DNA of 64,000 nucleotides from contig NZ_JAIOTY010000001.1 of the NCBI RefSeq assembly GCF_019931275.1, positions 620,001 through 684,000 on the forward strand. Reading direction: 5' to 3'. This document shows, in pieces, positions 1 to 64,000 of the stretch (position 1 is its first letter; every line of letters starts with the position of its first letter). The notes under the pieces were generated by a model. It made no database searches, was not told where the DNA came from, and worked only from the letters and a program-made list of their open reading frames with translations. The DNA is from Nitratidesulfovibrio sp. SRB-5 (lineage in GTDB: Bacteria; Desulfobacterota; Desulfovibrionia; Desulfovibrionales; Desulfovibrionaceae). Both the position numbers and the translations under genes were made by a program.

Positions 1-1455
1 AGCGCGGCCATCTCGGCGGCGGGGCTGGTGGCCTTGCTGGCCGGGGTCATCCTGTTCATCCGGCGGGCCATCGTGGACAGGGTGCAGCGCATCACCGATG
101 CCAGCACGGCCATTGCCGGTGGCGACCTGAACGCCGATCTTGCCGTGGGAGGGCATGACGAACTGGCGCGCCTGGCCGCCAACCTGCATGGCATGGTGGG
201 CGGGCTGAAGAAGGAACTGGGTTTTTCCAAGGGCATCCTGAACGGCATGACCCTGCCCTTTCTGGTGGCGGACACGGATGGCCGCGTCAGCTACTGCAAC
301 ACGGCCCTGCTGCGCATGCTGGGGCTGGACGGCACGCCGGAGGAACAGACAGGCAAGACCGTGGGCGACCTGATGTTCGGCGAGCCGCAGCACGTCACCG
401 TGACCGACCGCGTACTGCGCGAACGCGCCGTGCACACCGGCCAGCGCGTCACCCTGGACAGCCGCAAGGGCGGGCAGGTGCACGTGGTGGTGGACTCGGC
501 GCCGCTGCTGGATCTGGACGGCAACCTCATCGGCGCCTTCAGCGTGTACACCGACGTTACCGAAATGCAGCGCCAGCAAGCCCGCATAGAAGAACAGCAC
601 GCCCGCATCGCCCGCGCGGCGGAGGCGGCGCGGCAGGTTTCCGCGCGGGTGTCCTCCGCATCGGGAGAACTGTCGGAGCAGGTGGAAGAGGCCAGCAGCG
701 GCGCGGACGAGCAGCGCGGGCTGGCCGTGGAAAGCGCCTCGGCCATGGAGCAGATGAACGCCTCCGTCATGGAGGTGGCCAGCAATGCCGGTTCCGCCGC
801 CGACCTGGCCGGTACCGCCCACGAGCAGGCCCGGCAGGGATCGGTCGTGGTGGAAGAGGCCGTGGCGTGCATCAATCGCGTGGCCGAGCAGGCCCGCGTG
901 CTGGAACACGACATGGGCGAACTGGGCACCCAGGCCGAGGGCGTGGGGCGCATCATCGGGGTCATCGAGGACATTGCGGACCAGACCAACCTGCTGGCCC
1001 TGAACGCCGCCATCGAGGCGGCCCGGGCCGGTGACGCCGGGCGCGGATTCGCCGTGGTGGCCGACGAGGTGCGCAAGCTGGCCGAAAAGACCATGCAGGC
1101 CACGCGAGAGGTGGTGGGCTTTGTCGAGGCCATCCGTACCGGCGTTGCCCGCAGCCGTTCCGCCACCGACGAGGCCGTGCGGCTGGTGGCGCAGTCCACC
1201 GGGCTGGCCGGACGCAGCGGCGAGGCGTTGCTGGCCATCGTGGGCACCGTGGACCGCACGGCGGATCAGGTGCGGGCCATCGCCACGGCGGCGGAGCAGC
1301 AGTCCGCCGCCAGCGAGCAGATTACCCGCGCGGTGGACCGCATCAGCACCATTTCCGGCCATACGGCCGATTCCATGCGCCATTCGGCAGGGGCCGTGAG
1401 CGACCTTGCCCGGCTGGCGCAGGAACTGGATGCCATTATCGACGACATGCGCTGA
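1..1455 (+). CDS. Methyl-accepting chemotaxis protein, 5' end outside window
   Basis: The reading frame is open from base 1, so the sensory N-terminus lies upstream. What remains begins with the end of a membrane segment, followed by a HAMP domain (about residues 20-70 counted from the window edge), a PAS domain (about 75-190) and a long coiled-coil signalling domain. The conserved hairpin tip reads [18 protein letters not shown] near residue 326, which is diagnostic of chemoreceptors that contact CheA and CheW. The C-terminus ends in DDMR with no NWETF-like pentapeptide, so CheR/CheB tethering is not evident. The PAS domain between HAMP and the signalling tip would add a cytoplasmic sensing input. 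A hairpin terminator follows. The ligand cannot be inferred. Confidence 0.95.
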
Positions 1456-1486
1456 CGCCTGAAGGGCGGAACAGAAAGATGCCGTT

Positions 1487-1521
1487 GGGGCCGCCGGAGC
1501 AATTCGGCGGCCCCGTCGTTT
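1487..1521 (+). terminator. Rho-independent terminator of the chemoreceptor gene
   Basis: A ten-base-pair GC stem (GGGGCCGCCG / CGGCGGCCCC) with an 8-nt loop is followed by GTCGTTT, starting about 30 bases after the stop codon. Confidence 0.7.
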
Positions 1522-1596
1522 GGCTGCACGGAAGGGAGTGGCGTAACGGCGTGAGGCGATGGAGGGAGTGACCTCTGCCAGCCTGATACCTGCCTG

Positions 1597-3567
1597 CTAC
1601 TCGGTGAAGCCGGGCGGCAGCCCCACGGATGGCGGCGCGCCGTCAGGGGAGGGCGGCGGAGGCTGCAATCCGTCGGTGCCCGGATAGGGCGCGCTGCTTG
1701 TGGAGTCCGAGGCGCCCGTGGAGTCCATTGCGCCTGTCGCGCCCGTGGCGTCCGTGGGGTTCGGGACGTGCGCCTCGCCGGGCTTTTTGGGGGTGAAAAC
1801 CAGGCGCAGGCCGCGTGCCTCCGCTGCCGCGCGCATGCTGCCGCCGGCAATGCGCAGGGCGTCGCGCGTGCGGATGATGATGGCCTTCTGACCGGTGGCC
1901 TGCACCGTTTCCGGGCAGTGCTTTTCGCAAAAGCCGCATCCGGCGCAGCGGGCCGGGTCCACGTGGGGCACGCCCACGGTATAGCCGGGTTCCGGCTTCA
2001 GGGCGATGGCGTCGTAGGGGCACACCTCGTCGCAGACCAGGCAGCGCTTCTTCTTGGCCCAGGCCAGGCAGTGGTCGCGCAGCACCTCTGCCGTGCCGAT
2101 CTTGGCGAAGGTGCGCTCGTCGGCCAGCCGACGGATGGCCGTGGTGGGGCAGGCGCGGGCGCAGGCGTGGCAGGCCGGGTCGCAGAAGCCGCGCGCCGGG
2201 GTGACCACCGGGCTGAACATGCCCAGCGCGCCGCTGGCCAGCCATGCGGGTTGCAGGGTGTTGGTGGGGCAGGCGGCGGCGCACAGTCCGCAGCGCACGC
2301 AACGGGCCAGAAAGTCCGGCTCCGGCAGGGCGCCCGGCGGACGCAGCACCCCTTCCGGCCTGCCCAGCGCCGGGACGGCGTGGCCCAGCGCGGCGGCGCA
2401 GGTGCCCACGGCCAGACCCGCCAGCAGCGCGCGGCGTTGCAGGCGGGCGTGTGGGGGCAGGGGGACTGTGGAAAGGGAGCCGGGCCGCTTGCGGTGGGCT
2501 GTGCCGTTGGCGGTGCGTTGGCTGGCGGCGTCTGCACAGGCGTCGGCACAAGCGTCTGGGGGGGCGGGAACGGCCTTCCCCGATCGGGGAGCCAGCGTAT
2601 CCGGCGTGCCTGGTAGCTCCGGTCCCCCTTGCGTTCCCGGCATGGTCATGCCGGGAACATCACTGAAGGCAAAGCGCACCGCGTCCACGGGGCAGACATC
2701 GGCGCAGTGCAGGCATTTCAGGCATTCGGCGTGGTCCGTGGCGCGCGGTGCCGCCGCAGGAATGGCCCCGGCAGGACACCGGCGCGCGCACGCGCCGCAG
2801 GCGGTGCAGGCATGCTCCACACGCCGCCGCCACGGGGCCGCGCGGCCCGCAAGGCCCATGGCCGCACCGGCAGGGCAGAGCATGCGGCACCACAGGCGCG
2901 GTGCGATCACCCCGCCCGCCAGCACCAGCGTGAAAAAACCGACGATGTAGCCGGTGCCCGCGTAGCCGGGCACGGCCACCTCCGCGAAGGCCAGACCGGT
3001 GGCCCCCATCTGGCGGGCCAGCGGCGCGGCCAGCGCAAGCGCTCCTTCGGCCAGCCGGGCCACGGGCGGCCATGCCGCCAGCACCCAGAACCGCGCGGCC
3101 AGCGGCAGCGGCGCGGCCCAGAACACCAGGTCCAGCCCGGCCAGCGCCGCAACCAGCATGGCGGCCAGCACCGCGTACTTGGGCAGGCGCGGCACGGTGG
3201 GGCGGGGCGCGCTGTCGTACCCGCCGGTTTCGCGTGCTGCGGATTTGCGCTTCCTCCGGCCCCTTGCCAGACGGCGCAAGACGTAATCACCGGCGTCCAC
3301 CATGGCCCCGAACGGACACATCCAGCCGCAGAACGCCCGGCCCAGCAGCAGGGACAGGGCCAGCACCACCAACCCCGGCACCGCCGCGCCGATGAAGGCG
3401 CGCCCCGCGATGCTGGCGGTCAGGGCCACGGACGGGTCCAGCCGGACCAAAAGATCACGGGGCAGGGTTGCGCTGTCGGGCAGGGCCTGGCCTGCGCCCC
3501 ACGCCAGCAGCACGAAGGCCGCAAGGCACAGCCAGCGGCTGGCCAGCCGTACTCGTTGGCGGTTCAT
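1597..3567 (-). CDS. NapH-NapG-like fused membrane polyferredoxin
   Basis: A 656-residue protein. The N-terminal half is NapH/MauN-like: several hydrophobic segments, two membrane-proximal CxxxCP motifs (FCGWMCPFG near residue 80 and WCRMLCPAG near 228), then two [4Fe-4S] motifs (CTACGACARRCP and CLKCLHCADVCP). The C-terminal half resembles NapG/MauM. It starts with an internal hydrophobic segment after RRALLAGLAVG (about 378), followed by four further cysteine clusters (CVRCGLCAAACP, CDPACHACARACP, CLVCDEVCP, CAGCGFCEKHCP). The tail is Pro/Ser/Thr-rich. These families carry electrons between the quinone pool and periplasmic enzymes, so a role in electron transfer across the membrane is inferred. 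It lies 15 bases downstream of the Tat-dependent DUF362 gene, probably in one operon. The electron acceptor is unknown. Confidence 0.85.
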   Translation of the reverse strand: MNRQRVRLASRWLCLAAFVLLAWGAGQALPDSATLPRDLLVRLDPSVALTASIAGRAFIGAAVPGLVVLALSLLLGRAFCGWMCPFGAMVDAGDYVLRRLARGRRKRKSAARETGGYDSAPRPTVPRLPKYAVLAAMLVAALAGLDLVFWAAPLPLAARFWVLAAWPPVARLAEGALALAAPLARQMGATGLAFAEVAVPGYAGTGYIVGFFTLVLAGGVIAPRLWCRMLCPAGAAMGLAGRAAPWRRRVEHACTACGACARRCPAGAIPAAAPRATDHAECLKCLHCADVCPVDAVRFAFSDVPGMTMPGTQGGPELPGTPDTLAPRSGKAVPAPPDACADACADAASQRTANGTAHRKRPGSLSTVPLPPHARLQRRALLAGLAVGTCAAALGHAVPALGRPEGVLRPPGALPEPDFLARCVRCGLCAAACPTNTLQPAWLASGALGMFSPVVTPARGFCDPACHACARACPTTAIRRLADERTFAKIGTAEVLRDHCLAWAKKKRCLVCDEVCPYDAIALKPEPGYTVGVPHVDPARCAGCGFCEKHCPETVQATGQKAIIIRTRDALRIAGGSMRAAAEARGLRLVFTPKKPGEAHVPNPTDATGATGAMDSTGASDSTSSAPYPGTDGLQPPPPSPDGAPPSVGLPPGFTE

Positions 3568-3582
3568 GCCGTGCGGCCCTGC

Positions 3583-4563
3583 CTACAGGGTGATCCGCGT
3601 GATGGCGCGTGCGGCCAGATCCATGGAGCCCAGGCCCCGTTCGTGGGCCAGCCGGATGTGGCTCACCTGCCGCGCGGCAAAGCGCCGCCCGTACCATTCG
3701 AACGATTCCACGGCGCAGGCATCGGCGGCCACCGGGTCGGCGGAGGCGATCACCGTGTTCTCCTGCAGGACCTTGCCGGGGCCGCCGGGGCCGCCGGTGG
3801 ACAGCACGTAGGTGCCGTCGATGACCGTGAGCGCGGCGCGCAGCCTGGTGTTCAGGTCCACGATGGCGGTGTCGAGGTCGTAGCGCGAATGCATCACCCC
3901 GCGCTGGCGGATCAGGCCCATCATGCCCTTGAGCCCCAGCGAGACGCCGGTGGAACTGTGCGACTTGGCCGTGGGCGCGGCGATGAGCACGTCGGCGTCC
4001 AGCGCGTCGCGCATGAAGGTGTTGGCGGTCATCTGCTGCGCGCCGTCGATGTCCAGTTCGCGGTAGAATCGTTCCGCCGTGGGGGCCTGCACGATGTCGC
4101 CGAATTCCGCGCAGGCGACCCGGATGCCCGAGCGCGCTATGCACTGCTCCGCCGGGGCCAGCGGGTTGTCCAGCACCAGCACCGATGCGGCGCCCGCGTC
4201 GCGGCACATGCGCACCAGCGCGGCCACCACTTCCGGGTGGGTGTTGGTGCCCAGGCTGGCTGCGGAGGCAAAGGACATGTTGGGCTTGATGACCACCTTC
4301 TGCCCGGTCTTCACGAAGCGGCCCATGCCGCCCAGCATGCCCACGCAGGCATGGGTGGCGGCGGCGGGGGCTCCCTTGACCACGGCCACGTCGGGGGTGC
4401 CGTCCGCCTCGCCGGTGGCGGTCTGGGCCGCCTGGGCCTCGCCCGGCCCCCGCAGCAGGAAGGAAAGGGGCGAAAGCGCGGACGGCGCGGCGGACAGGCC
4501 CGCCCCGGCGGCCAGCCACAGCGCGCCGGACATTTGCCATTTCAGAAAGTCCCTGCGACGCAT
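3583..4563 (-). CDS. Tat-exported DUF362 domain protein
   Basis: A 326-residue protein starting MRRRDFLKW, a twin-arginine signal followed by a hydrophobic stretch, so export of a folded, possibly cofactor-bearing protein is likely. The body matches the DUF362 family as I recognise it: VVIKPNMSF near residue 90, a central TAKSHSSTGVSLGLKGMMG segment, and VASADPVAADA-type sequence (here IASADPVAADACAVE) near 275. Biochemical function is not established for the family; several members sit with ferredoxin-like partners. Here it precedes a NapH-NapG-like polyferredoxin by 15 bases, and the pair probably form one electron-transfer unit. A Shine-Dalgarno-like AGGAGG precedes the ATG. Confidence 0.85.
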   Translation of the reverse strand: MRRRDFLKWQMSGALWLAAGAGLSAAPSALSPLSFLLRGPGEAQAAQTATGEADGTPDVAVVKGAPAAATHACVGMLGGMGRFVKTGQKVVIKPNMSFASAASLGTNTHPEVVAALVRMCRDAGAASVLVLDNPLAPAEQCIARSGIRVACAEFGDIVQAPTAERFYRELDIDGAQQMTANTFMRDALDADVLIAAPTAKSHSSTGVSLGLKGMMGLIRQRGVMHSRYDLDTAIVDLNTRLRAALTVIDGTYVLSTGGPGGPGKVLQENTVIASADPVAADACAVESFEWYGRRFAARQVSHIRLAHERGLGSMDLAARAITRITL

Positions 4564-4920
4564 GATGCCTCCTTGCGCCGGGTGGCGCGGCTGGGGCGGG
4601 TGGGGTGGCTCCCGGCGTGTACGGGCGCGGGGGCACGGGGACGGACGGCAGGTGCGGGACTATCAGGGTGGGTCGGGTTGTTCGGATTGGGGGATGTTCG
4701 GATTGGCCGAAAGGGCGAGCGGCGGAACGGGCAGATGGGCCGATGGGGGTGCAAGGTTCGCAAGGTCGCACACCTTGAGCCTGTTTGTACCACCTTTGGC
4801 TGACGGTGGGCAATGGCTGACGGCGGATCGGTGCATGACGGGTGCGCGTCGGGCCGGAGCATCGGGGGCGGCATGCCATGTGGTGGCAGGCGTTGTCCGC
4901 GCAGGCACCGGTCTGACCGC
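4564..4920. other. Intergenic stretch with no gene seen
   Basis: This lies between the divergent-side start of the DUF362 gene and the hairpin behind the first Met-rich gene. It holds short imperfect repeats (GTTCGGATTGG twice near 4680-4710, GCAAGGT twice near 4750-4765). The promoter of the DUF362-polyferredoxin operon should lie here, but no convincing -35/-10 pair was found. Confidence 0.4.
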
Positions 4921-4954
4921 GCAACGCAACGCGCCCCCGGTGAAGGGGGCGCGT
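4921..4954 (-). terminator. Hairpin repeat copy 1 behind Met-rich gene A
   Basis: A 34-base sequence identical to the one at 5668-5701. It contains ACGCGCCCCC / GGGGGCGCGT with a GGTGAA loop. It lies about 75 bases beyond the stop of the minus-strand Met-rich gene and probably ends its transcript, although there is no U-tract. Confidence 0.5.
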
Positions 4955-5030
4955 GCGGTAAAAACCGTCATCACGACGGCGAACGATGCGGCTGCAAACG
5001 GCAGTGCGGGCCGCATCGCCGAAGTTCGGC

Positions 5031-5360
5031 TTACCTGCCCGGATTCAGGCCGGGCATGGAGTCGGAGGTCAGCCCCGGCGCGCGGGACTGGCTGGTGGCG
5101 GGCACGGACATGGCACCGGGCATCATGTGCTGGCCGCCATTCTGCATCATGTGCTGGCCGTTGCCCATCATGTGGCCGCCGTTCTGCATCATCTGACCCA
5201 TGTTGGCGGACATGGCCGCGTGGCGGCCCTGCATGGCGCCGTAGCCGGGGCAGGACTGCATGCCCGTGGGGGTGGCGGGAACGTTCTGCGCGGCCAGTGC
5301 GGCTCCGGCGGTGATGGCCACCAGGGCCAATGCGGTGGGAAGGATGCGGGTAATCTTCAT
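5031..5360 (-). CDS. Small exported Met/His-rich protein, copy A
   Basis: A 109-residue product with a clear Sec signal peptide (MKITRILPTALALVAITAG, cleavage after ALA-A near residue 24). The mature part is short and loaded with methionine, histidine, glycine and asparagine, with repeated HMMGNGQHMMQNGGQHMM-type runs. Such Met/His clusters commonly bind Cu(I), Ag(I) or other soft metals in the periplasm; that role is inference only. The start was chosen because AGGAG lies 7 bases upstream and the next in-frame Met is 62 codons further up, beyond the promoter. A sigma-54 promoter lies about 50 bases upstream of the ATG. Copy B (5902-6222) shares the signal peptide, promoter, enhancer-like repeat and downstream hairpin, so the pair arose by cassette duplication. 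Confidence 0.75.
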   Translation of the reverse strand: MKITRILPTALALVAITAGAALAAQNVPATPTGMQSCPGYGAMQGRHAAMSANMGQMMQNGGHMMGNGQHMMQNGGQHMMPGAMSVPATSQSRAPGLTSDSMPGLNPGR

Positions 5361-5408
5361 GATGAACTCCTGTGGATGATTTCCGTTGCCGGATGATGCC
5401 TTCTGTAA

Positions 5409-5424
5409 GGCAAACGGTGTGCCA
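5409..5424 (-). promoter_or_regulatory. Sigma-54 (-24/-12) promoter of Met-rich gene A
   Basis: On the minus strand TGGCAC, five bases, TTGCC: the -24 GG and -12 GC dinucleotides are at the exact spacing required. Predicted transcription start is near 5398, about 38 bases before the ATG at 5360. Confidence 0.75.
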
Positions 5425-5521
5425 AAGGAGTAATTGCATGGAATTGATGATGTTGTGGTGTTGCGGTGCGCGAGTGTGGCTGCCGGGGCGGATGATTTTT
5501 GGGCGGTCTGTTGTTGCTTGC

Positions 5522-5540
5522 CTGTCCAGTATTGGGACAG
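5522..5540. promoter_or_regulatory. Candidate sigma-54 activator binding site, gene A
   Basis: A perfect inverted repeat CTGTCC-N7-GGACAG about 100 bases upstream of the -24 element. The same 6-7-6 palindrome occurs upstream of gene B. A second, degenerate half-site (GATTTTTGGGCGG) lies at 5494-5506. Confidence 0.6.
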
Positions 5541-5667
5541 CTGCATGAATTTTGAACAGTAGCCCGAAGATGCGGTGTGGGTGATCCGTGGTGCGGGGCT
5601 ATTGCAATGGCAGGAACATCGATGAAGCGGTGGCGGTATGGCGTGCGGGCGTACATGGCGTGCCGGT

Positions 5668-5701
5668 GCAACGCAACGCGCCCCCGGTGAAGGGGGCGCG
5701 T
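5668..5701 (-). terminator. Hairpin repeat copy 2 behind Met-rich gene B
   Basis: Identical over 34 bases to 4921-4954. It lies about 200 bases beyond the stop of the second Met-rich gene. As with copy 1, no U-tract follows. Confidence 0.45.
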
Positions 5702-5807
5702 ATGCCGCGAGGCGGAACCGTGGGACCGGCGAGGAGGAGGTGTCGGCCCCACGGAGGAATCCTGATGTCTGCCGTGGGGAGCCTGAGCGGGCCCGACCGG
5801 TTTTTCG

Positions 5808-5870
5808 GCCAGTCAGGCCAGTCAGGCCAGCCAGTTCAGTCAGGCCAATCCGGCCAGTCTGGCCAGTCCG
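5808..5870. repeat. Nine-base tandem repeat (GCCAGTCAG type)
   Basis: About seven imperfect copies of a GCCAGTCNG nonamer, between Met-rich gene B and its downstream hairpin. Confidence 0.6.
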
Positions 5871-5901
5871 GTTGCATGGCCCGGTGGCGCGTCTTGCCGT
5901 C

Positions 5902-6222
5902 CTAGCTGTGGCGGACCGGCGCCTTGCCGTCCATGCCCGGCATCATGTGCCCTGCGCCGCCCGGCTTGGCGTCCATGTTCCCCATGTTGCCCATGTTCCC
6001 CATGTTGCCGTGCCCGTCCTTCATCATCTGGCAGCAGCCGCAGCCCTGCATGGGAGCGGGCTGGGCATCGCCGGGGGCCTTGTCCGCCGGGGCAGAGGCC
6101 GCCGGGGGCGTGGCGTGGGTATTGTGGTCACCGGTGCTGCCCGCCGCCAGGGCCGAGCCCGTGGTGATGGCCAGGACGGCAAGGGCGGCAAGTGCGGCGG
6201 GGAGAATGCGGGTGATCTTCAT
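5902..6222 (-). CDS. Small exported Met/His-rich protein, copy B
   Basis: A 106-residue product. Its signal peptide starts MKITRILPAALAALAVLAI, nearly the same as copy A, with cleavage after ALAA near residue 26. The mature part has an Ala/Pro spacer, a GCGCCQMM cysteine cluster and a tandem GNM repeat (HGNMGNMGNMGNM), then GHMMPGM. Unlike copy A it carries three closely spaced cysteines, which suggests a metal or redox role; this is inference. An AGGAG-like site (AGGAGCATTTC) precedes the ATG. A sigma-54 promoter (6272-6287) and an inverted repeat (6437-6455) lie upstream with nearly the same architecture as copy A. The start further upstream, giving 138 residues, is rejected because it would place the promoter inside the coding region. 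Confidence 0.72.
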   Translation of the reverse strand: MKITRILPAALAALAVLAITTGSALAAGSTGDHNTHATPPAASAPADKAPGDAQPAPMQGCGCCQMMKDGHGNMGNMGNMGNMDAKPGGAGHMMPGMDGKAPVRHS

Positions 6223-6271
6223 GAAATGCTCCTGCATGTGGTTTCCGTTTCCGGGTGTGTGCTGCACATAA

Positions 6272-6287
6272 GGCAAGCGGCGTGCCA
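6272..6287 (-). promoter_or_regulatory. Sigma-54 (-24/-12) promoter of Met-rich gene B
   Basis: On the minus strand TGGCAC, five bases, TTGCC, with the same spacing and flanks (CCTTA after the -12) as the gene A promoter. Predicted start is near 6260, about 38 bases before the ATG. Confidence 0.75.
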
Positions 6288-6436
6288 TGACGCGCACGAC
6301 AGGGCCATGGGGGCGCAATGCGTTGCGGCGCAGGGCCTGGCGCGCGGTGTGCGCGTTCCGGCGCGGTCAATCGTCACTGACCGGGTGTATGATTTCTGGA
6401 CGGTTTTTTGTGCAGGATGTGCAAACCGGAGTGCTG

Positions 6437-6455
6437 CTGTCCGATTTTTGGACAG
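6437..6455. promoter_or_regulatory. Candidate sigma-54 activator binding site, gene B
   Basis: A perfect inverted repeat CTGTCC-N7-GGACAG, 150 bases upstream of the -24 box and matching the palindrome at 5522-5540. A related half-site (GATTTCTGGACGG) lies at 6391-6403. Confidence 0.6.
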
Positions 6456-6527
6456 TGCATCGGGTGGCGGGGCGTGGGGGCGACGGTCCGGAACCGTTCG
6501 GTGTGCACGCCCTGCCTGTGCGCTGCT

Positions 6528-6626
6528 CCGTCCCGCCAGTAGCGTCCCGTCAGCACCGACCCGCCAGCTCCGTCCCGCCAGCTCCGTCCCGCCAGCACCA
6601 CCCCGTCAGCATAGTCCCGTCAGCAC
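6528..6626. repeat. Fourteen-base tandem repeat (CGTCCCGCCAGC type)
   Basis: About seven imperfect copies of a 13-15 base unit built on GTCCCG(C/T)CAGC, in the 636-base gap before lepA. A separate hairpin (CCGCCCGCAGC / GCTGCGGGGCGG) follows at 6657-6683. Nothing else was identified in the gap apart from the sigma-54 elements at its left end. Confidence 0.6.
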
Positions 6627-6858
6627 TGTTCGGGCTGCCCCTCCCCGGTGCTGATGCCGCCCGCAGCGTGGGCTGCGGGGCGGTTGGACTTCCGCCCCCG
6701 AATGCAGTATGAAAACCGATTCGAATGGTACGGCGACGCGCGCCGGGCCGAGGCGCCACCCCGTGGCCGGTCGGCGCGCACGGCGTCAACGCGCCCGTAC
6801 CCACCCCATGCCCGCATACATTTCAGGAGGCGCGCCGCCGCAGGGCGGCACCCACACT

Positions 6859-8664
6859 ATGCCCAGACAGGAACACATCCGCAATTTCAGCATCATCGCG
6901 CACATCGACCATGGCAAATCCACCCTGGCCGACCGTATCCTTGAGGTTACCGGGCTGGTCAGCGACCGCGAAAAGCGCGACCAGTACCTGGACCGCATGG
7001 AGCTTGAGCGCGAGCGCGGCATCACCATCAAGGCCCAGTCGGTGCGCATTCCGTACACGGCCAAGGATGGCCGCAAGTACGTGCTGAACCTCATCGACAC
7101 GCCCGGCCACGTGGACTTCAACTACGAGGTCTCGCGGTCGCTTGCCGCGTGCGAAGGGGCGCTGCTGGTGGTGGACGCCTCGCAGGGCGTGGAGGCCCAG
7201 ACCCTGGCCAACGTGTACCTTGCGCTGGACCACAATCTGGAAGTCATCCCGGTCCTGAACAAGGTGGACCTGCCCAGCGCCGACGCCGACCGCGTGAAGC
7301 ACGAGATCGAGGAAAGCATCGGCCTCGACTGCTCCGACGCCGTGGCCGTCAGCGCCAAGACCGGCCTGAACGTGGACAAGGTGCTGGAAGCCATCGTCGA
7401 GCGCCTGCCCGCGCCCGAAGGCAACCTGAACGCCCCGCTGAAGGCCCTGATTTTCGACTCCTGGTACGATTCGTATCAGGGCGTGGTGGTGCTGTTCCGC
7501 ATCGTGGACGGTGTGCTGCGCAAGGGTGACCGCATCAAGCTGTTCGCCACCGAACGCAGCTACGAAGTGATCCGCCTTGGCGTGTTCTCGCCCGAAATCG
7601 TGGACATGACGGAACTTGGCGCGGGCGAAGTGGGCTTTTTGTGCGCCAACATCAAGGAACTGGGCGACGCCAAGGTGGGCGACACCATCACCCATGTGGA
7701 CCGCCCCGCCGAAGTGCCCGTCGAAGGCTTCAAGGAAGTGCAGCCCATGGTGTTCTGCGGGCTGTACCCCACCGATTCCGCCGACTACGAGCAGCTCAAG
7801 TACGCGCTGGAAAAGTTGCAGCTCAACGACGCCGCCTTCTCGTACGAGCCGGAAACCTCGCAGGCGCTGGGCTTCGGCTACCGTTGCGGGTTCCTTGGCC
7901 TGCTGCACATGGAAATCATCCAGGAGCGGCTGGAGCGCGAATTTCAGGTGGAGCTCATCGCCACCGCCCCCTCGGTGATCTACAAGATCGACACCGTGGA
8001 CGGGAAGAAGAGCGACATCGACAACCCCTCCAAGCTTCCCGACCCCACCAAGATCGCCGCGCTGTACGAACCTTACGTGCGCATGGACATCCACGTGCCC
8101 AACGATTACGTGGGCAACGTGCTGAAGCTGTGCGAGGAAAAGCGCGGCATCCAGAAGAACATGGGGTACATCGCCTCCAACCGCGTGGTCATCACCTACG
8201 AACTGCCCTTCGCCGAAATAGTGTTCGACTTCTTCGACCGGCTGAAGTCGGGCACCAAGGGCTACGCCTCGATGGACTACGAGTTCATCGACTACCGGCA
8301 GTCGGCCCTGGTGAAGCTGGACATCCTGATCAACGGCGAGGCCGTGGACGCGCTGGCCGTCATCGTGCACCGCGACAAGGCCTACCACTATGGCCGCGCG
8401 CTGGCGCTGAAGCTGAAGCGCACCATCCCGCGCCAGATGTTCGAGGTGGCCATCCAGGCGGCCATCGGGCAGAAGATCATCGCCCGCGAATCCATTTCCG
8501 CGCTGCGCAAGAACGTGACCGCCAAGTGCTACGGCGGTGACATTACCCGTAAGCGCAAATTGTTGGAAAAGCAGAAGGAAGGCAAGAAGCGCATGAAGCG
8601 CATGGGCAACGTGGAGTTGCCGCAGGAGGCCTTCCTCGCCGCCCTTCAGGTGGGCGACGAGTAA
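6859..8664 (+). CDS. lepA: Elongation factor 4 (LepA)
   Basis: A 601-residue ribosome-associated GTPase. G-domain motifs are all present: AHIDHGKST (G1, about residues 12-20), RGIT (G2), DTPGH (G3) and NKVD (G4, about 134). The C-terminal half carries the LepA-specific domain with [13 protein letters not shown], and the last residues are Lys-rich before a short acidic end. LepA binds stalled or incorrectly translocated ribosomes. The start was chosen at [15 protein letters not shown], which matches the usual family N-terminus; in-frame Met codons at 6709 and 6808 would add unconserved residues. An AGGAGG lies 28 bases upstream of the ATG, with a small GCCGCC/GGCGGC hairpin between them. A long palindromic element begins exactly at the stop codon. 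lepB follows after about 525 bases, a common pairing. Confidence 0.97.
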
Positions 8665-8790
8665 TTTCGCGGCAGGGGTGGCAATGGCTGCGTCATGCGC
8701 CGTTGCCGCTCGGGTTACGTACCAAAGAGTACGCTCCCCTCGCGGACAACGTCGCTTTCCTTGCCGTTGCTGCCCCTGCCGCGAAATTAT
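8662..8790. repeat. Palindromic intergenic element, copy behind lepA
   Basis: The lepA stop codon is the first base triplet of a 23-base arm (8662-8684) whose inverted partner lies at 8767-8789 with one mismatch. The interior (GAGTACGCTCCCCT and GCTTTCCTTGCC) matches the elements behind tadB and tgt. It could act as a strong terminator. Confidence 0.65.
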
Positions 8791-9190
8791 CGGAAGGCGG
8801 CAGTCTGTTCCTGCCGACCATGCGCACCGCTACAGGCGTGTGCGTTGAGTGAAGAAGTGAGCGAAGCCCTGGCAACCCCTGCCGCGAAGCGGTGGGTGGG
8901 GCAGGGGAATGAGCCCCGCGTGGCGCATGTGCGCGCCAGCCGTTTGAAAAGAGAATGACGTGAACAATGCCGGGCGGCAGGCACTGGGTGTGTCGCCGAC
9001 CGGCGGTTTCAGCGCGCCGTCCCCGGCATTCCCCACAGTGCGGGGCGCGGCGCAGGGCATGCCCCTGCGGCCACCGCACCAGCGGTGGCGCGCACCGGCC
9101 CCGCCTTGGGCGACAGCCTTTGGCGGGTTTTCGATGAACCGCAAATCCCCGTCCCCGCGCGCCAGCGCGACAGGACGCGGAGGCACCCGC
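8791..9190 (+). other. lepA-lepB intergenic region
   Basis: No gene is supported here. The lepB frame stays open upstream to 8960, but a good ribosome-binding site sits only at 9178-9182, so this is read as leader sequence. A promoter for lepB is expected but not identified. Confidence 0.35.
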
Positions 9191-9787
9191 ATGCAACAGA
9201 AAAGCCTGCTGCTGGAATACGTGGAGGCGCTTGTCGTCGCCTTTGCGCTGGCCATGCTCATTCGCACCTTCGTGGTGCAGGCGTACAAGATTCCTTCCGG
9301 TTCCATGCTCGAAACCCTGCAGATCGGCGACCACCTGCTGGTCAACAAGTTCAGCTACGGGGTCAAGCTGCCGTTCACCCACAAGGTGGTGGTGCCCGTG
9401 GGCGACCCGCAACGCGGCGACATCATCGTGTTCGAGTACCCCGGCGATCCGTCCATCGACTACATCAAGCGCATCGTGGGCCAGCCCGGCGACGTGATAG
9501 AAGTGCGCAACAAGCAGCTGTACCGCAACGGCGAAGCAGTGCAGGAAGCGTACATCCGTCATTCGCAGCCCGGCATCGTGATGCCCGTGCGCGACAGCTT
9601 CGGCCCGGTCACCGTGCCCGAGGGACACTACTTCGCCATGGGTGACAACCGCGACGATTCGCAGGATTCCCGCTTCTGGGGCTTTGTCCCGCGCGGGGCC
9701 ATTCGTGGCAAGGCCTGGGTCATCTACTGGTCGTGGGAAGGGCTGGGCAACGTGCGCTGGGATCGCATCGGCACGGTCCTGCACTGA
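9191..9787 (+). CDS. lepB: Signal peptidase I
   Basis: A 198-residue inner-membrane serine protease that cleaves signal peptides from Sec- and Tat-exported proteins. One N-terminal membrane segment (about residues 10-28) is followed by IPSGSML, with catalytic Ser at about 38, and YIKRIVGQPGD, with the general-base Lys at about 93. The family box GDNRDDSQDSRFWGFVP is near residue 155. The start at 9191 is supported by GGAGG eight bases upstream. Upstream in-frame Met codons (9134, 8960) would add a low-complexity extension before the membrane segment. A terminator follows. Confidence 0.95.
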   Translation: MQQKSLLLEYVEALVVAFALAMLIRTFVVQAYKIPSGSMLETLQIGDHLLVNKFSYGVKLPFTHKVVVPVGDPQRGDIIVFEYPGDPSIDYIKRIVGQPGDVIEVRNKQLYRNGEAVQEAYIRHSQPGIVMPVRDSFGPVTVPEGHYFAMGDNRDDSQDSRFWGFVPRGAIRGKAWVIYWSWEGLGNVRWDRIGTVLH

Positions 9788-9891
9788 TCCCGTTCGGTGC
9801 CCTGCGTGCCGACGCGGTGAGCGGGCCTGCTGCCCGGTCGGCCCCGTTTTCCTGGTCAGCCGGTCCACCCGTTTCGCATCGGCTCCATATC

Positions 9892-9927
9892 CGTCCCGTC
9901 CCGCGCATCATTGCGGGGCGGGACGTT
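9892..9927 (+). terminator. Terminator of lepB
   Basis: A GC-rich stem (GTCCCGTCCCGC / GCGGGGCGGGAC, 8-nt loop) followed by GTTTTGCTTT, about 105 bases after the lepB stop. Confidence 0.75.
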
Positions 9928-10086
9928 TTGCTTTAGTGGTTGTGCGGTATCGCAGGATGCATGCAGTGGCCCTGCTGCCGGTCCGGCTGTTGGGAAGCCG
10001 CTGGCCGGCCGTGCGCGCGCCGGGGCGGATTGGTGCCTGCCCGGCCCCTCGGGGTTCCGGGGAGCCCTGCTGCACTGGTCGCGCCC

Positions 10087-10140
10087 TGCCAGTTCCAGCC
10101 AGTTCCTGCCAGTTCCTGCCAGTTCCTGCCGGATACTGCC
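10087..10140. repeat. Ten-base tandem repeat (AGTTCCTGCC)
   Basis: Three perfect and two imperfect copies of the decamer AGTTCCTGCC in the lepB-comM gap. The rest of the gap between the lepB terminator and the next gene shows no other feature. Confidence 0.65.
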
Positions 10141-10213
10141 GAGTCCTGTCGCACCTGTCGTTCCTGTTGCTTCCGCTTCGCCCGTTCCTCACTCTTTCCG
10201 CGCAGGGGGCTTG

Positions 10214-11839
10214 ATGATCGTTCGCGTGGCCTGTGCCGCCCTGCACGGGGTGGACGCCTTCCGGGTGGACCTGGAGGTGGACCTTGCCCGGCAGGGCATG
10301 CCCGCCTTCGTCATGGTGGGTCTGGCCGAGGGGGCGCTGCGCGAATCGCGCGAGCGCGTCTTTGCCGCCATGCGCGCCTGCAACCTGCGCCTGCCCCCCG
10401 CCCGCATCACCGTCAATCTCGCCCCTGCCGACCGTCGCAAGAGCGGCAGCGGCTTCGACCTGCCCCTTGCCATAGGCCTGCTGGCCGCCGCAGAAATCCT
10501 GCCCCAGGGGAGCACGGACGGGTGGTTCATGCTGGGCGAGCTTTCCCTGACCGGCGAACTGAAGCCCGTGCCGGGCGTGCTGCCCGTGGCCGTGCGCGCC
10601 CGAGCCGAAGGGGCGCGCGGCATGCTGGTGGCGGCGGACAACGCCGCCGAGGCCGCCGTGGTGGAAGGGCTGCCGGTGTACCCCGTGCGTTCGCTGGGCG
10701 AGGCAGCGGCCTTTCTGGCCGGGCAGGCGGACATCTCCGCCGTGCCTTCCGGCGGGCGCACCATGTGGGAACGCGGCCAGGACTGGCCAGTTGACTTCGC
10801 CGAGGTGAAGGGGCAGGAGCACGCCAAGCGGGCCATCGAGATCGCGGCGGCGGGCGCGCACAACCTGCTGTTCATCGGCCCGCCCGGCAGCGGCAAGACC
10901 ATGCTGGCCCAGCGCATTCCCACGGTGCTGCCGCCGCTTTCCTTCGAGGAGGCGCTGGAGGTGACCACCATCTACAGCGTGGCGGGCCAACTGGACGGGC
11001 ACGGGCTGATAACCCGCCGCCCTTTTCGCGCGCCGCACCACACCGTGTCCGACTACGGGCTGGTGGGCGGCGGGGTCAACCCGCGCCCCGGCGAGATTTC
11101 GCTGGCCCATCGCGGGGTCCTGTTTCTGGACGAACTGCCGGAATTTCGCAAGACCGCGCTTGAAGTGATGCGCCAGCCGCTGGAAGACGGCGTGGTAACC
11201 ATCGCCCGTGCCGCCGTTTCACTGACCTACCCGGCGGACAGCATGCTGGTGGCCGCCATGAACCCCTGCCCCTGCGGCTACCGCACCGACGACAGGCACA
11301 CCTGCACCTGCCTTGGCCCGGCGGTGCAGCGGTATCGGGCGCGCCTTTCCGGCCCGCTGCTGGACCGCATCGACCTGCACGTGGAGGTGCCCGCCGTGCC
11401 CTATGAGGATCTGCGCGGCGGCATGACGGGCAGCACCTCCACCGAAATGCGGAACCGCATCGCGGGGGCGCGGGCCGTTCAGGCGGCGCGTTACGCGGGC
11501 ACCTCTTGTCGCACCAACGCGGACCTGACCGGCAAGCTGCTGGAAGAGCACTGCGCCCTCGGCCCGGACGAGCATGCCTTTCTGGAAGGCGCGGTGCGCG
11601 CCCTGGCCCTGTCGGCGCGGGCGTACACGCGCATCCTGCGCATTGCGAGGACCATCGCGGATCTGGAACAGGCGGGGCTGCCGGAAGGGGCACTGGCCGC
11701 CGGGCAGGCGACGGGGGAGGAAACCGGGCACGATGGAGAGGTTCCGGCTATGCCCGCTGCTTTCGGTGCCGGTCCCATCCGGGTGGCCCATCTGGCGGAA
11801 GCCATCAACTGTCGCGCGCTGGACCGCGAGCGGCTGTAA
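10214..11839 (+). CDS. YifB/ComM family Mg-chelatase-like AAA+ ATPase
   Basis: A 541-residue protein with the three-part layout of the ComM (YifB) family: an N-terminal Lon-substrate-like domain (about 1-190), an AAA+ core with Walker A GPPGSGKT (about 222) and Walker B LFLDELPEF, and the typical MNPCPCGY with further cysteines near 345. The C-terminal Mg_chelatase_C region follows. ComM is a hexameric helicase that promotes branch migration during integration of incoming DNA in naturally transformable bacteria; in others the role is unclear. The start was chosen at MIVRVACAAL, the conserved family N-terminus, preceded by AGGGGG. It is followed at about 80 bases by a hypothetical gene and may share its transcript. 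Confidence 0.93.
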   Translation: MIVRVACAALHGVDAFRVDLEVDLARQGMPAFVMVGLAEGALRESRERVFAAMRACNLRLPPARITVNLAPADRRKSGSGFDLPLAIGLLAAAEILPQGSTDGWFMLGELSLTGELKPVPGVLPVAVRARAEGARGMLVAADNAAEAAVVEGLPVYPVRSLGEAAAFLAGQADISAVPSGGRTMWERGQDWPVDFAEVKGQEHAKRAIEIAAAGAHNLLFIGPPGSGKTMLAQRIPTVLPPLSFEEALEVTTIYSVAGQLDGHGLITRRPFRAPHHTVSDYGLVGGGVNPRPGEISLAHRGVLFLDELPEFRKTALEVMRQPLEDGVVTIARAAVSLTYPADSMLVAAMNPCPCGYRTDDRHTCTCLGPAVQRYRARLSGPLLDRIDLHVEVPAVPYEDLRGGMTGSTSTEMRNRIAGARAVQAARYAGTSCRTNADLTGKLLEEHCALGPDEHAFLEGAVRALALSARAYTRILRIARTIADLEQAGLPEGALAAGQATGEETGHDGEVPAMPAAFGAGPIRVAHLAEAINCRALDRERL

Positions 11840-11920
11840 GGCGGGAATGCAAGGCCGCGCGACGACGCGGCGGGACGGGGACACACATACACGGCACCGG
11901 TCCGTATCCTGGGGGGATAC

Positions 11921-12565
11921 ATGGACGAGAAACGGTATTGCGTGCATGCCGCGCTGGGAACGCGCGGCGAACGGCTGCGGCTGGTGCGGGTGCGGCCCGA
12001 ACGCTGCCAGTCTGCCGGGCAGGGCGAAGGGGAGCAGCCGCATGGCTCCGCCGCATCGATCGGCACGGTCGGCGCGCCCTTCACGGATGTCTTTCCGCAC
12101 GATGCGGCCCACCCGCTGCCGCTGCCCGGCGCACGCCCGGTGGTGCTGGCCGAGGGGCTGACCGCCCGTCAGGCCGAGCGGCTGGCGGCCCTGTTGTCGG
12201 GCCTGGTGGATGCGGATGTGCCGCAGGCTGACGGAACCATCGAAACCCCTGTGGACCGCGGCAACGGAGGCATGCCGTGCATCGCCCCCACGCTGTCCGG
12301 TGGCAAGGGCATTGCCGTGCCCGAAGGGGCGCAACGCAAGGCCCGGGACGGGCTGAACCTGCTGCGCGAGGCGCTGCTTTCCGTCATGGCCTGCAACCCC
12401 AGGGGACTTACCGGCCCGGAACTGCTTTTTGCGCTGGGGCTTGATGAGAGGCCGGAAGCGCCGGGGATGAAGGACGCACGCCCTCACGGCGCTGCACTGA
12501 TGGTGCAGGCACTGCTGGAACTGCTGCGTGAAGCGGGCGCGGTGCGCGGGGGCGAGGGGAGGTAG
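11921..12565 (+). CDS. Hypothetical protein downstream of comM
   Basis: A 214-residue protein starting MDEKRYCVHAALG, with GGGGGG upstream of the ATG. No family is recognised. The N-terminal part holds an RLRLVRVRPERC strand, the middle is Ala/Gly/Pro-rich, and the C-terminal 80 residues look helical (KARDGLNLLREALLSVMAC, then GPELLFALGL and ALLELLREAG). There is no signal peptide or membrane segment, so it is probably cytoplasmic. It lies on the same strand as comM, 81 bases behind it, and ends 28 bases before a bidirectional terminator. Confidence 0.7.
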   Translation: MDEKRYCVHAALGTRGERLRLVRVRPERCQSAGQGEGEQPHGSAASIGTVGAPFTDVFPHDAAHPLPLPGARPVVLAEGLTARQAERLAALLSGLVDADVPQADGTIETPVDRGNGGMPCIAPTLSGGKGIAVPEGAQRKARDGLNLLREALLSVMACNPRGLTGPELLFALGLDERPEAPGMKDARPHGAALMVQALLELLREAGAVRGGEGR

Positions 12566-12593
12566 GGGCTGCTCCGCTACGCCAGAAGCCCGC

Positions 12594-12634
12594 AAAGACG
12601 GGGCCTTCCGAACATTCGGGAGGCCCCGTCTTTT
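12594..12634. terminator. Bidirectional terminator
   Basis: An AAAGACGGGGCCT / AGGCCCCGTCTTTT stem with A-run and T-run flanks, placed between convergent genes ending at 12565 (+) and 12658 (-). It is suited to ending both transcripts. Confidence 0.85.
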
Positions 12635-12657
12635 GCTTGTCGGGTGACGGCGTCGCG

Positions 12658-13176
12658 TTACTTGGACGCCATGTCTTTTTTGAGCACGACCACGATTTCC
12701 TTGGCCACATCATCGAAGACGTATTTCCATGCCCCGATGGTGTAGCCGCCGCCCGCCGCAATGGAACGCTCCACGGGAATTTTGGCCAGTACCTTCCCGT
12801 CGGGAGCGCATACGTCACTCTCGGTGGAAAGTTTGGTGGCCCCTGCGCCCGGTACGAGCCAACGGGTAAAGGCGTTGCCCGGTTCATAGGCAAGGATGCG
12901 CGTGTTGATTACCAGCCGCCCCTGGTCGCTGGCCATGGATTCCTGCGTCAGCGCGTTTTTCAGAGAGACGTTCATGGTGTCCGGAAGCGAGAACTTTTCG
13001 TCTTTTTCACCAAAGACATAGCCGCTTTCATCCACGGTCTTGCCCACGGCGAACGTGGAGCCAGCCGGAATATGCGGCGCATCGCCCATGGGCGTGATGC
13101 GGGATTTGGTGGAACACCCTGCGGTGAAGAGAACGCAGAACAAGAGCAGCAGTGGCAGGATACGGACGTGTCGCAT
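12658..13176 (-). CDS. Lipoprotein, DUF4410-like
   Basis: A 172-residue lipoprotein. The signal peptide MRHVRILPLLLLFCVLF ends in the lipobox FTAGC (Cys about 20), so it should be lipid-anchored to a membrane. The mature part contains LVINTRILAYEPGNAFTRWLVPGAGATK, quoted here in two pieces as LVINTRILAYEPGN and AFTRWLVPGAGATK, which resembles the DUF4410 pattern (a rim-like strand followed by a Gly-rich loop). The family assignment is by memory and moderate. No biochemical role is known. The start was chosen at the Met with AGGAATCC upstream and a proper signal peptide. It stands alone between terminators. Confidence 0.72.
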   Translation of the reverse strand: MRHVRILPLLLLFCVLFTAGCSTKSRITPMGDAPHIPAGSTFAVGKTVDESGYVFGEKDEKFSLPDTMNVSLKNALTQESMASDQGRLVINTRILAYEPGNAFTRWLVPGAGATKLSTESDVCAPDGKVLAKIPVERSIAAGGGYTIGAWKYVFDDVAKEIVVVLKKDMASK

Positions 13177-13355
13177 GCAGGATTCCTTGATTTGAGTGTG
13201 ACGGGTCATCACTCTGGAGCCGGGGCGACCACAACGCGCAGCATGTTGTTGCGGCACCCCGCCAGCGGGTGAGTCACGCTATATCAGCAAGGGCATGCTG
13301 ACAATGGATGATGAAGAAATGACCTGTGCCGCAAGGCACAGTGCCCGCGTTCTGG

Positions 13356-15800
13356 TTACCCCTTCCCGTTCTCCAGCCCCAGTTCGGACAGGGCGGCGGC
13401 AAGGTCGGCGCGCAGCAGGGGCTTGGCCAGCATCATGCTGACGCCCGCCTCCATGGCCGCGTCGTGGCCCAGCCCCTCGCTGAAGCCGGAACACAGCACC
13501 ACCGGCAGGTCGGGGCGCAGGGCGCGCATCTGGCGGGTCAGTTCGGTGCCGGTCATGCCGGGCATGGTCTGGTCGGTGACCACCAGCCGCCAGCTTGCCG
13601 GGTCCGCCCGGAAGCGTTCCAACGCGTCCTGCGGGTTTGCAGTCACCACCGCCCGGTAGCCCAGCTTTTCCAGCATGGCCCCCATGATGGCGGCCAGCGG
13701 GGCCTCGTCGTCCACCACCAGCGCAAGGCCGCTGCCGCTGTGGGCCGAATCCGCCCGCGTGGCGGCCTCTTCCCCCGCCTGCGGGGCAAGGGGCAGCAGC
13801 ACCTCGAACTCCGTGCCCACCCCCACGGTGGACTGCACCGCAACGGCCCCGCCGTGGGCGGTGACGATGCCGTGCACCAGCGCAAGGCCCATGCCCGTGC
13901 CCTCGTCCGGTTTCTTGGTGGTGAAGAACGGATCGAAGATGTTCTCCATGATGTCCGGGGGGATGCCGTGGCCCGTGTCGCGCACGCGCAGCCGGGCGTA
14001 GCCGCCGGGGGCGGGCAGCGAACGGGCGGCGGCCTCGTCCTCGTCCAGTTCCACCGCGTCCAGCGCCAGATGCAGCACCCCGCCGTGTTCCTTCATGGCG
14101 TGGGCCGCGTTGGCGCACAGGTTCATGATCACCTGTTGCAACTGGCTCAGGTTGGCCAGCAGCGGGCCTGTCTCGGCCAGGTCCAGGCGGATGTCCACGT
14201 TGGCGGGCAGGGTGGCGCGCAACAGGCGCACCGTTTCCTTGATGGGGGCCAGTGGCGGCAGCGGCAGGCGGGATGGCTCCTCCTGCCGGCTGAAGGTGAG
14301 TATCTGGCGGATCAGGTCGCGCGCGCGGCGTCCGGCGGCCAGCACCTCGGTCAGGCGGCGGTGCTGGGCATCGCCTTCTTCGGTCTGGTCCAGGCTCATT
14401 TCCGTGTAGCCCATCATCACACCCAGGATGTTGTTGAAATCGTGGGCGATGCCCCCGGCCAGCGTGCCGATGGCCTCCATCTTCTGGGCCTGGCGCAGCC
14501 GGGCTTCCAGCTGCTTGCGGCTGCTGATGTCGTGCGCCACCAGTACCGTGCCGGGCGCGTCCCCTTCGCGGACCGGTTCGCCGTCGTACTGGCTGTCGGC
14601 AAGGAAGGGCGACAGGGTGACCAGAAAGTGCCCGCCAAGGCTGGGCAGGTACAGTTCCTCGGTGCGGCTTTCGCCCCAGGGCATGCCCCGGATGGCCGCG
14701 CACACGTCGTCGGCCATGACGGACGCGCCCAGCACGTCGTTGCAGTGGCGTCCCACCAGATCCTTGGGGTGCAGGCCCAGCAGCCTGCCCAGGGCCATGT
14801 TGCTGCGCCGCACCCGCTGGCCCGCGTCCATGATCATGATGATGTCGGGCACGCTGTCGAAGGTTTTCTCCCATTCCTGCTTGGCGCGGATAATCATGTT
14901 TTCCACGGCCTTGCGGCGGTCGATATCTTCCACCGTGCCTTCGATGCCGGAAATTTCGCCGGTGGAGCCGCGCTGCACGCGGGCGTTCACCGAAATCCAG
15001 AAGGTGGAGCCGTCGGCCCGGCGGGCCGGGGTTTCGAAGTCGCGCACCTCGCCTTCGTCACGCAGGGTGTTCAGCATGCGGTCCAGTGTGGCCCGGTCCA
15101 GAAAGCCGCCGGGCAGCCAGCCCTCCGGCATGGTGGTTCCGGGCGCGACACCGGCTGCGCCGCCGGACCGGATGGCCTCGAACAGCGCATCGGGCGAGGG
15201 ATAGCCGAACATGTCGGCAAAGGCGGGGTTGGCGCTGATCAGTTCGCCCCAGGGGCGGCAGCGGAAGATGCCGAGCACGGTGCCTTCCACCATGCCGCGC
15301 CACTGCCGGGCATCGCGGTTTATCTCGCGCCAGTGCACGGAAAGGGTGCGCCGTCGCTCCGCCTCGCGTACCAGGCGCATGAAGGCCGGGCCAAGGTGCC
15401 AGTCGTCGGCGCAGAGCACCTCGTCCGCGCCTTCGCGCACGGCCTCCAGGGCCAGCCCTTCGTCGGCGGCGGGGGCCACCAGCACGAAGGGCACGTCCTC
15501 GCGCACCCCGCGCACCAGCATCAGCACTTCCTGCCATGTCATGCCGGGGGCTTCGGATTCGGCCACCACCATGTCCCACGGTTCTTCGGTGATCAGGCGC
15601 GAAAGCTCGAACGGCGTTTCGGCCAGCATGTACGAAGGCTCCAGCCCGCAGGCCGCAAGCCGCGCCACCAGCCCGCGCGCGAATTCCTCGAACTCGGAGA
15701 CGATGAGCAGGCTGAGCCGCGCCGCGCGCGATGCCGTGGCGTCCTGTCCGGACGTGTGGCCGGACGTGCCGATGGATGGGGGCGGCGGTGGTGCGGACAT
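13356..15800 (-). CDS. PAS-domain hybrid histidine kinase
   Basis: An 814-residue cytoplasmic sensor kinase with no membrane segment. Order: an N-terminal receiver-like domain lacking the usual acidic cluster (about 28-150), a PAS domain with PAC motif (about 165-310), a second PAS (about 315-440), HisKA with H-box GGIAHDFNNILG (about 445), HATPase_c with DTGHGIPP and a GTGMGLALVHGI G-box, and a C-terminal receiver (VVDDE about 693, acceptor Asp in VVTDQTMPG about 741). The start at 15800 has AGGGA close upstream. The frame is open to an ATG at 16394 that overlaps the TadE-like stop as ATGA; that start would add 198 Pro/Ser/Thr-rich residues and cannot be excluded. Its position at the end of the tad locus makes it a candidate sensor for the pilus regulator. 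Confidence 0.88.
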   Translation of the reverse strand: MSAPPPPPSIGTSGHTSGQDATASRAARLSLLIVSEFEEFARGLVARLAACGLEPSYMLAETPFELSRLITEEPWDMVVAESEAPGMTWQEVLMLVRGVREDVPFVLVAPAADEGLALEAVREGADEVLCADDWHLGPAFMRLVREAERRRTLSVHWREINRDARQWRGMVEGTVLGIFRCRPWGELISANPAFADMFGYPSPDALFEAIRSGGAAGVAPGTTMPEGWLPGGFLDRATLDRMLNTLRDEGEVRDFETPARRADGSTFWISVNARVQRGSTGEISGIEGTVEDIDRRKAVENMIIRAKQEWEKTFDSVPDIIMIMDAGQRVRRSNMALGRLLGLHPKDLVGRHCNDVLGASVMADDVCAAIRGMPWGESRTEELYLPSLGGHFLVTLSPFLADSQYDGEPVREGDAPGTVLVAHDISSRKQLEARLRQAQKMEAIGTLAGGIAHDFNNILGVMMGYTEMSLDQTEEGDAQHRRLTEVLAAGRRARDLIRQILTFSRQEEPSRLPLPPLAPIKETVRLLRATLPANVDIRLDLAETGPLLANLSQLQQVIMNLCANAAHAMKEHGGVLHLALDAVELDEDEAAARSLPAPGGYARLRVRDTGHGIPPDIMENIFDPFFTTKKPDEGTGMGLALVHGIVTAHGGAVAVQSTVGVGTEFEVLLPLAPQAGEEAATRADSAHSGSGLALVVDDEAPLAAIMGAMLEKLGYRAVVTANPQDALERFRADPASWRLVVTDQTMPGMTGTELTRQMRALRPDLPVVLCSGFSEGLGHDAAMEAGVSMMLAKPLLRADLAAALSELGLENGKG

Positions 15801-16390
15801 GGCTTCCCTGTGGGTAGCTGGACAGCGGGTGGTGGGGCCGTGGGTAGTGGCCCGGTGGGCAACCGGGTGGACGCCGAGTGCGGTTTCCGCAAGCAGGGCA
15901 AGGGCGGCTGCCCGCCGTGCCGGAACACGCGCGGACGCTGGCCATTCCGGCATCAGGATGTCGGGCATGTCCGCCGGCATGTCCGGCTGGCCGGGCACCG
16001 GGCCGGGCCTGGGGCTGGCCGCCAGCGTGTCCGCCGGACTGGCGGAGAGGCAGATGGTGACCGCCGTGTCCCGCATGATAGCAGAACGGGCCACGCCCGC
16101 AAAGCGGGGTGGCCCGCCGTGCGTGGGCATGGGCACCGGGCCATCCGGTTGCGGTGAGCCTGGTTTGTGCGCGGGCGATTTCGCCCCTGGGGTTTGTGCC
16201 CCGGACGTTTGTGGCCCGGACGTTTGTGGCCCGGAAGTTTGCGCCCCGGAAGGCCCGGCGTGCCGTGCCCCCCGCGCCCCCGGTTCCAGCTGGCCGGAAA
16301 GCCCGGATGCGGACTCTCTCGGCCAGCAGGAACCGGCGACGACGTCGTGCGCCTCGGGCACGCAGTGCAGCGCAAGCCCCAGGTGACGGG
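15801..16390 (-). other. Leader or N-terminal extension of the hybrid kinase
   Basis: About 590 bases between the TadE-like stop and the preferred kinase start. The kinase frame has no stop here and would encode SGPQT-type repeats and Pro-rich sequence. It is either translated as a kinase extension or holds the kinase promoter; the sequence alone does not decide. Confidence 0.4.
16199..16248. repeat. Fifteen-base tandem repeat (CCCGGACGTTTGTGG)
   Basis: Three close copies of a 15-mer, which as an exact multiple of three keeps the upstream extension frame of the hybrid kinase open. Confidence 0.65.
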
Positions 16391-16879
16391 TCATTTGCAG
16401 ATGGCCCAGGGTTCGTTGACCATGCGTTCGCGCCCGGTGACGGTAATCTGCGCTGGCAGCAGCGAACCCACCAGCGGCGTCAGCGGCGCGTAGCGGTAGT
16501 CCACCTGCACCTCCACCGTCTGGCAGGGGTCGCCGCCGCTGTTTTCCACGGCGGCTGCCCCGGTGCCGTTGGGATAGCTGCGCACCAGGATGGTCACGCC
16601 CGTGCCCGAGGCGCCGGACAGCACCTGGGTAAGGGGCCGGGCCGCTTCCTTGATCAATGCCACCCGGTTGCCGGTGTCGAAGCCTTCGCCGGTGATGGCG
16701 AAGCGCGCCCCCACCTGCGCGGCCTTTTCCACGGTGGAGCGGGCAAAGAGGTTGTAGCCGAATTCCACAAGGCCGAAGAGCATGGCCAGCAGCACCGGCA
16801 GCATGAACGCCACCTCCAGCGAACCGACCCCGCCTTCACCGCGCCACAGACGCAATGGCCATATGCGGCATGCACGCAT
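16391..16879 (-). CDS. TadE-like pseudopilin, second copy
   Basis: A 162-residue protein of TadE type: a short basic N-terminus, then GVGSLEVAFMLPVLLAMLFGLVEFG, quoted as GVGSLEVAFMLP and VLLAMLFGLVEFG. This is a pseudopilin-like processing site and hydrophobic helix with a conserved Glu. The C-terminal part is periplasmic with one cysteine pair (C near 118 and C near 161). TadE-family proteins are processed by the prepilin peptidase TadV and assist Flp pilus assembly. It starts 18 bases after the TadG-like stop, the last tad gene before the hybrid kinase. Confidence 0.85.
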   Translation of the reverse strand: MRACRIWPLRLWRGEGGVGSLEVAFMLPVLLAMLFGLVEFGYNLFARSTVEKAAQVGARFAITGEGFDTGNRVALIKEAARPLTQVLSGASGTGVTILVRSYPNGTGAAAVENSGGDPCQTVEVQVDYRYAPLTPLVGSLLPAQITVTGRERMVNEPWAICK

Positions 16880-16897
16880 GGTGTCCTCCCTGCCGCG

Positions 16898-18232
16898 CTA
16901 GCGCAGCAACCGCCAGCCAAGCTGCCGACCGATCTTCTTGAAGATTTCTTCAAGGTCGTAGGCAGAGGGCGCGTTGTAGTAGTGGTCGTCCGTACCCGCC
17001 TTGCTGGAGGCGATGGCCTTCATCAGGCTGATGTCCGTGGAGTCGGAATCGCCGTAGCGGATGGCAAAGACCTCTATGCCCTTGTCCTTGGCGATCTGCG
17101 CCTCGCTCAGCATGGCCGCGTTCAGCTTGCCGCCGTTCTCGCAGTGGGTGTTCATGTCGAACATGCCGTAGTAGGCGTTGGTCCAGTAGGCGTTGGGCGT
17201 GTAGTTCAGGGCGTAGTTGCCGCCGCACTTGCCGTCCTCGGTATCGCCGTCGGTCAGCACGATCATCACCTTGCGCATGTCCTTGTTGGACGAGCCCTGG
17301 GTGAACGGCGCCTCGGGGGTGAGCACATGACGCCCCCACTTGATGCCTTCGGAGATGACGGTGCCCGAGGCATCGCCCAGGGCGTCCTGCTTGGCGATGG
17401 CGCTGACGATGGTGGTGCGGCTGCTGGTCAGGGCCTGCACGCGCGGAATGCTGTCGCAGGTGCCCTTGGGCACGTTGAGTGACGAACCCGTGGGGTAGCG
17501 GTACTTGGTCTGCTTGTACTCTTCCAGGATCCACGAGGGCGCCAGGGTGCCGTCGGCGTTGCGGCAGCCGTCGGCCAGGCCGTCCACGCCCGCGGGAATG
17601 TGCACCTTGCCCCGGAAGGGTACCAGCCCCACCTTGACCGAGGTTTCCATGCCGTCGGGCATTATCAGCTCGGCAAGCTGGGTGGCGGCCGCGTTGGCCT
17701 GCTGGATGGCCGTGCCCTTCATGGAGCCGGTGTTGTCGATGACGAAGACCACTTCCAGGTTGTTGTACCCGGCGGTGGCCTGGGCGCGCACCGTGCTCGA
17801 CCCGATGCCAAGGGCACCCATGAAGATGGTGTCCACGGTGGCCTCTGCCTTCACGGTGACGCTGCGTTCCTCGGTGCCGGGGGTGACGCCCTTCAGCACG
17901 GCGGCGGGGTAGTTGGCGGCCATGTACTGGTTCACGGCGCCCTTCACCAGCCCCTTGTCCAGTTGCGGGTCGTAGGGAAGTTCCAGGCTGCCCGCCAGGG
18001 CTGCCGCATCCACGGCCCCTTGCAGGCGGTTGTGCGCGAGGTAGAGCATGCCCGAATCGATGCCAAGGCCGGCAAGGCCCAGCACCACGGGCAGCAGCAC
18101 GGCCATCAGCATGGCCATGGAACCCCGCGTGCCACGCCACAGGCCGCGCGCCAGGGCGCGGAGACCGGCAGGCCGGGCCGCGTTACGGCGTGGGCATGCT
18201 GGTGCTTGCGGAAAACGTGTAGAGCGCGTCAT
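16898..18232 (-). CDS. tadG: TadG-like pilus assembly protein with vWA domain
   Basis: A 444-residue protein. An N-terminal membrane segment follows RGSMAMLMAVLLPVV (about 38-60), typical of TadG, then the DAAALAGSLEL motif. From about 155 comes a von Willebrand factor A domain with the metal-ion adhesion site VFVIDNTGSMKG (DxTGS) and later VLTDGDTEDGKC. TadG proteins stabilise the Tad machine or help anchor fibres in the outer membrane. The start overlaps the preceding TadE gene by 50 bases, with GGAG six bases before the ATG. A much shorter start at internal Met codons would lose the conserved basic N-terminus. Confidence 0.87.
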   Translation of the reverse strand: MTRSTRFPQAPACPRRNAARPAGLRALARGLWRGTRGSMAMLMAVLLPVVLGLAGLGIDSGMLYLAHNRLQGAVDAAALAGSLELPYDPQLDKGLVKGAVNQYMAANYPAAVLKGVTPGTEERSVTVKAEATVDTIFMGALGIGSSTVRAQATAGYNNLEVVFVIDNTGSMKGTAIQQANAAATQLAELIMPDGMETSVKVGLVPFRGKVHIPAGVDGLADGCRNADGTLAPSWILEEYKQTKYRYPTGSSLNVPKGTCDSIPRVQALTSSRTTIVSAIAKQDALGDASGTVISEGIKWGRHVLTPEAPFTQGSSNKDMRKVMIVLTDGDTEDGKCGGNYALNYTPNAYWTNAYYGMFDMNTHCENGGKLNAAMLSEAQIAKDKGIEVFAIRYGDSDSTDISLMKAIASSKAGTDDHYYNAPSAYDLEEIFKKIGRQLGWRLLR

Positions 18233-18641
18233 TGGGGTCTCCGTTGTAGGGATTGCTCGTGAATACCGACTTGTAGGCATACTTCACGGTTACCGTGACC
18301 ATCTGCTTGCCCGTGTCCTTGACGGCGGTGGCCGTCAGGGCATTGGGGTCAAGCGTGGTGGCCAGCGAGCGGACAAATGGCTGCACGCCCGCCACGTCGT
18401 CGTTCATGACCACGTGGCGCGCGCCTGCGCGGCTGGCTTCGGTCAGGGCGGAGTAGGCGCGGATGGTGTTGCCTCCCTCCACCAGCACGTAGAGCAGTGC
18501 CGCGATGACCGGCAGCATCAGGGCCACTTCCAGCGCGGCCAGGCCGCGCTGGGCCAGCGCCCGCGACGACGGAAGGTGGCGCAGCCCTCTGCGCGTTCCG
18601 CCGGGTGGGACCGGTGGCATGGTGTTGCGTGTTTCGAACAT
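18183..18641 (-). CDS. tadE: TadE-like pseudopilin, first copy
   Basis: A 152-residue protein. After a basic N-terminus it reads QRGLAALEVALMLPVIAAL, with the Glu and hydrophobic helix characteristic of TadE. The remainder is a small periplasmic domain ending in SASTSMPTP. The ATG at 18641 sits eight bases from AAGGAG; a GTG three codons upstream abuts that site and is less likely. The 3' end overlaps the TadG-like gene by 50 bases, suggesting translational coupling. Confidence 0.85.
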   Translation of the reverse strand: MFETRNTMPPVPPGGTRRGLRHLPSSRALAQRGLAALEVALMLPVIAALLYVLVEGGNTIRAYSALTEASRAGARHVVMNDDVAGVQPFVRSLATTLDPNALTATAVKDTGKQMVTVTVKYAYKSVFTSNPYNGDPNDALYTFSASTSMPTP

Positions 18642-18750
18642 GGTGTTCACTCCTTGCGATGGTCCGCCCCCCGGCGAGATCCATCAGCGGTGCCCCCAAC
18701 GGACTATGGGCGGGCGCGACGCGTGACGCGCCCGAAATTTCTCGCGGCGG

Positions 18751-19905
18751 CTACTTGCCGTCGCGTAGTTCGCCTTCGCGCACGGCGGCAGGGGTGGCGC
18801 GGGCCTTCAGCGGGGTGGACGAAGGCGGCAGCGTCACCGGGGTGGCGACTCCGGGCGCGCCCGGGATGGGACCAGGCCCGGCGGCCCCCGTGACCCCCGT
18901 GTCGGGACCGGACATGGGCAGCGGCACGGCGGTGGTCGCAGCCGGACCCTGCCCCTGCGCGATGCGCGCGGCCAGGCGGGCGCGCTTCAGGTTTTCCGCC
19001 GCGCGGGCGTAGTAGCGGGGCTCCACTTCCAGGGCGCGTTGCAGGTGGTACAGGGCCAGGGCATGCTCGCCCTGCTGCGAAAGGTACACACCCAGGTTGT
19101 TGTGCGCGGCGGCTTCGCCCCCGGCGTTGCGGAACGCCTCGAAGGCCTCGTCGTAGCGGCCCAGGCGGCACAGCGACAGGCCCATGTTGTTCCACACCCG
19201 GCTGCCGGGCGCGCCGTAGGTGATGGCGGCGCGGAAGTGGTCCACGGCGGCGGCGTCGTTGCCCAGCATGGCTTGCGCGATGCCCGCGTTGTTGTGCAGC
19301 TCGCCCGAACGGGGCATCTGTTCCAGCGCCCGCACGAACAGGGCCAGGGCCTTGTCCGGCTGCCCCTGGTAATTGTGGATGGCGCCAAGGTGGCTGGCCG
19401 CCCCGGCAAGGCGGGGGTCCAGCGTCAGCGCCCGCTCGAAGCGGCTCTTGGCCTCGGTCAGGTTGCCCTCGGCAAAGCTGAGCATGCCCGCCGTTTCCCA
19501 GGCCCGGGCATTGTCCGGGGCCAGGGAGAGGGCGGCGTCGATGTCCGCCCGCGCCTCGATGGGCACGCCCCGCGCCACCAGCAGCGCGCCGCGCTGGTAA
19601 CGTGCCTCGGCCAGCTTGGGATCAAGCTGGCAGGCCCGGCTGAATTGCTCGAAGGCCAGTTCCGGGCGGTCCTGCGACAGGAAAACCAGGCCGCGCTGCA
19701 AGTGTTCCTGGGCGTTCATGGCATCAGCCTGGGGAGTGGGCTCCACCCCCTCGCCGTCGTGCAGCAGATCCTTGCTGCTGTGGTAGCGTTCCATCAGCGA
19801 AAGGTTGGAGCCGCGCGTGATCTGCTGCGCGCCGCAACCTGCAAGCAGCAGGGCGCAGAGCGCCAGCAGGGCAAGGGCGGGATGGGTGGCGGTGCGGGCG
19901 GTCAT
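18751..19905 (-). CDS. tadD: TadD-like TPR lipoprotein
   Basis: A 384-residue lipoprotein. The signal peptide ends in LLLAGC (Cys about 24). It is followed by about seven tetratricopeptide repeats (about 65-310; for example AEARYQRGALLVARG and GELHNNAGIAQAMLG) and a Pro/Thr/Gly-rich tail of about 70 residues. TadD proteins act like PilF-type pilotins, helping place or multimerise the RcpA secretin. It has an AAGGA site before the ATG and sits between tadC and tadE. Confidence 0.87.
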   Translation of the reverse strand: MTARTATHPALALLALCALLLAGCGAQQITRGSNLSLMERYHSSKDLLHDGEGVEPTPQADAMNAQEHLQRGLVFLSQDRPELAFEQFSRACQLDPKLAEARYQRGALLVARGVPIEARADIDAALSLAPDNARAWETAGMLSFAEGNLTEAKSRFERALTLDPRLAGAASHLGAIHNYQGQPDKALALFVRALEQMPRSGELHNNAGIAQAMLGNDAAAVDHFRAAITYGAPGSRVWNNMGLSLCRLGRYDEAFEAFRNAGGEAAAHNNLGVYLSQQGEHALALYHLQRALEVEPRYYARAAENLKRARLAARIAQGQGPAATTAVPLPMSGPDTGVTGAAGPGPIPGAPGVATPVTLPPSSTPLKARATPAAVREGELRDGK

Positions 19906-20015
19906 GGCTGTTTTCCTTTCTGCGTTTGAAACCGGGTGGCTTTCGCTGTTCGCCCCGGCTGGAGATTTCGTTCGACGTAGCCAGCGGGCGCCAGAGGGAT
20001 GAAATTCCGTCGGGG

Positions 20016-20996
20016 CTATTGGCCCATCTGGGCGAAAACCTGCATCAGCTTGATGAACGCGGGCCCCATGATGGTCACGAACAGGGCCGGAAGAATGCAG
20101 AACACCAGCGGGAACAGCAGCTTCACCGGCATCTTGGCGGCAATTTCCTCGGCCCGCTGGAAGCGCGTGGTGCGCATGGTGTCGGAGTAGACGCGCAGCG
20201 TGCTGGAAATGCTGGTGCCGAAGGCATCCGCCTGCACGATGAGCGTGACAAGGCTGTTCACGTCTTCCAGCGCCACGCGCGCGGCCAGGTTCTTCAGGGC
20301 CTCGGCGCGCGACTTGCCCGCGCGCAGCTCCAGGATGACCAGGTTCAGTTCTTCGGCCAGCACCGGGTTGGTGGCCGCCATTTCGCGGGCCACGCGGGAG
20401 AACGCCTGGTCCAGGCCCATGCCCGCCTCCACGCAAACCACCAGCAGGTCCAGCGCGTCGGGCAGCGAGTTGATGATGTCCAGCCTGCGCGCCTTGATGC
20501 GCCGCGACAGCCATACGTTGGGTGCGTACAGGCCCACCACCGCCGGGCAGATGAACAGCAGCGCCACCATGCCCAGGGGAATGTCGTTGCCCGCCAGCAG
20601 GCGGACCACCAGGCCCAGCAGCAGGCCGCACAGGGTCAGCCCGGCCTTGACGCCCCAGAAAACCAGCGGGGCGCGGCGGTTGCGATAGCCCGCGCGCACC
20701 AGCGCGAGCCCCGCCTCGCTCACTTCTTCGCCGTCATCCTTGACCACCTTTTGCCCCACCCGTTCGGCCACGGCGTTCAGCGCGGCCTTCAGGGAGGAAA
20801 AGGGGGATTCCGGCAGGGCCGGGGCGGCCACGGCCACGGCACGGGCGCCAGCCGCGTGCCGGGTGAGGCGGCCATGCATGCGCTGCACCCGCTGGCGGTT
20901 GCCGAACATGCCGCGCAGGGCGTGCGCCACCAGCAATACCGCGCCGGAGGCCAGCAGGGCGGCCAGGAAGGGGATCATGGTTTCGTCGAACGGCAT
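20016..20996 (-). CDS. tadC: TadC, inner-membrane platform protein of the Tad pilus
   Basis: A 326-residue type II secretion F-family protein. An N-terminal membrane segment (about 5-25) is followed by a soluble part, two membrane segments (about 105-160), the cytoplasmic F domain (LPDALDLLVVCVEAGMGLDQAF near 180, quoted as LPDALDLLVVCVEAGM) and a C-terminal membrane helix near 300. TadC works with TadB as the platform on which ATPase TadA drives pilin assembly. It is separated from tadB by about 155 bases that are almost entirely a palindromic repeat element. Confidence 0.9.
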   Translation of the reverse strand: MPFDETMIPFLAALLASGAVLLVAHALRGMFGNRQRVQRMHGRLTRHAAGARAVAVAAPALPESPFSSLKAALNAVAERVGQKVVKDDGEEVSEAGLALVRAGYRNRRAPLVFWGVKAGLTLCGLLLGLVVRLLAGNDIPLGMVALLFICPAVVGLYAPNVWLSRRIKARRLDIINSLPDALDLLVVCVEAGMGLDQAFSRVAREMAATNPVLAEELNLVILELRAGKSRAEALKNLAARVALEDVNSLVTLIVQADAFGTSISSTLRVYSDTMRTTRFQRAEEIAAKMPVKLLFPLVFCILPALFVTIMGPAFIKLMQVFAQMGQ

Positions 20997-21007
20997 GGTG
21001 ATATCCT

Positions 21008-21152
21008 AGGGGCTGTTTCCAACGCGGTATTTTCGTTCGTGGGCAAGGAAAACGAGCTTGCCATGAGGGAGTATACTCTTATCGTATTTGACCGAAATGG
21101 CTGGCGAAGTTTGACGCCGCCAACGGGCGAAAAGGCAAGTTGGAACAGTCCC
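21008..21152. repeat. Palindromic intergenic element between tadB and tadC
   Basis: Bounded by near-complementary ends (GGGCTGTTTCCAAC ... GTTGGAACAGTCCC), the second starting at the last base of the tadB stop codon. It shares long blocks with the element behind tgt, including GGCAAGGAAAACGAG and CATGAGGG. It could attenuate or stabilise the tad transcript. Confidence 0.75.
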
Positions 21153-22117
21153 TACACTCGGATGGTGGTCATGCGCTTGAGCGCTATGCCGCCGATGGCC
21201 ATCTGGAACAGCGACGCGGTGAGCAGCATGTTGCCTTCGGGCGTGGCGTACAGGGCGCTCATGAAGTCGGGGTTCAGCAGGTTGATGATGAACCCGATGC
21301 CGAAGGGCAGCACGAACAGGATCCACGCCGTCAGGCGGCCTTCCGCCGAAAGCACGCGCACCCGGCCCGCCAGCTTGAACCGCTCGCGGATCAACCGGGC
21401 GATGTTGGTGACGATTTCCGCAAGGTTGCCGCCGGTTTCGCGCTGGATGTTCACCGACACCACGAAGAACTTCAGGTCCGGGCAGTCCACGCGGCGGGTC
21501 AGGTTGTACAGGGCCGCGTCCGCCGGGATGCCGAAGTTGATCTCGTCCAGGGTCTTCTGGAATTCCGGGCCGATGGGGTCGGCAAATTCGTCGGCCACCA
21601 TGCGCATGCCCTGATTGAAGGCGTGCCCCGCCTTCAGCGCGCGGGCGATGAGGTCCAGCGCGTCGGGCAGTTGGCGCTGGAAGCGGCCCATGCGGGCGTT
21701 GCGCTTGCGCTGCACCCACAGGAAGGGCGCGTAGCCCAGCGCCAGCGGCGGCGCCACCAGCAGGAACAGGTTGTTCACCAGCAGGTGCATGACCAGGAAG
21801 CACGAGGCCGCGCCCAGCACGGAAGCCAGCAGCAGCACGCCCAGGGTGGCCCGCACCTGCGCCTGTTCCAGCGCGAGGTCCATCTTCTTGGTCCATGACT
21901 GGGCGGCCAGCATCCGGTGCAGCCAGTCCACGTCGGACAGTGCGCGGCGGCGTTCCAGGTCCACCCGGTCCTGTTCGTTTTTGGCCCGCAGCAGGTTTTC
22001 CATGCGCTGTCCCACGCGCTGCGCCGTGGCGCGGCGGCGGCCGTAGGCAAGGTCCAGCACGCCCATGACGAACACGAACATGGCGATGACCGAGAGTACG
22101 GCGATGACGAGCATCAT
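21152..22117 (-). CDS. tadB: TadB, inner-membrane platform protein of the Tad pilus
   Basis: A 321-residue type II secretion F-family protein: N-terminal membrane helix (about 3-22), a charged linker, a pair of helices near 95-130, the F domain ([20 protein letters not shown] near 150) and a terminal helix around 270-290. It pairs with TadC as the membrane platform for the TadA ATPase. It starts 32 bases after the tadA stop, with AAGGGG upstream. The stop codon is directly followed by the palindromic element. Confidence 0.9.
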
Positions 22118-22149
22118 GGCGAAACCCCTTTGCGTTCAGGCTGCCGCGT

Positions 22150-24030
<1,881 letters not shown>

Positions 24031-24032
24031 GG

Positions 24033-25478
24033 CTATCCCCTTGCGCCCTGCAACAGGACGCCGTGCGGCAGCAGGCCGCCCCGTTCATGTTCGGGGGCGC
24101 GTTCCATGCCGCGCCGATTGGGTTCGTGGGTGTCGTCGCCCTTGCGGTGCAGCAGCCGGGCGAACAGGCTGCCCGCCTTCATGCCGGGGGCGGCGCCGCC
24201 GTTGCCGGGCGTTGCGGCGGTGGGGGCCAGCCGTTCAGCCAGCTTGGCCAGCGAGCGCGCGGCCACCGAGCGGGGCGCCGCCTCGCACAGGGGCACACCC
24301 TGATTGATGGCCGACACGGCCGCGCCGTAGTCGTCGCCCACGGTGGCGAACACCTTGCGCTCCAGCAGTCGTTCGGCCTCCGTCAGGTCCACCCCGGCCT
24401 GGGGCGACATGCGGTTGACCACCAGCTGGATGCGCGCGGCCACGGCGGGCGCGGCAGCGGCCACGTCGTCCAGCAGGCGGCGGGCGCCGGCCAGGGCGGG
24501 CAGGGCCAGATCGGTGACCAGCAGGATGGTTTCCGCCTCCTGCATGGAGACCAGGGCCAGTTCGTCGGCATAGGGGCCGCCGTCCACCACGGTGACGGCG
24601 TACAGGGCGCGGGCCAGGTCCAGCACGGCCTTCACCGCGCGGGGGCTGATGGCGTCCAGGTCGTCGCCCGTGTCGGGCGAGGCGAACACCTCAAGGCCGC
24701 TGGCGTGCCGTTCGGCAAGGCTGCGCAGGAAGGTGGCGTCCAGGCGGCCAAGGTTGCGCGCGCCGTCGGCCCAGGTGCGGGAATATTCCATGTCCAGGAA
24801 CAGCGGCACGTCGCCCTGGGGCAGGCGCATGTCCATGAGCGCCGCCAGCGGCAGCGCTGCGGGCGCATGGGCGGGGCCGCCCGTGGCCAGCGCCGTGTCG
24901 CCCATGGCCTGCATGTCGCGCTTGGCGTTGCGTCCGCCCAGTTTGGGCAGGCCCCTGCCCGCCTTCTGCGCATCGGGCGCGGGGGCGTTGCCAGCCAAGG
25001 AACGCGCGGCCAGCACGGCCAGGTTCACGGCCACCGTGGTGGCGCCCACGCCGCCCTTGGCGCCCATGATGTGGATGAGCCGGCCACCCGCTGAGGCAGG
25101 CGCCGCCGCAGGGCTTGCGGCACGGGTGGTACGGCGGCGGCGCGCATAGCCTTCCAGCGCGGCCAGCACCTCGTCCGAGCGGAACGGCTGGGACAGGAAT
25201 TCGCTGACCCCGGCGCGCATGGCGCGGATTATCAGGTCCGGATCCTTCTGGCGCGAGGCCACGAACACCTCGCCCACGCGGGGATCGGTCACCAGTGAGG
25301 CGATGGATTCGAAATCGTCTTCAAGGTCGTCTCCCAGTTCCAGTACGACCAGTCCGAGGTCGTCGGCTTCACCGGGGGAAACCAGACGGAAACCATCCTG
25401 CCGGGCGAGGACGCGGGTGAGTTCTTCGCGCGTGGCGAGGCGCTTGGTGAGCAGGCAGACGGGATGGGTGATGTTCAT
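24033..25478 (-). CDS. tadZ: TadZ/CpaE pilus localisation ATPase
   Basis: A 481-residue protein. The N-terminal 125 residues form an atypical receiver-like domain ([13 protein letters not shown], later FLSQPF). A MinD/ParA-like ATPase follows with a deviant Walker [12 protein letters not shown] (about 140). The C-terminus has [15 protein letters not shown] typical of the family. TadZ proteins place the Tad machine, often at a cell pole. The central part includes a 60-residue Ala/Gly-rich insertion. It lies between the small lipoprotein gene and tadA with minimal spacing. Confidence 0.9.
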
Positions 25479-25490
25479 GGCGGCCTCTTG

Positions 25491-25817
25491 CTATTTCGAG
25501 CCGATCTTGAGGCGAAGGGTGTTGCTTTCGTCGGTCTTTTTCTCGCCGTCGCGCATGTTCTTCATGGCGCGTTCCGCCACCCGGCCATCCAGGCCGATGA
25601 CGGGGTCGTCGTCCGCCGGGGCGGGGTTCAGCCGCTGGGCGTCGCGCTGGGCGCGAAAGGCCTCGCCCTGGGTGAAGGTCCATTCGGAAATGGGCGAATC
25701 CTTGGACGGCCCGGCACAGCCCGCCAGGGCGGAAAGGACGGACAGGGCGGTCAGTACGCAGATGACCGCAAGCAGGGGCCGCAGGACAGGAGGGATGATC
25801 CGGTTGCGGGCGCTCAT
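25491..25817 (-). CDS. Small Tad-locus lipoprotein
   Basis: A 108-residue lipoprotein. The signal peptide has a hydrophobic stretch to LSALAGC (Cys about 34). The mature part is short and charged (ISEWTFTQGEAFRAQRDAQR, then a Lys-rich region ending LRLKIGSK). Its start codon overlaps the rcpA stop as ATGA. No family is recognised; its position suggests an outer-membrane secretin partner comparable to RcpB or CpaD, which is inference. Confidence 0.8.
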   Translation of the reverse strand: MSARNRIIPPVLRPLLAVICVLTALSVLSALAGCAGPSKDSPISEWTFTQGEAFRAQRDAQRLNPAPADDDPVIGLDGRVAERAMKNMRDGEKKTDESNTLRLKIGSK

Positions 25818-27295
25818 TTCGTGCCTCCCTGTGCATGGCCGGGCAGTACGTGCCCGAACTCGCCCTCCATGCCCGAAGGGGCATCGGCGGAGTTGCGGGG
25901 ATTGGCATAGGCTGCGGGTGCGGTAATGGCCGGGGCCGCGCCTTCCATCCTGCCCTGGAGGAAGAATTCGAATTCCGATGGCTCGCGAAAGCCGTCGGTG
26001 GGCAGCTTGGCCGTGGCGCCGTCCAGCGGCTTGGCCAGGCGCGGGGTGACGATGATGACCAGTTCGGTTTCGTTCTTCTGCCAGTTGCTGGAACGGAACA
26101 GCGTGCCCAGCAGGGGCACGTCGCCCAGCACCGGGTATTTCTTGATGTTCTCGCGCACTTCGTCGCGCAGCAGGCCCGCCACGGCAAAGCTCTGGCCGTC
26201 GGCCAGTTCCACGGTGGTGGCGGCGCGCCGGGTGGAGATGGCCGGAATGGTGAACCCGTTGATTTCGATGACGTTGGAGTAGTCCAGCTCCGAAACTTCG
26301 GGGGTTACGCGCATGCTGATCAGCTTGTCCGAGACCACCGTGGGGGTGAAGCCCAGGGTCACGCCGTACTTCTTGAATTCGATGGCCACGGTGCCCAGCC
26401 CCTGCGGCACGGGGATGGGTATTTCGCCCCCGGCCAGGAAGTCGGCGTTTTCGCCGCTGCGGCAGATCAGGGTGGGTTCGGCCAGCACCTTGACCAGGCC
26501 GTTCTGCTTCAGCACGTCCAGAAAGCCCATCAGGCTTGCCCGGCCAGAGGTGGCGCGGAACATGCCGGTGACGTTGGGGCTGACCACGGCGCCGGTGGGG
26601 CCAACGCCCACCACGCCTTTCTGGCTGTCCAGGGTGAACAGCTGGTTCAGCATGCCGAAGGCGAAATCGTTGTTCCAGGCGTAGGTCAGGTCGATGCCCA
26701 GGCGTTCCAGCACCGACTTGCGCATCTCGGCCACCTTCACTTCCAGCAGCACCTGGTGCACGCCGCCCACCTGCATGAGGTTGGTCACCTTGTCCGGGGC
26801 GTACATTTTGGCCACGTCCAGGGCGGTGGTCATGCCCGCGCTGCTGCGCACGGTGCCGGCCAGGGTAATGGATTCGCCCACGGCCATGACCATGATGTCC
26901 TTTTCGTCGGGCAGCACGCGGTGCAGCATTTCCTTCAACTGGGCAAGGTCCGGAGTGACCTGGATGTCGTAGACCTGGGTGATGGCCCCGGCCCCGTTCC
27001 ACAGGGTAAGCGTGGCCCCGCCCGCCTTCTTGCCGGTGACGTAGACCTGCTGGGGCGACAGCACCACCACTCCCGCGATGGCTTCGTCGGACATGGAAAC
27101 CCGTGCCGCGGGCTGCGCGGTGCGCACCACCATGGACTTGCCCACGGCCAGCGGCACGGCCTGGGGGGTAGCATCGGCCTGGGCCTGCGCGGCGGTGGCC
27201 AGCAGCAGCACGGTGGCCAGCACGGCGCATGCCGCAGCATGCACCGTACCGACGAGACGGCCCGCCGCGCGGGTGAGGGAGGCGGGGCGGCTCAT
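25814..27295 (-). CDS. rcpA: RcpA/CpaC outer-membrane secretin
   Basis: A 493-residue secretin that forms the outer-membrane channel for the Flp pilus. A signal peptide (ending near AQAQA, about 40) is followed by the N-terminal pilus-secretin domain (VPLAVGKSMVVRTAQPAARV), a BON-like region (ESITLAGTVRSSAGM) and the secretin core (VLAEPTLICRSGENADFLAG, then VTPEVSELD). It overlaps rcpC upstream and the small lipoprotein gene downstream by ATGA in each case, pointing to coupled translation. Confidence 0.93.
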   Translation of the reverse strand: MSRPASLTRAAGRLVGTVHAAACAVLATVLLLATAAQAQADATPQAVPLAVGKSMVVRTAQPAARVSMSDEAIAGVVVLSPQQVYVTGKKAGGATLTLWNGAGAITQVYDIQVTPDLAQLKEMLHRVLPDEKDIMVMAVGESITLAGTVRSSAGMTTALDVAKMYAPDKVTNLMQVGGVHQVLLEVKVAEMRKSVLERLGIDLTYAWNNDFAFGMLNQLFTLDSQKGVVGVGPTGAVVSPNVTGMFRATSGRASLMGFLDVLKQNGLVKVLAEPTLICRSGENADFLAGGEIPIPVPQGLGTVAIEFKKYGVTLGFTPTVVSDKLISMRVTPEVSELDYSNVIEINGFTIPAISTRRAATTVELADGQSFAVAGLLRDEVRENIKKYPVLGDVPLLGTLFRSSNWQKNETELVIIVTPRLAKPLDGATAKLPTDGFREPSEFEFFLQGRMEGAAPAITAPAAYANPRNSADAPSGMEGEFGHVLPGHAQGGTK

Positions 27296-28116
27296 TGCGG
27301 GAACCTCAGCGTTGAACGTTCGGTGCCGGAGATCATTTCCACCTTGGTTTCGCGCACCTTGGGAACCGGCTTGCCTTCGGGGGTGCTGGTCAGCAGGGCC
27401 AGGGTGCCGGGCACGTCGGTGCCGGGGGTCAGCACCGTGCCGTCGTCGGCGGGGTTGCGCAGGGCGAAATGCAGTTCGCCGCGCGAGGCGGCAAGGGCCA
27501 GCGGCTCGGCCTGCGGGGGCGAAATTTCCAGGGTGTACACGTCCACCGACGAGGTGGAGGTGTCGTCGCCCTCCTGCTTCAGTTCGGTGCCGGTGGCCAG
27601 CACGCGCACGTTTTCCAGCACCAGCTTGGTGCGCGACTTGGACTTTTCGCGGGTTTCGTCGTCCAGGGTCACCAGCACGTCCACGCGGTTGCCGGGGCGG
27701 ATGAACCCGGCAAGGCCCAGCACCTTGTTGCCCTTGACGGCCACGGCGCGCATGCCGGGGGCGATCAGCGTGCTGACGCCGCCGTGCGATGCGCCGTCCT
27801 GCAGCAGGCGCGCTTCGGTGATGGGTTCACCGGCGGCCACGGCGGACGACAACACCCGGCCCACGGGCAGGGTGTCCTTGGTGAATGCGCCGGAGGGGGC
27901 GCTGGACTTCAGGAAGGGGGCCAGCTTGATCTGTTCGGCGGCCAGCTTGGCGCCGCGCGGCACGTCGGCGGCGGCCACCGCCAGTTCGACCTGTTCGGGG
28001 GCGGCCATCTGGGGGGCGGCGGCGCGGTTCACCTGCATGAACCGGAACACCAGCACCCCGGCCACCAGGGCCAACACCAGCGCGAGGGAAATCTGGATGA
28101 GGGAGGAGGCGCGCAT
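27292..28116 (-). CDS. rcpC: RcpC/CpaB pilus assembly protein
   Basis: A 274-residue protein with an N-terminal membrane helix (LALVLALVAGVLVFRFM, about 10-27). A SAF domain follows (VAAADVPRGAKLAAEQI) and then the RcpC region (AVAVKGNKVLGLAGFIRPGN, VDVLVTLDD). CpaB/RcpC proteins are periplasmic parts of the Tad secretin complex. It starts 12 bases after tadV and overlaps rcpA. Confidence 0.92.
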   Translation of the reverse strand: MRASSLIQISLALVLALVAGVLVFRFMQVNRAAAPQMAAPEQVELAVAAADVPRGAKLAAEQIKLAPFLKSSAPSGAFTKDTLPVGRVLSSAVAAGEPITEARLLQDGASHGGVSTLIAPGMRAVAVKGNKVLGLAGFIRPGNRVDVLVTLDDETREKSKSRTKLVLENVRVLATGTELKQEGDDTSTSSVDVYTLEISPPQAEPLALAASRGELHFALRNPADDGTVLTPGTDVPGTLALLTSTPEGKPVPKVRETKVEMISGTERSTLRFPQ

Positions 28117-28128
28117 GACCGTGCCCCC

Positions 28129-28719
28129 CTACAGGATGGCGGCCCAGGAGGGCAGCAGGGCGGACATGGCCGAGGGGAAGGCGGCCTGGGCCATGGCCAG
28201 GCCCGTGCCCAGCGCAATGGCCACGCCGTAGCACAGCCGGGGCAGGCGGGCGTTGGCGGTGGCGGGCACGTAGTCGAAGCGGCCGGTGACGGCCAGCAGT
28301 TCGACGGACACCCGCAGCGAGCGCAGCACCGCGCGCAGTTGCGGCAGGTGGAAGGCCAGCACGCCAAGGGCGTACACGCCGCCGGCAAGGCTGGTCCAGA
28401 TGAAGGCGCGGAACACGGTTTCGGCGCCCAGGAAGGCACCGGCGGCGGCCAGCAACTTCACGTCGCCCGCGCCCATGACCCGCAGCAGGAAGGGGATCAG
28501 CATCAGGCCGAGCCCCAGACCGAAACCGGACAGCGAGAAGAGCAGGCCGTCCCATGCGCCGGAAAGGCCGCCGGTCCAGGCGCCCAGCGCCGCGTTGGCC
28601 GCCACGCCCGCCAGCATGGCGGGAAAGGTGAGCCAGTTGGGAATGCGCATGGCGCGCAGGTCGGTGGTCACGGCCACCAGCAGCACGACGGCGAGGGGGG
28701 CGGCAAGGATGGGGTTCAT
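28129..28719 (-). CDS. tadV: TadV/CpaA prepilin peptidase
   Basis: A 196-residue membrane aspartyl protease that processes Flp prepilins and the TadE-type pseudopilins. Both catalytic Asp contexts are visible: TTDLRAMRIPNW (about 17) and the GxGD motif MGAGDVKLL (about 83). Five to six hydrophobic segments span the length. It is the short TadV type without the N-methylation domain. The start is at MNPIL with AGGAGAG upstream. Confidence 0.92.
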   Translation of the reverse strand: MNPILAAPLAVVLLVAVTTDLRAMRIPNWLTFPAMLAGVAANAALGAWTGGLSGAWDGLLFSLSGFGLGLGLMLIPFLLRVMGAGDVKLLAAAGAFLGAETVFRAFIWTSLAGGVYALGVLAFHLPQLRAVLRSLRVSVELLAVTGRFDYVPATANARLPRLCYGVAIALGTGLAMAQAAFPSAMSALLPSWAAIL

Positions 28720-28840
28720 GGGGCTCTCCTCTTGTGTGGCCGGGGAAACGGGGTGTCGTCGTTTCCGGGCGGACTGCCCTGTCGGCGGCTGCCGATTCGG
28801 GCGGGTTCTCCATCGCAAGGTCCGCGCTTTCGATGGCGAA

Positions 28841-28865
28841 GGGGCCGGGGGTTCGCCCCGGCCCC
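28841..28865 (-). terminator. Hairpin between pilin genes and the assembly genes
   Basis: A perfect ten-base-pair stem (GGGGCCGGGG / CCCCGGCCCC) with a five-base loop, no U-tract. It lies about 45 bases after the last flp stop and 120 bases before tadV. A partial terminator or 3' mRNA protector here would give more pilin than machine. Confidence 0.6.
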
Positions 28866-28909
28866 TCCGAGTGCAGCGTGGCCGGAAGCCGAGTCGCCGT
28901 CGCGGGGTG

Positions 28910-29086
28910 CTACGAGCCGGGGGTGGGCATCTTGGAATCGATGTACGAGAAGGTGGAGCTTACCTTGGTGCCGAGGGCGGTAACGGCGGCCACGATGACG
29001 GCTGCGATGAGGGCGGCGATGAGGCCGTATTCGAGGGCGGTTGCGCCTTCTTCTTCACGGATCAGGGCGGTGATGGACTTGAGCAT
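28910..29086 (-). CDS. flp: Flp pilin, copy 4 (promoter-distal)
   Basis: A 58-residue prepilin, MLKSITALIREEEG then the processing site before ATALEYGLIAALIAAVI, with Glu and Tyr at mature positions 5 and 6 as in Flp pilins. The mature region is identical to that of copy 3. It is encoded 41 bases after copy 3 and its leader differs from the other copies. An AGGAGTAAGATC site precedes the ATG. It belongs to the major Flp/type IVb pilin family. Confidence 0.92.
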   Translation of the reverse strand: MLKSITALIREEEGATALEYGLIAALIAAVIVAAVTALGTKVSSTFSYIDSKMPTPGS

Positions 29087-29127
29087 GATCTTACTCCTTT
29101 CGGGAATTTGCGCGATTATAAACGGCC

Positions 29128-29304
29128 CTACGAGCCGGGGGTGGGCATCTTGGAATCGATGTACGAGAAGGTGGAGCTGACCTTGGTGCCGAGGGCGGTG
29201 ACGGCGGCCACGATGACGGCGGCGATGAGGGCGGCGATGAGGCCGTATTCCAGGGCGGTAGCGCCTTCTTCATCATTGATCAGGCGGGCGATGATCTTCG
29301 ACAT
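29128..29304 (-). CDS. flp: Flp pilin, copy 3
   Basis: A 58-residue prepilin with leader MSKIIARLINDEEG, identical to copy 2. The mature sequence differs from copies 1 and 2 only at one position (TKVSST instead of TKVSAT). It lies one 230-base repeat unit from copy 2. An AGGAGAACAGCC ribosome-binding site precedes the ATG. Confidence 0.92.
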   Translation of the reverse strand: MSKIIARLINDEEGATALEYGLIAALIAAVIVAAVTALGTKVSSTFSYIDSKMPTPGS

Positions 29305-29357
29305 GGCTGTTCTCCTGCGATTCGTTCTGTTGATGTCTGCTGCGGTCGCGGCGTGGG

Positions 29358-29534
29358 CTACGAACCGGGGGTGGGCATCTTGGAATCGATGTACGAGAAG
29401 GTGGCGCTGACCTTGGTGCCGAGGGCGGTGACGGCGGCCACGATGACGGCGGCGATGAGGGCGGCGATGAGGCCGTATTCCAGGGCGGTAGCGCCTTCTT
29501 CATCATTGATCAGGCGGGCGATGATCTTCGACAT
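29358..29534 (-). CDS. flp: Flp pilin, copy 2
   Basis: A 58-residue prepilin. The leader is identical to copy 3 and the mature pilin is identical to copy 1. The gene and its 53-base spacer repeat at exactly 230-base intervals, a sign of recent tandem duplication or gene conversion. Confidence 0.92.
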   Translation of the reverse strand: MSKIIARLINDEEGATALEYGLIAALIAAVIVAAVTALGTKVSATFSYIDSKMPTPGS

Positions 29535-29587
29535 GGCTGTTCTCCTGCGATTCGTTCTGTTGATGTCTGCTGCGGTCGCGGCGTGGG

Positions 29588-29764
29588 CTACGAACCGGGG
29601 GTGGGCATCTTGGAATCGATGTACGAGAAGGTGGCGCTGACCTTGGTGCCGAGGGCGGTGACGGCGGCCACGATGACGGCGGCGATGAGGGCGGCGATGA
29701 GGCCGTATTCCAGGGCGGTTGCACCTTCTTCGTCACGGAACAGGGTGGTGATGCGTTCAAACAT
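29588..29764 (-). CDS. flp: Flp pilin, copy 1 (promoter-proximal)
   Basis: A 58-residue prepilin with a distinct leader (MFERITTLFRDEEG) and the common mature Flp sequence. It is the first gene after the sigma-54 promoter, about 50 bases from the predicted transcription start, with AGGAGAGACATC before the ATG. It opens a minus-strand run of 16 genes of the tad locus. Confidence 0.92.
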   Translation of the reverse strand: MFERITTLFRDEEGATALEYGLIAALIAAVIVAAVTALGTKVSATFSYIDSKMPTPGS

Positions 29765-29825
29765 GATGTCTCTCCTGCGTCGGGGGCTTTTGGGTTGGCC
29801 GGGGGGCCGTTGTTGACTCCCATTC

Positions 29826-29842
29826 AGCAACCCGCGTGCCAA
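29826..29842 (-). promoter_or_regulatory. Sigma-54 promoter of the tad/flp locus
   Basis: On the minus strand TTGGCAC, five bases, TTGCT: a complete match to the -24/-12 consensus. Predicted start is near 29814. A divergent-side sigma-54 activator gene lies about 420 bases upstream. Confidence 0.85.
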
Positions 29843-29973
29843 GGCGCGTCATGCAGAACGTAATACGCGTTAACATTCTGAAACAGTATGGAATATTTTT
29901 TTGCACGACCCGGAATGGGCTGTTAGAGGCAGGGTTCGCGGGGCGCTTGGGCGGGACGCGGGGGCACGCGCCG

Positions 29974-30003
29974 GGAAGGAATCCACAAATCTTGGAGTCG
30001 GGC
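29974..30003. repeat. Degenerate copy of the regulator-end repeat
   Basis: GGAAGGAATCCACAAATCTTGG resembles (as GGAAGG.AATC...TCTTGGA.TCG) the repeats at 30077-30110 and 30250-30280. It lies 130-160 bases upstream of the -24 box, a normal distance for an activator site. Homology is partial. Confidence 0.35.
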
Positions 30004-30084
30004 TGGTGGAGGGGCGGGCGCGGTGGGCGCGGGGCGGTGGGAGCAAGGCAGGAAGTTCAATGGCGCAGGCGTTCTGGAAGGGAA

Positions 30085-30101
30085 TCTAGGATTCTTGGAT
30101 C
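30085..30101. repeat. Seventeen-base repeat, copy 1
   Basis: TCTAGGATTCTTGGATC, identical to 30258-30274 and with similarity extending to about 36 bases. It contains the palindrome GAATC-N3-GATTC (30082-30094). A candidate enhancer site for the pilus promoter. The remaining gap 29843-30258 shows no gene. Confidence 0.5.
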
Positions 30102-30257
30102 GAGGCGCAAACGGGGGATGGCGACAGGGCCGGGACGCGGCCTTGGGGCTTGATGGGCCGACGTATCCGGGGGAGCAGGACACTGTCGTGAAACGTGGCG
30201 GGGGGATGGGATATGCAGGGGGGGGCCGTGCCCATTGCGGGGCGCGGCGGAAGAAAG

Positions 30258-30274
30258 TCTAGGATTCTTGGATC
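30258..30274. repeat. Seventeen-base repeat, copy 2, at the end of the activator gene
   Basis: Same 17 bases as 30085-30101. On the minus strand it encodes the last residues (IQES) and stop codon of the sigma-54 activator. Confidence 0.6.
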
Positions 30275-31902
30275 AGGGGCAGGCCGTTGCGCGGCTTGAT
30301 GCCGTGCTTCTGCAACTTGGCCCACAGGTTCTTGGGTGTCAGCCCCAGCAGCACGGCGGCTTCGGTCTGGCGGCCTTCGGCGCGGCCCAGGGCATCCAGC
30401 AGCAGGTTGCGTTCGACCATGCGCATGGTTTCGCGCAGGTCGATGGGGCCGGTAAGGGCCGCCGCCGCGAAGGCGTGGCTGGAGAAGGCCCCCGCTGAGG
30501 CGCTGGTGGGGGAGGGGCTGGCTGAAGACGTGCCGACCGGGGATGCGCTGGTGGGCGGCAGGGTGGCGCCCGGCCCGTTGCTGTCGGTGCGGCCCGCGGC
30601 ATCTCCCGGCCCGAATGCGGCGGAGGCATGACCGGACGTGTGCCCGATCATGCGCCCGCCAGTCGTGCCTTCGGGCGCGGCACCGTCGGGCACCGGGCCG
30701 TCGGGCACGGCACCGTCGGGTATGGCACCGGGCACACGGCCCAGGGCGCGGTCCACGTCGGGGGCGTCGATGGGGCCTTCGGCGGCGATGGCGGCGCGCT
30801 CGATGACGTTGGCCAACTGGCGCACGTTGCCCGGCCAGTCGTAGGCGCACAGGGCGGCCACGGCCGCCGGGGTCAGCCCGTGCACGGGCAGGCCCAGGGT
30901 GCCTTGCAGCCGCCGCACCACGTGCTGGGCCAGCAGGGGGATGTCCTCCTTGCGGCTGCGCAGCGGGGGCAGGTGCACCACGGCCACGCCCAGGCGGTAG
31001 TACAGGTCTTCACGAAAGGCCTTTTCGCGCACCCGGTCGGCCAGGTTCTGGTTGGTGGCGGCGATCAGCCGCACGTCCAGCGAAATGGGCTTGCGCCCGC
31101 CCAGTCGTTCCACCTGCTTCTGTTCCACCACCCGCAGCAGTTTGGGCTGGATGGCCAACGGCATGTCGCCGATTTCGTCCAGCATCAGCGTGCCGCCCTG
31201 GGCCAGTTCGAACTTGCCGGGCTGCGCGGTGGCCGCGCCGGTGAAGGCGCCCTTTTCATGGCCGAAGAGTTCGTTTTCGAAAAGATGTTCGGGAATGGCC
31301 GCGCAGTTCACCTTCACGAAGGGGGCGGCAGCGCGGGGCGACAGCGCGCGGATGGTGTCCGAGGCCAGTTCCTTGCCGGTGCCCGATTCGCCCATGATCA
31401 GCACGGTGGTGTCCAGCGGGGCCACCTTTTCGATGAGCGCCTTCACTTCCATGATGGCCCGGCTTTCACCGATGATGCGGCTGGCCGGGCCGTCGCGGCG
31501 CAGCGAATCGCGCAGGGCGGCGATTTCCGCCTGCAAGCCGCGCTTTTCCATGGCCCGGCGGATGACGATGTCCATTTCCTTCAGGCTGAAGGGCTTGGAG
31601 AACACGTCGTAGGCGCCCAGCTTCACCGCTTCCAGCGCCAGTTCGCGCGTGGAGTAGGCGGTCATGACGATGATGTCGGTGCCGGGCGCGGCGGAGCGCA
31701 GGTGGGGGATGGCCTCCACCCCGGACATGCCGGGCAGCATGACGTCGGACAACACAAGGTCGAAGCCGCCGCCGCGCAGCAGTGCGATGCCGTCCTCGGC
31801 ACGCCCGGCGGTGGTGACGCGGTGGCCGCGTTCTTCCAGCGCCTCGCGCAGCATGGACTGGAAGGCGGTGTCGTCTTCGATCAGCAGGATGTGGCCGCTC
31901 AT
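30259..31902 (-). CDS. NtrC-family sigma-54-dependent response regulator
   Basis: A 547-residue regulator in three parts. The receiver has acceptor Asp at about 53 (VLSDVMLPG) and Lys in FSKPFS. The AAA+ domain has Walker A GESGTGKE (171-178), the sigma-54 contact loop GAFTGA (218-223) and Walker B GGTLMLDEIGD. A Fis-type helix-turn-helix closes the protein (RQTEAAVLLGLTPKNLWAKL, about 515-534). A linker of about 100 residues between the AAA+ and DNA-binding domains is rich in Gly, Pro and Ser and longer than usual. It sits upstream of the flp promoter on the same strand and is the likely activator of the tad locus; the hybrid kinase at 13356-15800 is a candidate partner. Confidence 0.94.
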   Translation of the reverse strand: MSGHILLIEDDTAFQSMLREALEERGHRVTTAGRAEDGIALLRGGGFDLVLSDVMLPGMSGVEAIPHLRSAAPGTDIIVMTAYSTRELALEAVKLGAYDVFSKPFSLKEMDIVIRRAMEKRGLQAEIAALRDSLRRDGPASRIIGESRAIMEVKALIEKVAPLDTTVLIMGESGTGKELASDTIRALSPRAAAPFVKVNCAAIPEHLFENELFGHEKGAFTGAATAQPGKFELAQGGTLMLDEIGDMPLAIQPKLLRVVEQKQVERLGGRKPISLDVRLIAATNQNLADRVREKAFREDLYYRLGVAVVHLPPLRSRKEDIPLLAQHVVRRLQGTLGLPVHGLTPAAVAALCAYDWPGNVRQLANVIERAAIAAEGPIDAPDVDRALGRVPGAIPDGAVPDGPVPDGAAPEGTTGGRMIGHTSGHASAAFGPGDAAGRTDSNGPGATLPPTSASPVGTSSASPSPTSASAGAFSSHAFAAAALTGPIDLRETMRMVERNLLLDALGRAEGRQTEAAVLLGLTPKNLWAKLQKHGIKPRNGLPLIQES

Positions 31903-32063
31903 GCGTTGCCGTGTGTCCGGATGCCGGTGAATGGGGTGGGCATGTGCCGTGGCGGAGCCCTGGCGCGGTGTCCGGGCTGTGGCCCGGCGACATGCCGTTC
32001 GGGGCGCGGCGGCACGGCGGCGAGGCCGGGCGTCGCGCGGACCGTGCCAAGGTACAACGGACC

Positions 32064-32096
32064 GGTGTGAAGGGCAAATTGTTAGATTTGCACACC
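32064..32096. promoter_or_regulatory. Inverted repeat upstream of the sigma-54 activator
   Basis: GGTGTG ... GCAAAT-N6-ATTTGC ... CACACC, an AT-rich palindrome in a GC-rich gap, about 165 bases upstream of the activator start. It is a candidate operator; no known consensus was recognised. Confidence 0.4.
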
Positions 32097-32395
32097 TGTC
32101 CGTCTATCCTGACTTTGACGCAGGGATATGTCCATGCGCATGAGGCGGTTGCGCGCGGTGAGGCGGCGGGCGGTTGGGGCGGCGGGCGGTGGTGTGCTGG
32201 GGCGGTGAGGTGGTGAGGCGGCTTGCACCGCCTTCACAATAGGCATGCGACCCTCCGAAGCGGCTTCAGGGGCATGACATGTCGATCTGCCGCAGTGCAG
32301 GGGGTTGCCGCACCTCGGGACGGTGGGGTAGGTGTGTGCGCTGATCCGTTTGGGTGCGGAAGGGGGCGGTTGGCCAATCTCTTCGGGGGCGTCTC

Positions 32396-32475
32396 GGCCC
32401 GTCCCGGCGCGTCCCGATTCGTCCCTGTCCGTTCCGGTCCGTCCGGATCAGTCCGGATCAGTCTTGTCCGTCCCG
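32396..32475. repeat. Imperfect tandem repeat (CGTCC/TCCGGATCAG types)
   Basis: Runs of CGTCCCG and CGTCCGG, including GTCCGGATCA twice in tandem, just before the hypothetical gene at 32535. Confidence 0.5.
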
Positions 32476-32534
32476 TTTCGGCAGCCGTTCGCCCGCGGGC
32501 GCGACGGCGCAACCGCCTTTCGCAGGAGTTTCGC

Positions 32535-33131
32535 ATGCAGCTTGGCCGCATGGCGCAGAGCGCCCTTCGTCCCATGATCGTCGGCACCGACATCGAGGCC
32601 TTTCGCCAGCACTGCGGCGGCAGCCTTGGCGGGTTGTTCCACTGCATGCGCTACCCGGGGCCGCGCCTGTTGTGGGATGGCGGCACGCAGGAATTCGTGG
32701 ATGAGGCGGGTGCCGCCGTGGCGGGGCTGGACGCGCTGGCCGGGGAACTGGCCGTGCTGCGCGATGCCGTGGGCGCGGCGCTGGCGGGGAGCGCATCCGC
32801 CGCCGTTCCCGTATCCATGGATGGCACCCTGCTGCGCGGTCAGGACGGCTCCGCCCATTATCGCATCTACGACCTGATTCACCCGGAGATTCCGGTATGG
32901 CGGCAGGTGAACCTGCTGGCCGACCTGTTCTGCCAGATGGAACAGCGGGTGCCCCATGTGCGCACGGTGCCGCACGAGCATACCCCGGCCATGAAGACGG
33001 AGACCCGCGTGGCCCGCTGGCTGGCCACATGGAAACGCCCCGGTTGCGGCGGCGTGCTGCTGAAGCGCCCCGAACTGGTCTACACCCCCGGACGGGCGAC
33101 GCCAGACGCTTGTTGCGTCGTCATGCGTTGA
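32535..33131 (+). CDS. Hypothetical protein running into the tandem array
   Basis: A 198-residue protein, MQLGRMAQSALRPMIVGTD onward, with AGGAG six bases upstream. No family is recognised. It has an FHCMRYPGPRLLWDGG segment near 36, a helical Ala-rich middle, and a conserved-looking SAHYRIYDLIHPEIPVWRQ region near 115. There is no signal peptide. The last ten residues (TPDACCVVMR) and the stop codon are encoded by the first units of the 25-26 bp tandem array, so the C-terminus may have been changed by repeat expansion. Confidence 0.7.
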   Translation: MQLGRMAQSALRPMIVGTDIEAFRQHCGGSLGGLFHCMRYPGPRLLWDGGTQEFVDEAGAAVAGLDALAGELAVLRDAVGAALAGSASAAVPVSMDGTLLRGQDGSAHYRIYDLIHPEIPVWRQVNLLADLFCQMEQRVPHVRTVPHEHTPAMKTETRVARWLATWKRPGCGGVLLKRPELVYTPGRATPDACCVVMR

Positions 33132-33356
33132 CCGTCTGTAGCGTCGTCATGCGTTGACCGCCTGTTGCGCCGTCATGTGCCAGACGCCCCGGCGTCGTCA
33201 TGCGCCAGACGCCCCGGCGTCGTCATGCGTTGACCGCCTGTTGCGCCGTGATGCGCCAGACGCATGTTGCGCCGTGATGCGCCAGACGCATGTTGCGTCG
33301 TCATGTGCCAGACGCCCCGGCGTCGTCATGTGCCAGACGCCCCGGCGTCGTCATGT
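33101..33356. repeat. Tandem array of ten 25-26 bp units
   Basis: Ten contiguous units of two types: one begins GCCAGACGC, the other GTTGACCG, and both end GTCGTCATG(C/T) or GCCGT(G/C)ATGC. Several units contain the palindrome GACGCCCCGGCGTC. There are no spacers, so it is a minisatellite and not a CRISPR array. It lies between the hypothetical gene and the liv operon. Confidence 0.9.
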
Positions 33357-33609
33357 GTTGACCGCGTGCCGCGCGGGAATTGTCCGACCGGAAAATGCGG
33401 CGTTTTCCGGCCTTCTCTCCTCCCCGCCCGGCATGCCCCCGCCCCGTTTTCATCCTTCCCGGCCCTGCTCCCGTCCTGCCCCGCCCTCGCTGATTCGTCC
33501 CGTTCATTGGCATGACGTACAGTTATCTTGTCAGAGGGATTGCTTTTCTTCGGCTTTTTCCGCAAAATGTCGTAAGCGGCCCGCATCAGGCGTGGCCCGG
33601 TCATTTGTG

Positions 33610-33678
33610 TTGACAATAACGTTGACAGGCATGTCCATCCACAGGGACGGTACCACGACGGGCCAGCAGCCCGTCGTG
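33610..33678 (+). promoter_or_regulatory. Possible promoter and leader hairpin of livK
   Basis: Two TTGACA hexamers (33610 and 33622) lie in an AT-richer patch, but no good -10 follows at 17 bases. A nine-base-pair hairpin (CACGACGGG / CCCGTCGTG) at 33654-33678 lies about 80 bases before the livK start and could be a leader regulatory structure. Confidence 0.3.
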
Positions 33679-33759
33679 TCGCACCATGCGAAGAGGCGAG
33701 GAAAAGGTATCGGGGAAACAGTCTAGCGAGGGATCCGCGGGTTCCCGGGAGGTTTCGAC

Positions 33760-34887
33760 ATGAAACACGTTGTAAAGGCGCTGACGCTCGCACTTGCCGC
33801 TTCGCTGCTCATGGCCGCCACGGCCTTTGCGGCACCGGTGAAGATCGGCCTGATGTGCCCCCTGACCGGCAAGTGGGCCAGCGAAGGGCAGGACATGCGC
33901 AACATCGTCACCCTGCTCGCCGATGAACTGAACAAGGCTGGCGGCATCAACGGCAACAAGGTCGAACTGGTCGTCGAAGACGACGGCGGCGACCCGCGCA
34001 CCGCGGCCCTGGCCGCGCAGAAGCTGACCACCTCGGGCGTCATCGCCGCCATCGGCACCTACGGCTCGGCGGTTACCGAAGCCTCCCAGAGCATCTACGA
34101 CGAAGCGGGCGTGGTGCAGATCGCCACCGGCTCCACCGCCGTGCGCCTGACCGAAAAGGGCCTGAAGCGCTTCCTGCGCACCGCCCCCCGTGACGACGAA
34201 CAGGGCATGGTTGCCGCCAAGCTGATCAAGGCCAAGGGCTACAAGGCCGTGGCCCTGCTGCACGACAACTCGTCCTACGCCAAGGGCCTGGCCGACGAGA
34301 CCAAGGCGCTGCTGGACAAGGCCGGCACCAAGATCGTGTTCTACGACGCCCTTACCCCCGGTGAACGCGACTACACCGCCATCCTCACCAAGCTGAAGGC
34401 CGCGAGCCCCGACATCATCTTCTGCACCGGCTACTACCCCGAAGTGGGCATGCTGCTGCGCCAGAAGATGGAAATGAAGTGGAACGTGCCCATGATGGGT
34501 GGCGACGCCGCCAACCATGCCGACCTGGTGAAGATTTCCGGCAAGGAAGCGGCCAAGGGCTACTTCTTCCTCAGCCCCCCCGGACCGCAGGACCTGGACG
34601 CCCCGGTCGCCAAGTCCATGCTGACCGCCTACAAGGCCAAGTACAACGGCGTGCCCGGCTCCGTGTGGTCCGTGCTGGCCGGTGACGCGTTCAACGTCAT
34701 CGTCGAGGCCGTGAAGTCCACCGGCAAGGCCGATTCCGGCGCCATCGCCGAATACCTGAAGACCAAGCTGAAGAACTACCCCGGCTTCACCGGCCAGATC
34801 TCGTTCAACGAGAAGGGCGACCGCGTGGGCGACCTGTACCGGGTGTACGAAGTGAACGCCAACGGCGATTTCATTCTCCAGCCCTAG
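33760..34887 (+). CDS. livK: Branched-chain amino-acid ABC transporter, binding protein
   Basis: A 375-residue periplasmic protein of the LivJ/LivK type. The signal peptide (MKHVVKALTLALAASLLMAA, cleavage after AFA-A) is followed by the characteristic start VKIGLMCPLTGKWASEGQDM and a type I periplasmic fold. The GTYGSAVTEAS motif near 90 matches ligand-contact regions of leucine/isoleucine/valine-binding proteins. It has a GGGAGG site before the ATG. A strong terminator follows at 34921, so livK can be made in excess over the downstream permease and ATPase genes, as is common in this transporter class. Substrate may be branched-chain or other amino acids. Confidence 0.93.
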   Translation: MKHVVKALTLALAASLLMAATAFAAPVKIGLMCPLTGKWASEGQDMRNIVTLLADELNKAGGINGNKVELVVEDDGGDPRTAALAAQKLTTSGVIAAIGTYGSAVTEASQSIYDEAGVVQIATGSTAVRLTEKGLKRFLRTAPRDDEQGMVAAKLIKAKGYKAVALLHDNSSYAKGLADETKALLDKAGTKIVFYDALTPGERDYTAILTKLKAASPDIIFCTGYYPEVGMLLRQKMEMKWNVPMMGGDAANHADLVKISGKEAAKGYFFLSPPGPQDLDAPVAKSMLTAYKAKYNGVPGSVWSVLAGDAFNVIVEAVKSTGKADSGAIAEYLKTKLKNYPGFTGQISFNEKGDRVGDLYRVYEVNANGDFILQP

Positions 34888-34920
34888 TCAGGCAGGCCAG
34901 GTTCTGGCACCACAAGCACG

Positions 34921-34950
34921 ACGGGGCGGGCGCTGCCGCCCGCCCCGTTT
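34921..34950 (+). terminator. Terminator between livK and livH
   Basis: A ten-base-pair stem (GGGGCGGGCG / CGCCCGCCCC) with a four-base loop, then GTTT. It is followed by a short repeat (CTTCCGGAAG twice near 34989-35020) and nothing else recognisable before livH. Confidence 0.7.
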
Positions 34951-35203
34951 CCAACGCCCGCCGGGGCCACCGGAAACATCCGCGTCTTCCGGAAGCGTCC
35001 GCGCCTTCCGGAAGGATGCGGACAGGACGCATCCGGCAACAGGATCGGGCAGGGGATCGACGAAACAGATGGCCACGGGGCCGTAGCGGGGCGCATGACG
35101 TCCCATCCGCAGGCGGACCCTCACCGGGGTCCGCGTTTCGCGCCGCCATGTCCGGGCCATCCGCCCGGGTCGGCGGCGCGGGGGAAGCAGCACAGGAACG
35201 TCC

Positions 35204-36109
35204 ATGGAAGAATTCTTTCAGCAGTTGACCAACGGTCTTGCGGTGGGGGGCATCTACGCGCTCATCGCGCTGGGCTACACCATGGTCTACGGTGTGCTCA
35301 AACTCATAAATTTCGCGCATGGCGACCTGTTCACCATAGGGGCCTACCTGGGCTTCACGCTGTTCACCGCCTTCGGCCTGTCGGGCTGGGTGTCCGGGCC
35401 GGGCGGCGTGCTGCTGGTGCTGGTCATGGTCATGGGGCTGGTGGCGCTGATCGGCTTTCTGCTCGAACGCGTGGCCTACCGCCCCCTGCGCTCTTCCAGC
35501 CGCCTTTCCGCCGTGGTTTCGGCGCTGGGCGCCTCCATTTTCTTTCAGAACGCGGTCATGCTCATCTACGGGGCCAAGTTCCAGGTCTACCCCAACGACA
35601 TCCGGCCCAGCTACGTGCTGTCCATCATGGGCATCGACGTGCCGCTGGTGCGCATCATGATGATTGCCGCCTCGCTGGGCCTGATGCTGGCGCTGTACTG
35701 GTTCACCCAGCGCACCCGCATCGGCGCGGCCATCCGGGCCACGGCCATCGACCAGGGCGCGGCCAAGCTCATGGGCATCGACGTCAACCGGGTGATCTCG
35801 CTGGTGTTCATGATCGGCCCGGCCCTTGGCGGCGTGGCCGGGGTGATGGTGGGCCTGTACTACGGCCAGGTGGACTTCACCATGGGCTGGGTCTACGGGC
35901 TGAAGGCCTTCACCGCCGCCATCCTGGGCGGCATCGGCAACATACCCGGCGCCATGGTGGGCGGCCTCTTGCTGGGTGTCATCGAAGCGCTGGGCGCCGC
36001 CTACATTTCCATCGCCTGGAAGGACGCCATCGCGTTCCTGGTGCTCATCCTCATTCTGATCATCCGGCCCACGGGCCTGCTCGGCGAAAGGGTGGCCGAC
36101 AAGATATGA
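35204..36109 (+). CDS. livH: Branched-chain amino-acid permease LivH
   Basis: A 301-residue integral membrane protein with about eight hydrophobic segments. The family start QQLTNGLAVGGIYALIALGY is followed by GVLKLINFAHGD and, near the C-terminus, GLKAFTAAILGGIGNIPGAM, the EAA-like ATPase contact. It forms the transmembrane channel with LivM. The stop codon overlaps the livM start as ATGA. Confidence 0.95.
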   Translation: MEEFFQQLTNGLAVGGIYALIALGYTMVYGVLKLINFAHGDLFTIGAYLGFTLFTAFGLSGWVSGPGGVLLVLVMVMGLVALIGFLLERVAYRPLRSSSRLSAVVSALGASIFFQNAVMLIYGAKFQVYPNDIRPSYVLSIMGIDVPLVRIMMIAASLGLMLALYWFTQRTRIGAAIRATAIDQGAAKLMGIDVNRVISLVFMIGPALGGVAGVMVGLYYGQVDFTMGWVYGLKAFTAAILGGIGNIPGAMVGGLLLGVIEALGAAYISIAWKDAIAFLVLILILIIRPTGLLGERVADKI

Positions 36110-37098
36110 CGGTGTCGCGCACCACGAGCTACGCGGGCATCGCGGTGGTGGTGGCGGTGCTGCCCCTGCTGCTGGACCCCTACTGGACCGACGTGTTCGT
36201 CAGCATCGGCCTGTATTCCGTGCTGGCCCTTTCGCTGAACATCATCCTGGGCCAGGCCGGGCTGTTCCACATGGGCCACGCGGCGTTCTACGCCGTGGGC
36301 GCCTACGTGACGGCCATCGCCAACACCATGTGGGGCGTGCCGGTGCTGTGGGCCATGCCCTTTGCGGGGCTTGCCGCCGCGCTGTTCGCCATGGTGGTGG
36401 CGCGGCCCATCATCCACCTGCGCGGCGACTACCTGCTCATCGTGACCATCGGCATCGTCGAGATCGTGCGCATCGCGCTGATCAACAACGTGTTCGGGCT
36501 TACCGGCGGGGCCAACGGCATCTTCGGCATTTCGCGTCCGATGCTGTTCGGGTTCAAGATCGCCAAACCCGTCCACTTCTACTACCTGGTCTGGGCGTAC
36601 GTGGCCTGTTCCATCCTGCTGTTCCGCAGGCTGGAGAATTCGCGCTTCGGCCGCGCCCTCAACTACATCAAGGAAGACGACACCGCCGCCGAGGGCAGCG
36701 GGGTGAACATCGCCTCGTACAAGCTGTGGGCCTTCGTGCTGGGCGCCTTCTGGGCGGGCATGACCGGCACCATCTACGCGGCCAAGATGACCATCATCTC
36801 GCCGGAATCGTTCTCTTTCTGGGAATCCGTGGTGCTGTTCGCCATCGTCATCCTGGGCGGCGGCTCCAACCGGGGCGTGCTGCTGGGGGCGTTTCTGCTC
36901 ATCGGGCTGCCGGAATTCTTCCGTGAATTCGCCAGCGCCCGCATGTTGGCCTTTGGCCTGGCCATGGTGATGATGATGATCTTCCGCCCGCAGGGCATGC
37001 TGCCGCCCATGCCGCGCTTCTACAAGCTGCCGGAGCGCATCCGCTGCATCACCGGCAAGGGCGGCGACGCCGCCGCCCAGGCAGGAGGTGGGGCATGA
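36106..37098 (+). CDS. livM: Branched-chain amino-acid permease LivM
   Basis: A 330-residue membrane protein with about nine hydrophobic segments. Family motifs are ALSLNIILGQAGLFHMGHAA near 40 and the loop AKMTIISPESFSFWESVV followed by ILGGGSNRGVLLGA near 245-265. Overlapping start with livH and overlapping stop with livG show tight translational coupling. Confidence 0.95.
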   Translation: MTVSRTTSYAGIAVVVAVLPLLLDPYWTDVFVSIGLYSVLALSLNIILGQAGLFHMGHAAFYAVGAYVTAIANTMWGVPVLWAMPFAGLAAALFAMVVARPIIHLRGDYLLIVTIGIVEIVRIALINNVFGLTGGANGIFGISRPMLFGFKIAKPVHFYYLVWAYVACSILLFRRLENSRFGRALNYIKEDDTAAEGSGVNIASYKLWAFVLGAFWAGMTGTIYAAKMTIISPESFSFWESVVLFAIVILGGGSNRGVLLGAFLLIGLPEFFREFASARMLAFGLAMVMMMIFRPQGMLPPMPRFYKLPERIRCITGKGGDAAAQAGGGA

Positions 37099-37862
37099 GC
37101 CTGCTTGCGCTGCGCAACCTGACCAAGACCTTCGGCGGTCTGGTGGCCGTGAACAACGTGACGTTCGACGTGGCCGAAGGGTCCATCGTCGGGCTCATCG
37201 GCCCCAACGGGGCGGGCAAGACCACGGTGTTCAACCTGATCACCGGCAACTACAAGCCCGATTCCGGCGACATCTTCTTCGATGGCCGCACCATCAAGGG
37301 GCTGCCCACACACCGCATCGTGCAGCAGGGCATTGCCCGGACGTTCCAGACCATCCGGCTGTTCCAGAACATGTCGGTCATCGAGAACGCGCTGGCGGGC
37401 TGCCACTGCCGCATGCAGTCGGGCATGCTGTCGGCCATGCTGCGCACCCCGGCCCAGCGCGCCGAAGAACAACGCGCCCTGCTGCGCGCCACGCGCGAAC
37501 TGGAGTTCGTGGGGCTGGCCGACGAGCACGCCAACCTGGCCAAGAACCTGTCCTACGGCAACCAGCGCCTGCTGGAGATAGCCCGCGCCCTGGCCACCGA
37601 CCCGCGCTTCATCATTCTGGATGAACCCGCCGGGGGCATGAACGACCAGGAGACCGCCGCGCTCATCGACACCATTCGCGCCATCCGCGACCGGGGCATC
37701 ACCGTGCTGCTCATCGAGCACGACATGAGCCTGGTCATGAAGGTGTGCGAAAAGCTGGTGGTGCTGGAGTACGGGGCGTTGCTGGCCGAGGGCGTGCCGG
37801 CGGCCATCAAGGATGATCCGAGGGTGATCGAGGCGTATCTTGGCGCCGATACAGATGATTAG
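37095..37862 (+). CDS. livG: Branched-chain amino-acid ABC ATPase LivG
   Basis: A 255-residue ABC ATPase: Walker A GPNGAGKTT (about 36), Q-loop in TFQTIRLF, signature NLSYGNQRLLEIARAL (about 150), Walker B IILDEPAGGMN and the switch His in LLIEHDMSLVM. It energises LivHM. The start overlaps livM by four bases. livF follows after 142 bases. Confidence 0.96.
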   Translation: MSLLALRNLTKTFGGLVAVNNVTFDVAEGSIVGLIGPNGAGKTTVFNLITGNYKPDSGDIFFDGRTIKGLPTHRIVQQGIARTFQTIRLFQNMSVIENALAGCHCRMQSGMLSAMLRTPAQRAEEQRALLRATRELEFVGLADEHANLAKNLSYGNQRLLEIARALATDPRFIILDEPAGGMNDQETAALIDTIRAIRDRGITVLLIEHDMSLVMKVCEKLVVLEYGALLAEGVPAAIKDDPRVIEAYLGADTDD

Positions 37863-38004
37863 TCCGGATTCCATGTCGCGCAAGCGATACGGTCACCAGT
37901 CCGGACATGGCGGTTGCAGCCATACCGGGCAGATGGACGACAACAGTATTGCCGGAACATGCCACCCCTGCAAGCCTTGGCTTTAACGGGTACCGGGAGA
38001 GACG

Positions 38005-38721
<717 letters not shown>

Positions 38722-38915
38722 GTGATGCCGCCACAAGGGCCTTTTTGCCCTCTGCCGTCGTCAGACCGCCTTTGCGTTCCGGTCGAGTACGATAAGAGTA
38801 CGATTTGCGGTCTCTATCCGTAAGGTTCGCGCTACGCGCTCGCCAACAGCTGGGACACTCCCTCCACGAAAAGGAGTTCCTCCCCGGCAGGGAACAAAAA
38901 TCCTCCTTATGTCGA
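38722..38915. repeat. Palindromic intergenic element family, copy behind livF
   Basis: Shares CCGTAAGGTTCGCGCTACGC and CTCGCCAAC with the copies behind valS and tgt, and GAGTACGATAAGAGTACG with the tadB copy (TACGATAAGAGTATACTC on the minus strand). Its exact ends are unclear. Confidence 0.6.
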
Positions 38916-39319
38916 CATCCCCTTTGGGATGCCGTAGCGGGCAGTGCGGGGTCAGATTGAACACAAGGCAAGAGCACGTGCTAATCTTGCTGTAGCATAA
39001 TAGTGAAAAGATTGGTCTTCTTTTTAGGTGTAAGGCGTTAGTGGAAGGTGTAGGTAGTGTATAAGGAAATATAAAGCAAGAATACTTCACAGTCTTACAT
39101 GTCGCGAAGGTTATATGGAGTTAAATTGTCTGAACATAAAGGCAGAAAAAAAAGTTGGTGCTGGACTCTTGGCTGAAAATTGATGGACGTTGGTTTTAGC
39201 CAGTTTCATGTTGGCGTGTTAGAGTAATATCAGATAAACACGCCTTATGGTAGTCGTGACATGTCTCCTGAGGCAGGTTCGTTTTTTGTTACCAACTACA
39301 GATCTTACAGGATGAGGGG
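38916..39319 (+). other. AT-rich leader of the methyltransferase island
   Basis: Base composition falls sharply from about 38980 and stays low to about 40530. No gene is seen before the methyltransferase. No tRNA, integrase or flanking direct repeat was found. Confidence 0.5.
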
Positions 39320-40300
39320 ATGAAAAAAAACCTCGCTGCAATTCACTGGTCAAAAATAGATTGCTCCGCATCAGAGAGGAACTTTTATTGCTTTCCTCCT
39401 ATTCGCGCACGATCTTCACTCAAAATATTTGACGAGTACGATCCGCTGCGAAAAGAATGGTGCGAATATTGGACTGCTGAGAAATATTTAAAAGGCAATA
39501 TTCCGTTTGGTAAGTGTCTAAGCATTTGTTGCGGATTCGGATCAGTTGAACGGACATTGGCTCGACTTGGAATCGCAAATGAGTTTGTAGGGACCGATGT
39601 TGCCCCTGGTGCTATTGCTGAAGCCCAAAAAAGAGCGCATGATGAAAACCTTTTGAACATAAGTTATGTTTGCGAAGATCTGAACACTGTTACACTACCC
39701 CATAACGAGTACAACATTATTTGGGCTAACGGCGCGCTTCATCATATAGAAAATTTGGACAAAGTAATTGAAAATCTCCACAACTCACTTCATCGTGGTG
39801 GATTTCTTGTCGCAAATGAATATGTCGGGCCAAATTACCAACAAATCGGACGCAGGCAAGAAGAAATAATTAATGCCGTTAGACATCTTCTCCCAGATGA
39901 TCTTTGCAATAAAGAAACTATTCATGGATTATCTGTATGGAAAAAAGGTCTTCGGTTTATAAAGAACAAAGTGCTCAAGCTGCCGAAAGGGGAAAAGGCG
40001 TACTTTGGGAAAATTTTTGAGAGACATGATTTGCGATTTTTTGAGAAAACAGACCCTTCCGAATGTGTTAATTCTATAAATGTTATTCCAACACTAAAAA
40101 AATACTTCTCACAAGTCGATGTAAGGTACTTCGACGGTTCAATTGCTTTCTATGCATTTGATGAAAAGTTTTATGCGAATTTTGATGCTAGTAATCCTGA
40201 TCATATGAATTTGCTAAACATTATTTTTGATATAGAGGATAGATTCATAGCCTCCGGTGAAATAGGGCGGGACAATGCCCATATCATTTGCAGAAAATAG
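39320..40300 (+). CDS. Class I SAM-dependent methyltransferase, low-GC
   Basis: A 326-residue protein. The SAM-binding glycine motif is LSICCGFGSVERTLAR (about 68-83), followed by an acidic strand end (FVGTDVAPGAI, Asp about 96) and the post-motif YNIIWANGALHHIENLDK (about 137-154), as in the Methyltransf_11/25 type. The acceptor is unknown; the C-terminal 150 residues are not recognised. Codon use is AT-rich (AAA, ATT, TTT, AAT common), unlike every neighbour, which points to horizontal transfer. AGGATGAGGGG precedes the ATG. Such stand-alone enzymes often modify surface glycans or small molecules; this is inference. Confidence 0.85.
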   Translation: MKKNLAAIHWSKIDCSASERNFYCFPPIRARSSLKIFDEYDPLRKEWCEYWTAEKYLKGNIPFGKCLSICCGFGSVERTLARLGIANEFVGTDVAPGAIAEAQKRAHDENLLNISYVCEDLNTVTLPHNEYNIIWANGALHHIENLDKVIENLHNSLHRGGFLVANEYVGPNYQQIGRRQEEIINAVRHLLPDDLCNKETIHGLSVWKKGLRFIKNKVLKLPKGEKAYFGKIFERHDLRFFEKTDPSECVNSINVIPTLKKYFSQVDVRYFDGSIAFYAFDEKFYANFDASNPDHMNLLNIIFDIEDRFIASGEIGRDNAHIICRK

Positions 40301-40528
40301 CCTCTCTTTTTTGTAAAGTAATATCTAACCAAACCGGACTGATCCATTGTAAAATTTCTTGCGGGATTTGTCTTTAATGTCGTTAAACGTATGGGGAACA
40401 AGTCCTCACCAACGGCATTTGAAACGGCCATCGGCAAGATGCCAAGCTCGCGAGTATGTGCAGTTCGGGCACTCTCTCATGTCCAGACCTGTTTAGCACG
40501 GGTCCGGTTTGTTTAGGTATTACCAAGC

Positions 40529-40567
40529 AAAAAAGGCGCTCCGGAAACGGGGCGCCTTTTCTTTTTT
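40529..40567. terminator. Bidirectional terminator
   Basis: A GGCGCTCCG / CGGGGCGCC stem with AAAAAA on the left and TTTTCTTTTTT on the right, between the methyltransferase (+) and the response regulator (-). The rest of the 40301-40528 gap is AT-rich, without a gene. Confidence 0.88.
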
Positions 40568-40587
40568 AGGTGGCTAGGCCGGGGGAC

Positions 40588-40992
40588 TTACCCCGCCAGA
40601 TGGGCGGCGATGGTGGTCATGAGGTCCTGGCGAGTGATGGGTTTGGTGAGCAGTCCGTTGCAGCCCGCGTCGGCGCAGCGACGCAGGTCCTCGTGTCTGT
40701 CGTGGGCGGTCAGGGCCACGATGGGTACCGGACGGCGGCCCAGCATGCGTTCTTCCTCGCGCATGGCGCGCACGGTGTCCGTGCCGTCCATGTCGGGCAT
40801 CACTACATCCATCAGCACGAGATCCACGGGATGCTCGCGGAAGATGCGCAGTGCCGCGTGGCCGGAATCGGCCTCCATGCAGCGCAGCGGCGTGTCGCGC
40901 AGCAGAAGCAGCAGCAGGGCGCGGTTGGGGGCGGCGTCATCGACAATGAGCACCGTGGCGGGGGGCAGCGTGTGGTCTGTGGCGGTGGTCAT
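40588..40992 (-). CDS. Single-domain response regulator
   Basis: A 134-residue CheY-like receiver with no output domain. It has the acidic pair in LIVDDAAPN (18-19), phospho-acceptor Asp62 in LVLMDVVMPDMDG, the switch Thr in IVALTAHD and the Lys in LLTKPI. The longer frame upstream is rejected because GGAG lies close before this ATG and the family begins here. It likely relays phosphate from a hybrid kinase; no partner is adjacent. Confidence 0.88.
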   Translation of the reverse strand: MTTATDHTLPPATVLIVDDAAPNRALLLLLLRDTPLRCMEADSGHAALRIFREHPVDLVLMDVVMPDMDGTDTVRAMREEERMLGRRPVPIVALTAHDRHEDLRRCADAGCNGLLTKPITRQDLMTTIAAHLAG

Positions 40993-41435
40993 CCAGGACT
41001 CCGGAACGCGGGCCGGTGGTCGGCGCGCTGGTGAGGGGTGCCGGACGGCGTGCGGCGGATTGGCGATGCAGTGGCGGAAGTTGTTCCTCCATGTGTTCTG
41101 CTTAGCCCAAGGATGCCCGTAGCCGCAAGGTGGGGTGAGGTGGCACACCATGTACCTGTCGGGGGCGGGTGCCTGCATCTTCGTGCCCTCGTGCGTTCCG
41201 GTGCGTTCCTGCGTCCCGTGCGCGGCCCTGTGCCTTGTGTGCGGCCCGTATGCGGTCCGGGTGCGGTCCGGGTGCGGTCGTCTGGCGGGCGTTGGCCGCG
41301 GTTCCGTCCGTCCGTGGTTGCCATGCGATTTCACCGCGCGCCTCTTGCGCAGTGGGGGCGGGCGTGGCACATCCGTGCGGTCGGCACGGCCTTCCCCCTC
41401 ATCATCAGCATGCCCGCGCGGCGCAGGAGCAGCAC
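40993..41435. other. Divergent intergenic region, response regulator / purT
   Basis: No gene is seen. A 12-base repeat (GTGCGGTCCGGG, two to three copies at 41246-41280) is the only structure noted. No purine riboswitch or PurR-like box was recognised. Confidence 0.4.
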
Positions 41436-42617
<1,182 letters not shown>

Positions 42618-42652
42618 CCACGGGCGAACGCCGCATCCTGACGCACTGCATG

Positions 42653-42683
42653 CGCCCGCTCCGGGGAACCGGGGCGGGCGTTT
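42653..42683 (+). terminator. Terminator of purT
   Basis: A CGCCCGCTCCGG / CCGGGGCGGGCG stem, four-base loop, then TTTCG, 35 bases after the purT stop. Confidence 0.75.
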
Positions 42684-42759
42684 CGCGTTGTGCGGGGCGG
42701 CTGGGGGTAGCCGGGCGGGGGAGAGGGGCGGCAAGACGGGCGGGCCGGGCTGGACGGGC

Positions 42760-42838
42760 GGAACTGGCAAGACTGGCTGAACTGGCAGACTGGCAGACGG
42801 GCTGAACTGGCGGGGCTGGCGGTACTGGCAACGCTGGA
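42760..42838. repeat. Tandem repeat (ACTGGCAGA type)
   Basis: Eight or more imperfect copies of a nine- to ten-base ACTGGC(A/T)GA unit in the purT-tgt gap. Confidence 0.6.
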
Positions 42839-42959
42839 GAAACAGGCAAGGGCGGGGACGGCTTGGGAACCGGGCCTAGCAAGGCTGCCGCGTGCCGCAC
42901 GGGCATTCGGTGCGCCGCCCCCCTTTTCAAACGTGCAACGCGCCGCTATGGTGCGCGCC

Positions 42960-44150
42960 ATGCCGAACCAGACCGAAATTTCCACCGCCATGGCCCCTGC
43001 CGAAGCTCCGGCCCCCATCCCCGCCGAAACCCCCGGCACCTTCCGCATCCACGCCACCGACGGCGCGGCCCGCACCGGCGTGCTGCACACCGCGCACGGC
43101 CCGGTGCGCACGCCCATCTTCATGCCCGTGGGCACCGTGGGCAGCGTGAAGGCCGTGGCCCCGGACGACCTGGACGCCATCGGGGCCGAGATCATCCTCG
43201 GCAACACCTACCACCTGTACCTGCGCCCTGGCGACGAACTGGTGGCCCGGCGCGGCGGCCTGCACGGCTTCAATGCCTGGAAGAAGCCCATCCTGACCGA
43301 CAGCGGCGGCTTTCAGGTGTTCAGCCTGTCAGCCCTGCGCAAGATCACCGAGCAGGGGGTGGAGTTCCGCTCGCACCTCGACGGGTCCAAACACCTGTTC
43401 ACGCCCGAGAAGGTGGTGTCCATCCAGCGCAACCTGAACTCGGACATCATGATGGTGCTGGACGAGTGCGTGCCCTACGGCGCGGACAAGCCCTACACCG
43501 AAAAGTCGCTGGCCCTTACCACCCGCTGGGCGCAACGCTGCCGCGACGCCTACCCCAGGGGCACGGCGGGCAACCTGCTGTTCGGCATCACCCAGGGCGG
43601 GTTCTTCAAGGACCTGCGCGAACGCTCCATCGGCGAGCTGACGCAGATCGACTTCGACGGTTTTGCGCTGGGCGGGCTTTCGGTGGGCGAATCCAAGCCG
43701 GAAATGATGGACATCCTGTACCACAGCGCGCCCCTGCTGCCCGCGGACAAGCCGCGCTACCTGATGGGCGTGGGCACCCCGCTGGACATCATCAACGGCA
43801 TTGCCGCCGGGGTGGACATGTTCGACTGCGTGCTGCCCACCCGCAACGCGCGCAACGGTACGCTGTACACCTCGCTCGGCAAGATCAACATCAAGCGCAA
43901 GGAATTCGCCGAGGACGACGGCCCGCTGGACCCGGCGTGCAACTGCTACGCCTGCCGCACCTTCTCGCGCGCCTACCTGCGCCACCTGTACGTGGCCAAG
44001 GAACTGCTGGCCTTCCGCCTGAACTCGGTGCACAACCTGACCTACTTCCTGGACGTGGTGCGCGGTGCGCGCGCGGCCATCGCCGAGGGGCGCTTTGCCG
44101 CGTACAAGGCGGGGTTCGAGGCGATCTACCCCGAAGAAGTGGTGGCGTAG
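42960..44150 (+). CDS. tgt: Queuine tRNA-ribosyltransferase
   Basis: A 396-residue enzyme that exchanges guanine-34 in GU(N) anticodons for preQ1 during queuosine synthesis. The catalytic-base region is [14 protein letters not shown] (about 110-123). The nucleophile Asp is in [14 protein letters not shown] (about 288), and the zinc site CNCYACRTF with a downstream His (LRHL) follows. The start is uncertain: the Met at 42960 gives about 25 residues before the conserved [13 protein letters not shown]; Met codons at 42948 and a GTG at 42933 are alternatives, and no clear Shine-Dalgarno decides. A palindromic element begins directly at the stop codon. Confidence 0.95.
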
Positions 44151-44291
44151 GGACAGGTTACGAATGGTCTTTTCGTCCGTTGCGGTCCTCGTCCGCGAGG
44201 CTCGAAGACTCGCCAACGGCTGAGGCATGCGCCCTCATGGCAGGCTCGTTTTCCTTGCCGACGAACGAGAATCCTGATTCGGAAACAGCCC
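44151..44291. repeat. Palindromic intergenic element behind tgt
   Basis: Starts at the base after the tgt stop (GGACAGGTTACGAAT) and ends with the imperfect inverse (ATTCGGAAACAGCC). The interior matches the tadB-tadC element over blocks such as CTCGTTTTCCTTGCC and CTTTTCG(T/C)CCGTTG. The remaining bases to 44497 show no gene. Confidence 0.75.
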
Positions 44292-44497
44292 ACAGGGACG
44301 CAGTCCGCGCCGAATCGACCGGCCTGGCTGCCGGACAGCGTGCCTGCCCTGACGGGCAGGGCCCGCCAGTTGTCCGCCCTGACCAGCCGGATTGCCCGCA
44401 ATGACACAAATGACATGGGGCCGTCACGACAGCGTGGCGGCCCCATTCGTTTCTGCGTGCGGGTGCCAATCTGGCGCGGATGCGCCCGTTCGTTTGC

Positions 44498-46594
44498 TCA
44501 GGCCGCGTCCTGCCCGTTTCCGGCAGGGCCATTACCGCCCGTGCCGTCAGGGGATTCCGCGCGGGCGGGCCTGGCCTGCTGGGCGCATACCCGGTTGCGG
44601 CCCTCTTCCTTGGCGCGCATCAACATGTGGTCGGCCCGGCGGATCAGGTCGTCCAGCGAATCGTTGGCCCCCCGGTATTCCGCCGCGCCCACGCTGACGG
44701 TGCACCCCACCCACACGTCGCGCACGGCCACCGGGGCGTCCTCCACGGCGGCGCGGATGCGTTCCGCCGTGCGCAGGGCGCGTTCCTGCGCCGTTTCCGG
44801 CAGCAGCACGCCGAATTCCTCGCCCCCCAGGCGCCCGATAAGGTCGTTTTCTCGCAGGGACAGGCCCATCACGTCGGTGATGTGGCGCAGCACCATGTCG
44901 CCCGCCTCGTGCCCCCAGGTGTCGTTGATGGACTTGAAGTGGTCGGCATCCAGCAGCAGCACGGAAAGCGGGCGGCCATAGCGTTGGGCGCGCGCCGCCT
45001 CGTCCTCCAGCCGGGCCATGAAATGGCGGCGGTTTGCCACGCCGGTCAGTTCGTCGGTGGTGGCCAGTTGTTCCAGGCGCAGGGTGTCTTCCACCTGGTC
45101 GGTCACGTCCAGGAAAAAGCTTTCCACTTCCGGCGCTTCCGGCGTGCCGGTGCGCCGGGCGTACAGCGACACCCAGATGGCCTCGCCGCCGCGCCGGTAC
45201 CAGCGCAGCCGCAGCCCGGTCACCACCTCTCCGGCGGTCAGGTCGTCCAGCATGGCCTGGCGGTCCACAGGTTCGGCGTACAGGGGGATGACGGAATCAT
45301 CCAGCACTGCGCGGGCGTGGGCCACGTCGCGAAAACCCAGCAGGGCCGCGCCGTGCTGGTTCAGCACGTTGATGGTGCCGTCCCAGGCGGTGCGAAAGAT
45401 GCCGATGGGCGCGTTTTCCACCAGTTCGCGGTGCTGGCGTTCGGCATCGCGCAGGGCGGCTTCCGCGTCGCGGCGGGCCGTGACCAGTTCGTTCAGGTGG
45501 CGGTTCAACGCGCCGAATTCGTCACGCCCGGTGAACAGGTTGCGCACGGTGAAGTCGCCGCGCGCAACGCTGCGCATGTATTCGGCAAGCTGGCCCACCC
45601 GACCGGACGCCCCCGCCGTTGCCACCGCGAACAGCACGGCAAACAGGAGGAGCGTGCCGCCGATGGCAAGGATGGTGCCGTAGCGGATGGGGGCCACGGC
45701 GCGCAGCAGTTCTTCCTGCGGCACCAGCAGCACCAGCCGCCAGCCAGGGCCGGGCACCGCGCGCACGGCTGTCAGCACCTGTTCGCCGTCCACGTGCAGG
45801 TAGGTGGCGCCGTTGCCCGCATTGTCGCCTATGGTGCCGCCGATGGCCCTGTCCGTCCCGTGTGCGGCATAGGTGCCGCGCGCCAGGTTGCGCAGGGGGG
45901 TGGTGTCCACGCGGTCGGCCAGCGCGGCTCCGAGCCCGGTGGCGGTGACGGGGTGCCCATTGGCGGTAAGCACCAGCAGCCCGCTGCCCGAGGGCAGGGC
46001 CACGCCGGAAAGGATGTTCCGCAGTCCGTCGGTGGTGATGTCCAGGCCAAGCACTCCCAGCGGCTTGCCGCCCGCCGGATCGTCCACCGTGGCCACGGTG
46101 CTGACCACGGTCTTGCCGGTGATGAATTCGGTGTACGGGTCGGACCAGCCCACCACGCCGGGGTGTTCCATGGCCCTGCGGAACCACGGACGCGTCCTGG
46201 CGTCGAAGTCGGGTGGCAAATCGCGCGGGGGCTGGATGGCGTGGACCCGCCCGGACATGTCCGCGAAGTAGACGAAGTAGGCTTCGGGCCGTTGCCGCAG
46301 GAAGCTGGCCCAACTGGCCATCAGCCCCTGATGGTCGTAGGGCCGCCCGGAAAGGCAGGCCACCACGCGCGGATCCTGGCGCAGGCTGGCCACGGCGCGG
46401 GCGTATTCACCGGCGTACTGGCTGACGATGGCGTTGGCCAGGGTGTCCGCCTGAAGGGCCATGGCCGATTCTGCCCCGTGCAGCATGATGTTTTTGGCGC
46501 GTACGTAGGAAAACGTCCCGAGCGCGACCAGCGCTAGGGACGAAAGGATGGCAAGAAGCAGCAACAGGCGTTGCCGTAAGGGGATGACCCGCAT
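44498..46594 (-). CDS. dCache-HAMP-PAS diguanylate cyclase
   Basis: A 698-residue membrane signalling protein. One N-terminal helix (about 8-28), a periplasmic double-Cache domain (about 40-285, with PWFRRAMEHPGVVGWSDPY and LGLDITTDGLRN), a second helix (about 305-325), HAMP (about 328-380), PAS with PAC motif (about 395-515) and GGDEF (about 525-680). The active site is RLGGEEFG and the inhibitory RxxD site (REND) lies five residues before it, so it should make cyclic di-GMP with product feedback. dCache domains usually bind small organic molecules; the ligand here is unknown. There is no EAL domain. It is monocistronic by position. Confidence 0.93.
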   Translation of the reverse strand: MRVIPLRQRLLLLLAILSSLALVALGTFSYVRAKNIMLHGAESAMALQADTLANAIVSQYAGEYARAVASLRQDPRVVACLSGRPYDHQGLMASWASFLRQRPEAYFVYFADMSGRVHAIQPPRDLPPDFDARTRPWFRRAMEHPGVVGWSDPYTEFITGKTVVSTVATVDDPAGGKPLGVLGLDITTDGLRNILSGVALPSGSGLLVLTANGHPVTATGLGAALADRVDTTPLRNLARGTYAAHGTDRAIGGTIGDNAGNGATYLHVDGEQVLTAVRAVPGPGWRLVLLVPQEELLRAVAPIRYGTILAIGGTLLLFAVLFAVATAGASGRVGQLAEYMRSVARGDFTVRNLFTGRDEFGALNRHLNELVTARRDAEAALRDAERQHRELVENAPIGIFRTAWDGTINVLNQHGAALLGFRDVAHARAVLDDSVIPLYAEPVDRQAMLDDLTAGEVVTGLRLRWYRRGGEAIWVSLYARRTGTPEAPEVESFFLDVTDQVEDTLRLEQLATTDELTGVANRRHFMARLEDEAARAQRYGRPLSVLLLDADHFKSINDTWGHEAGDMVLRHITDVMGLSLRENDLIGRLGGEEFGVLLPETAQERALRTAERIRAAVEDAPVAVRDVWVGCTVSVGAAEYRGANDSLDDLIRRADHMLMRAKEEGRNRVCAQQARPARAESPDGTGGNGPAGNGQDAA

Positions 46595-47177
46595 GTCGGT
46601 CCTCGCGCCGGAGGAAAGGGCGCATGGTCAGTAGCGCACGGTCGGGGCATGGTCGGGGCATGATCGAACGTTGCGGAAACCTACAGGATGCGGCGCCGTG
46701 CCGCAAGCATTCCGCAATGGTGGCTGCCGATTGGCGGGCGCGCCGCGCCGTGGCTTGGGCGTTCGTTGCCGTTGCTCCGGGTTTGCATTTTTCGCGTCGC
46801 CTCTTTCCTGTCAGGCACCATTCGCAACGCGCCGCCCGTCCTTGCGCTGTCCGTTCTTGCGCCGTCCGCCCTTGCGCCGTCCGTCCGGTCGGCCCTGTCC
46901 CCGTCTTCATCTGCCGCCCTTCCTCTTGACGGGCCGTGTTGCGGTCCTTTTCTTTTCTTGCAGCCACGTTGCCCGCATGGCGCGAGTCTGATAGGGCATG
47001 GGTAAGGTCGGGTATCTCCATGCGCCTGCTGCCGCGAGCCATGTATCCCTGGCCAGTGCGCGCCGTCGGGAGGGGATGGGGCGTCCGCGCGGCGGACGGC
47101 CCGCGCCGGGGCCGTGCACCGTCACGGTCGTTCACCGCCCGCGACACCACGGGGCAAAGGGGCAAGGGGGATATGCC
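46595..47177. other. Divergent intergenic region
   Basis: About 580 bases between the cyclase start and the thioredoxin-fold gene, without a supported gene. It contains a tandem repeat at 46836-46890. Promoters for both genes are expected but not identified. Confidence 0.4.
46836..46890. repeat. Fifteen-base tandem repeat (CCGCCCTTGCGCCGT type)
   Basis: Three to four imperfect copies of a 14-15 base unit, CCG(T/C)(C/T)CTTGCGC(C/T)GT. Confidence 0.6.
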
Positions 47178-49580
<2,403 letters not shown>

Positions 49581-49734
49581 GGCGGCGGCATTGTCCATGG
49601 ATGGCGTGGGTTGCCGGGCCATCGCGGGGGAACCGGGAGCAGTATGCGCTGGTCAGTCTGTGCGTGCGCGTGGAGCGCATGAGGGTGAGGGGAAGGCGCG
49701 CGAGGGCGGGGCGGGTTGTAACGGGCAGTTGCGT

Positions 49735-49800
49735 ATCCCTGAGAAATAGGCGTGGACTGTTTGTGTGAACGGTATGTTTCGCTTGTGATATTGGTATGTT
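49735..49800 (+). promoter_or_regulatory. AT-rich patch, possible riboswitch promoter
   Basis: The only AT-rich stretch before the glycine riboswitch, with TTGTGT and TGATAT hexamers about 19 bases apart. The spacing is longer than ideal, so it is offered as the likely promoter region only. Confidence 0.3.
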
Positions 49801-49867
49801 GCGACAGAGCTTGCGTTTCCCCCGGCAACCGGATACACCCCCATTCACGCTTGGTTTCGGATGACGA

Positions 49868-50051
49868 CAGCAGGAGAGACCCCAGCCGGCGGCAAACGGC
49901 ATGGGGCGCCGACGAAGTGAATCTTTCAGGCGAAAGGACTGCTGCCCGACGAACCTCTGGAGAGCCTCCATCCGTGGAGCACCGAAGGAGCAAACCGCCC
50001 GTGTCCTCGCAGGGAACCGGGGCGGCGAAACTCTCAGGTAAAAGGACAGAG
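49868..50051 (+). ncRNA. Tandem glycine riboswitch without a downstream gene
   Basis: Two adjacent aptamers. The first (49868-49944) is closed by CAGCAG/CTGCTG and contains GGAGAG, CGCCGACGAAG and CTTTCAGGCGAAAGGAC. The second (49955-50051) contains GGAGAGCCTCC, GCACCGAAGGAGCAAACC and CTCTCAGGTAAAAGGACAGAG (quoted as CTCTCAGGTAAAAGGAC plus AGAG). These are the conserved cores of the cooperative glycine riboswitch, with the usual short linker. In known cases it controls glycine cleavage genes or a sodium:alanine/glycine symporter. Here the next 640 bases on this strand encode nothing recognisable and the next gene is on the other strand. Confidence 0.93.
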
Positions 50052-50187
50052 TGCCACGCGTGACTCCGGCAGGCATGCGCCCGCCGCGCCCCGTGCGCGG
50101 CGGCTCCCGCCCGCGACCCGGCTGGCTGGCCGATCTTTTGCGATCGTGCCCATGCCGGGGTGCCGCCGGAACCCACCGTGCCCCCCA

Positions 50188-50213
50188 GGCAGGCCCGCTT
50201 CGCGCGGGCTGCC
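50188..50213 (+). terminator. Hairpin downstream of the glycine riboswitch
   Basis: GGCA-G-GCCCGC / GCGGGC-TGCC, a ten-base-pair stem with one bulge, about 135 bases after the second aptamer. No U-run follows. It could be a remnant of the expression platform or an ordinary stop signal. Confidence 0.35.
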
Positions 50214-50363
50214 GTCCTCCGCTTCCACACCGGCTTTCCCGGCAGGCGAATCCGCCATGCTTTCCGACACCCTGGTGCCCGTACACCCGTGTTGGAAACG
50301 TGCGCATTCGTTCCGCCGCATGGGGTCGTCACAAATGCGTGCCGGAACCTTGCGTGGCGGAAC

Positions 50364-50398
50364 GTGCGCGCGGCGGCCCAACTGCCGCCGCGCGGCAC
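50364..50398. repeat. Strong isolated hairpin
   Basis: GTGC-GCGCGGCGGC / GCCGCCGCGC-GGCAC, 14 base pairs with one bulge and a six-base loop, inside the gene-free stretch after the riboswitch. Confidence 0.45.
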
Positions 50399-50539
50399 GA
50401 CCGCAATGCGAAGTTGGCAACGCCCTGTCTCCTGGGCGAGTCATGTGGTCGCAGGCCGGAGGGGCGGTCCCTTCGGCCTGTCGCCGTTTCTGGGCCTGTC
50501 GGGCTACGGTCCTTTGGCCCCCCTGTCTTCCGACCCGAA

Positions 50540-50660
50540 GGGCGGGCTTGCGGGCCTTGCCCCATCCATAAGGCTCGCGCGGCGCGCTTGCCGACGGCCG
50601 CGGCATATTCCCTTCATGAAAGACAGTTCTTCCTCTCCAGAGAACAGAAATCCACATGGC
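50540..50660. repeat. Palindromic intergenic element family, divergent copy
   Basis: CATCCATAAGGCTCGCGCGG, TTGCCGACGG and GTTCTTCCTCTCCAGAGAAC align with the livF copy in the same orientation. It ends just before the DUF2459-type gene stop at 50694. No clear terminal inverted repeats were seen. Confidence 0.5.
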
Positions 50661-50693
50661 CCGGAAAGGCGCCGGGAGAACTGGCGCAGTCCG

Positions 50694-51764
50694 TCAGCGT
50701 TCCGTGGCGGGCAGGTGATGCAGCACGAAGTGGGGCAGGGGCGTCCACACCGGGGTGCGCGCCCCGGTTGCGGCCAGCGCGTCGGCTGCCCAGGTGTTGC
50801 AGGTGCGCAGGGGGCTGAAGCGCCCGGTGGCTTCGAAAAACAGGCTGCCAGGCCCGTAGCCCGCGCCGCCGTTTTCCGGCGTGGCCGGAATGCGCATGGG
50901 GCGCCCAGCGGCATCGCGGCGCAGGCTGGCCGCCACGAAGGCCACAAGGTTCCGGTAGCCCTGCCGTGACAGGTGCAGGATGCGGGTATCCGCATCGGGC
51001 AACGGCGGGCCGGGCATTACCTCCACGTGCAGGGCGGCGGGCGCCAGGGCCAGCGCACGCAGGGCCACGCCGGGGCGCATCTGGTCCCAAGTGGGCGTGG
51101 CCAGGTAGAATTCCCGCGCGCCCCAGCCTATCGCCAGGTAGGCGTTGTCCGGCAGGGCAGTCAGGGCTGTCAGTGCTGTCAGTGCGGTAGGGCCGCTCCT
51201 TTGGCTGCCCGGTCCGCCACCGGTCCCGCCGCCTGACGCATTCCCCGGTCCGTTGCCCGTCCCGCCGTTCTTCCCCGGCGCGTCCAGAAGCCCCGGCACG
51301 TCCGGCAGTCCCAGCACGTCCGCCAACCCCGGTTCTCCTTCCACTCGTGCGGGCAGCACGATGTCCGCATGCACCCCGTTGCTGATCACATGGATGGTCA
51401 CTGGCGGGGCTTCGCGCGTTGCGGCGTCCGCCATCCCCGCGTTTTCTCCGCCCGGCGTGCCCTGCGCGTCCGGTGCACCGGGCGCATCGGGCGCACCGGG
51501 CGCACCGGGCGCGAGCGGTATGGCGGGCGCAGGCGTGTCGTTCCGCTGGTCCGTGGCGTTGGGTGCCGTCCTCACGGGCTGGCAGCATGCGGGCAAGGGC
51601 ACTCCATCAGTCGGGCGCGGCATGCTGCCCAGCACGGCCACGGCCAGCAGGTATCCCAGCGGCAACAGGGCCAGGCCGCGCAATGCCCATGTCAGGGTAC
51701 GAAGCAGGGTACGGCGCAGGGGCGGTTGCGGCGGCTGGCCGGGATGCGGCGTGCGGGACGGCAT
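50694..51764 (-). CDS. DUF2459-type membrane-anchored protein with Pro/Gly linkers
   Basis: A 356-residue protein. A basic N-terminus and one membrane helix (LALLPLGYLLAVAVLGSM, about 32-49) precede a periplasmic part. Motifs fit the DUF2459/TIGR02117 family: VTIHVISNGVHADIVLPA (about 122), LAIGWGAREFYLATPTW (about 210) and NTWAADALAATG near the end, a pattern reminiscent of papain-like hydrolases although activity is not shown. Two low-complexity insertions are unusual: an APGAPGAPDAPGAPDAQG run (about 85-105) and a Gly/Asn/Ser-rich stretch (about 165-190). It is monocistronic by position. Confidence 0.82.
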   Translation of the reverse strand: MPSRTPHPGQPPQPPLRRTLLRTLTWALRGLALLPLGYLLAVAVLGSMPRPTDGVPLPACCQPVRTAPNATDQRNDTPAPAIPLAPGAPGAPDAPGAPDAQGTPGGENAGMADAATREAPPVTIHVISNGVHADIVLPARVEGEPGLADVLGLPDVPGLLDAPGKNGGTGNGPGNASGGGTGGGPGSQRSGPTALTALTALTALPDNAYLAIGWGAREFYLATPTWDQMRPGVALRALALAPAALHVEVMPGPPLPDADTRILHLSRQGYRNLVAFVAASLRRDAAGRPMRIPATPENGGAGYGPGSLFFEATGRFSPLRTCNTWAADALAATGARTPVWTPLPHFVLHHLPATER

Positions 51765-52026
51765 GGTGTTTTCCTGTAGGGGCGGGAAGAAGGAGGCAGG
51801 CAGGGATCATGATATTCGTAACCCGATGGATTGCCAAGGTATCGGGGCGCGGCGCGTGATATCGATGATAATGCGTGGTGGTTTTTCGGAAAATCATTTC
51901 ACACTGGCGCCCATTCTGGTGTACACTGGCGGCAGGATTCTCTCCTCCCGTCCGGGCTCCGCATCATGTCGGGGCGCGGAGGGCATGCGGTCACCCCCTC
52001 CACCCTCAAACCGCAGGAGTGGCACC

Positions 52027-52428
52027 ATGCAGGAAATCAGACTGCACCGTAACGGACGCGAAGACCTCGTATTCAGCGGCGAACACCTGGCCACGGTGGA
52101 TGACCGCGAATGGATGGGCATAGCCCCCAACTGGTGGGAACTGGCCCTGTACCGGTCCGAAGCGGGGGGCTTCGTGCTTTCCTCCGTGTTTTACCTGAAC
52201 TTTCCGCGCCATCGCGTGCTGCGCGGGGCCGTGGTGTTCCAGAGCATCGCCGACGTGCGCGACTACGTTGTCAACGCGTGCAACGGCCCCTCCATGATCG
52301 CGGACGGCCTGCTGGGCCGGGCGCGCAGGCGCATCCGCCAACTGGACGACCCCATTCCGCCGCTGCCGCAGTTTGCGCCGGTATCCGACTACGAATCCTT
52401 CGGAGAACGCGAGATTCCCTATGCATGA
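52027..52428 (+). CDS. Small hypothetical protein
   Basis: A 133-residue protein, MQEIRLHRNGREDLVFSGEH onward, AGGAG eight bases upstream. No family is recognised with certainty. It has an EWMGIAPNWWELALYRSEAG segment (about 28-47), a strand-rich middle (FVLSSVFYLNFP, GAVVFQSIADVRDYV) and an acidic C-terminus with DYESFGEREIP. It lacks a signal peptide. It is preceded by a 260-base gap without other genes. Confidence 0.72.
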   Translation: MQEIRLHRNGREDLVFSGEHLATVDDREWMGIAPNWWELALYRSEAGGFVLSSVFYLNFPRHRVLRGAVVFQSIADVRDYVVNACNGPSMIADGLLGRARRRIRQLDDPIPPLPQFAPVSDYESFGEREIPYA

Positions 52429-52637
52429 CGACACACGGCACGTGCCGCGCCGTCGGTTCCGGGAAGGGACGCGGCGCGGCGCCATGCGAAACGGCGGCCC
52501 TGGCCGCCGTTTATCGTTTGCGGGGCTTTTCGCGTGTGCGGGCAGGCTCCGGATGCCTGCGGACGATACGGCAGAAGCAGCGCGATGCGCGCGCCGCGCC
52601 GGGCGGCGGGCCGATATGGTGGCTGTGTCCCCGCCGG

Positions 52638-54533
52638 TCAGGAGAGATGCCGCCCGGCGGAACGCTGTCCGGACGTGCCCTGCACGTATGGGTGGAACTT
52701 GGTGTCGTCGTCCAGCATGTGGCGCGCCACCACCTCGTGGGAGATGACCCGCAGCGCCGTGTCGAGGGGAAGGTTGGCGTGCTCGTAGCGAGCGGCCAGG
52801 TCGCCCGCCGCTTCCAGCAGGGTGGCGTGCAGTTCCGCGTGGTGCTCGGCGTCGGGGTAGCCCCGGCTGCGCAGCACGGCTTCCTCGTCGCGGAAATGCT
52901 CGGCAAGGGCGGTGAGCAGTTCGTGGATGATGGCCAGGCAGGCCGCGCGGGGGGCGTTGTCCAGAAAGGCGGCCAACAGCCGGTTGACCATCTCGAACAG
53001 TTGGCGGTGCTGGGCGTCGATGCGTGCCTCGCCGCATTCGTACGAACGGCTCCAGGCAAGCCGCAGCAGATCGGCGTGCGGGCAGGCCTGCGGGGGCAGG
53101 ATGTCCTGTGCCGTGGCCACCGTGTTCCGCCCCTTGGACTTGGCCCGGTACAAGGCCCGGTCGGCCATGTCGATTGCCTGGTCCGGGGTGGCGTTGCGCC
53201 CGCCGCGCACCGTGGTCACGCCCACGCTGACGGTAACGTGGCCCGCCGGGGTGTTGCCCGGGTGGACGATGCACAGTTCGGCCACGGCGCAACGAATGCG
53301 TTCGGCCATCTGTGCCGCCCCCGCTTCCGCCGTGCCGGGCAGCACGCAGGCGAATTCCTCGCCGCCGTAGCGGGCCACCATGTCGGGCGCGCGGTGGACC
53401 ACCGTGCGCAGGGTGTGCGCCACGGCCCGCAGGCAGGTGTCACCCGCCAGATGGCCGTGGATGTCGTTGTAGGACTTGAAGTTGTCCACATCGACCATCA
53501 GCAGCGACAGCACGTCCTCCGAACGCTGGGCTCGGCGCAGTTCCGCTTCCAGGGCGCAATCCAGACGACTTCTGTTGAACAGCCCGGTCAGCGGGTCGCG
53601 CATGGCCTTCTGTTCCCACATTTCGCGGTTGCTGTCGGCGTTCAGCAACTGGCGGTTGTGCAGGGCCACTCCCAGGGTGACTATGGTGGTGCTGCACAGG
53701 AATGTGGCCAGCAGAAAGGCCGCCTCGCCCGTGGTGGGCATCTGGAAGGGACCGAAGCCCATGGTGGCGCCGTAGGCCACGGCCATCATGGAAGGGGCCA
53801 GGGCCAGCATCAGCCCGTGCAGGCGGGCATTGTAGGCCAGCAGCACCAGCAGGGGCATGATGAAGTAGATGCACCCGCCATACCCGTTGAAGGACAGCAG
53901 AAGAAACACCAGGTTGCCGCCCAGCACGCCCCCCAGCCAGCGGCATTCCCTGCCGGTAAGGTGGCGGTATGCGGCGCAGGCCCGGTACAACGGGTAGACC
54001 AGCAGCAGCCCCAGGCATACCGCCATGACCAGCGTGGCGAACAGGTATTCTGCCTGGTCCCACGGCACGTATCCTTCCGTAGCCTGTTGCAGGACGATGA
54101 CCCCGGCGCCGGAGACGGCGGCGGGCAGGCAGACCCTGCCCACTGCGCGGAACAGGTCGGGCACGCTGGCAGGTGGCGCGGCGAACACGCGTTGCAGGAG
54201 CATGGCGGCCATGCCCCCGGCAAGGGCGTCGGACACGGCGGCGGACAGCACGCAGGACAGGGGCAGTGCCGCGTGGCGCGCTGGCCCGGAAAGCAGGGCC
54301 ACGGCCAGGGAAAGGACCGCGATGAGCGGCATGGACTGCCAGCCGCTGCGCAGGCACACCACCATGGCCACCCCGGCCCCAAGACGCAGCGGGGTCAGGT
54401 TGTGCACGCCCAGGGCAAAGACGTTGGCGTCCAGCCAGGTGGCGGCGCAGTAGGCGGAAAGGGCGGAGAATAGCCAGACGGCACCGGTGGCTGGCCGGGG
54501 CGCGGTGGTTTCTCCGGTTGCGGGTCGATCCAT
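52638..54533 (-). CDS. Membrane diguanylate cyclase fused to bacteriohemerythrin
   Basis: A 631-residue protein. The N-terminal 300 residues hold about eight hydrophobic segments (a MASE1-like sensor; assignment tentative). GGDEF follows (about 315-480) with active site ARYGGEEFACVLP (about 389) and RxxD feedback site RAPD five residues upstream. The C-terminal 125 residues are a bacteriohemerythrin domain: IDAQHRQLFEMVN, HFRDEE, HHAELH and HMLDDD supply the His/Glu/Asp ligands of the di-iron O2 site. Oxygen or redox state of the iron pair probably controls cyclic di-GMP synthesis, a sensible input for an anaerobe. It is monocistronic. Confidence 0.93.
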   Translation of the reverse strand: MDRPATGETTAPRPATGAVWLFSALSAYCAATWLDANVFALGVHNLTPLRLGAGVAMVVCLRSGWQSMPLIAVLSLAVALLSGPARHAALPLSCVLSAAVSDALAGGMAAMLLQRVFAAPPASVPDLFRAVGRVCLPAAVSGAGVIVLQQATEGYVPWDQAEYLFATLVMAVCLGLLLVYPLYRACAAYRHLTGRECRWLGGVLGGNLVFLLLSFNGYGGCIYFIMPLLVLLAYNARLHGLMLALAPSMMAVAYGATMGFGPFQMPTTGEAAFLLATFLCSTTIVTLGVALHNRQLLNADSNREMWEQKAMRDPLTGLFNRSRLDCALEAELRRAQRSEDVLSLLMVDVDNFKSYNDIHGHLAGDTCLRAVAHTLRTVVHRAPDMVARYGGEEFACVLPGTAEAGAAQMAERIRCAVAELCIVHPGNTPAGHVTVSVGVTTVRGGRNATPDQAIDMADRALYRAKSKGRNTVATAQDILPPQACPHADLLRLAWSRSYECGEARIDAQHRQLFEMVNRLLAAFLDNAPRAACLAIIHELLTALAEHFRDEEAVLRSRGYPDAEHHAELHATLLEAAGDLAARYEHANLPLDTALRVISHEVVARHMLDDDTKFHPYVQGTSGQRSAGRHLS

Positions 54534-54959
54534 GGTGTACGGCTATACGCGATTTCCGGCTTTGGACAAGGTGGTGGAATGCCCACCTTTGTGCCGGTCC
54601 ATACGGGTCCATGCCGTCTTGTGGCGGGGCGGGTACTGCATCGTGAAGGCGGGTGCGCGCTGTATTTGGCGAAGGTGGCCGCGCGGGCGCGGGGGGCATG
54701 CCGCCAGTCCGGAAAAATGAACTGCAATGGCAGTCGGTTGGACGCACACACAAGAGTGTGGGGGGATTCCCTATGCTGCACTGCGCAGCCCCCATGTCGA
54801 AGTCGGGTAACGTCCGGTTCACCGGGCTGCACTGGCGGGCACGGACGAGGAAAGATGGCCCGCACCATTTGCATCTGGGTGGCCCATCGGGAGGTTGCAG
54901 CTGGCACATCCTGCAACCGAATGCATGCAGGCAGGCTACAACCGCGTCGGTAGGGGCGT
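54534..54959. other. Intergenic region, no gene seen
   Basis: Contains a small hairpin (AAGGTGG / CCCACCTT) at 54572-54592 near the start of the GGDEF-hemerythrin gene. No other feature was identified. A promoter for that gene should lie here. Confidence 0.35.
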
Positions 54960-54994
54960 CCCTTCCGGGAAGGCGATGAGCCCTCCCGGAAGGG
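54960..54994 (-). terminator. Terminator of tupA
   Basis: An 11-base-pair stem (CCCTTCCGGGA / TCCCGGAAGGG), 12 bases beyond the tupA stop. No U-tract, but the stem is perfect. Confidence 0.6.
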
Positions 54995-55005
54995 GGCGGT
55001 TGCGC

Positions 55006-55830
55006 TTAACGGGGGGTAGCGTTGGGAAAGAACAGCGGTTCGCCGTATTTCTCCACCCCAAAGGTCTTGATGATGCCCTGCGCTTCTTCGCCCGTAAGCC
55101 AGTCGGCCAGCTGCAAGGCCCCGGCAGTGTTGACCTGCGGGAATTTTTCGGGATTGACCCGGATGAGGGCGATATAGTTGAGCAGCAGCGGATCCTTCTC
55201 CACCAGCACCGCCAGACGGGAGCTGTCCTTGAGGGTCAACCAGGTGGCGCGGTCCATGAGCACGTATGCGTTCTTTTCGTCGGCGAACTGCGTGGTGGCC
55301 TTGTTGCCCTTGGCGCCGTCGGGGTAGACCACGTACCAGTCCCCTCCGGGCTCGATGCCTGCCGCGGACCAGACTTCCATTTCCTTCACGTGGGTGCCCG
55401 AATTGTCGCCACGGGTGACCACCATGGCCTTGCGGGTTGCCAATCGCCTGAAGGCTTCCGTGGCGTCCTTCATTCCCCGTATGCCCGCCGGATCCTCCTT
55501 GGGGCCCAGGATCACGAAGTCGTTGTACATCACGTCGCGGCGGTCCACGCCAAAGCCGTCGGCGATGAACTTGTCCTCAAGCTTGCGGGCATGCACGATG
55601 ACCATGTCGAAGTCGCCCGTGCGGGCCTTTTTCAGGGTTTCGCCCGTGCCCGCCTTTTCATAGGTCGCCTTGATGCCTGTGCGTTGCCCGAAGGTATCGG
55701 CAAGCAAGGGAATGATGCCTGCGTCCACCGGGCCGATGGTGCTGGATATCCTGATGGTCCCGGTGTCCTGGGCGAATGCTCCGCCGGTCATGAGAAGCGA
55801 CAGTAACAGAACAGCAAGGCTCGTGCGCAT
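55006..55830 (-). CDS. tupA: TupA-type tungstate-binding protein
   Basis: A 274-residue periplasmic binding protein. A signal peptide (cleavage after AFA-Q, about 20) is followed by TupA signatures: RISSTIGPVDAGIIPLLADTF, quoted as RISSTIGPVDAG, then GTGETLKKARTGDFDMVIVH (about 61-80) and VTRGDNSGTHVKEMEVW (about 138). This family binds tungstate (and less tightly molybdate) for tungsten-dependent oxidoreductases such as formate dehydrogenases. The usual tupB and tupC genes are not next to it. The gene follows a BPL_N-domain gene by 51 bases, probably in one operon. Confidence 0.9.
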   Translation of the reverse strand: MRTSLAVLLLSLLMTGGAFAQDTGTIRISSTIGPVDAGIIPLLADTFGQRTGIKATYEKAGTGETLKKARTGDFDMVIVHARKLEDKFIADGFGVDRRDVMYNDFVILGPKEDPAGIRGMKDATEAFRRLATRKAMVVTRGDNSGTHVKEMEVWSAAGIEPGGDWYVVYPDGAKGNKATTQFADEKNAYVLMDRATWLTLKDSSRLAVLVEKDPLLLNYIALIRVNPEKFPQVNTAGALQLADWLTGEEAQGIIKTFGVEKYGEPLFFPNATPR

Positions 55831-55881
55831 GGCGTTCTCCTTGGGGGTGGGATGGTCATGTATAGTAATCCGTATGCCGGA

Positions 55882-57174
55882 CTACCCGTGCAGTTGCAGG
55901 AACACCAGCCGGTCCAGCACGTCCAGCAGTTCCGCGTACAGGCCGCCGCTGGCCATGGGCGGGCCGAACAGGGCGGCGCGCTGTTCCTTCAGGCTCTGGC
56001 GCGAGACGGTTTCCGGAAAGGTCTTGGACAGGGTCATGGCCAGCCGTTCGGCCAGCAGGTAGCCGGTGACGCCCTTGTGGAACAGGGCCAGCCGGGCCAG
56101 GAAGTCCGCCTTGCGCCCGTGCCAGTAGTCCTCTGCGGCGGGCGTGGGCGGGGTGGACACGGCGGTGCACACCGCCGCGTGCAGGTTGTTCAGGTTGGCG
56201 CCGGGTATGCCCGCGCGCCAGCCGATGAGCCACGAATTGCGGCGAAAGAACAGGCAGTGGTTGATGCCGATGGTCACGATGTCGTCGAACAGCGCGCGGG
56301 CGCGCAACAGGCCGTCGTCGTGCCAGCGGGCGGGCAGGGCGTCCAGTTCCCATGCGGGCACCAGCGGGGTTGCGGCGCGCAGGCCACCGGAAACGCCGGG
56401 AACGCCGGAAGCGGGGGGGGCGTCGGTCAGGCGCTGCACCAGATGCGCCAGCCACAGGTTGGCCTGGGGCGATTCCGGCGTTTCGAGGTGGGTGTAGCTG
56501 AGGGTGTAGCTGCCCGTGCCGTACCTGCCGTGCAGGATGCACGGCTGCCCGACCAGAAAGGTGGGCCGCAGGCGGATGCCGTACAGGTCTTCCCACTCGG
56601 CGAAGGTGCCGGGGGGCAGGGTGTCCAGCGGCAGGTCGGCCACCCAGAAATCGCTGCCCGGCTCGGTGTAGCGGGCCAGTATTTCCACGTCGTGGCCGTC
56701 TTCCGGGGCAAAGCGGCCCGGCCACCACACCGGCAGGGCCGGTTCCGGCGGCAGGGCGGCTGGGGTCAGGGGGTGCCCGGCGCTGACCGTGGCGTGCACG
56801 TGGCCGGACACGAAGTGCTGCATGCGGTCGGTGAACGACGCGCGCGACCACGGGCACAGCCCAAGGCCGTGTTCACCGGTAAGGCCAAGGCCCGCGCCGC
56901 CGCAGAAGCCAAGGTAGCGTCCGCCCCCGGCCACGTAGTCGCGCACGGCCTGCATGCCCGCCTCGCCCAGGGCGTCGGCCTTGAGGCGCGCGGTGCCGCC
57001 GGGCACCAGCAGCAGGGCGGGGGGATTGCGGGAAAGCAGGCCGTCGGCTATCTCTTGCGCCCGCACCAGCCGGTACGGCAGGCCCATGCTCTCAACCGCA
57101 CGCCAGGCCAGCAGCCCCCAGACGTGGGATTCGTCCCAAAGTATGTGAAGGGTTGACATCTCTCTGCCGCTCAT
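55882..57174 (-). CDS. BPL_N (glutamine-amidotransferase-like) domain protein
   Basis: A 430-residue protein. The N-terminal 230 residues match the BPL_N domain, a class I amidotransferase-like fold: LHILWDESHVWGLLAWRAVE at the start, LLLVPGGTARLKADALG near 55 and YLGFCGGAGLGLTG (nucleophile-elbow-like CGG, Cys about 91). Catalytic competence is not proven. The C-terminal 180 residues, helical and containing FFRRNSWLIGWRAGIPGANL, are not recognised. It probably forms an operon with tupA. The start at 57174 or the Met at 57159 are both possible; neither has a convincing Shine-Dalgarno. Confidence 0.8.
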   Translation of the reverse strand: MSGREMSTLHILWDESHVWGLLAWRAVESMGLPYRLVRAQEIADGLLSRNPPALLLVPGGTARLKADALGEAGMQAVRDYVAGGGRYLGFCGGAGLGLTGEHGLGLCPWSRASFTDRMQHFVSGHVHATVSAGHPLTPAALPPEPALPVWWPGRFAPEDGHDVEILARYTEPGSDFWVADLPLDTLPPGTFAEWEDLYGIRLRPTFLVGQPCILHGRYGTGSYTLSYTHLETPESPQANLWLAHLVQRLTDAPPASGVPGVSGGLRAATPLVPAWELDALPARWHDDGLLRARALFDDIVTIGINHCLFFRRNSWLIGWRAGIPGANLNNLHAAVCTAVSTPPTPAAEDYWHGRKADFLARLALFHKGVTGYLLAERLAMTLSKTFPETVSRQSLKEQRAALFGPPMASGGLYAELLDVLDRLVFLQLHG

Positions 57175-57376
57175 TAGGGTGGGGAAGCCGTTTTACCGGG
57201 GGCATCGCCGGGCCTTGCCGTCATGACGAAACGTCCGCGCGGCATGCCCGGCGCGGCGTTTCGCCCGTGTCCGGGCGTTCGTTGCGCTGCCCGCAGCGGG
57301 TGGCCGTCGCAGGCCGCCGCCGCGCGCATCGCCCGCCGGTGCGGCACCCTACATCATCTTTTCCGGAGATTACAAC

Positions 57377-60028
57377 ATGTCGGACAACGCGCTGCCCAAG
57401 GGCTACGAGCCTCGGGACGTAGAATCCCGCTGGCGTGCCCACTGGGAGGGGAACAAGACCTTCACCCCCGACCTGGACGCCCCCGGCGAACCATTCTCCA
57501 TCGTCATACCGCCGCCCAACGTCACCGGGGCCCTGCACATGGGCCACGCCCTCAACCTGACCATCCAGGACATCCTGTGCCGCCATGCCCGCCAGAAGGG
57601 CAAGAAGGTGCTGTGGGTGCCGGGCACCGACCACGCGGGCATCGCCACCCAGAACGTGGTGGAGCGCGGGCTGGCCAAGGAAGGCAAGGGCCGCCACGAC
57701 CTGGGCCGCGAGAAGTTCATCGAGCGGGTATGGGAATGGCGTGAGGAATACGGCACCCGCATCCTGAACCAGATCCGCGCCATGGGCGCCTCGGTGGACT
57801 GGACGCGCGAGCGCTTCACCATGGACGAGGGCCTTTCGCGCGCCGTTCGCCAGGTGTTCGTGAAGCTGTACGACGACGGCCTGATCTACAAGGGCGATTA
57901 CATCATCAACTGGTGCAACCGCTGCCACACCGCCCTGGCCGACGACGAAGTGGATCACCTGCCGCGCAAGGACCACCTGTGGCAGCTGCGCTACCCGCTG
58001 GCCGACGGCAGCGGCGAACTGGTCATCGCCACCACCCGTCCGGAGACCATGTTCGGCGACACCGCCGTGTGCGTGCACCCCGAAGACGAGCGCTACACCG
58101 CCTTCATCGGCAAGATGGTGAAGCTGCCCCTGACGGACCGCGAGATTCCGGTCATCGCAGACAACTACGTGGACCGTGAATTCGGCACCGGCGCGCTGAA
58201 GGTCACCCCCTCGCACGACCACAACGACTGGGAGCTGGGGCACCGCCACAAGCTGGAATTCCTTCAGGTCATCGACGAGAACGGCGTGATGAACGAGCAC
58301 GCCGGCATCTACGCGGGCCTGACCAAGGAAGAATGCCGCAAGCGCGTGGTGGCCGACCTTGCCGCCCAGGGCGTGCTGGTGAAGGAAGAGGAACTGGACC
58401 ACAGCGTGGGCCATTGCTACCGCTGCAAGTCGGTCATCGAGCCGCACGTGTCCACCCAGTGGTTCGTGGCGGCCAGCAAGATGGCCCCGCGCGCCCGCGC
58501 CGCCGTGCCCGCCGCCACGCAGATATTTCCCGACAACTGGGAAAAGACCTACTACAACTGGCTGGACAACATCCGCGACTGGTGCATCAGCCGCCAGATA
58601 TGGTGGGGCCACCGCATTCCCGCGTGGACCTGCGGCGACTGCGGCAAGCTCATCGTGTCCGTGGACGCGCCGGAACGCTGTTCCTGCGGTTCCGCCAACC
58701 TGGCGCAGGACGAGGATGTGCTGGACACGTGGTTCTCGTCCGCGCTGTGGCCGTTCTCTACCATGGGATGGCCCGACGACACGCGCGAACTGAAGACCTT
58801 CTACCCCACCTCGGTGCTGGTCACCGGCTTCGACATCCTGTTCTTCTGGGTGGCCCGCATGATGATGATGGGGCTGCACTTCATGGACGAGGTGCCGTTC
58901 CGCCATGTGTACATCCACGCCCTGGTGCGCGACGCCGAAGGCCGCAAGATGTCCAAGTCCACGGGCAACGTCATCGACCCGCTGGAAATGATCGACAAGT
59001 ACGGCACCGACTCGCTGCGCTTCACCCTGGCGGCCTTCGCGGCCATGGGGCGCGACATCAAGCTGAGCGAAGAGCGCATCGAGGGCTACCGCCACTTCGT
59101 CAACAAGCTGTGGAACGCAGCGCGCTTCGCGCTGATGAACCTGCCCGACGACGAAGCGCCCGCCCCGGTGGACCTGGACACCGTGCAGGGGCTGCACCAC
59201 CGCTGGATTCTCCACCGGCTGGAAGAGATGAAGGAATCCACCGACGCCGCCATCACGGGCTACCGCTTCAACGATGCGGCGCAGGGGATGTACCGGTTCA
59301 TCTGGAACGAGTTCTGCGACTGGTACCTGGAACTCATCAAGCCCGACATGCAGGCTGGCGGCGAACGCAAGGCCGCGGCGCAGCACGTGCTGCTTACCGT
59401 ACTGCGCGAAACGCTTACCCTGCTGCACCCCATCATGCCGTTCATCACCTGCGAAATCTGGGCGGCCCTGCCCGGCAACGCGGGCACCGACCTTGCCGTG
59501 CAGCCCTTCCCCGCCGCGCGCCCCGGCTGCGTCCGGGCAGAGGATGCCGCACGCATGGAACTGGTCCAGGGGGTCATTGGCGCGGTGCGCACCATCCGGG
59601 CGGAACTGAACATCGCGCCTTCGCTGCGCCTGACCGCGCTGGTGCGCACGGCCAACGAGCACGACCGGCAGGTGCTGGAGGAAAACCGCCAGATGCTGCT
59701 GGTGCTGGCCCGGCTGGAAAACGCCGAGTTCGGCCCCGCCATCGAGGCGCCCAGGGCATCGGCCAGCAACGTGGTGTCCGGCAACGAGGTCATCGTGCCG
59801 CTGACCGGCGCCGTGGACTTCGAGGCGGAACTTGCCCGCCTGGACAAGGAACTGGGCAAGATCGAAAAGGATCTGGTGCAGGTAAACAAGAAGCTGGCCA
59901 ACGAGAGCTTCGTGGACAAGGCCCCCGCCGAGGTGGTGGCCAAGGAGCGCGCCCGCGCCGGTGAACTGGCCGATGCCAAGGCCAAGCTGGAGGCGTTGCA
60001 GCAGCGGTTCCGCGAGGCCATTGGCTAG
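57377..60028 (+). CDS. valS: Valyl-tRNA synthetase
   Basis: An 883-residue class I synthetase. It shows the HIGH-type motif GALHMGHAL (about 54-62), the editing domain with VIATTRPETMFGDTAV (about 215), KMSKS in GRKMSKSTGNVIDP (about 522), the anticodon-binding domain, and a C-terminal coiled coil (LDKELGKIEKDLVQVNKKLA) that clamps tRNA. The length is normal for the family. A GGAG site lies nine bases before the ATG. A palindromic repeat element and then a strong terminator follow. Confidence 0.98.
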   Translation: MSDNALPKGYEPRDVESRWRAHWEGNKTFTPDLDAPGEPFSIVIPPPNVTGALHMGHALNLTIQDILCRHARQKGKKVLWVPGTDHAGIATQNVVERGLAKEGKGRHDLGREKFIERVWEWREEYGTRILNQIRAMGASVDWTRERFTMDEGLSRAVRQVFVKLYDDGLIYKGDYIINWCNRCHTALADDEVDHLPRKDHLWQLRYPLADGSGELVIATTRPETMFGDTAVCVHPEDERYTAFIGKMVKLPLTDREIPVIADNYVDREFGTGALKVTPSHDHNDWELGHRHKLEFLQVIDENGVMNEHAGIYAGLTKEECRKRVVADLAAQGVLVKEEELDHSVGHCYRCKSVIEPHVSTQWFVAASKMAPRARAAVPAATQIFPDNWEKTYYNWLDNIRDWCISRQIWWGHRIPAWTCGDCGKLIVSVDAPERCSCGSANLAQDEDVLDTWFSSALWPFSTMGWPDDTRELKTFYPTSVLVTGFDILFFWVARMMMMGLHFMDEVPFRHVYIHALVRDAEGRKMSKSTGNVIDPLEMIDKYGTDSLRFTLAAFAAMGRDIKLSEERIEGYRHFVNKLWNAARFALMNLPDDEAPAPVDLDTVQGLHHRWILHRLEEMKESTDAAITGYRFNDAAQGMYRFIWNEFCDWYLELIKPDMQAGGERKAAAQHVLLTVLRETLTLLHPIMPFITCEIWAALPGNAGTDLAVQPFPAARPGCVRAEDAARMELVQGVIGAVRTIRAELNIAPSLRLTALVRTANEHDRQVLEENRQMLLVLARLENAEFGPAIEAPRASASNVVSGNEVIVPLTGAVDFEAELARLDKELGKIEKDLVQVNKKLANESFVDKAPAEVVAKERARAGELADAKAKLEALQQRFREAIG

Positions 60029-60047
60029 TTCGGGAAAAGTATGAAAC

Positions 60048-60161
60048 GGGGGCGGGGAAGGTGATACCTTTTGCGGCAGCCGTTAGGTGAGTGCGAAGCG
60101 CGAACCTTACGGATGGCGACCGCAACGCGCAAAAGGTTCCCTTCCCCGCCCTCGAACCCCC
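60048..60161. repeat. Palindromic intergenic element behind valS
   Basis: Imperfect arms of about 28 bases (GGGGGCGGGGAAGG.. ACCTTTTGCG / CGCAAAAGGT..CCTTCCCCGCC..CCCCC). The loop GCGCGAACCTTACGGATGGC is shared, inverted, with the livF copy. Confidence 0.75.
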
Positions 60162-60225
60162 ACCCCTTCCCTCCAAAAACCTTCAATTGGGGGAGACGCG
60201 CTGGGTATGGTTGCTGGTACCTGAC

Positions 60226-60256
60226 AACGCCGCGCCGGGCAACCGGCGCGGCGTTT
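60226..60256 (+). terminator. Terminator downstream of valS
   Basis: An AACGCCGCGCCGG / CCGGCGCGGCGTT stem with a four- to five-base loop and TTTT. Perfect pairing. Confidence 0.85.
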
Positions 60257-60419
60257 TGCGTGTCTCGCACGGGCGGCGGCGCGGCTTGTCACCCCGGCAT
60301 GAATCCGCCATACCGGGCATGCGCGTTCCGTGATGGTGCGGTAATGCCTGCCCCCCAAGTTTTGCCCGGTTTTCGTGCGCGCCACCTCCATCCCCCTGCG
60401 AAGAACGTTCGAGGCCCCC

Positions 60420-60872
60420 ATGACCGACACCGCCCCCCTGCATCTGGTGGCCCCCTGCGGGCTGGACTGTTCGCGCTGCGTGAACTGTAGCGAAGGGCAG
60501 GTGGCCGCCCATGCCAAGATCATCCGCGACATTCTCGGCCCCGGCTTCGGCCCGTTCGCCGAGCGGCTTGCGGCCATGAACCCGGCCCTGGCCGAATACC
60601 CGGCCTTTGCCCGCGTGCTGGATGCGCTGGCGGAGGGGACGTGCCCCGGCTGCAAGACGGAGCGCCGCACCTGCCTGCCCACCTGCAAGGTGGCCGGGTG
60701 CGCCGCCGCGCGCGGGCTGGACTTCTGTGCCGACTGCGCGGACTACCCCTGCGCCGACACCGGCCTGCCGCCTCGGCTGGAGCAGAAGTGGCGCGCCAGC
60801 AACGACCACATCCGCGCGGCGGGGCGCGACGCCTTCCTGCGCGCCCTTGCCGAAACGCCCCGCTACCTGTAG
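60420..60872 (+). CDS. Cys-rich DUF3795-type protein
   Basis: A 150-residue cytoplasmic protein with cysteines arranged as in DUF3795: LVAPCGLDCSRCVNC at the start (about 10-24), CPGC and CLPTCKVAGCAAARG near 75-98, then FCADCADYPC (about 101-110). The pattern suggests metal or Fe-S binding; no function is established. The start was chosen at MTDTAPLHLVAPCG because the family begins close to APCG; an in-frame GTG 15 codons upstream is an alternative. It lies alone between valS and cobA-hemD. Confidence 0.8.
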   Translation: MTDTAPLHLVAPCGLDCSRCVNCSEGQVAAHAKIIRDILGPGFGPFAERLAAMNPALAEYPAFARVLDALAEGTCPGCKTERRTCLPTCKVAGCAAARGLDFCADCADYPCADTGLPPRLEQKWRASNDHIRAAGRDAFLRALAETPRYL

Positions 60873-61087
60873 GCTGCGGCGGTCGAAAAAGCGGGCATGC
60901 ACGCACTCTCATGCGTGGTCGGGCGAGTGGGCTGTTTCGCCCCTGCCCTGTACTGACCTGTACTGTCCTGCCTTGGCCGTGGCCGTGGCCGGGGTACTGC
61001 TTCGCTCGGGAAGTTGTGGTTTTTAGCTGGGATACCGCAAGGATATTTTGCGCGCCCACGAACGGCGCGACACATACCGGAGGAAGG

Positions 61088-62599
61088 ATGAAGGTCTATC
61101 TCATCGGCGCGGGGCCCGGCGACCCCGGTCTGCTCACGCTCAAGGGCAAGCGCATCCTCGAATCGGCGGACGTCATCGTCTACGACTATCTCGCCAACGA
61201 CGCGTTCCTCGCCTACGCCAAGCCCGGCGCGGAAATCATCTACGTGGGCAAGAAGGGTGGCGACCACACCCTGACGCAGGACGGCATCAACCGCCTGATC
61301 GTGGACAAGGCCAAGGAAGGCAAGACCGTGGCCCGCCTGAAAGGCGGCGACCCGTACATGTTCGGGCGCGGCGGCGAAGAGGCCGAAGAACTTCTGGATG
61401 CGGGCGTTCCCTTCGAGGAAGTGCCCGGCGTCACCAGCGCCGTGGCCGGTCCCGCCTACGCGGGCATTCCGCTGACGCACCGCTCCTACTCCTCGTCCGT
61501 GTCGTTCATCACCGGGCATGAAGACCCCACCAAGCCCGGCTCGGTGCACAACTGGAAGGCCCTGGCCGAAAGCGCCAGCACCCTGGTCTTCTTCATGGGC
61601 ATGAAGAACCTGCCCGAAATCTCGCGCAAGCTCATCGAGGCGGGCATGCCCGCTGAAACCCCGGCTGCGCTCGTCCATTGGGGCACCACCGCCCGCCACC
61701 GCAGCCTTGTGGCCACCATCGCCACCCTGCCGACAGAAGGGCCGAAGCATGGCTTCACCAATCCCTCGCTCATCGTGGTGGGCGGGGTGGTCAACCTGCA
61801 CGACCGGCTGAACTGGTTCGAGCAGAAGCCCCTGCTGGGCAAGGGCGTGGTGGTCACCCGCGCCCGCGAGCAGGCCAGCGGCCTTGCCGAGGCCCTGCGC
61901 GAACTGGGCGCCGACGTGGTGCAGTTTCCCACCATCGAGATCATTCCCCTTGCCGACTACGCCCCGGTGGACGCGGCCATCCGCGATCTGCCCGGCTATG
62001 ACTGGGTGGTGTTCACCTCGGTCAACGGCGTGAAGCACTTCTGGAACCGCCTTGCCGCGTGCGGGCAGGATTCGCGCGCGCTGGCCGGGCGCAAGGTGGC
62101 CGCCATCGGCCCCGCCACCGCCGACGTGCTGCGGACAAAGGGCATAGAACCGGACTTCATCCCCGAAAAGTACGTGGCCGAAGGCGTGGTGGAAGGCATG
62201 CTGGCGCGCGGCATGGGCGGCAAGCGCGTGCTGCTGCCCCGCGCCCGCGAGGCGCGCGAGGTGCTGCCCGACGAACTGCGCAAGGCCGGGGCCGCGGTGG
62301 ACGTGCTGCCGGTGTACGAAACCGTGCCCAGCACCGCCCGCAAGGACGACGTGCTGGCCCGAATGCAGGAAGGGCGCATCCATTGCGTCACCTTCGGTTC
62401 GTCGTCCACGGTGGACAACTTCTTCTCGCTGGTGCCCGTGGACATGGTGAAGGCCCATCCCGAGGTGAAGCTGGCCTGCATCGGCCCCGTCACCCGCAAG
62501 ACGCTGGAAGGCTACGGCCTGACCTGCCACATCCAGCCCGAGGATTTCACCATCCCCGCGCTGGTTGACGAACTGGTTGCGCGCCTGCCCGAACTGTAG
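61088..62599 (+). CDS. cobA-hemD: Uroporphyrinogen-III C-methyltransferase / uroporphyrinogen-III synthase fusion
   Basis: A 503-residue fusion. Residues 1-240 are SUMT (CobA): VYLIGAGPGDPGLLTLKG at the N-terminus, VARLKGGDPYMFGRGGEE (about 80) and VPGVTSAVAGPAYAGIPLTH. Residues 250-503 are uroporphyrinogen-III synthase (HemD): VVVTRAREQASGLAEALREL and TFGSSSTVDNFF near 435. The pair converts hydroxymethylbilane to uroporphyrinogen III and then to precorrin-2, feeding siroheme and cobalamin, and in sulfate reducers the alternative heme route through siroheme. GGAGGAAGG lies directly before the ATG. Upstream 215 bases contain CTGTACTG-type repeats only. Confidence 0.95.
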   Translation: MKVYLIGAGPGDPGLLTLKGKRILESADVIVYDYLANDAFLAYAKPGAEIIYVGKKGGDHTLTQDGINRLIVDKAKEGKTVARLKGGDPYMFGRGGEEAEELLDAGVPFEEVPGVTSAVAGPAYAGIPLTHRSYSSSVSFITGHEDPTKPGSVHNWKALAESASTLVFFMGMKNLPEISRKLIEAGMPAETPAALVHWGTTARHRSLVATIATLPTEGPKHGFTNPSLIVVGGVVNLHDRLNWFEQKPLLGKGVVVTRAREQASGLAEALRELGADVVQFPTIEIIPLADYAPVDAAIRDLPGYDWVVFTSVNGVKHFWNRLAACGQDSRALAGRKVAAIGPATADVLRTKGIEPDFIPEKYVAEGVVEGMLARGMGGKRVLLPRAREAREVLPDELRKAGAAVDVLPVYETVPSTARKDDVLARMQEGRIHCVTFGSSSTVDNFFSLVPVDMVKAHPEVKLACIGPVTRKTLEGYGLTCHIQPEDFTIPALVDELVARLPEL

Positions 62600-62868
62600 A
62601 CGACGTCCGGCGCGGGTGGCGTCCCCTGCGGATGCCGCCCGGTGCCGGATTTGATCGCATGCCGGTCCTGCGCCGATCTTCCTGATGTTGGTTCAGCCCG
62701 GGTTTTCTGATGGTTCCGGTGCAGGACCGTGCGCCAGTGCGACGGTATTTGACAGGTGAAACGTCCCGTGTTGTGAGGAATGCGTGACCGGAGTGATCCG
62801 GTCCGCAATCCCGCCCGGCCCCGTGCCGGGCGCGGCATCCTTACGGACATTCAAGGGAGGGACACCTC

Positions 62869-63303
62869 ATGGGCATCGTGCGAGCCGTCTGTATCAGCGA
62901 GCGGAAAGGCGAGCGCAAGCGGGTGGTGGACGCCATCACCCTGCGCGAGGACTATGGCGTGGAAGAAGACGTCCACGCGGGCAGCGGCAGGCAGGTCAGC
63001 CTGCTGGCCGTGGAAAGCGTGGACATCATGCGCCCGCGCATGCCGGAACTGGCGGCGGGCGACTTTGCGGAAAACATCCTGGTGGAAGGGCTGCCCCTGA
63101 CCCGCTGCAAGGTGGGCGACCGGCTCACCGCCGGGCCGGACATCCTTCTGGAAATCACCCAGATCGGCAAGACCTGCCATTCCAAGTGCAACATCCACAA
63201 GACCGTGGGCTTCTGCATCATGCCCACCGAAGGGGTGTTCGCAAAAGTGCTGCGCGGCGGCGTGCTGCGCGCCGGGGATGCCGTTGCCATGACGGAAGGG
63301 TAG
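62869..63303 (+). CDS. MOSC domain protein
   Basis: A 144-residue single-domain MOSC protein. It shows the family start IVRAVCISERKGERKRVVD, the EDVHAGSGRQVSLLAVES segment (about 34-51) and, near 103-130, KTCHSKCNIHKTVGFCIMPT followed by EGVFAKVLRGG, which contains the conserved Cys of MOSC proteins. These proteins handle sulfur in molybdenum-cofactor enzymes. AGGGAGG precedes the ATG. In sulfate reducers this small MOSC form is common next to molybdopterin genes; here it precedes purN by 70 bases. Confidence 0.9.
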   Translation: MGIVRAVCISERKGERKRVVDAITLREDYGVEEDVHAGSGRQVSLLAVESVDIMRPRMPELAAGDFAENILVEGLPLTRCKVGDRLTAGPDILLEITQIGKTCHSKCNIHKTVGFCIMPTEGVFAKVLRGGVLRAGDAVAMTEG

Positions 63304-63373
63304 CTGCCCGTGCGGGCGTGCCCCTCCGCCCGCGCCCCGATAACCCTCGATCCCTCCGTGTTCAGGGAGTCTC

Positions 63374-64000
63374 ATGACGCTGCAACTGGCCGTGCTGGCC
63401 TCCGGCAACGGGTCGAACCTGCAAGCCATTCTCGACCGCATCGCCAGCGGCGCGCTGGATGCCCGGGTGTGCCTTGTGCTGTGCAACAAGCCAGAGGCCC
63501 GCGCGCTGGAGCGCGCCCGCGCGGCGGGTGTTGCCCACGTGGCCCTTTCTCCGGCGGATTATCCGGACCGGGAAGCCTTTGATGCGGCCATGGTGGCGGC
63601 CATCCGCGCCCATGGGGCGGATGCCGTGGCGCTGGCCGGGTACATGCGGCTGCTCACGCCGGGGTTTCTGGCGGCGTTCGCGGGGCGGGTGGTGAACATT
63701 CACCCCGCGCTGCTGCCCAGCTTTCCGGGTTTGCGCGGCGCGGCGGATGCGCAGGCGTACGGGGTGACGCTGGCCGGGTGCACGGTGCATTTCGTGGACG
63801 AGCAGATGGACCATGGTTCGGTCATCGTGCAGGCTGCGGTGCCGGTGCATCCGGGCGAGCCGCTGGATGATCTGAAGGCGCGGATTCACGCCATGGAGCA
63901 TCGCGTCTACCCGCAAGCCTTGCAGTGGCTGGCCGAGGGTCGGTTGCGCGTGGAGGGCCGGGTGGTGCGGGTGCTGTCGAGGTCCGACGGCAAGGCGGCG
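63374..64000 (+). CDS. purN: GAR transformylase 1, 3' end outside window
   Basis: 209 codons are visible with no stop before the window edge. It shows the folate-dependent GART pattern: LAVLASGNGSNLQAILDRI (about 4-22), ALAGYMRLLTPGFL, VVNIHPALLPSFPG (catalytic Asn-His about 109-111) and HFVDEQMDHGSVIVQAAVPV with the catalytic Asp near 145. It transfers formyl from 10-formyl-THF to GAR in purine synthesis, the same step that PurT performs with formate. AGGGAG precedes the ATG. Nearly all of the usual length (about 200-220) is present. Confidence 0.95.
   Translation, partial: MTLQLAVLASGNGSNLQAILDRIASGALDARVCLVLCNKPEARALERARAAGVAHVALSPADYPDREAFDAAMVAAIRAHGADAVALAGYMRLLTPGFLAAFAGRVVNIHPALLPSFPGLRGAADAQAYGVTLAGCTVHFVDEQMDHGSVIVQAAVPVHPGEPLDDLKARIHAMEHRVYPQALQWLAEGRLRVEGRVVRVLSRSDGKAA

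Follow-up and report, generated by a model that had tools for sequence, protein, structure and literature searches.

The question raised by this locus is what a well-formed tandem glycine riboswitch controls when no gene follows it on its own strand. A glycine switch would be expected to control the glycine-cleavage (gcv) genes, and riboswitches are usually defined as cis elements. The window analysed is the whole stretch of 64,000 nucleotides (C1:620001-684000), and all positions given below refer to it unless the contig is named. The reading favoured here, which comparison of the sequences renders probable, is that the riboswitch controls a small RNA acting in trans on the glycine-cleavage mRNAs and limiting their translation.

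The tandem riboswitch and its surroundings

Two RF00504 aptamers were found by cmscan on the plus strand, aptamer 1 at 49861-49951 (52.2 bits) and aptamer 2 at 49955-50051 (54.3 bits), against a gathering score of 32; in the whole-genome covariance search aptamer 2 extends over 49947-50059 with 60 bits. This confirms the tandem that the initial annotation had recognised from the letters alone. The two aptamers are the sole Rfam matches above cut-off within the 64-kb window, the glycine-GGAnGA riboswitch (RF03166) remaining below its gathering cut-off at the locus (86.1 vs 110 bits), and the whole-genome RF00504 search gave no other glycine riboswitch elsewhere in the genome.

Its description as an orphan in cis also holds, as neither a gcv nor a symporter gene follows the riboswitch and no cis-regulated gene lies on the plus strand between it and the next gene, a convergent DUF2459 gene on the minus strand (50694-51764). 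The upstream neighbour (46998-49580, plus strand) is a DUF255/thioredoxin-like gene. Two GGDEF proteins flank the region on the minus strand (44498-46594 and 52638-54533), one carrying dCache and HAMP domains and the other a hemerythrin domain together with a sub-threshold match to MASE1. The single gcvT of the genome is located at C1:1643713, about 974 kb from the locus, and gcvH at C1:1492565, about 823 kb away.

A putative promoter on the plus strand (TTGCGT at 49811-49816, a 17-nt spacer and TACACC at 49834-49839) lies within or beside the block conserved in six aligned genomes of the genus, and a promoter-like TTGCSY-N17/18-TA... was seen by eye in both of the other genera described below. 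A consensus scan of the locus called no promoter and did not call the terminal hairpin as a terminator. A clear terminator or expression platform was not found in this genome's locus, which counts against the proposed model. The 3' half of aptamer 1 (49925-49945) could base-pair with the 3' strand of the terminal hairpin (50460-50481; −26.7 kcal/mol), possibly as an intramolecular switch or else by chance in GC-rich DNA.

Conservation and folding of the downstream RNA

The DNA beyond the riboswitch had been described as holding only hairpins and a repeat element. Both hairpins, one at 50188-50213 and a GC-rich one at 50364-50398 whose sequence is nearly unchanged in seven genomes, are present on the plus strand in the predicted folds. 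The supposed repeat has no second copy in the genome (non-self matches of at most 40 bases), and the conservation of 50054-50490 itself had been overlooked.

Alignment of six genomes of the genus revealed a well-conserved block from about 49810 to 50490, preceded by poorly aligned intergenic DNA (identity of 0.72-0.81 where 49740-49815 can be aligned). Downstream of the riboswitch, the 437 nt of 50054-50490 (plus strand) display identities of 0.961, 0.936, 0.956, 0.923 and 0.888 to five relatives, as compared to 0.868, 0.867, 0.844, 0.794 and 0.783 at the third codon positions of the upstream gene in the same relatives, and 0.69-0.83 at those of the downstream gene. The last 90 nt of the RNA are its most conserved part (0.956-0.989). 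The riboswitch is present in 6 of the 8 genomes of the genus, this one included, and the downstream DNA in 7; the genomes lacking the full locus are assemblies in more than 800 contigs, of which G112 has a contig beginning within the element and G124 is devoid of both riboswitch and downstream DNA.

The predicted fold of the RNA has an energy of −252.3 kcal/mol vs −220.1 (sd 6.6) for shuffled sequences (z of −4.9, 0 of 100 as low), which points to a structured molecule. Covariation within the genus is slight, with a double change in 3 of 142 pairs and an unfavourable covariation term (+3.46). A 27-nt insertion occurs at one shared place, between 50398 and 50401, in two genomes (G100, L035, and G038, L037).

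The high G+C content leaves long open frames across the region, which is the point in favour of an unannotated small protein, or the controlled peptide suggested earlier, under the riboswitch. The variable columns are, however, evenly distributed over the codon phases (29, 25 and 25), reading frames are not kept between relatives and no Pfam family was found in the three plus-strand open reading frames over the region, so the protein-coding reading of 50054-50490 was rejected and a small protein is scarcely credible. No known RNA family was recognised downstream above cut-off, the best non-glycine match being weak (21.3 bits vs 112). A mobile element was also dismissed, as the RNA has no match in phages or plasmids; one exact 31-nt pattern of it was not found in viral contigs.

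A role as an RNA antisense to the DUF2459 gene had likewise been put forward. It would suit the convergent orientation and the alignment, in one relative (G085), of the DNA right up to that gene, and a riboswitch-controlled antisense RNA, AspocR, is described for Listeria in the passages drawn on (PMC8079631). However, conservation of the RNA ceases near 50490, leaving 200 bases to the gene, the intervening 50500-50690 is replaced in four of the five relatives, and the neighbours differ in the other two genera, all of which makes the antisense role very improbable.

Occurrence of the same layout in other genera

A glycine riboswitch was detected in 31 of the 149 family genomes searched, and a scan of one genome per species over 84,980 species for such tandems yielded 21 loci. 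Among the 20 examined, 14 precede a gene that is symporter-like by sequence likeness only, 5 are orphans, distributed over three genera, and 1 is undecidable. The layout of tandem glycine riboswitch, non-coding RNA and terminal hairpin is shared by eight genomes of the Halodesulfovibrio group and two of a third genus (G045 and G002), and the neighbouring genes differ among the three genera. In the Halodesulfovibrio group, eight genomes have a tandem riboswitch without a symporter gene after it (five of these loci were examined by open reading frames and all eight by alignment), with a queuine tRNA-ribosyltransferase gene nearby (Pfam on one). In the third genus, both genes flanking the riboswitch are on the opposite strand, which excludes an operon leader there; after the riboswitch come a small hairpin, which in G002 has a T-run, about 200-300 nt of sequence and then a strong terminator-like hairpin. 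Single glycine aptamers L014 and L016 (G034 and G019) precede a gene resembling, by sequence, the glycine-reductase type.

Sequence homology of the RNA across the genera was found neither by DNA search nor by covariance model. When 288 family genomes were searched, the downstream RNA was recovered in 7 of the 8 genomes of the genus, and 8 others gave only matches of up to about 50 bases. A covariance model (R1) of the eight Halodesulfovibrio-group tails finds those eight and otherwise, in 149 genomes, weak matches that do not exceed 27.4 bits and in many cases are nothing but hairpins; in the window it gives the tail 9.7 bits (E of 1.2), an unrelated hairpin scoring better (12.0 bits), which is a point against the proposed trans-acting RNA. 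Relatedness across genera therefore rests on layout and not on sequence. A gene like the 132-aa gene downstream of the window locus is also found downstream in five Halodesulfovibrio-group genomes, which suggests, without proving, that these loci are orthologous to that of the window.

These comparisons also bear on the earlier suggestion that the controlled gene was deleted, leaving a riboswitch that once led a symporter gene and a locus now functionless or a mere transcribed leader. The genome is without any match to the AGCS symporter family (PF01235), and 14 of the 20 tandems precede a symporter-like gene. Seven of the eight Halodesulfovibrio-group genomes carry a second tandem, which is 102-117 nt upstream of a symporter-like gene in 4 of the 4 examined (Pfam on one), and deletion may for that reason describe the origin of the orphan. 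As an account of the present locus it is insufficient, since the downstream 437 nt are more conserved than the third codon positions of the neighbours and orphan loci with a terminal hairpin occur in three genera with different neighbours; a functionless remnant is accordingly improbable. Out of the three options of the initial annotation, an unrecognised small RNA under riboswitch control fits best.

The 3' part of the RNA and its complementarity to gcv leaders

Near the 3' end on the plus strand, a hairpin CGCCC-UGUCUCCU-GGGCG (50421-50438) presents a loop of the anti-Shine-Dalgarno type (50426-50433) and is followed by the linker AGTCATGTGGTCGC (50439-50452), both being invariant in seven genomes. 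The linker leads from this CUCCU-loop hairpin to a predicted terminal hairpin with a short T-rich tail (50453-50489; stem 50453-50463 paired with 50469-50479), the proposed 3' end. In the Halodesulfovibrio group, the terminal hairpin, with three doubly changed pairs, is preceded by the invariant linker GGTTTGTTGTTGTGGTTGC, and the piece before the linker is CCUCCUGA in most genomes, where the present genus has the UGUCUCCU loop.

Linker bases 50440-50449 are a perfect 10-nt complement of the gcvT leader. This site was noticed on reading the gcvT leader and not by the search of the genus for the 14-nt linker complement with at most one mismatch, which returned the RNA itself and one further match in one genome. 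When the Halodesulfovibrio-group linker was picked out as invariant, no target had yet been recognised, and the linker of the present genus was likewise fixed ahead of the discovery of its gcvT site; the loop piece entered the pairing test later. A search of seven Halodesulfovibrio-group genomes for the complement of their linker (at most three mismatches) gave seven self matches and 27 others, against 16 for a reversed control pattern. Two of the 23 matches inspected lie in gcvT leaders (G079 and G021) and one in a gcvH leader (G021), the identity of both genes in this group coming from Pfam searches.

The longest exact linker complement in the 90 nt before the start was determined for 25 gcvT and 25 gcvH leaders from 26 genomes; the gcvT of G015, the gcvH of G136 and a second gcvH of four Halodesulfovibrio-group genomes (L182-L185, in G120, G132, G057 and G096) are absent from these tests. 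In this genus, the 10-nt complement (ACCACATGAC) is present in the gcvT leader of 7 of 8 genomes, with 4 nt in G136, and the longest complement in gcvH is 6 nt (7/7). Halodesulfovibrio-group leaders reach 9-13 nt in gcvT and 8-14 nt in gcvH (8/8 for each) with their own linker. With the linkers swapped, the longest complement is 5-7 nt for gcvT and 4-6 nt for gcvH. The 15 control leaders, from eight genomes without the RNA, give 3-5 nt for the linker of this genus and 4-8 nt for that of the Halodesulfovibrio group. The G136 gcvT leader (L211), which comes from a fragmented genome, has GGAGACA without ACCACATGAC; this speaks against the model and is either a true loss or an assembly error.

On shuffling of the leaders, matches as good were obtained in 4 and 5 of 1500 shuffles for gcvT, and 560 and 595 for gcvH, in two genomes of this genus. 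The corresponding counts in the Halodesulfovibrio group are 114 (G120), 0, 79, 99, 31, 68, 39 and 1 for gcvT, and 47, 55, 44, 63, 168, 176, 1 and 40 for gcvH; as several shuffled leaders do as well, part of the match in this group is explained by the CA-rich composition of the leaders. In the present genome, the 10-nt match is the sole match of at least 8 nt between the 449-nt RNA and the gcvT leader, the decamer of the gcvT site is found nowhere else in 304 kb of the genome (gcvT not included), and a 10-nt match to the linker piece is reached by 6 of 4,218 90-nt windows (64 kb).

Proposed two-part pairing and its background

In this genome, loop and linker find their complements in the gcvT leader in collinear order (7 and 10 nt), the pairing pieces spanning −58 to −5 of the gcvT start. 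The loop can pair with the GGAGACA that immediately precedes the Shine-Dalgarno sequence of gcvT; extended by neighbouring bases of the stem, it offers CUCCUGG to CCAGGAG in the gcvH leader. In the Halodesulfovibrio group, the loop piece pairs with the Shine-Dalgarno region of gcvH and some gcvT, in the right order. The summed two-part score for gcvT is 17 in 7 of the 8 genomes of this genus and 0 in G136, and none of 60,518 background windows reaches 15 or more; the score of 13 for gcvH here is reached by 104 of them. Twelve of 16 Halodesulfovibrio-group leaders score 14-21, nine of these at least 16, a score reached by at most 1 of 42,560 windows of G132 background DNA. The remaining four leaders (G132 and G096), in which the loop piece is without an exact match, score 0 and count against the model.

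The duplex energies for the segment of this genus are −39.6 with its own gcvT and −29.1 with its own gcvH, control and third-genus leaders ranging from −14.4 to −34.1; since control leaders go lower than gcvH, the latter is not special here. The main Halodesulfovibrio-group segment gives −31.2 to −41.5 with the cognate leaders shown, −15.8 to −28.5 with control and third-genus leaders and −17.1 to −28.9 in crossed combinations. Among background gene starts, which depend on crude gene calls, an energy as low is found for gcvT and gcvH in 1 and 42 of 90 in this genome, 0 and 1 of 151 in G132, and 22 and 2 of 113 in G045 of the third genus. Seeds shuffled 500 times are as good in 0 cases for gcvT and 38 for gcvH in this genome. 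In the Halodesulfovibrio group, such seeds number 0 in six genomes and 2 in two for gcvT, and 0 in six genomes and 17 and 53 in the other two for gcvH. In the two genomes of the third genus they number 4 and 46 for gcvH and 13 and 15 for gcvT. The third-genus segment was picked after its match had been seen, and the same CCCAAGGAGG also precedes gcvH in a control genome, G013, that does not have the RNA; the evidence for gcv pairing in that genus is weak.

In an unbiased scan allowing any part of 50401-50490, the pairing of gcvT is equalled by 34 of 30,272 windows and that of gcvH by 4,360; with the whole element, the counts rise to 1,006 and 21,516. This genome alone provides evidence of about one in a thousand for gcvT and nil for gcvH, and genomes within one genus are not independent samples. 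The strength of the gcv case comes from the recurrence of the same pathway with a different linker in the Halodesulfovibrio group, together with the prior expectation that gcv is what a glycine switch controls.

The predicted full-length fold has the linker mostly paired and the loop largely so, which counts against the model; 7 of the 10 bases of the gcvT site are predicted to be free. No match to Hfq (PF17209) was found in the genome, which is also unfavourable. In the consensus fold of seven genomes, ACCGC after the 50364-50398 hairpin (50398-50403) pairs with GUGGU of the linker (50444-50449); this stretch is similar to the gcvT site, and the linker may be masked by it.

A glycine-controlled non-coding RNA could also work by another route, through protein binding as in Rli55 or on mRNAs other than gcv, the gcv complementarity being due to chance and composition. 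The 1,006 windows that match gcvT against the whole element agree with this, as does the fact that most of the RNA (50054-50400) is conserved yet takes no part in the proposed pairing, and riboswitch-headed RNAs that sequester a protein exist according to the passages drawn on (PMC8079631). Both genes of the expected pathway recur, however, with a different linker in a second genus, and the other route is considered rather unlikely.

Proposed mechanism

For the favoured trans-acting small RNA, the sequences themselves display the riboswitch, its lack of a gene in cis, the conserved downstream stretch and the complementarity; production of the RNA, its control by glycine, the pairing and the repression are inferred computationally. 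From its layout, the locus would be an independent transcription unit of promoter, tandem glycine riboswitch, structured non-coding RNA of about 440 nt and terminal hairpin, with transcription of riboswitch and RNA starting from the conserved promoter-like stretch. Glycine, acting via the riboswitch, would set the amount or completion of the RNA, or the folding of its 3' part and how far loop and linker are exposed. Both the loop (UGUCUCCU) and the linker (GUCAUGUGGU) would base-pair in trans with the leader of gcvT, immediately before the ribosome-binding site, and perhaps, weakly, with the gcvH leader, hindering ribosome binding and lowering translation of the glycine-cleavage enzymes. Since gcvH is followed by a gene looking by sequence like gcvPA, both glycine-cleavage transcription units would be reached.

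Two polarities can be envisaged. Glycine could turn the RNA off, inducing gcv for glycine breakdown, or turn it on, repressing gcv as end-product control of a reversed glycine cleavage system. Among the eight Halodesulfovibrio-group RNAs, pairing of the P1 3' strand with downstream sequence varies from −7.6 to −14.5 kcal/mol, and G120 is the only one to resemble a terminator from which an ON switch would result. A symporter glycine riboswitch of S. pyogenes is off in glycine (PMC5829553), and a similar OFF switch would make the RNA a low-glycine repressor. For Desulfovibrio desulfuricans, the cited passages report CO2 fixation via the reductive glycine pathway, with the glycine cleavage system running in reverse (PMC12827605), so glycine control of gcv may matter in the family. 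The fuller reading, towards which the evidence inclines us slightly, is that, within one family of sulfate reducers, a glycine riboswitch away from its mRNA heads a dedicated small RNA governing gcvT and gcvH in trans by two-part pairing, the linker and target sites changing together between genera, possibly for end-product control of a reversed glycine cleavage system.

If true, a glycine switch would reach its canonical pathway by base pairing, a cis switch turned into a trans regulator of several unlinked operons. Other orphan riboswitches would then merit a comparison with the mRNAs of their own pathway, in search of complementary stretches.

Comparison with known systems

GcvB of enterobacteria is a small RNA tied to glycine and has an R1 region, and EutX is reportedly a riboswitch whose output is a non-coding RNA. 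The Halodesulfovibrio-group linker agrees with GcvB at 17 of 20 positions, a level also attained by 38 of 300 shuffled linkers, so that the resemblance is one of composition only. In this genome the linker is unlike GcvB, and a cmscan of 49700-50720 gave no GcvB match at E up to 10; homology to GcvB was rejected.

The usual RF00504 tandem, before gcv operons or AGCS symporters, is resembled in that both aptamers are above cut-off, whereas here a conserved non-coding RNA takes the place of a gene in cis. The passages cited on Oleidesulfovibrio alaskensis G20 give one glycine riboswitch, before alsT (PMC11124144). Riboswitch-headed RNAs are described for cobalamin and SAM in the passages drawn on (PMC8079631), and in searches of the open-licence PubMed Central literature no description came up of a glycine riboswitch at the head of an RNA acting in trans.

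In Neisseria gonorrhoeae, gcvT and gcvH are under both a glycine riboswitch and small RNAs, the sibling sRNAs; as reported (PMC13104608), however, that riboswitch belongs to gcvT and the small RNAs are distinct from it, whereas here the switch would sit on the small RNA. The sRNA RZ, from the metZ SAM-II riboswitch of Sinorhizobium meliloti, similarly ties a riboswitch to small-RNA production, but that riboswitch belongs to a protein gene and has another ligand in the account cited (PMC9373788). Rli55 and AspocR, Listeria RNAs headed by cobalamin riboswitches, share with the present locus a non-coding RNA as riboswitch output; they differ in ligand and, as the cited passages describe them (PMC8079631), act by protein sequestration or cis-antisense and not by pairing with several unlinked mRNAs. 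SreA, a Listeria SAM riboswitch that pairs in trans with prfA, is similar: it derives from a riboswitch and is believed to bind the leader of a distant mRNA by pairing and to impede translation there. In those passages (PMC8079631), SreA arises as the terminated leader of an operon regulated in cis, and what it targets lies outside the pathway of the ligand, whereas the present riboswitch has no gene in cis and its proposed targets belong to the pathway of its own ligand.
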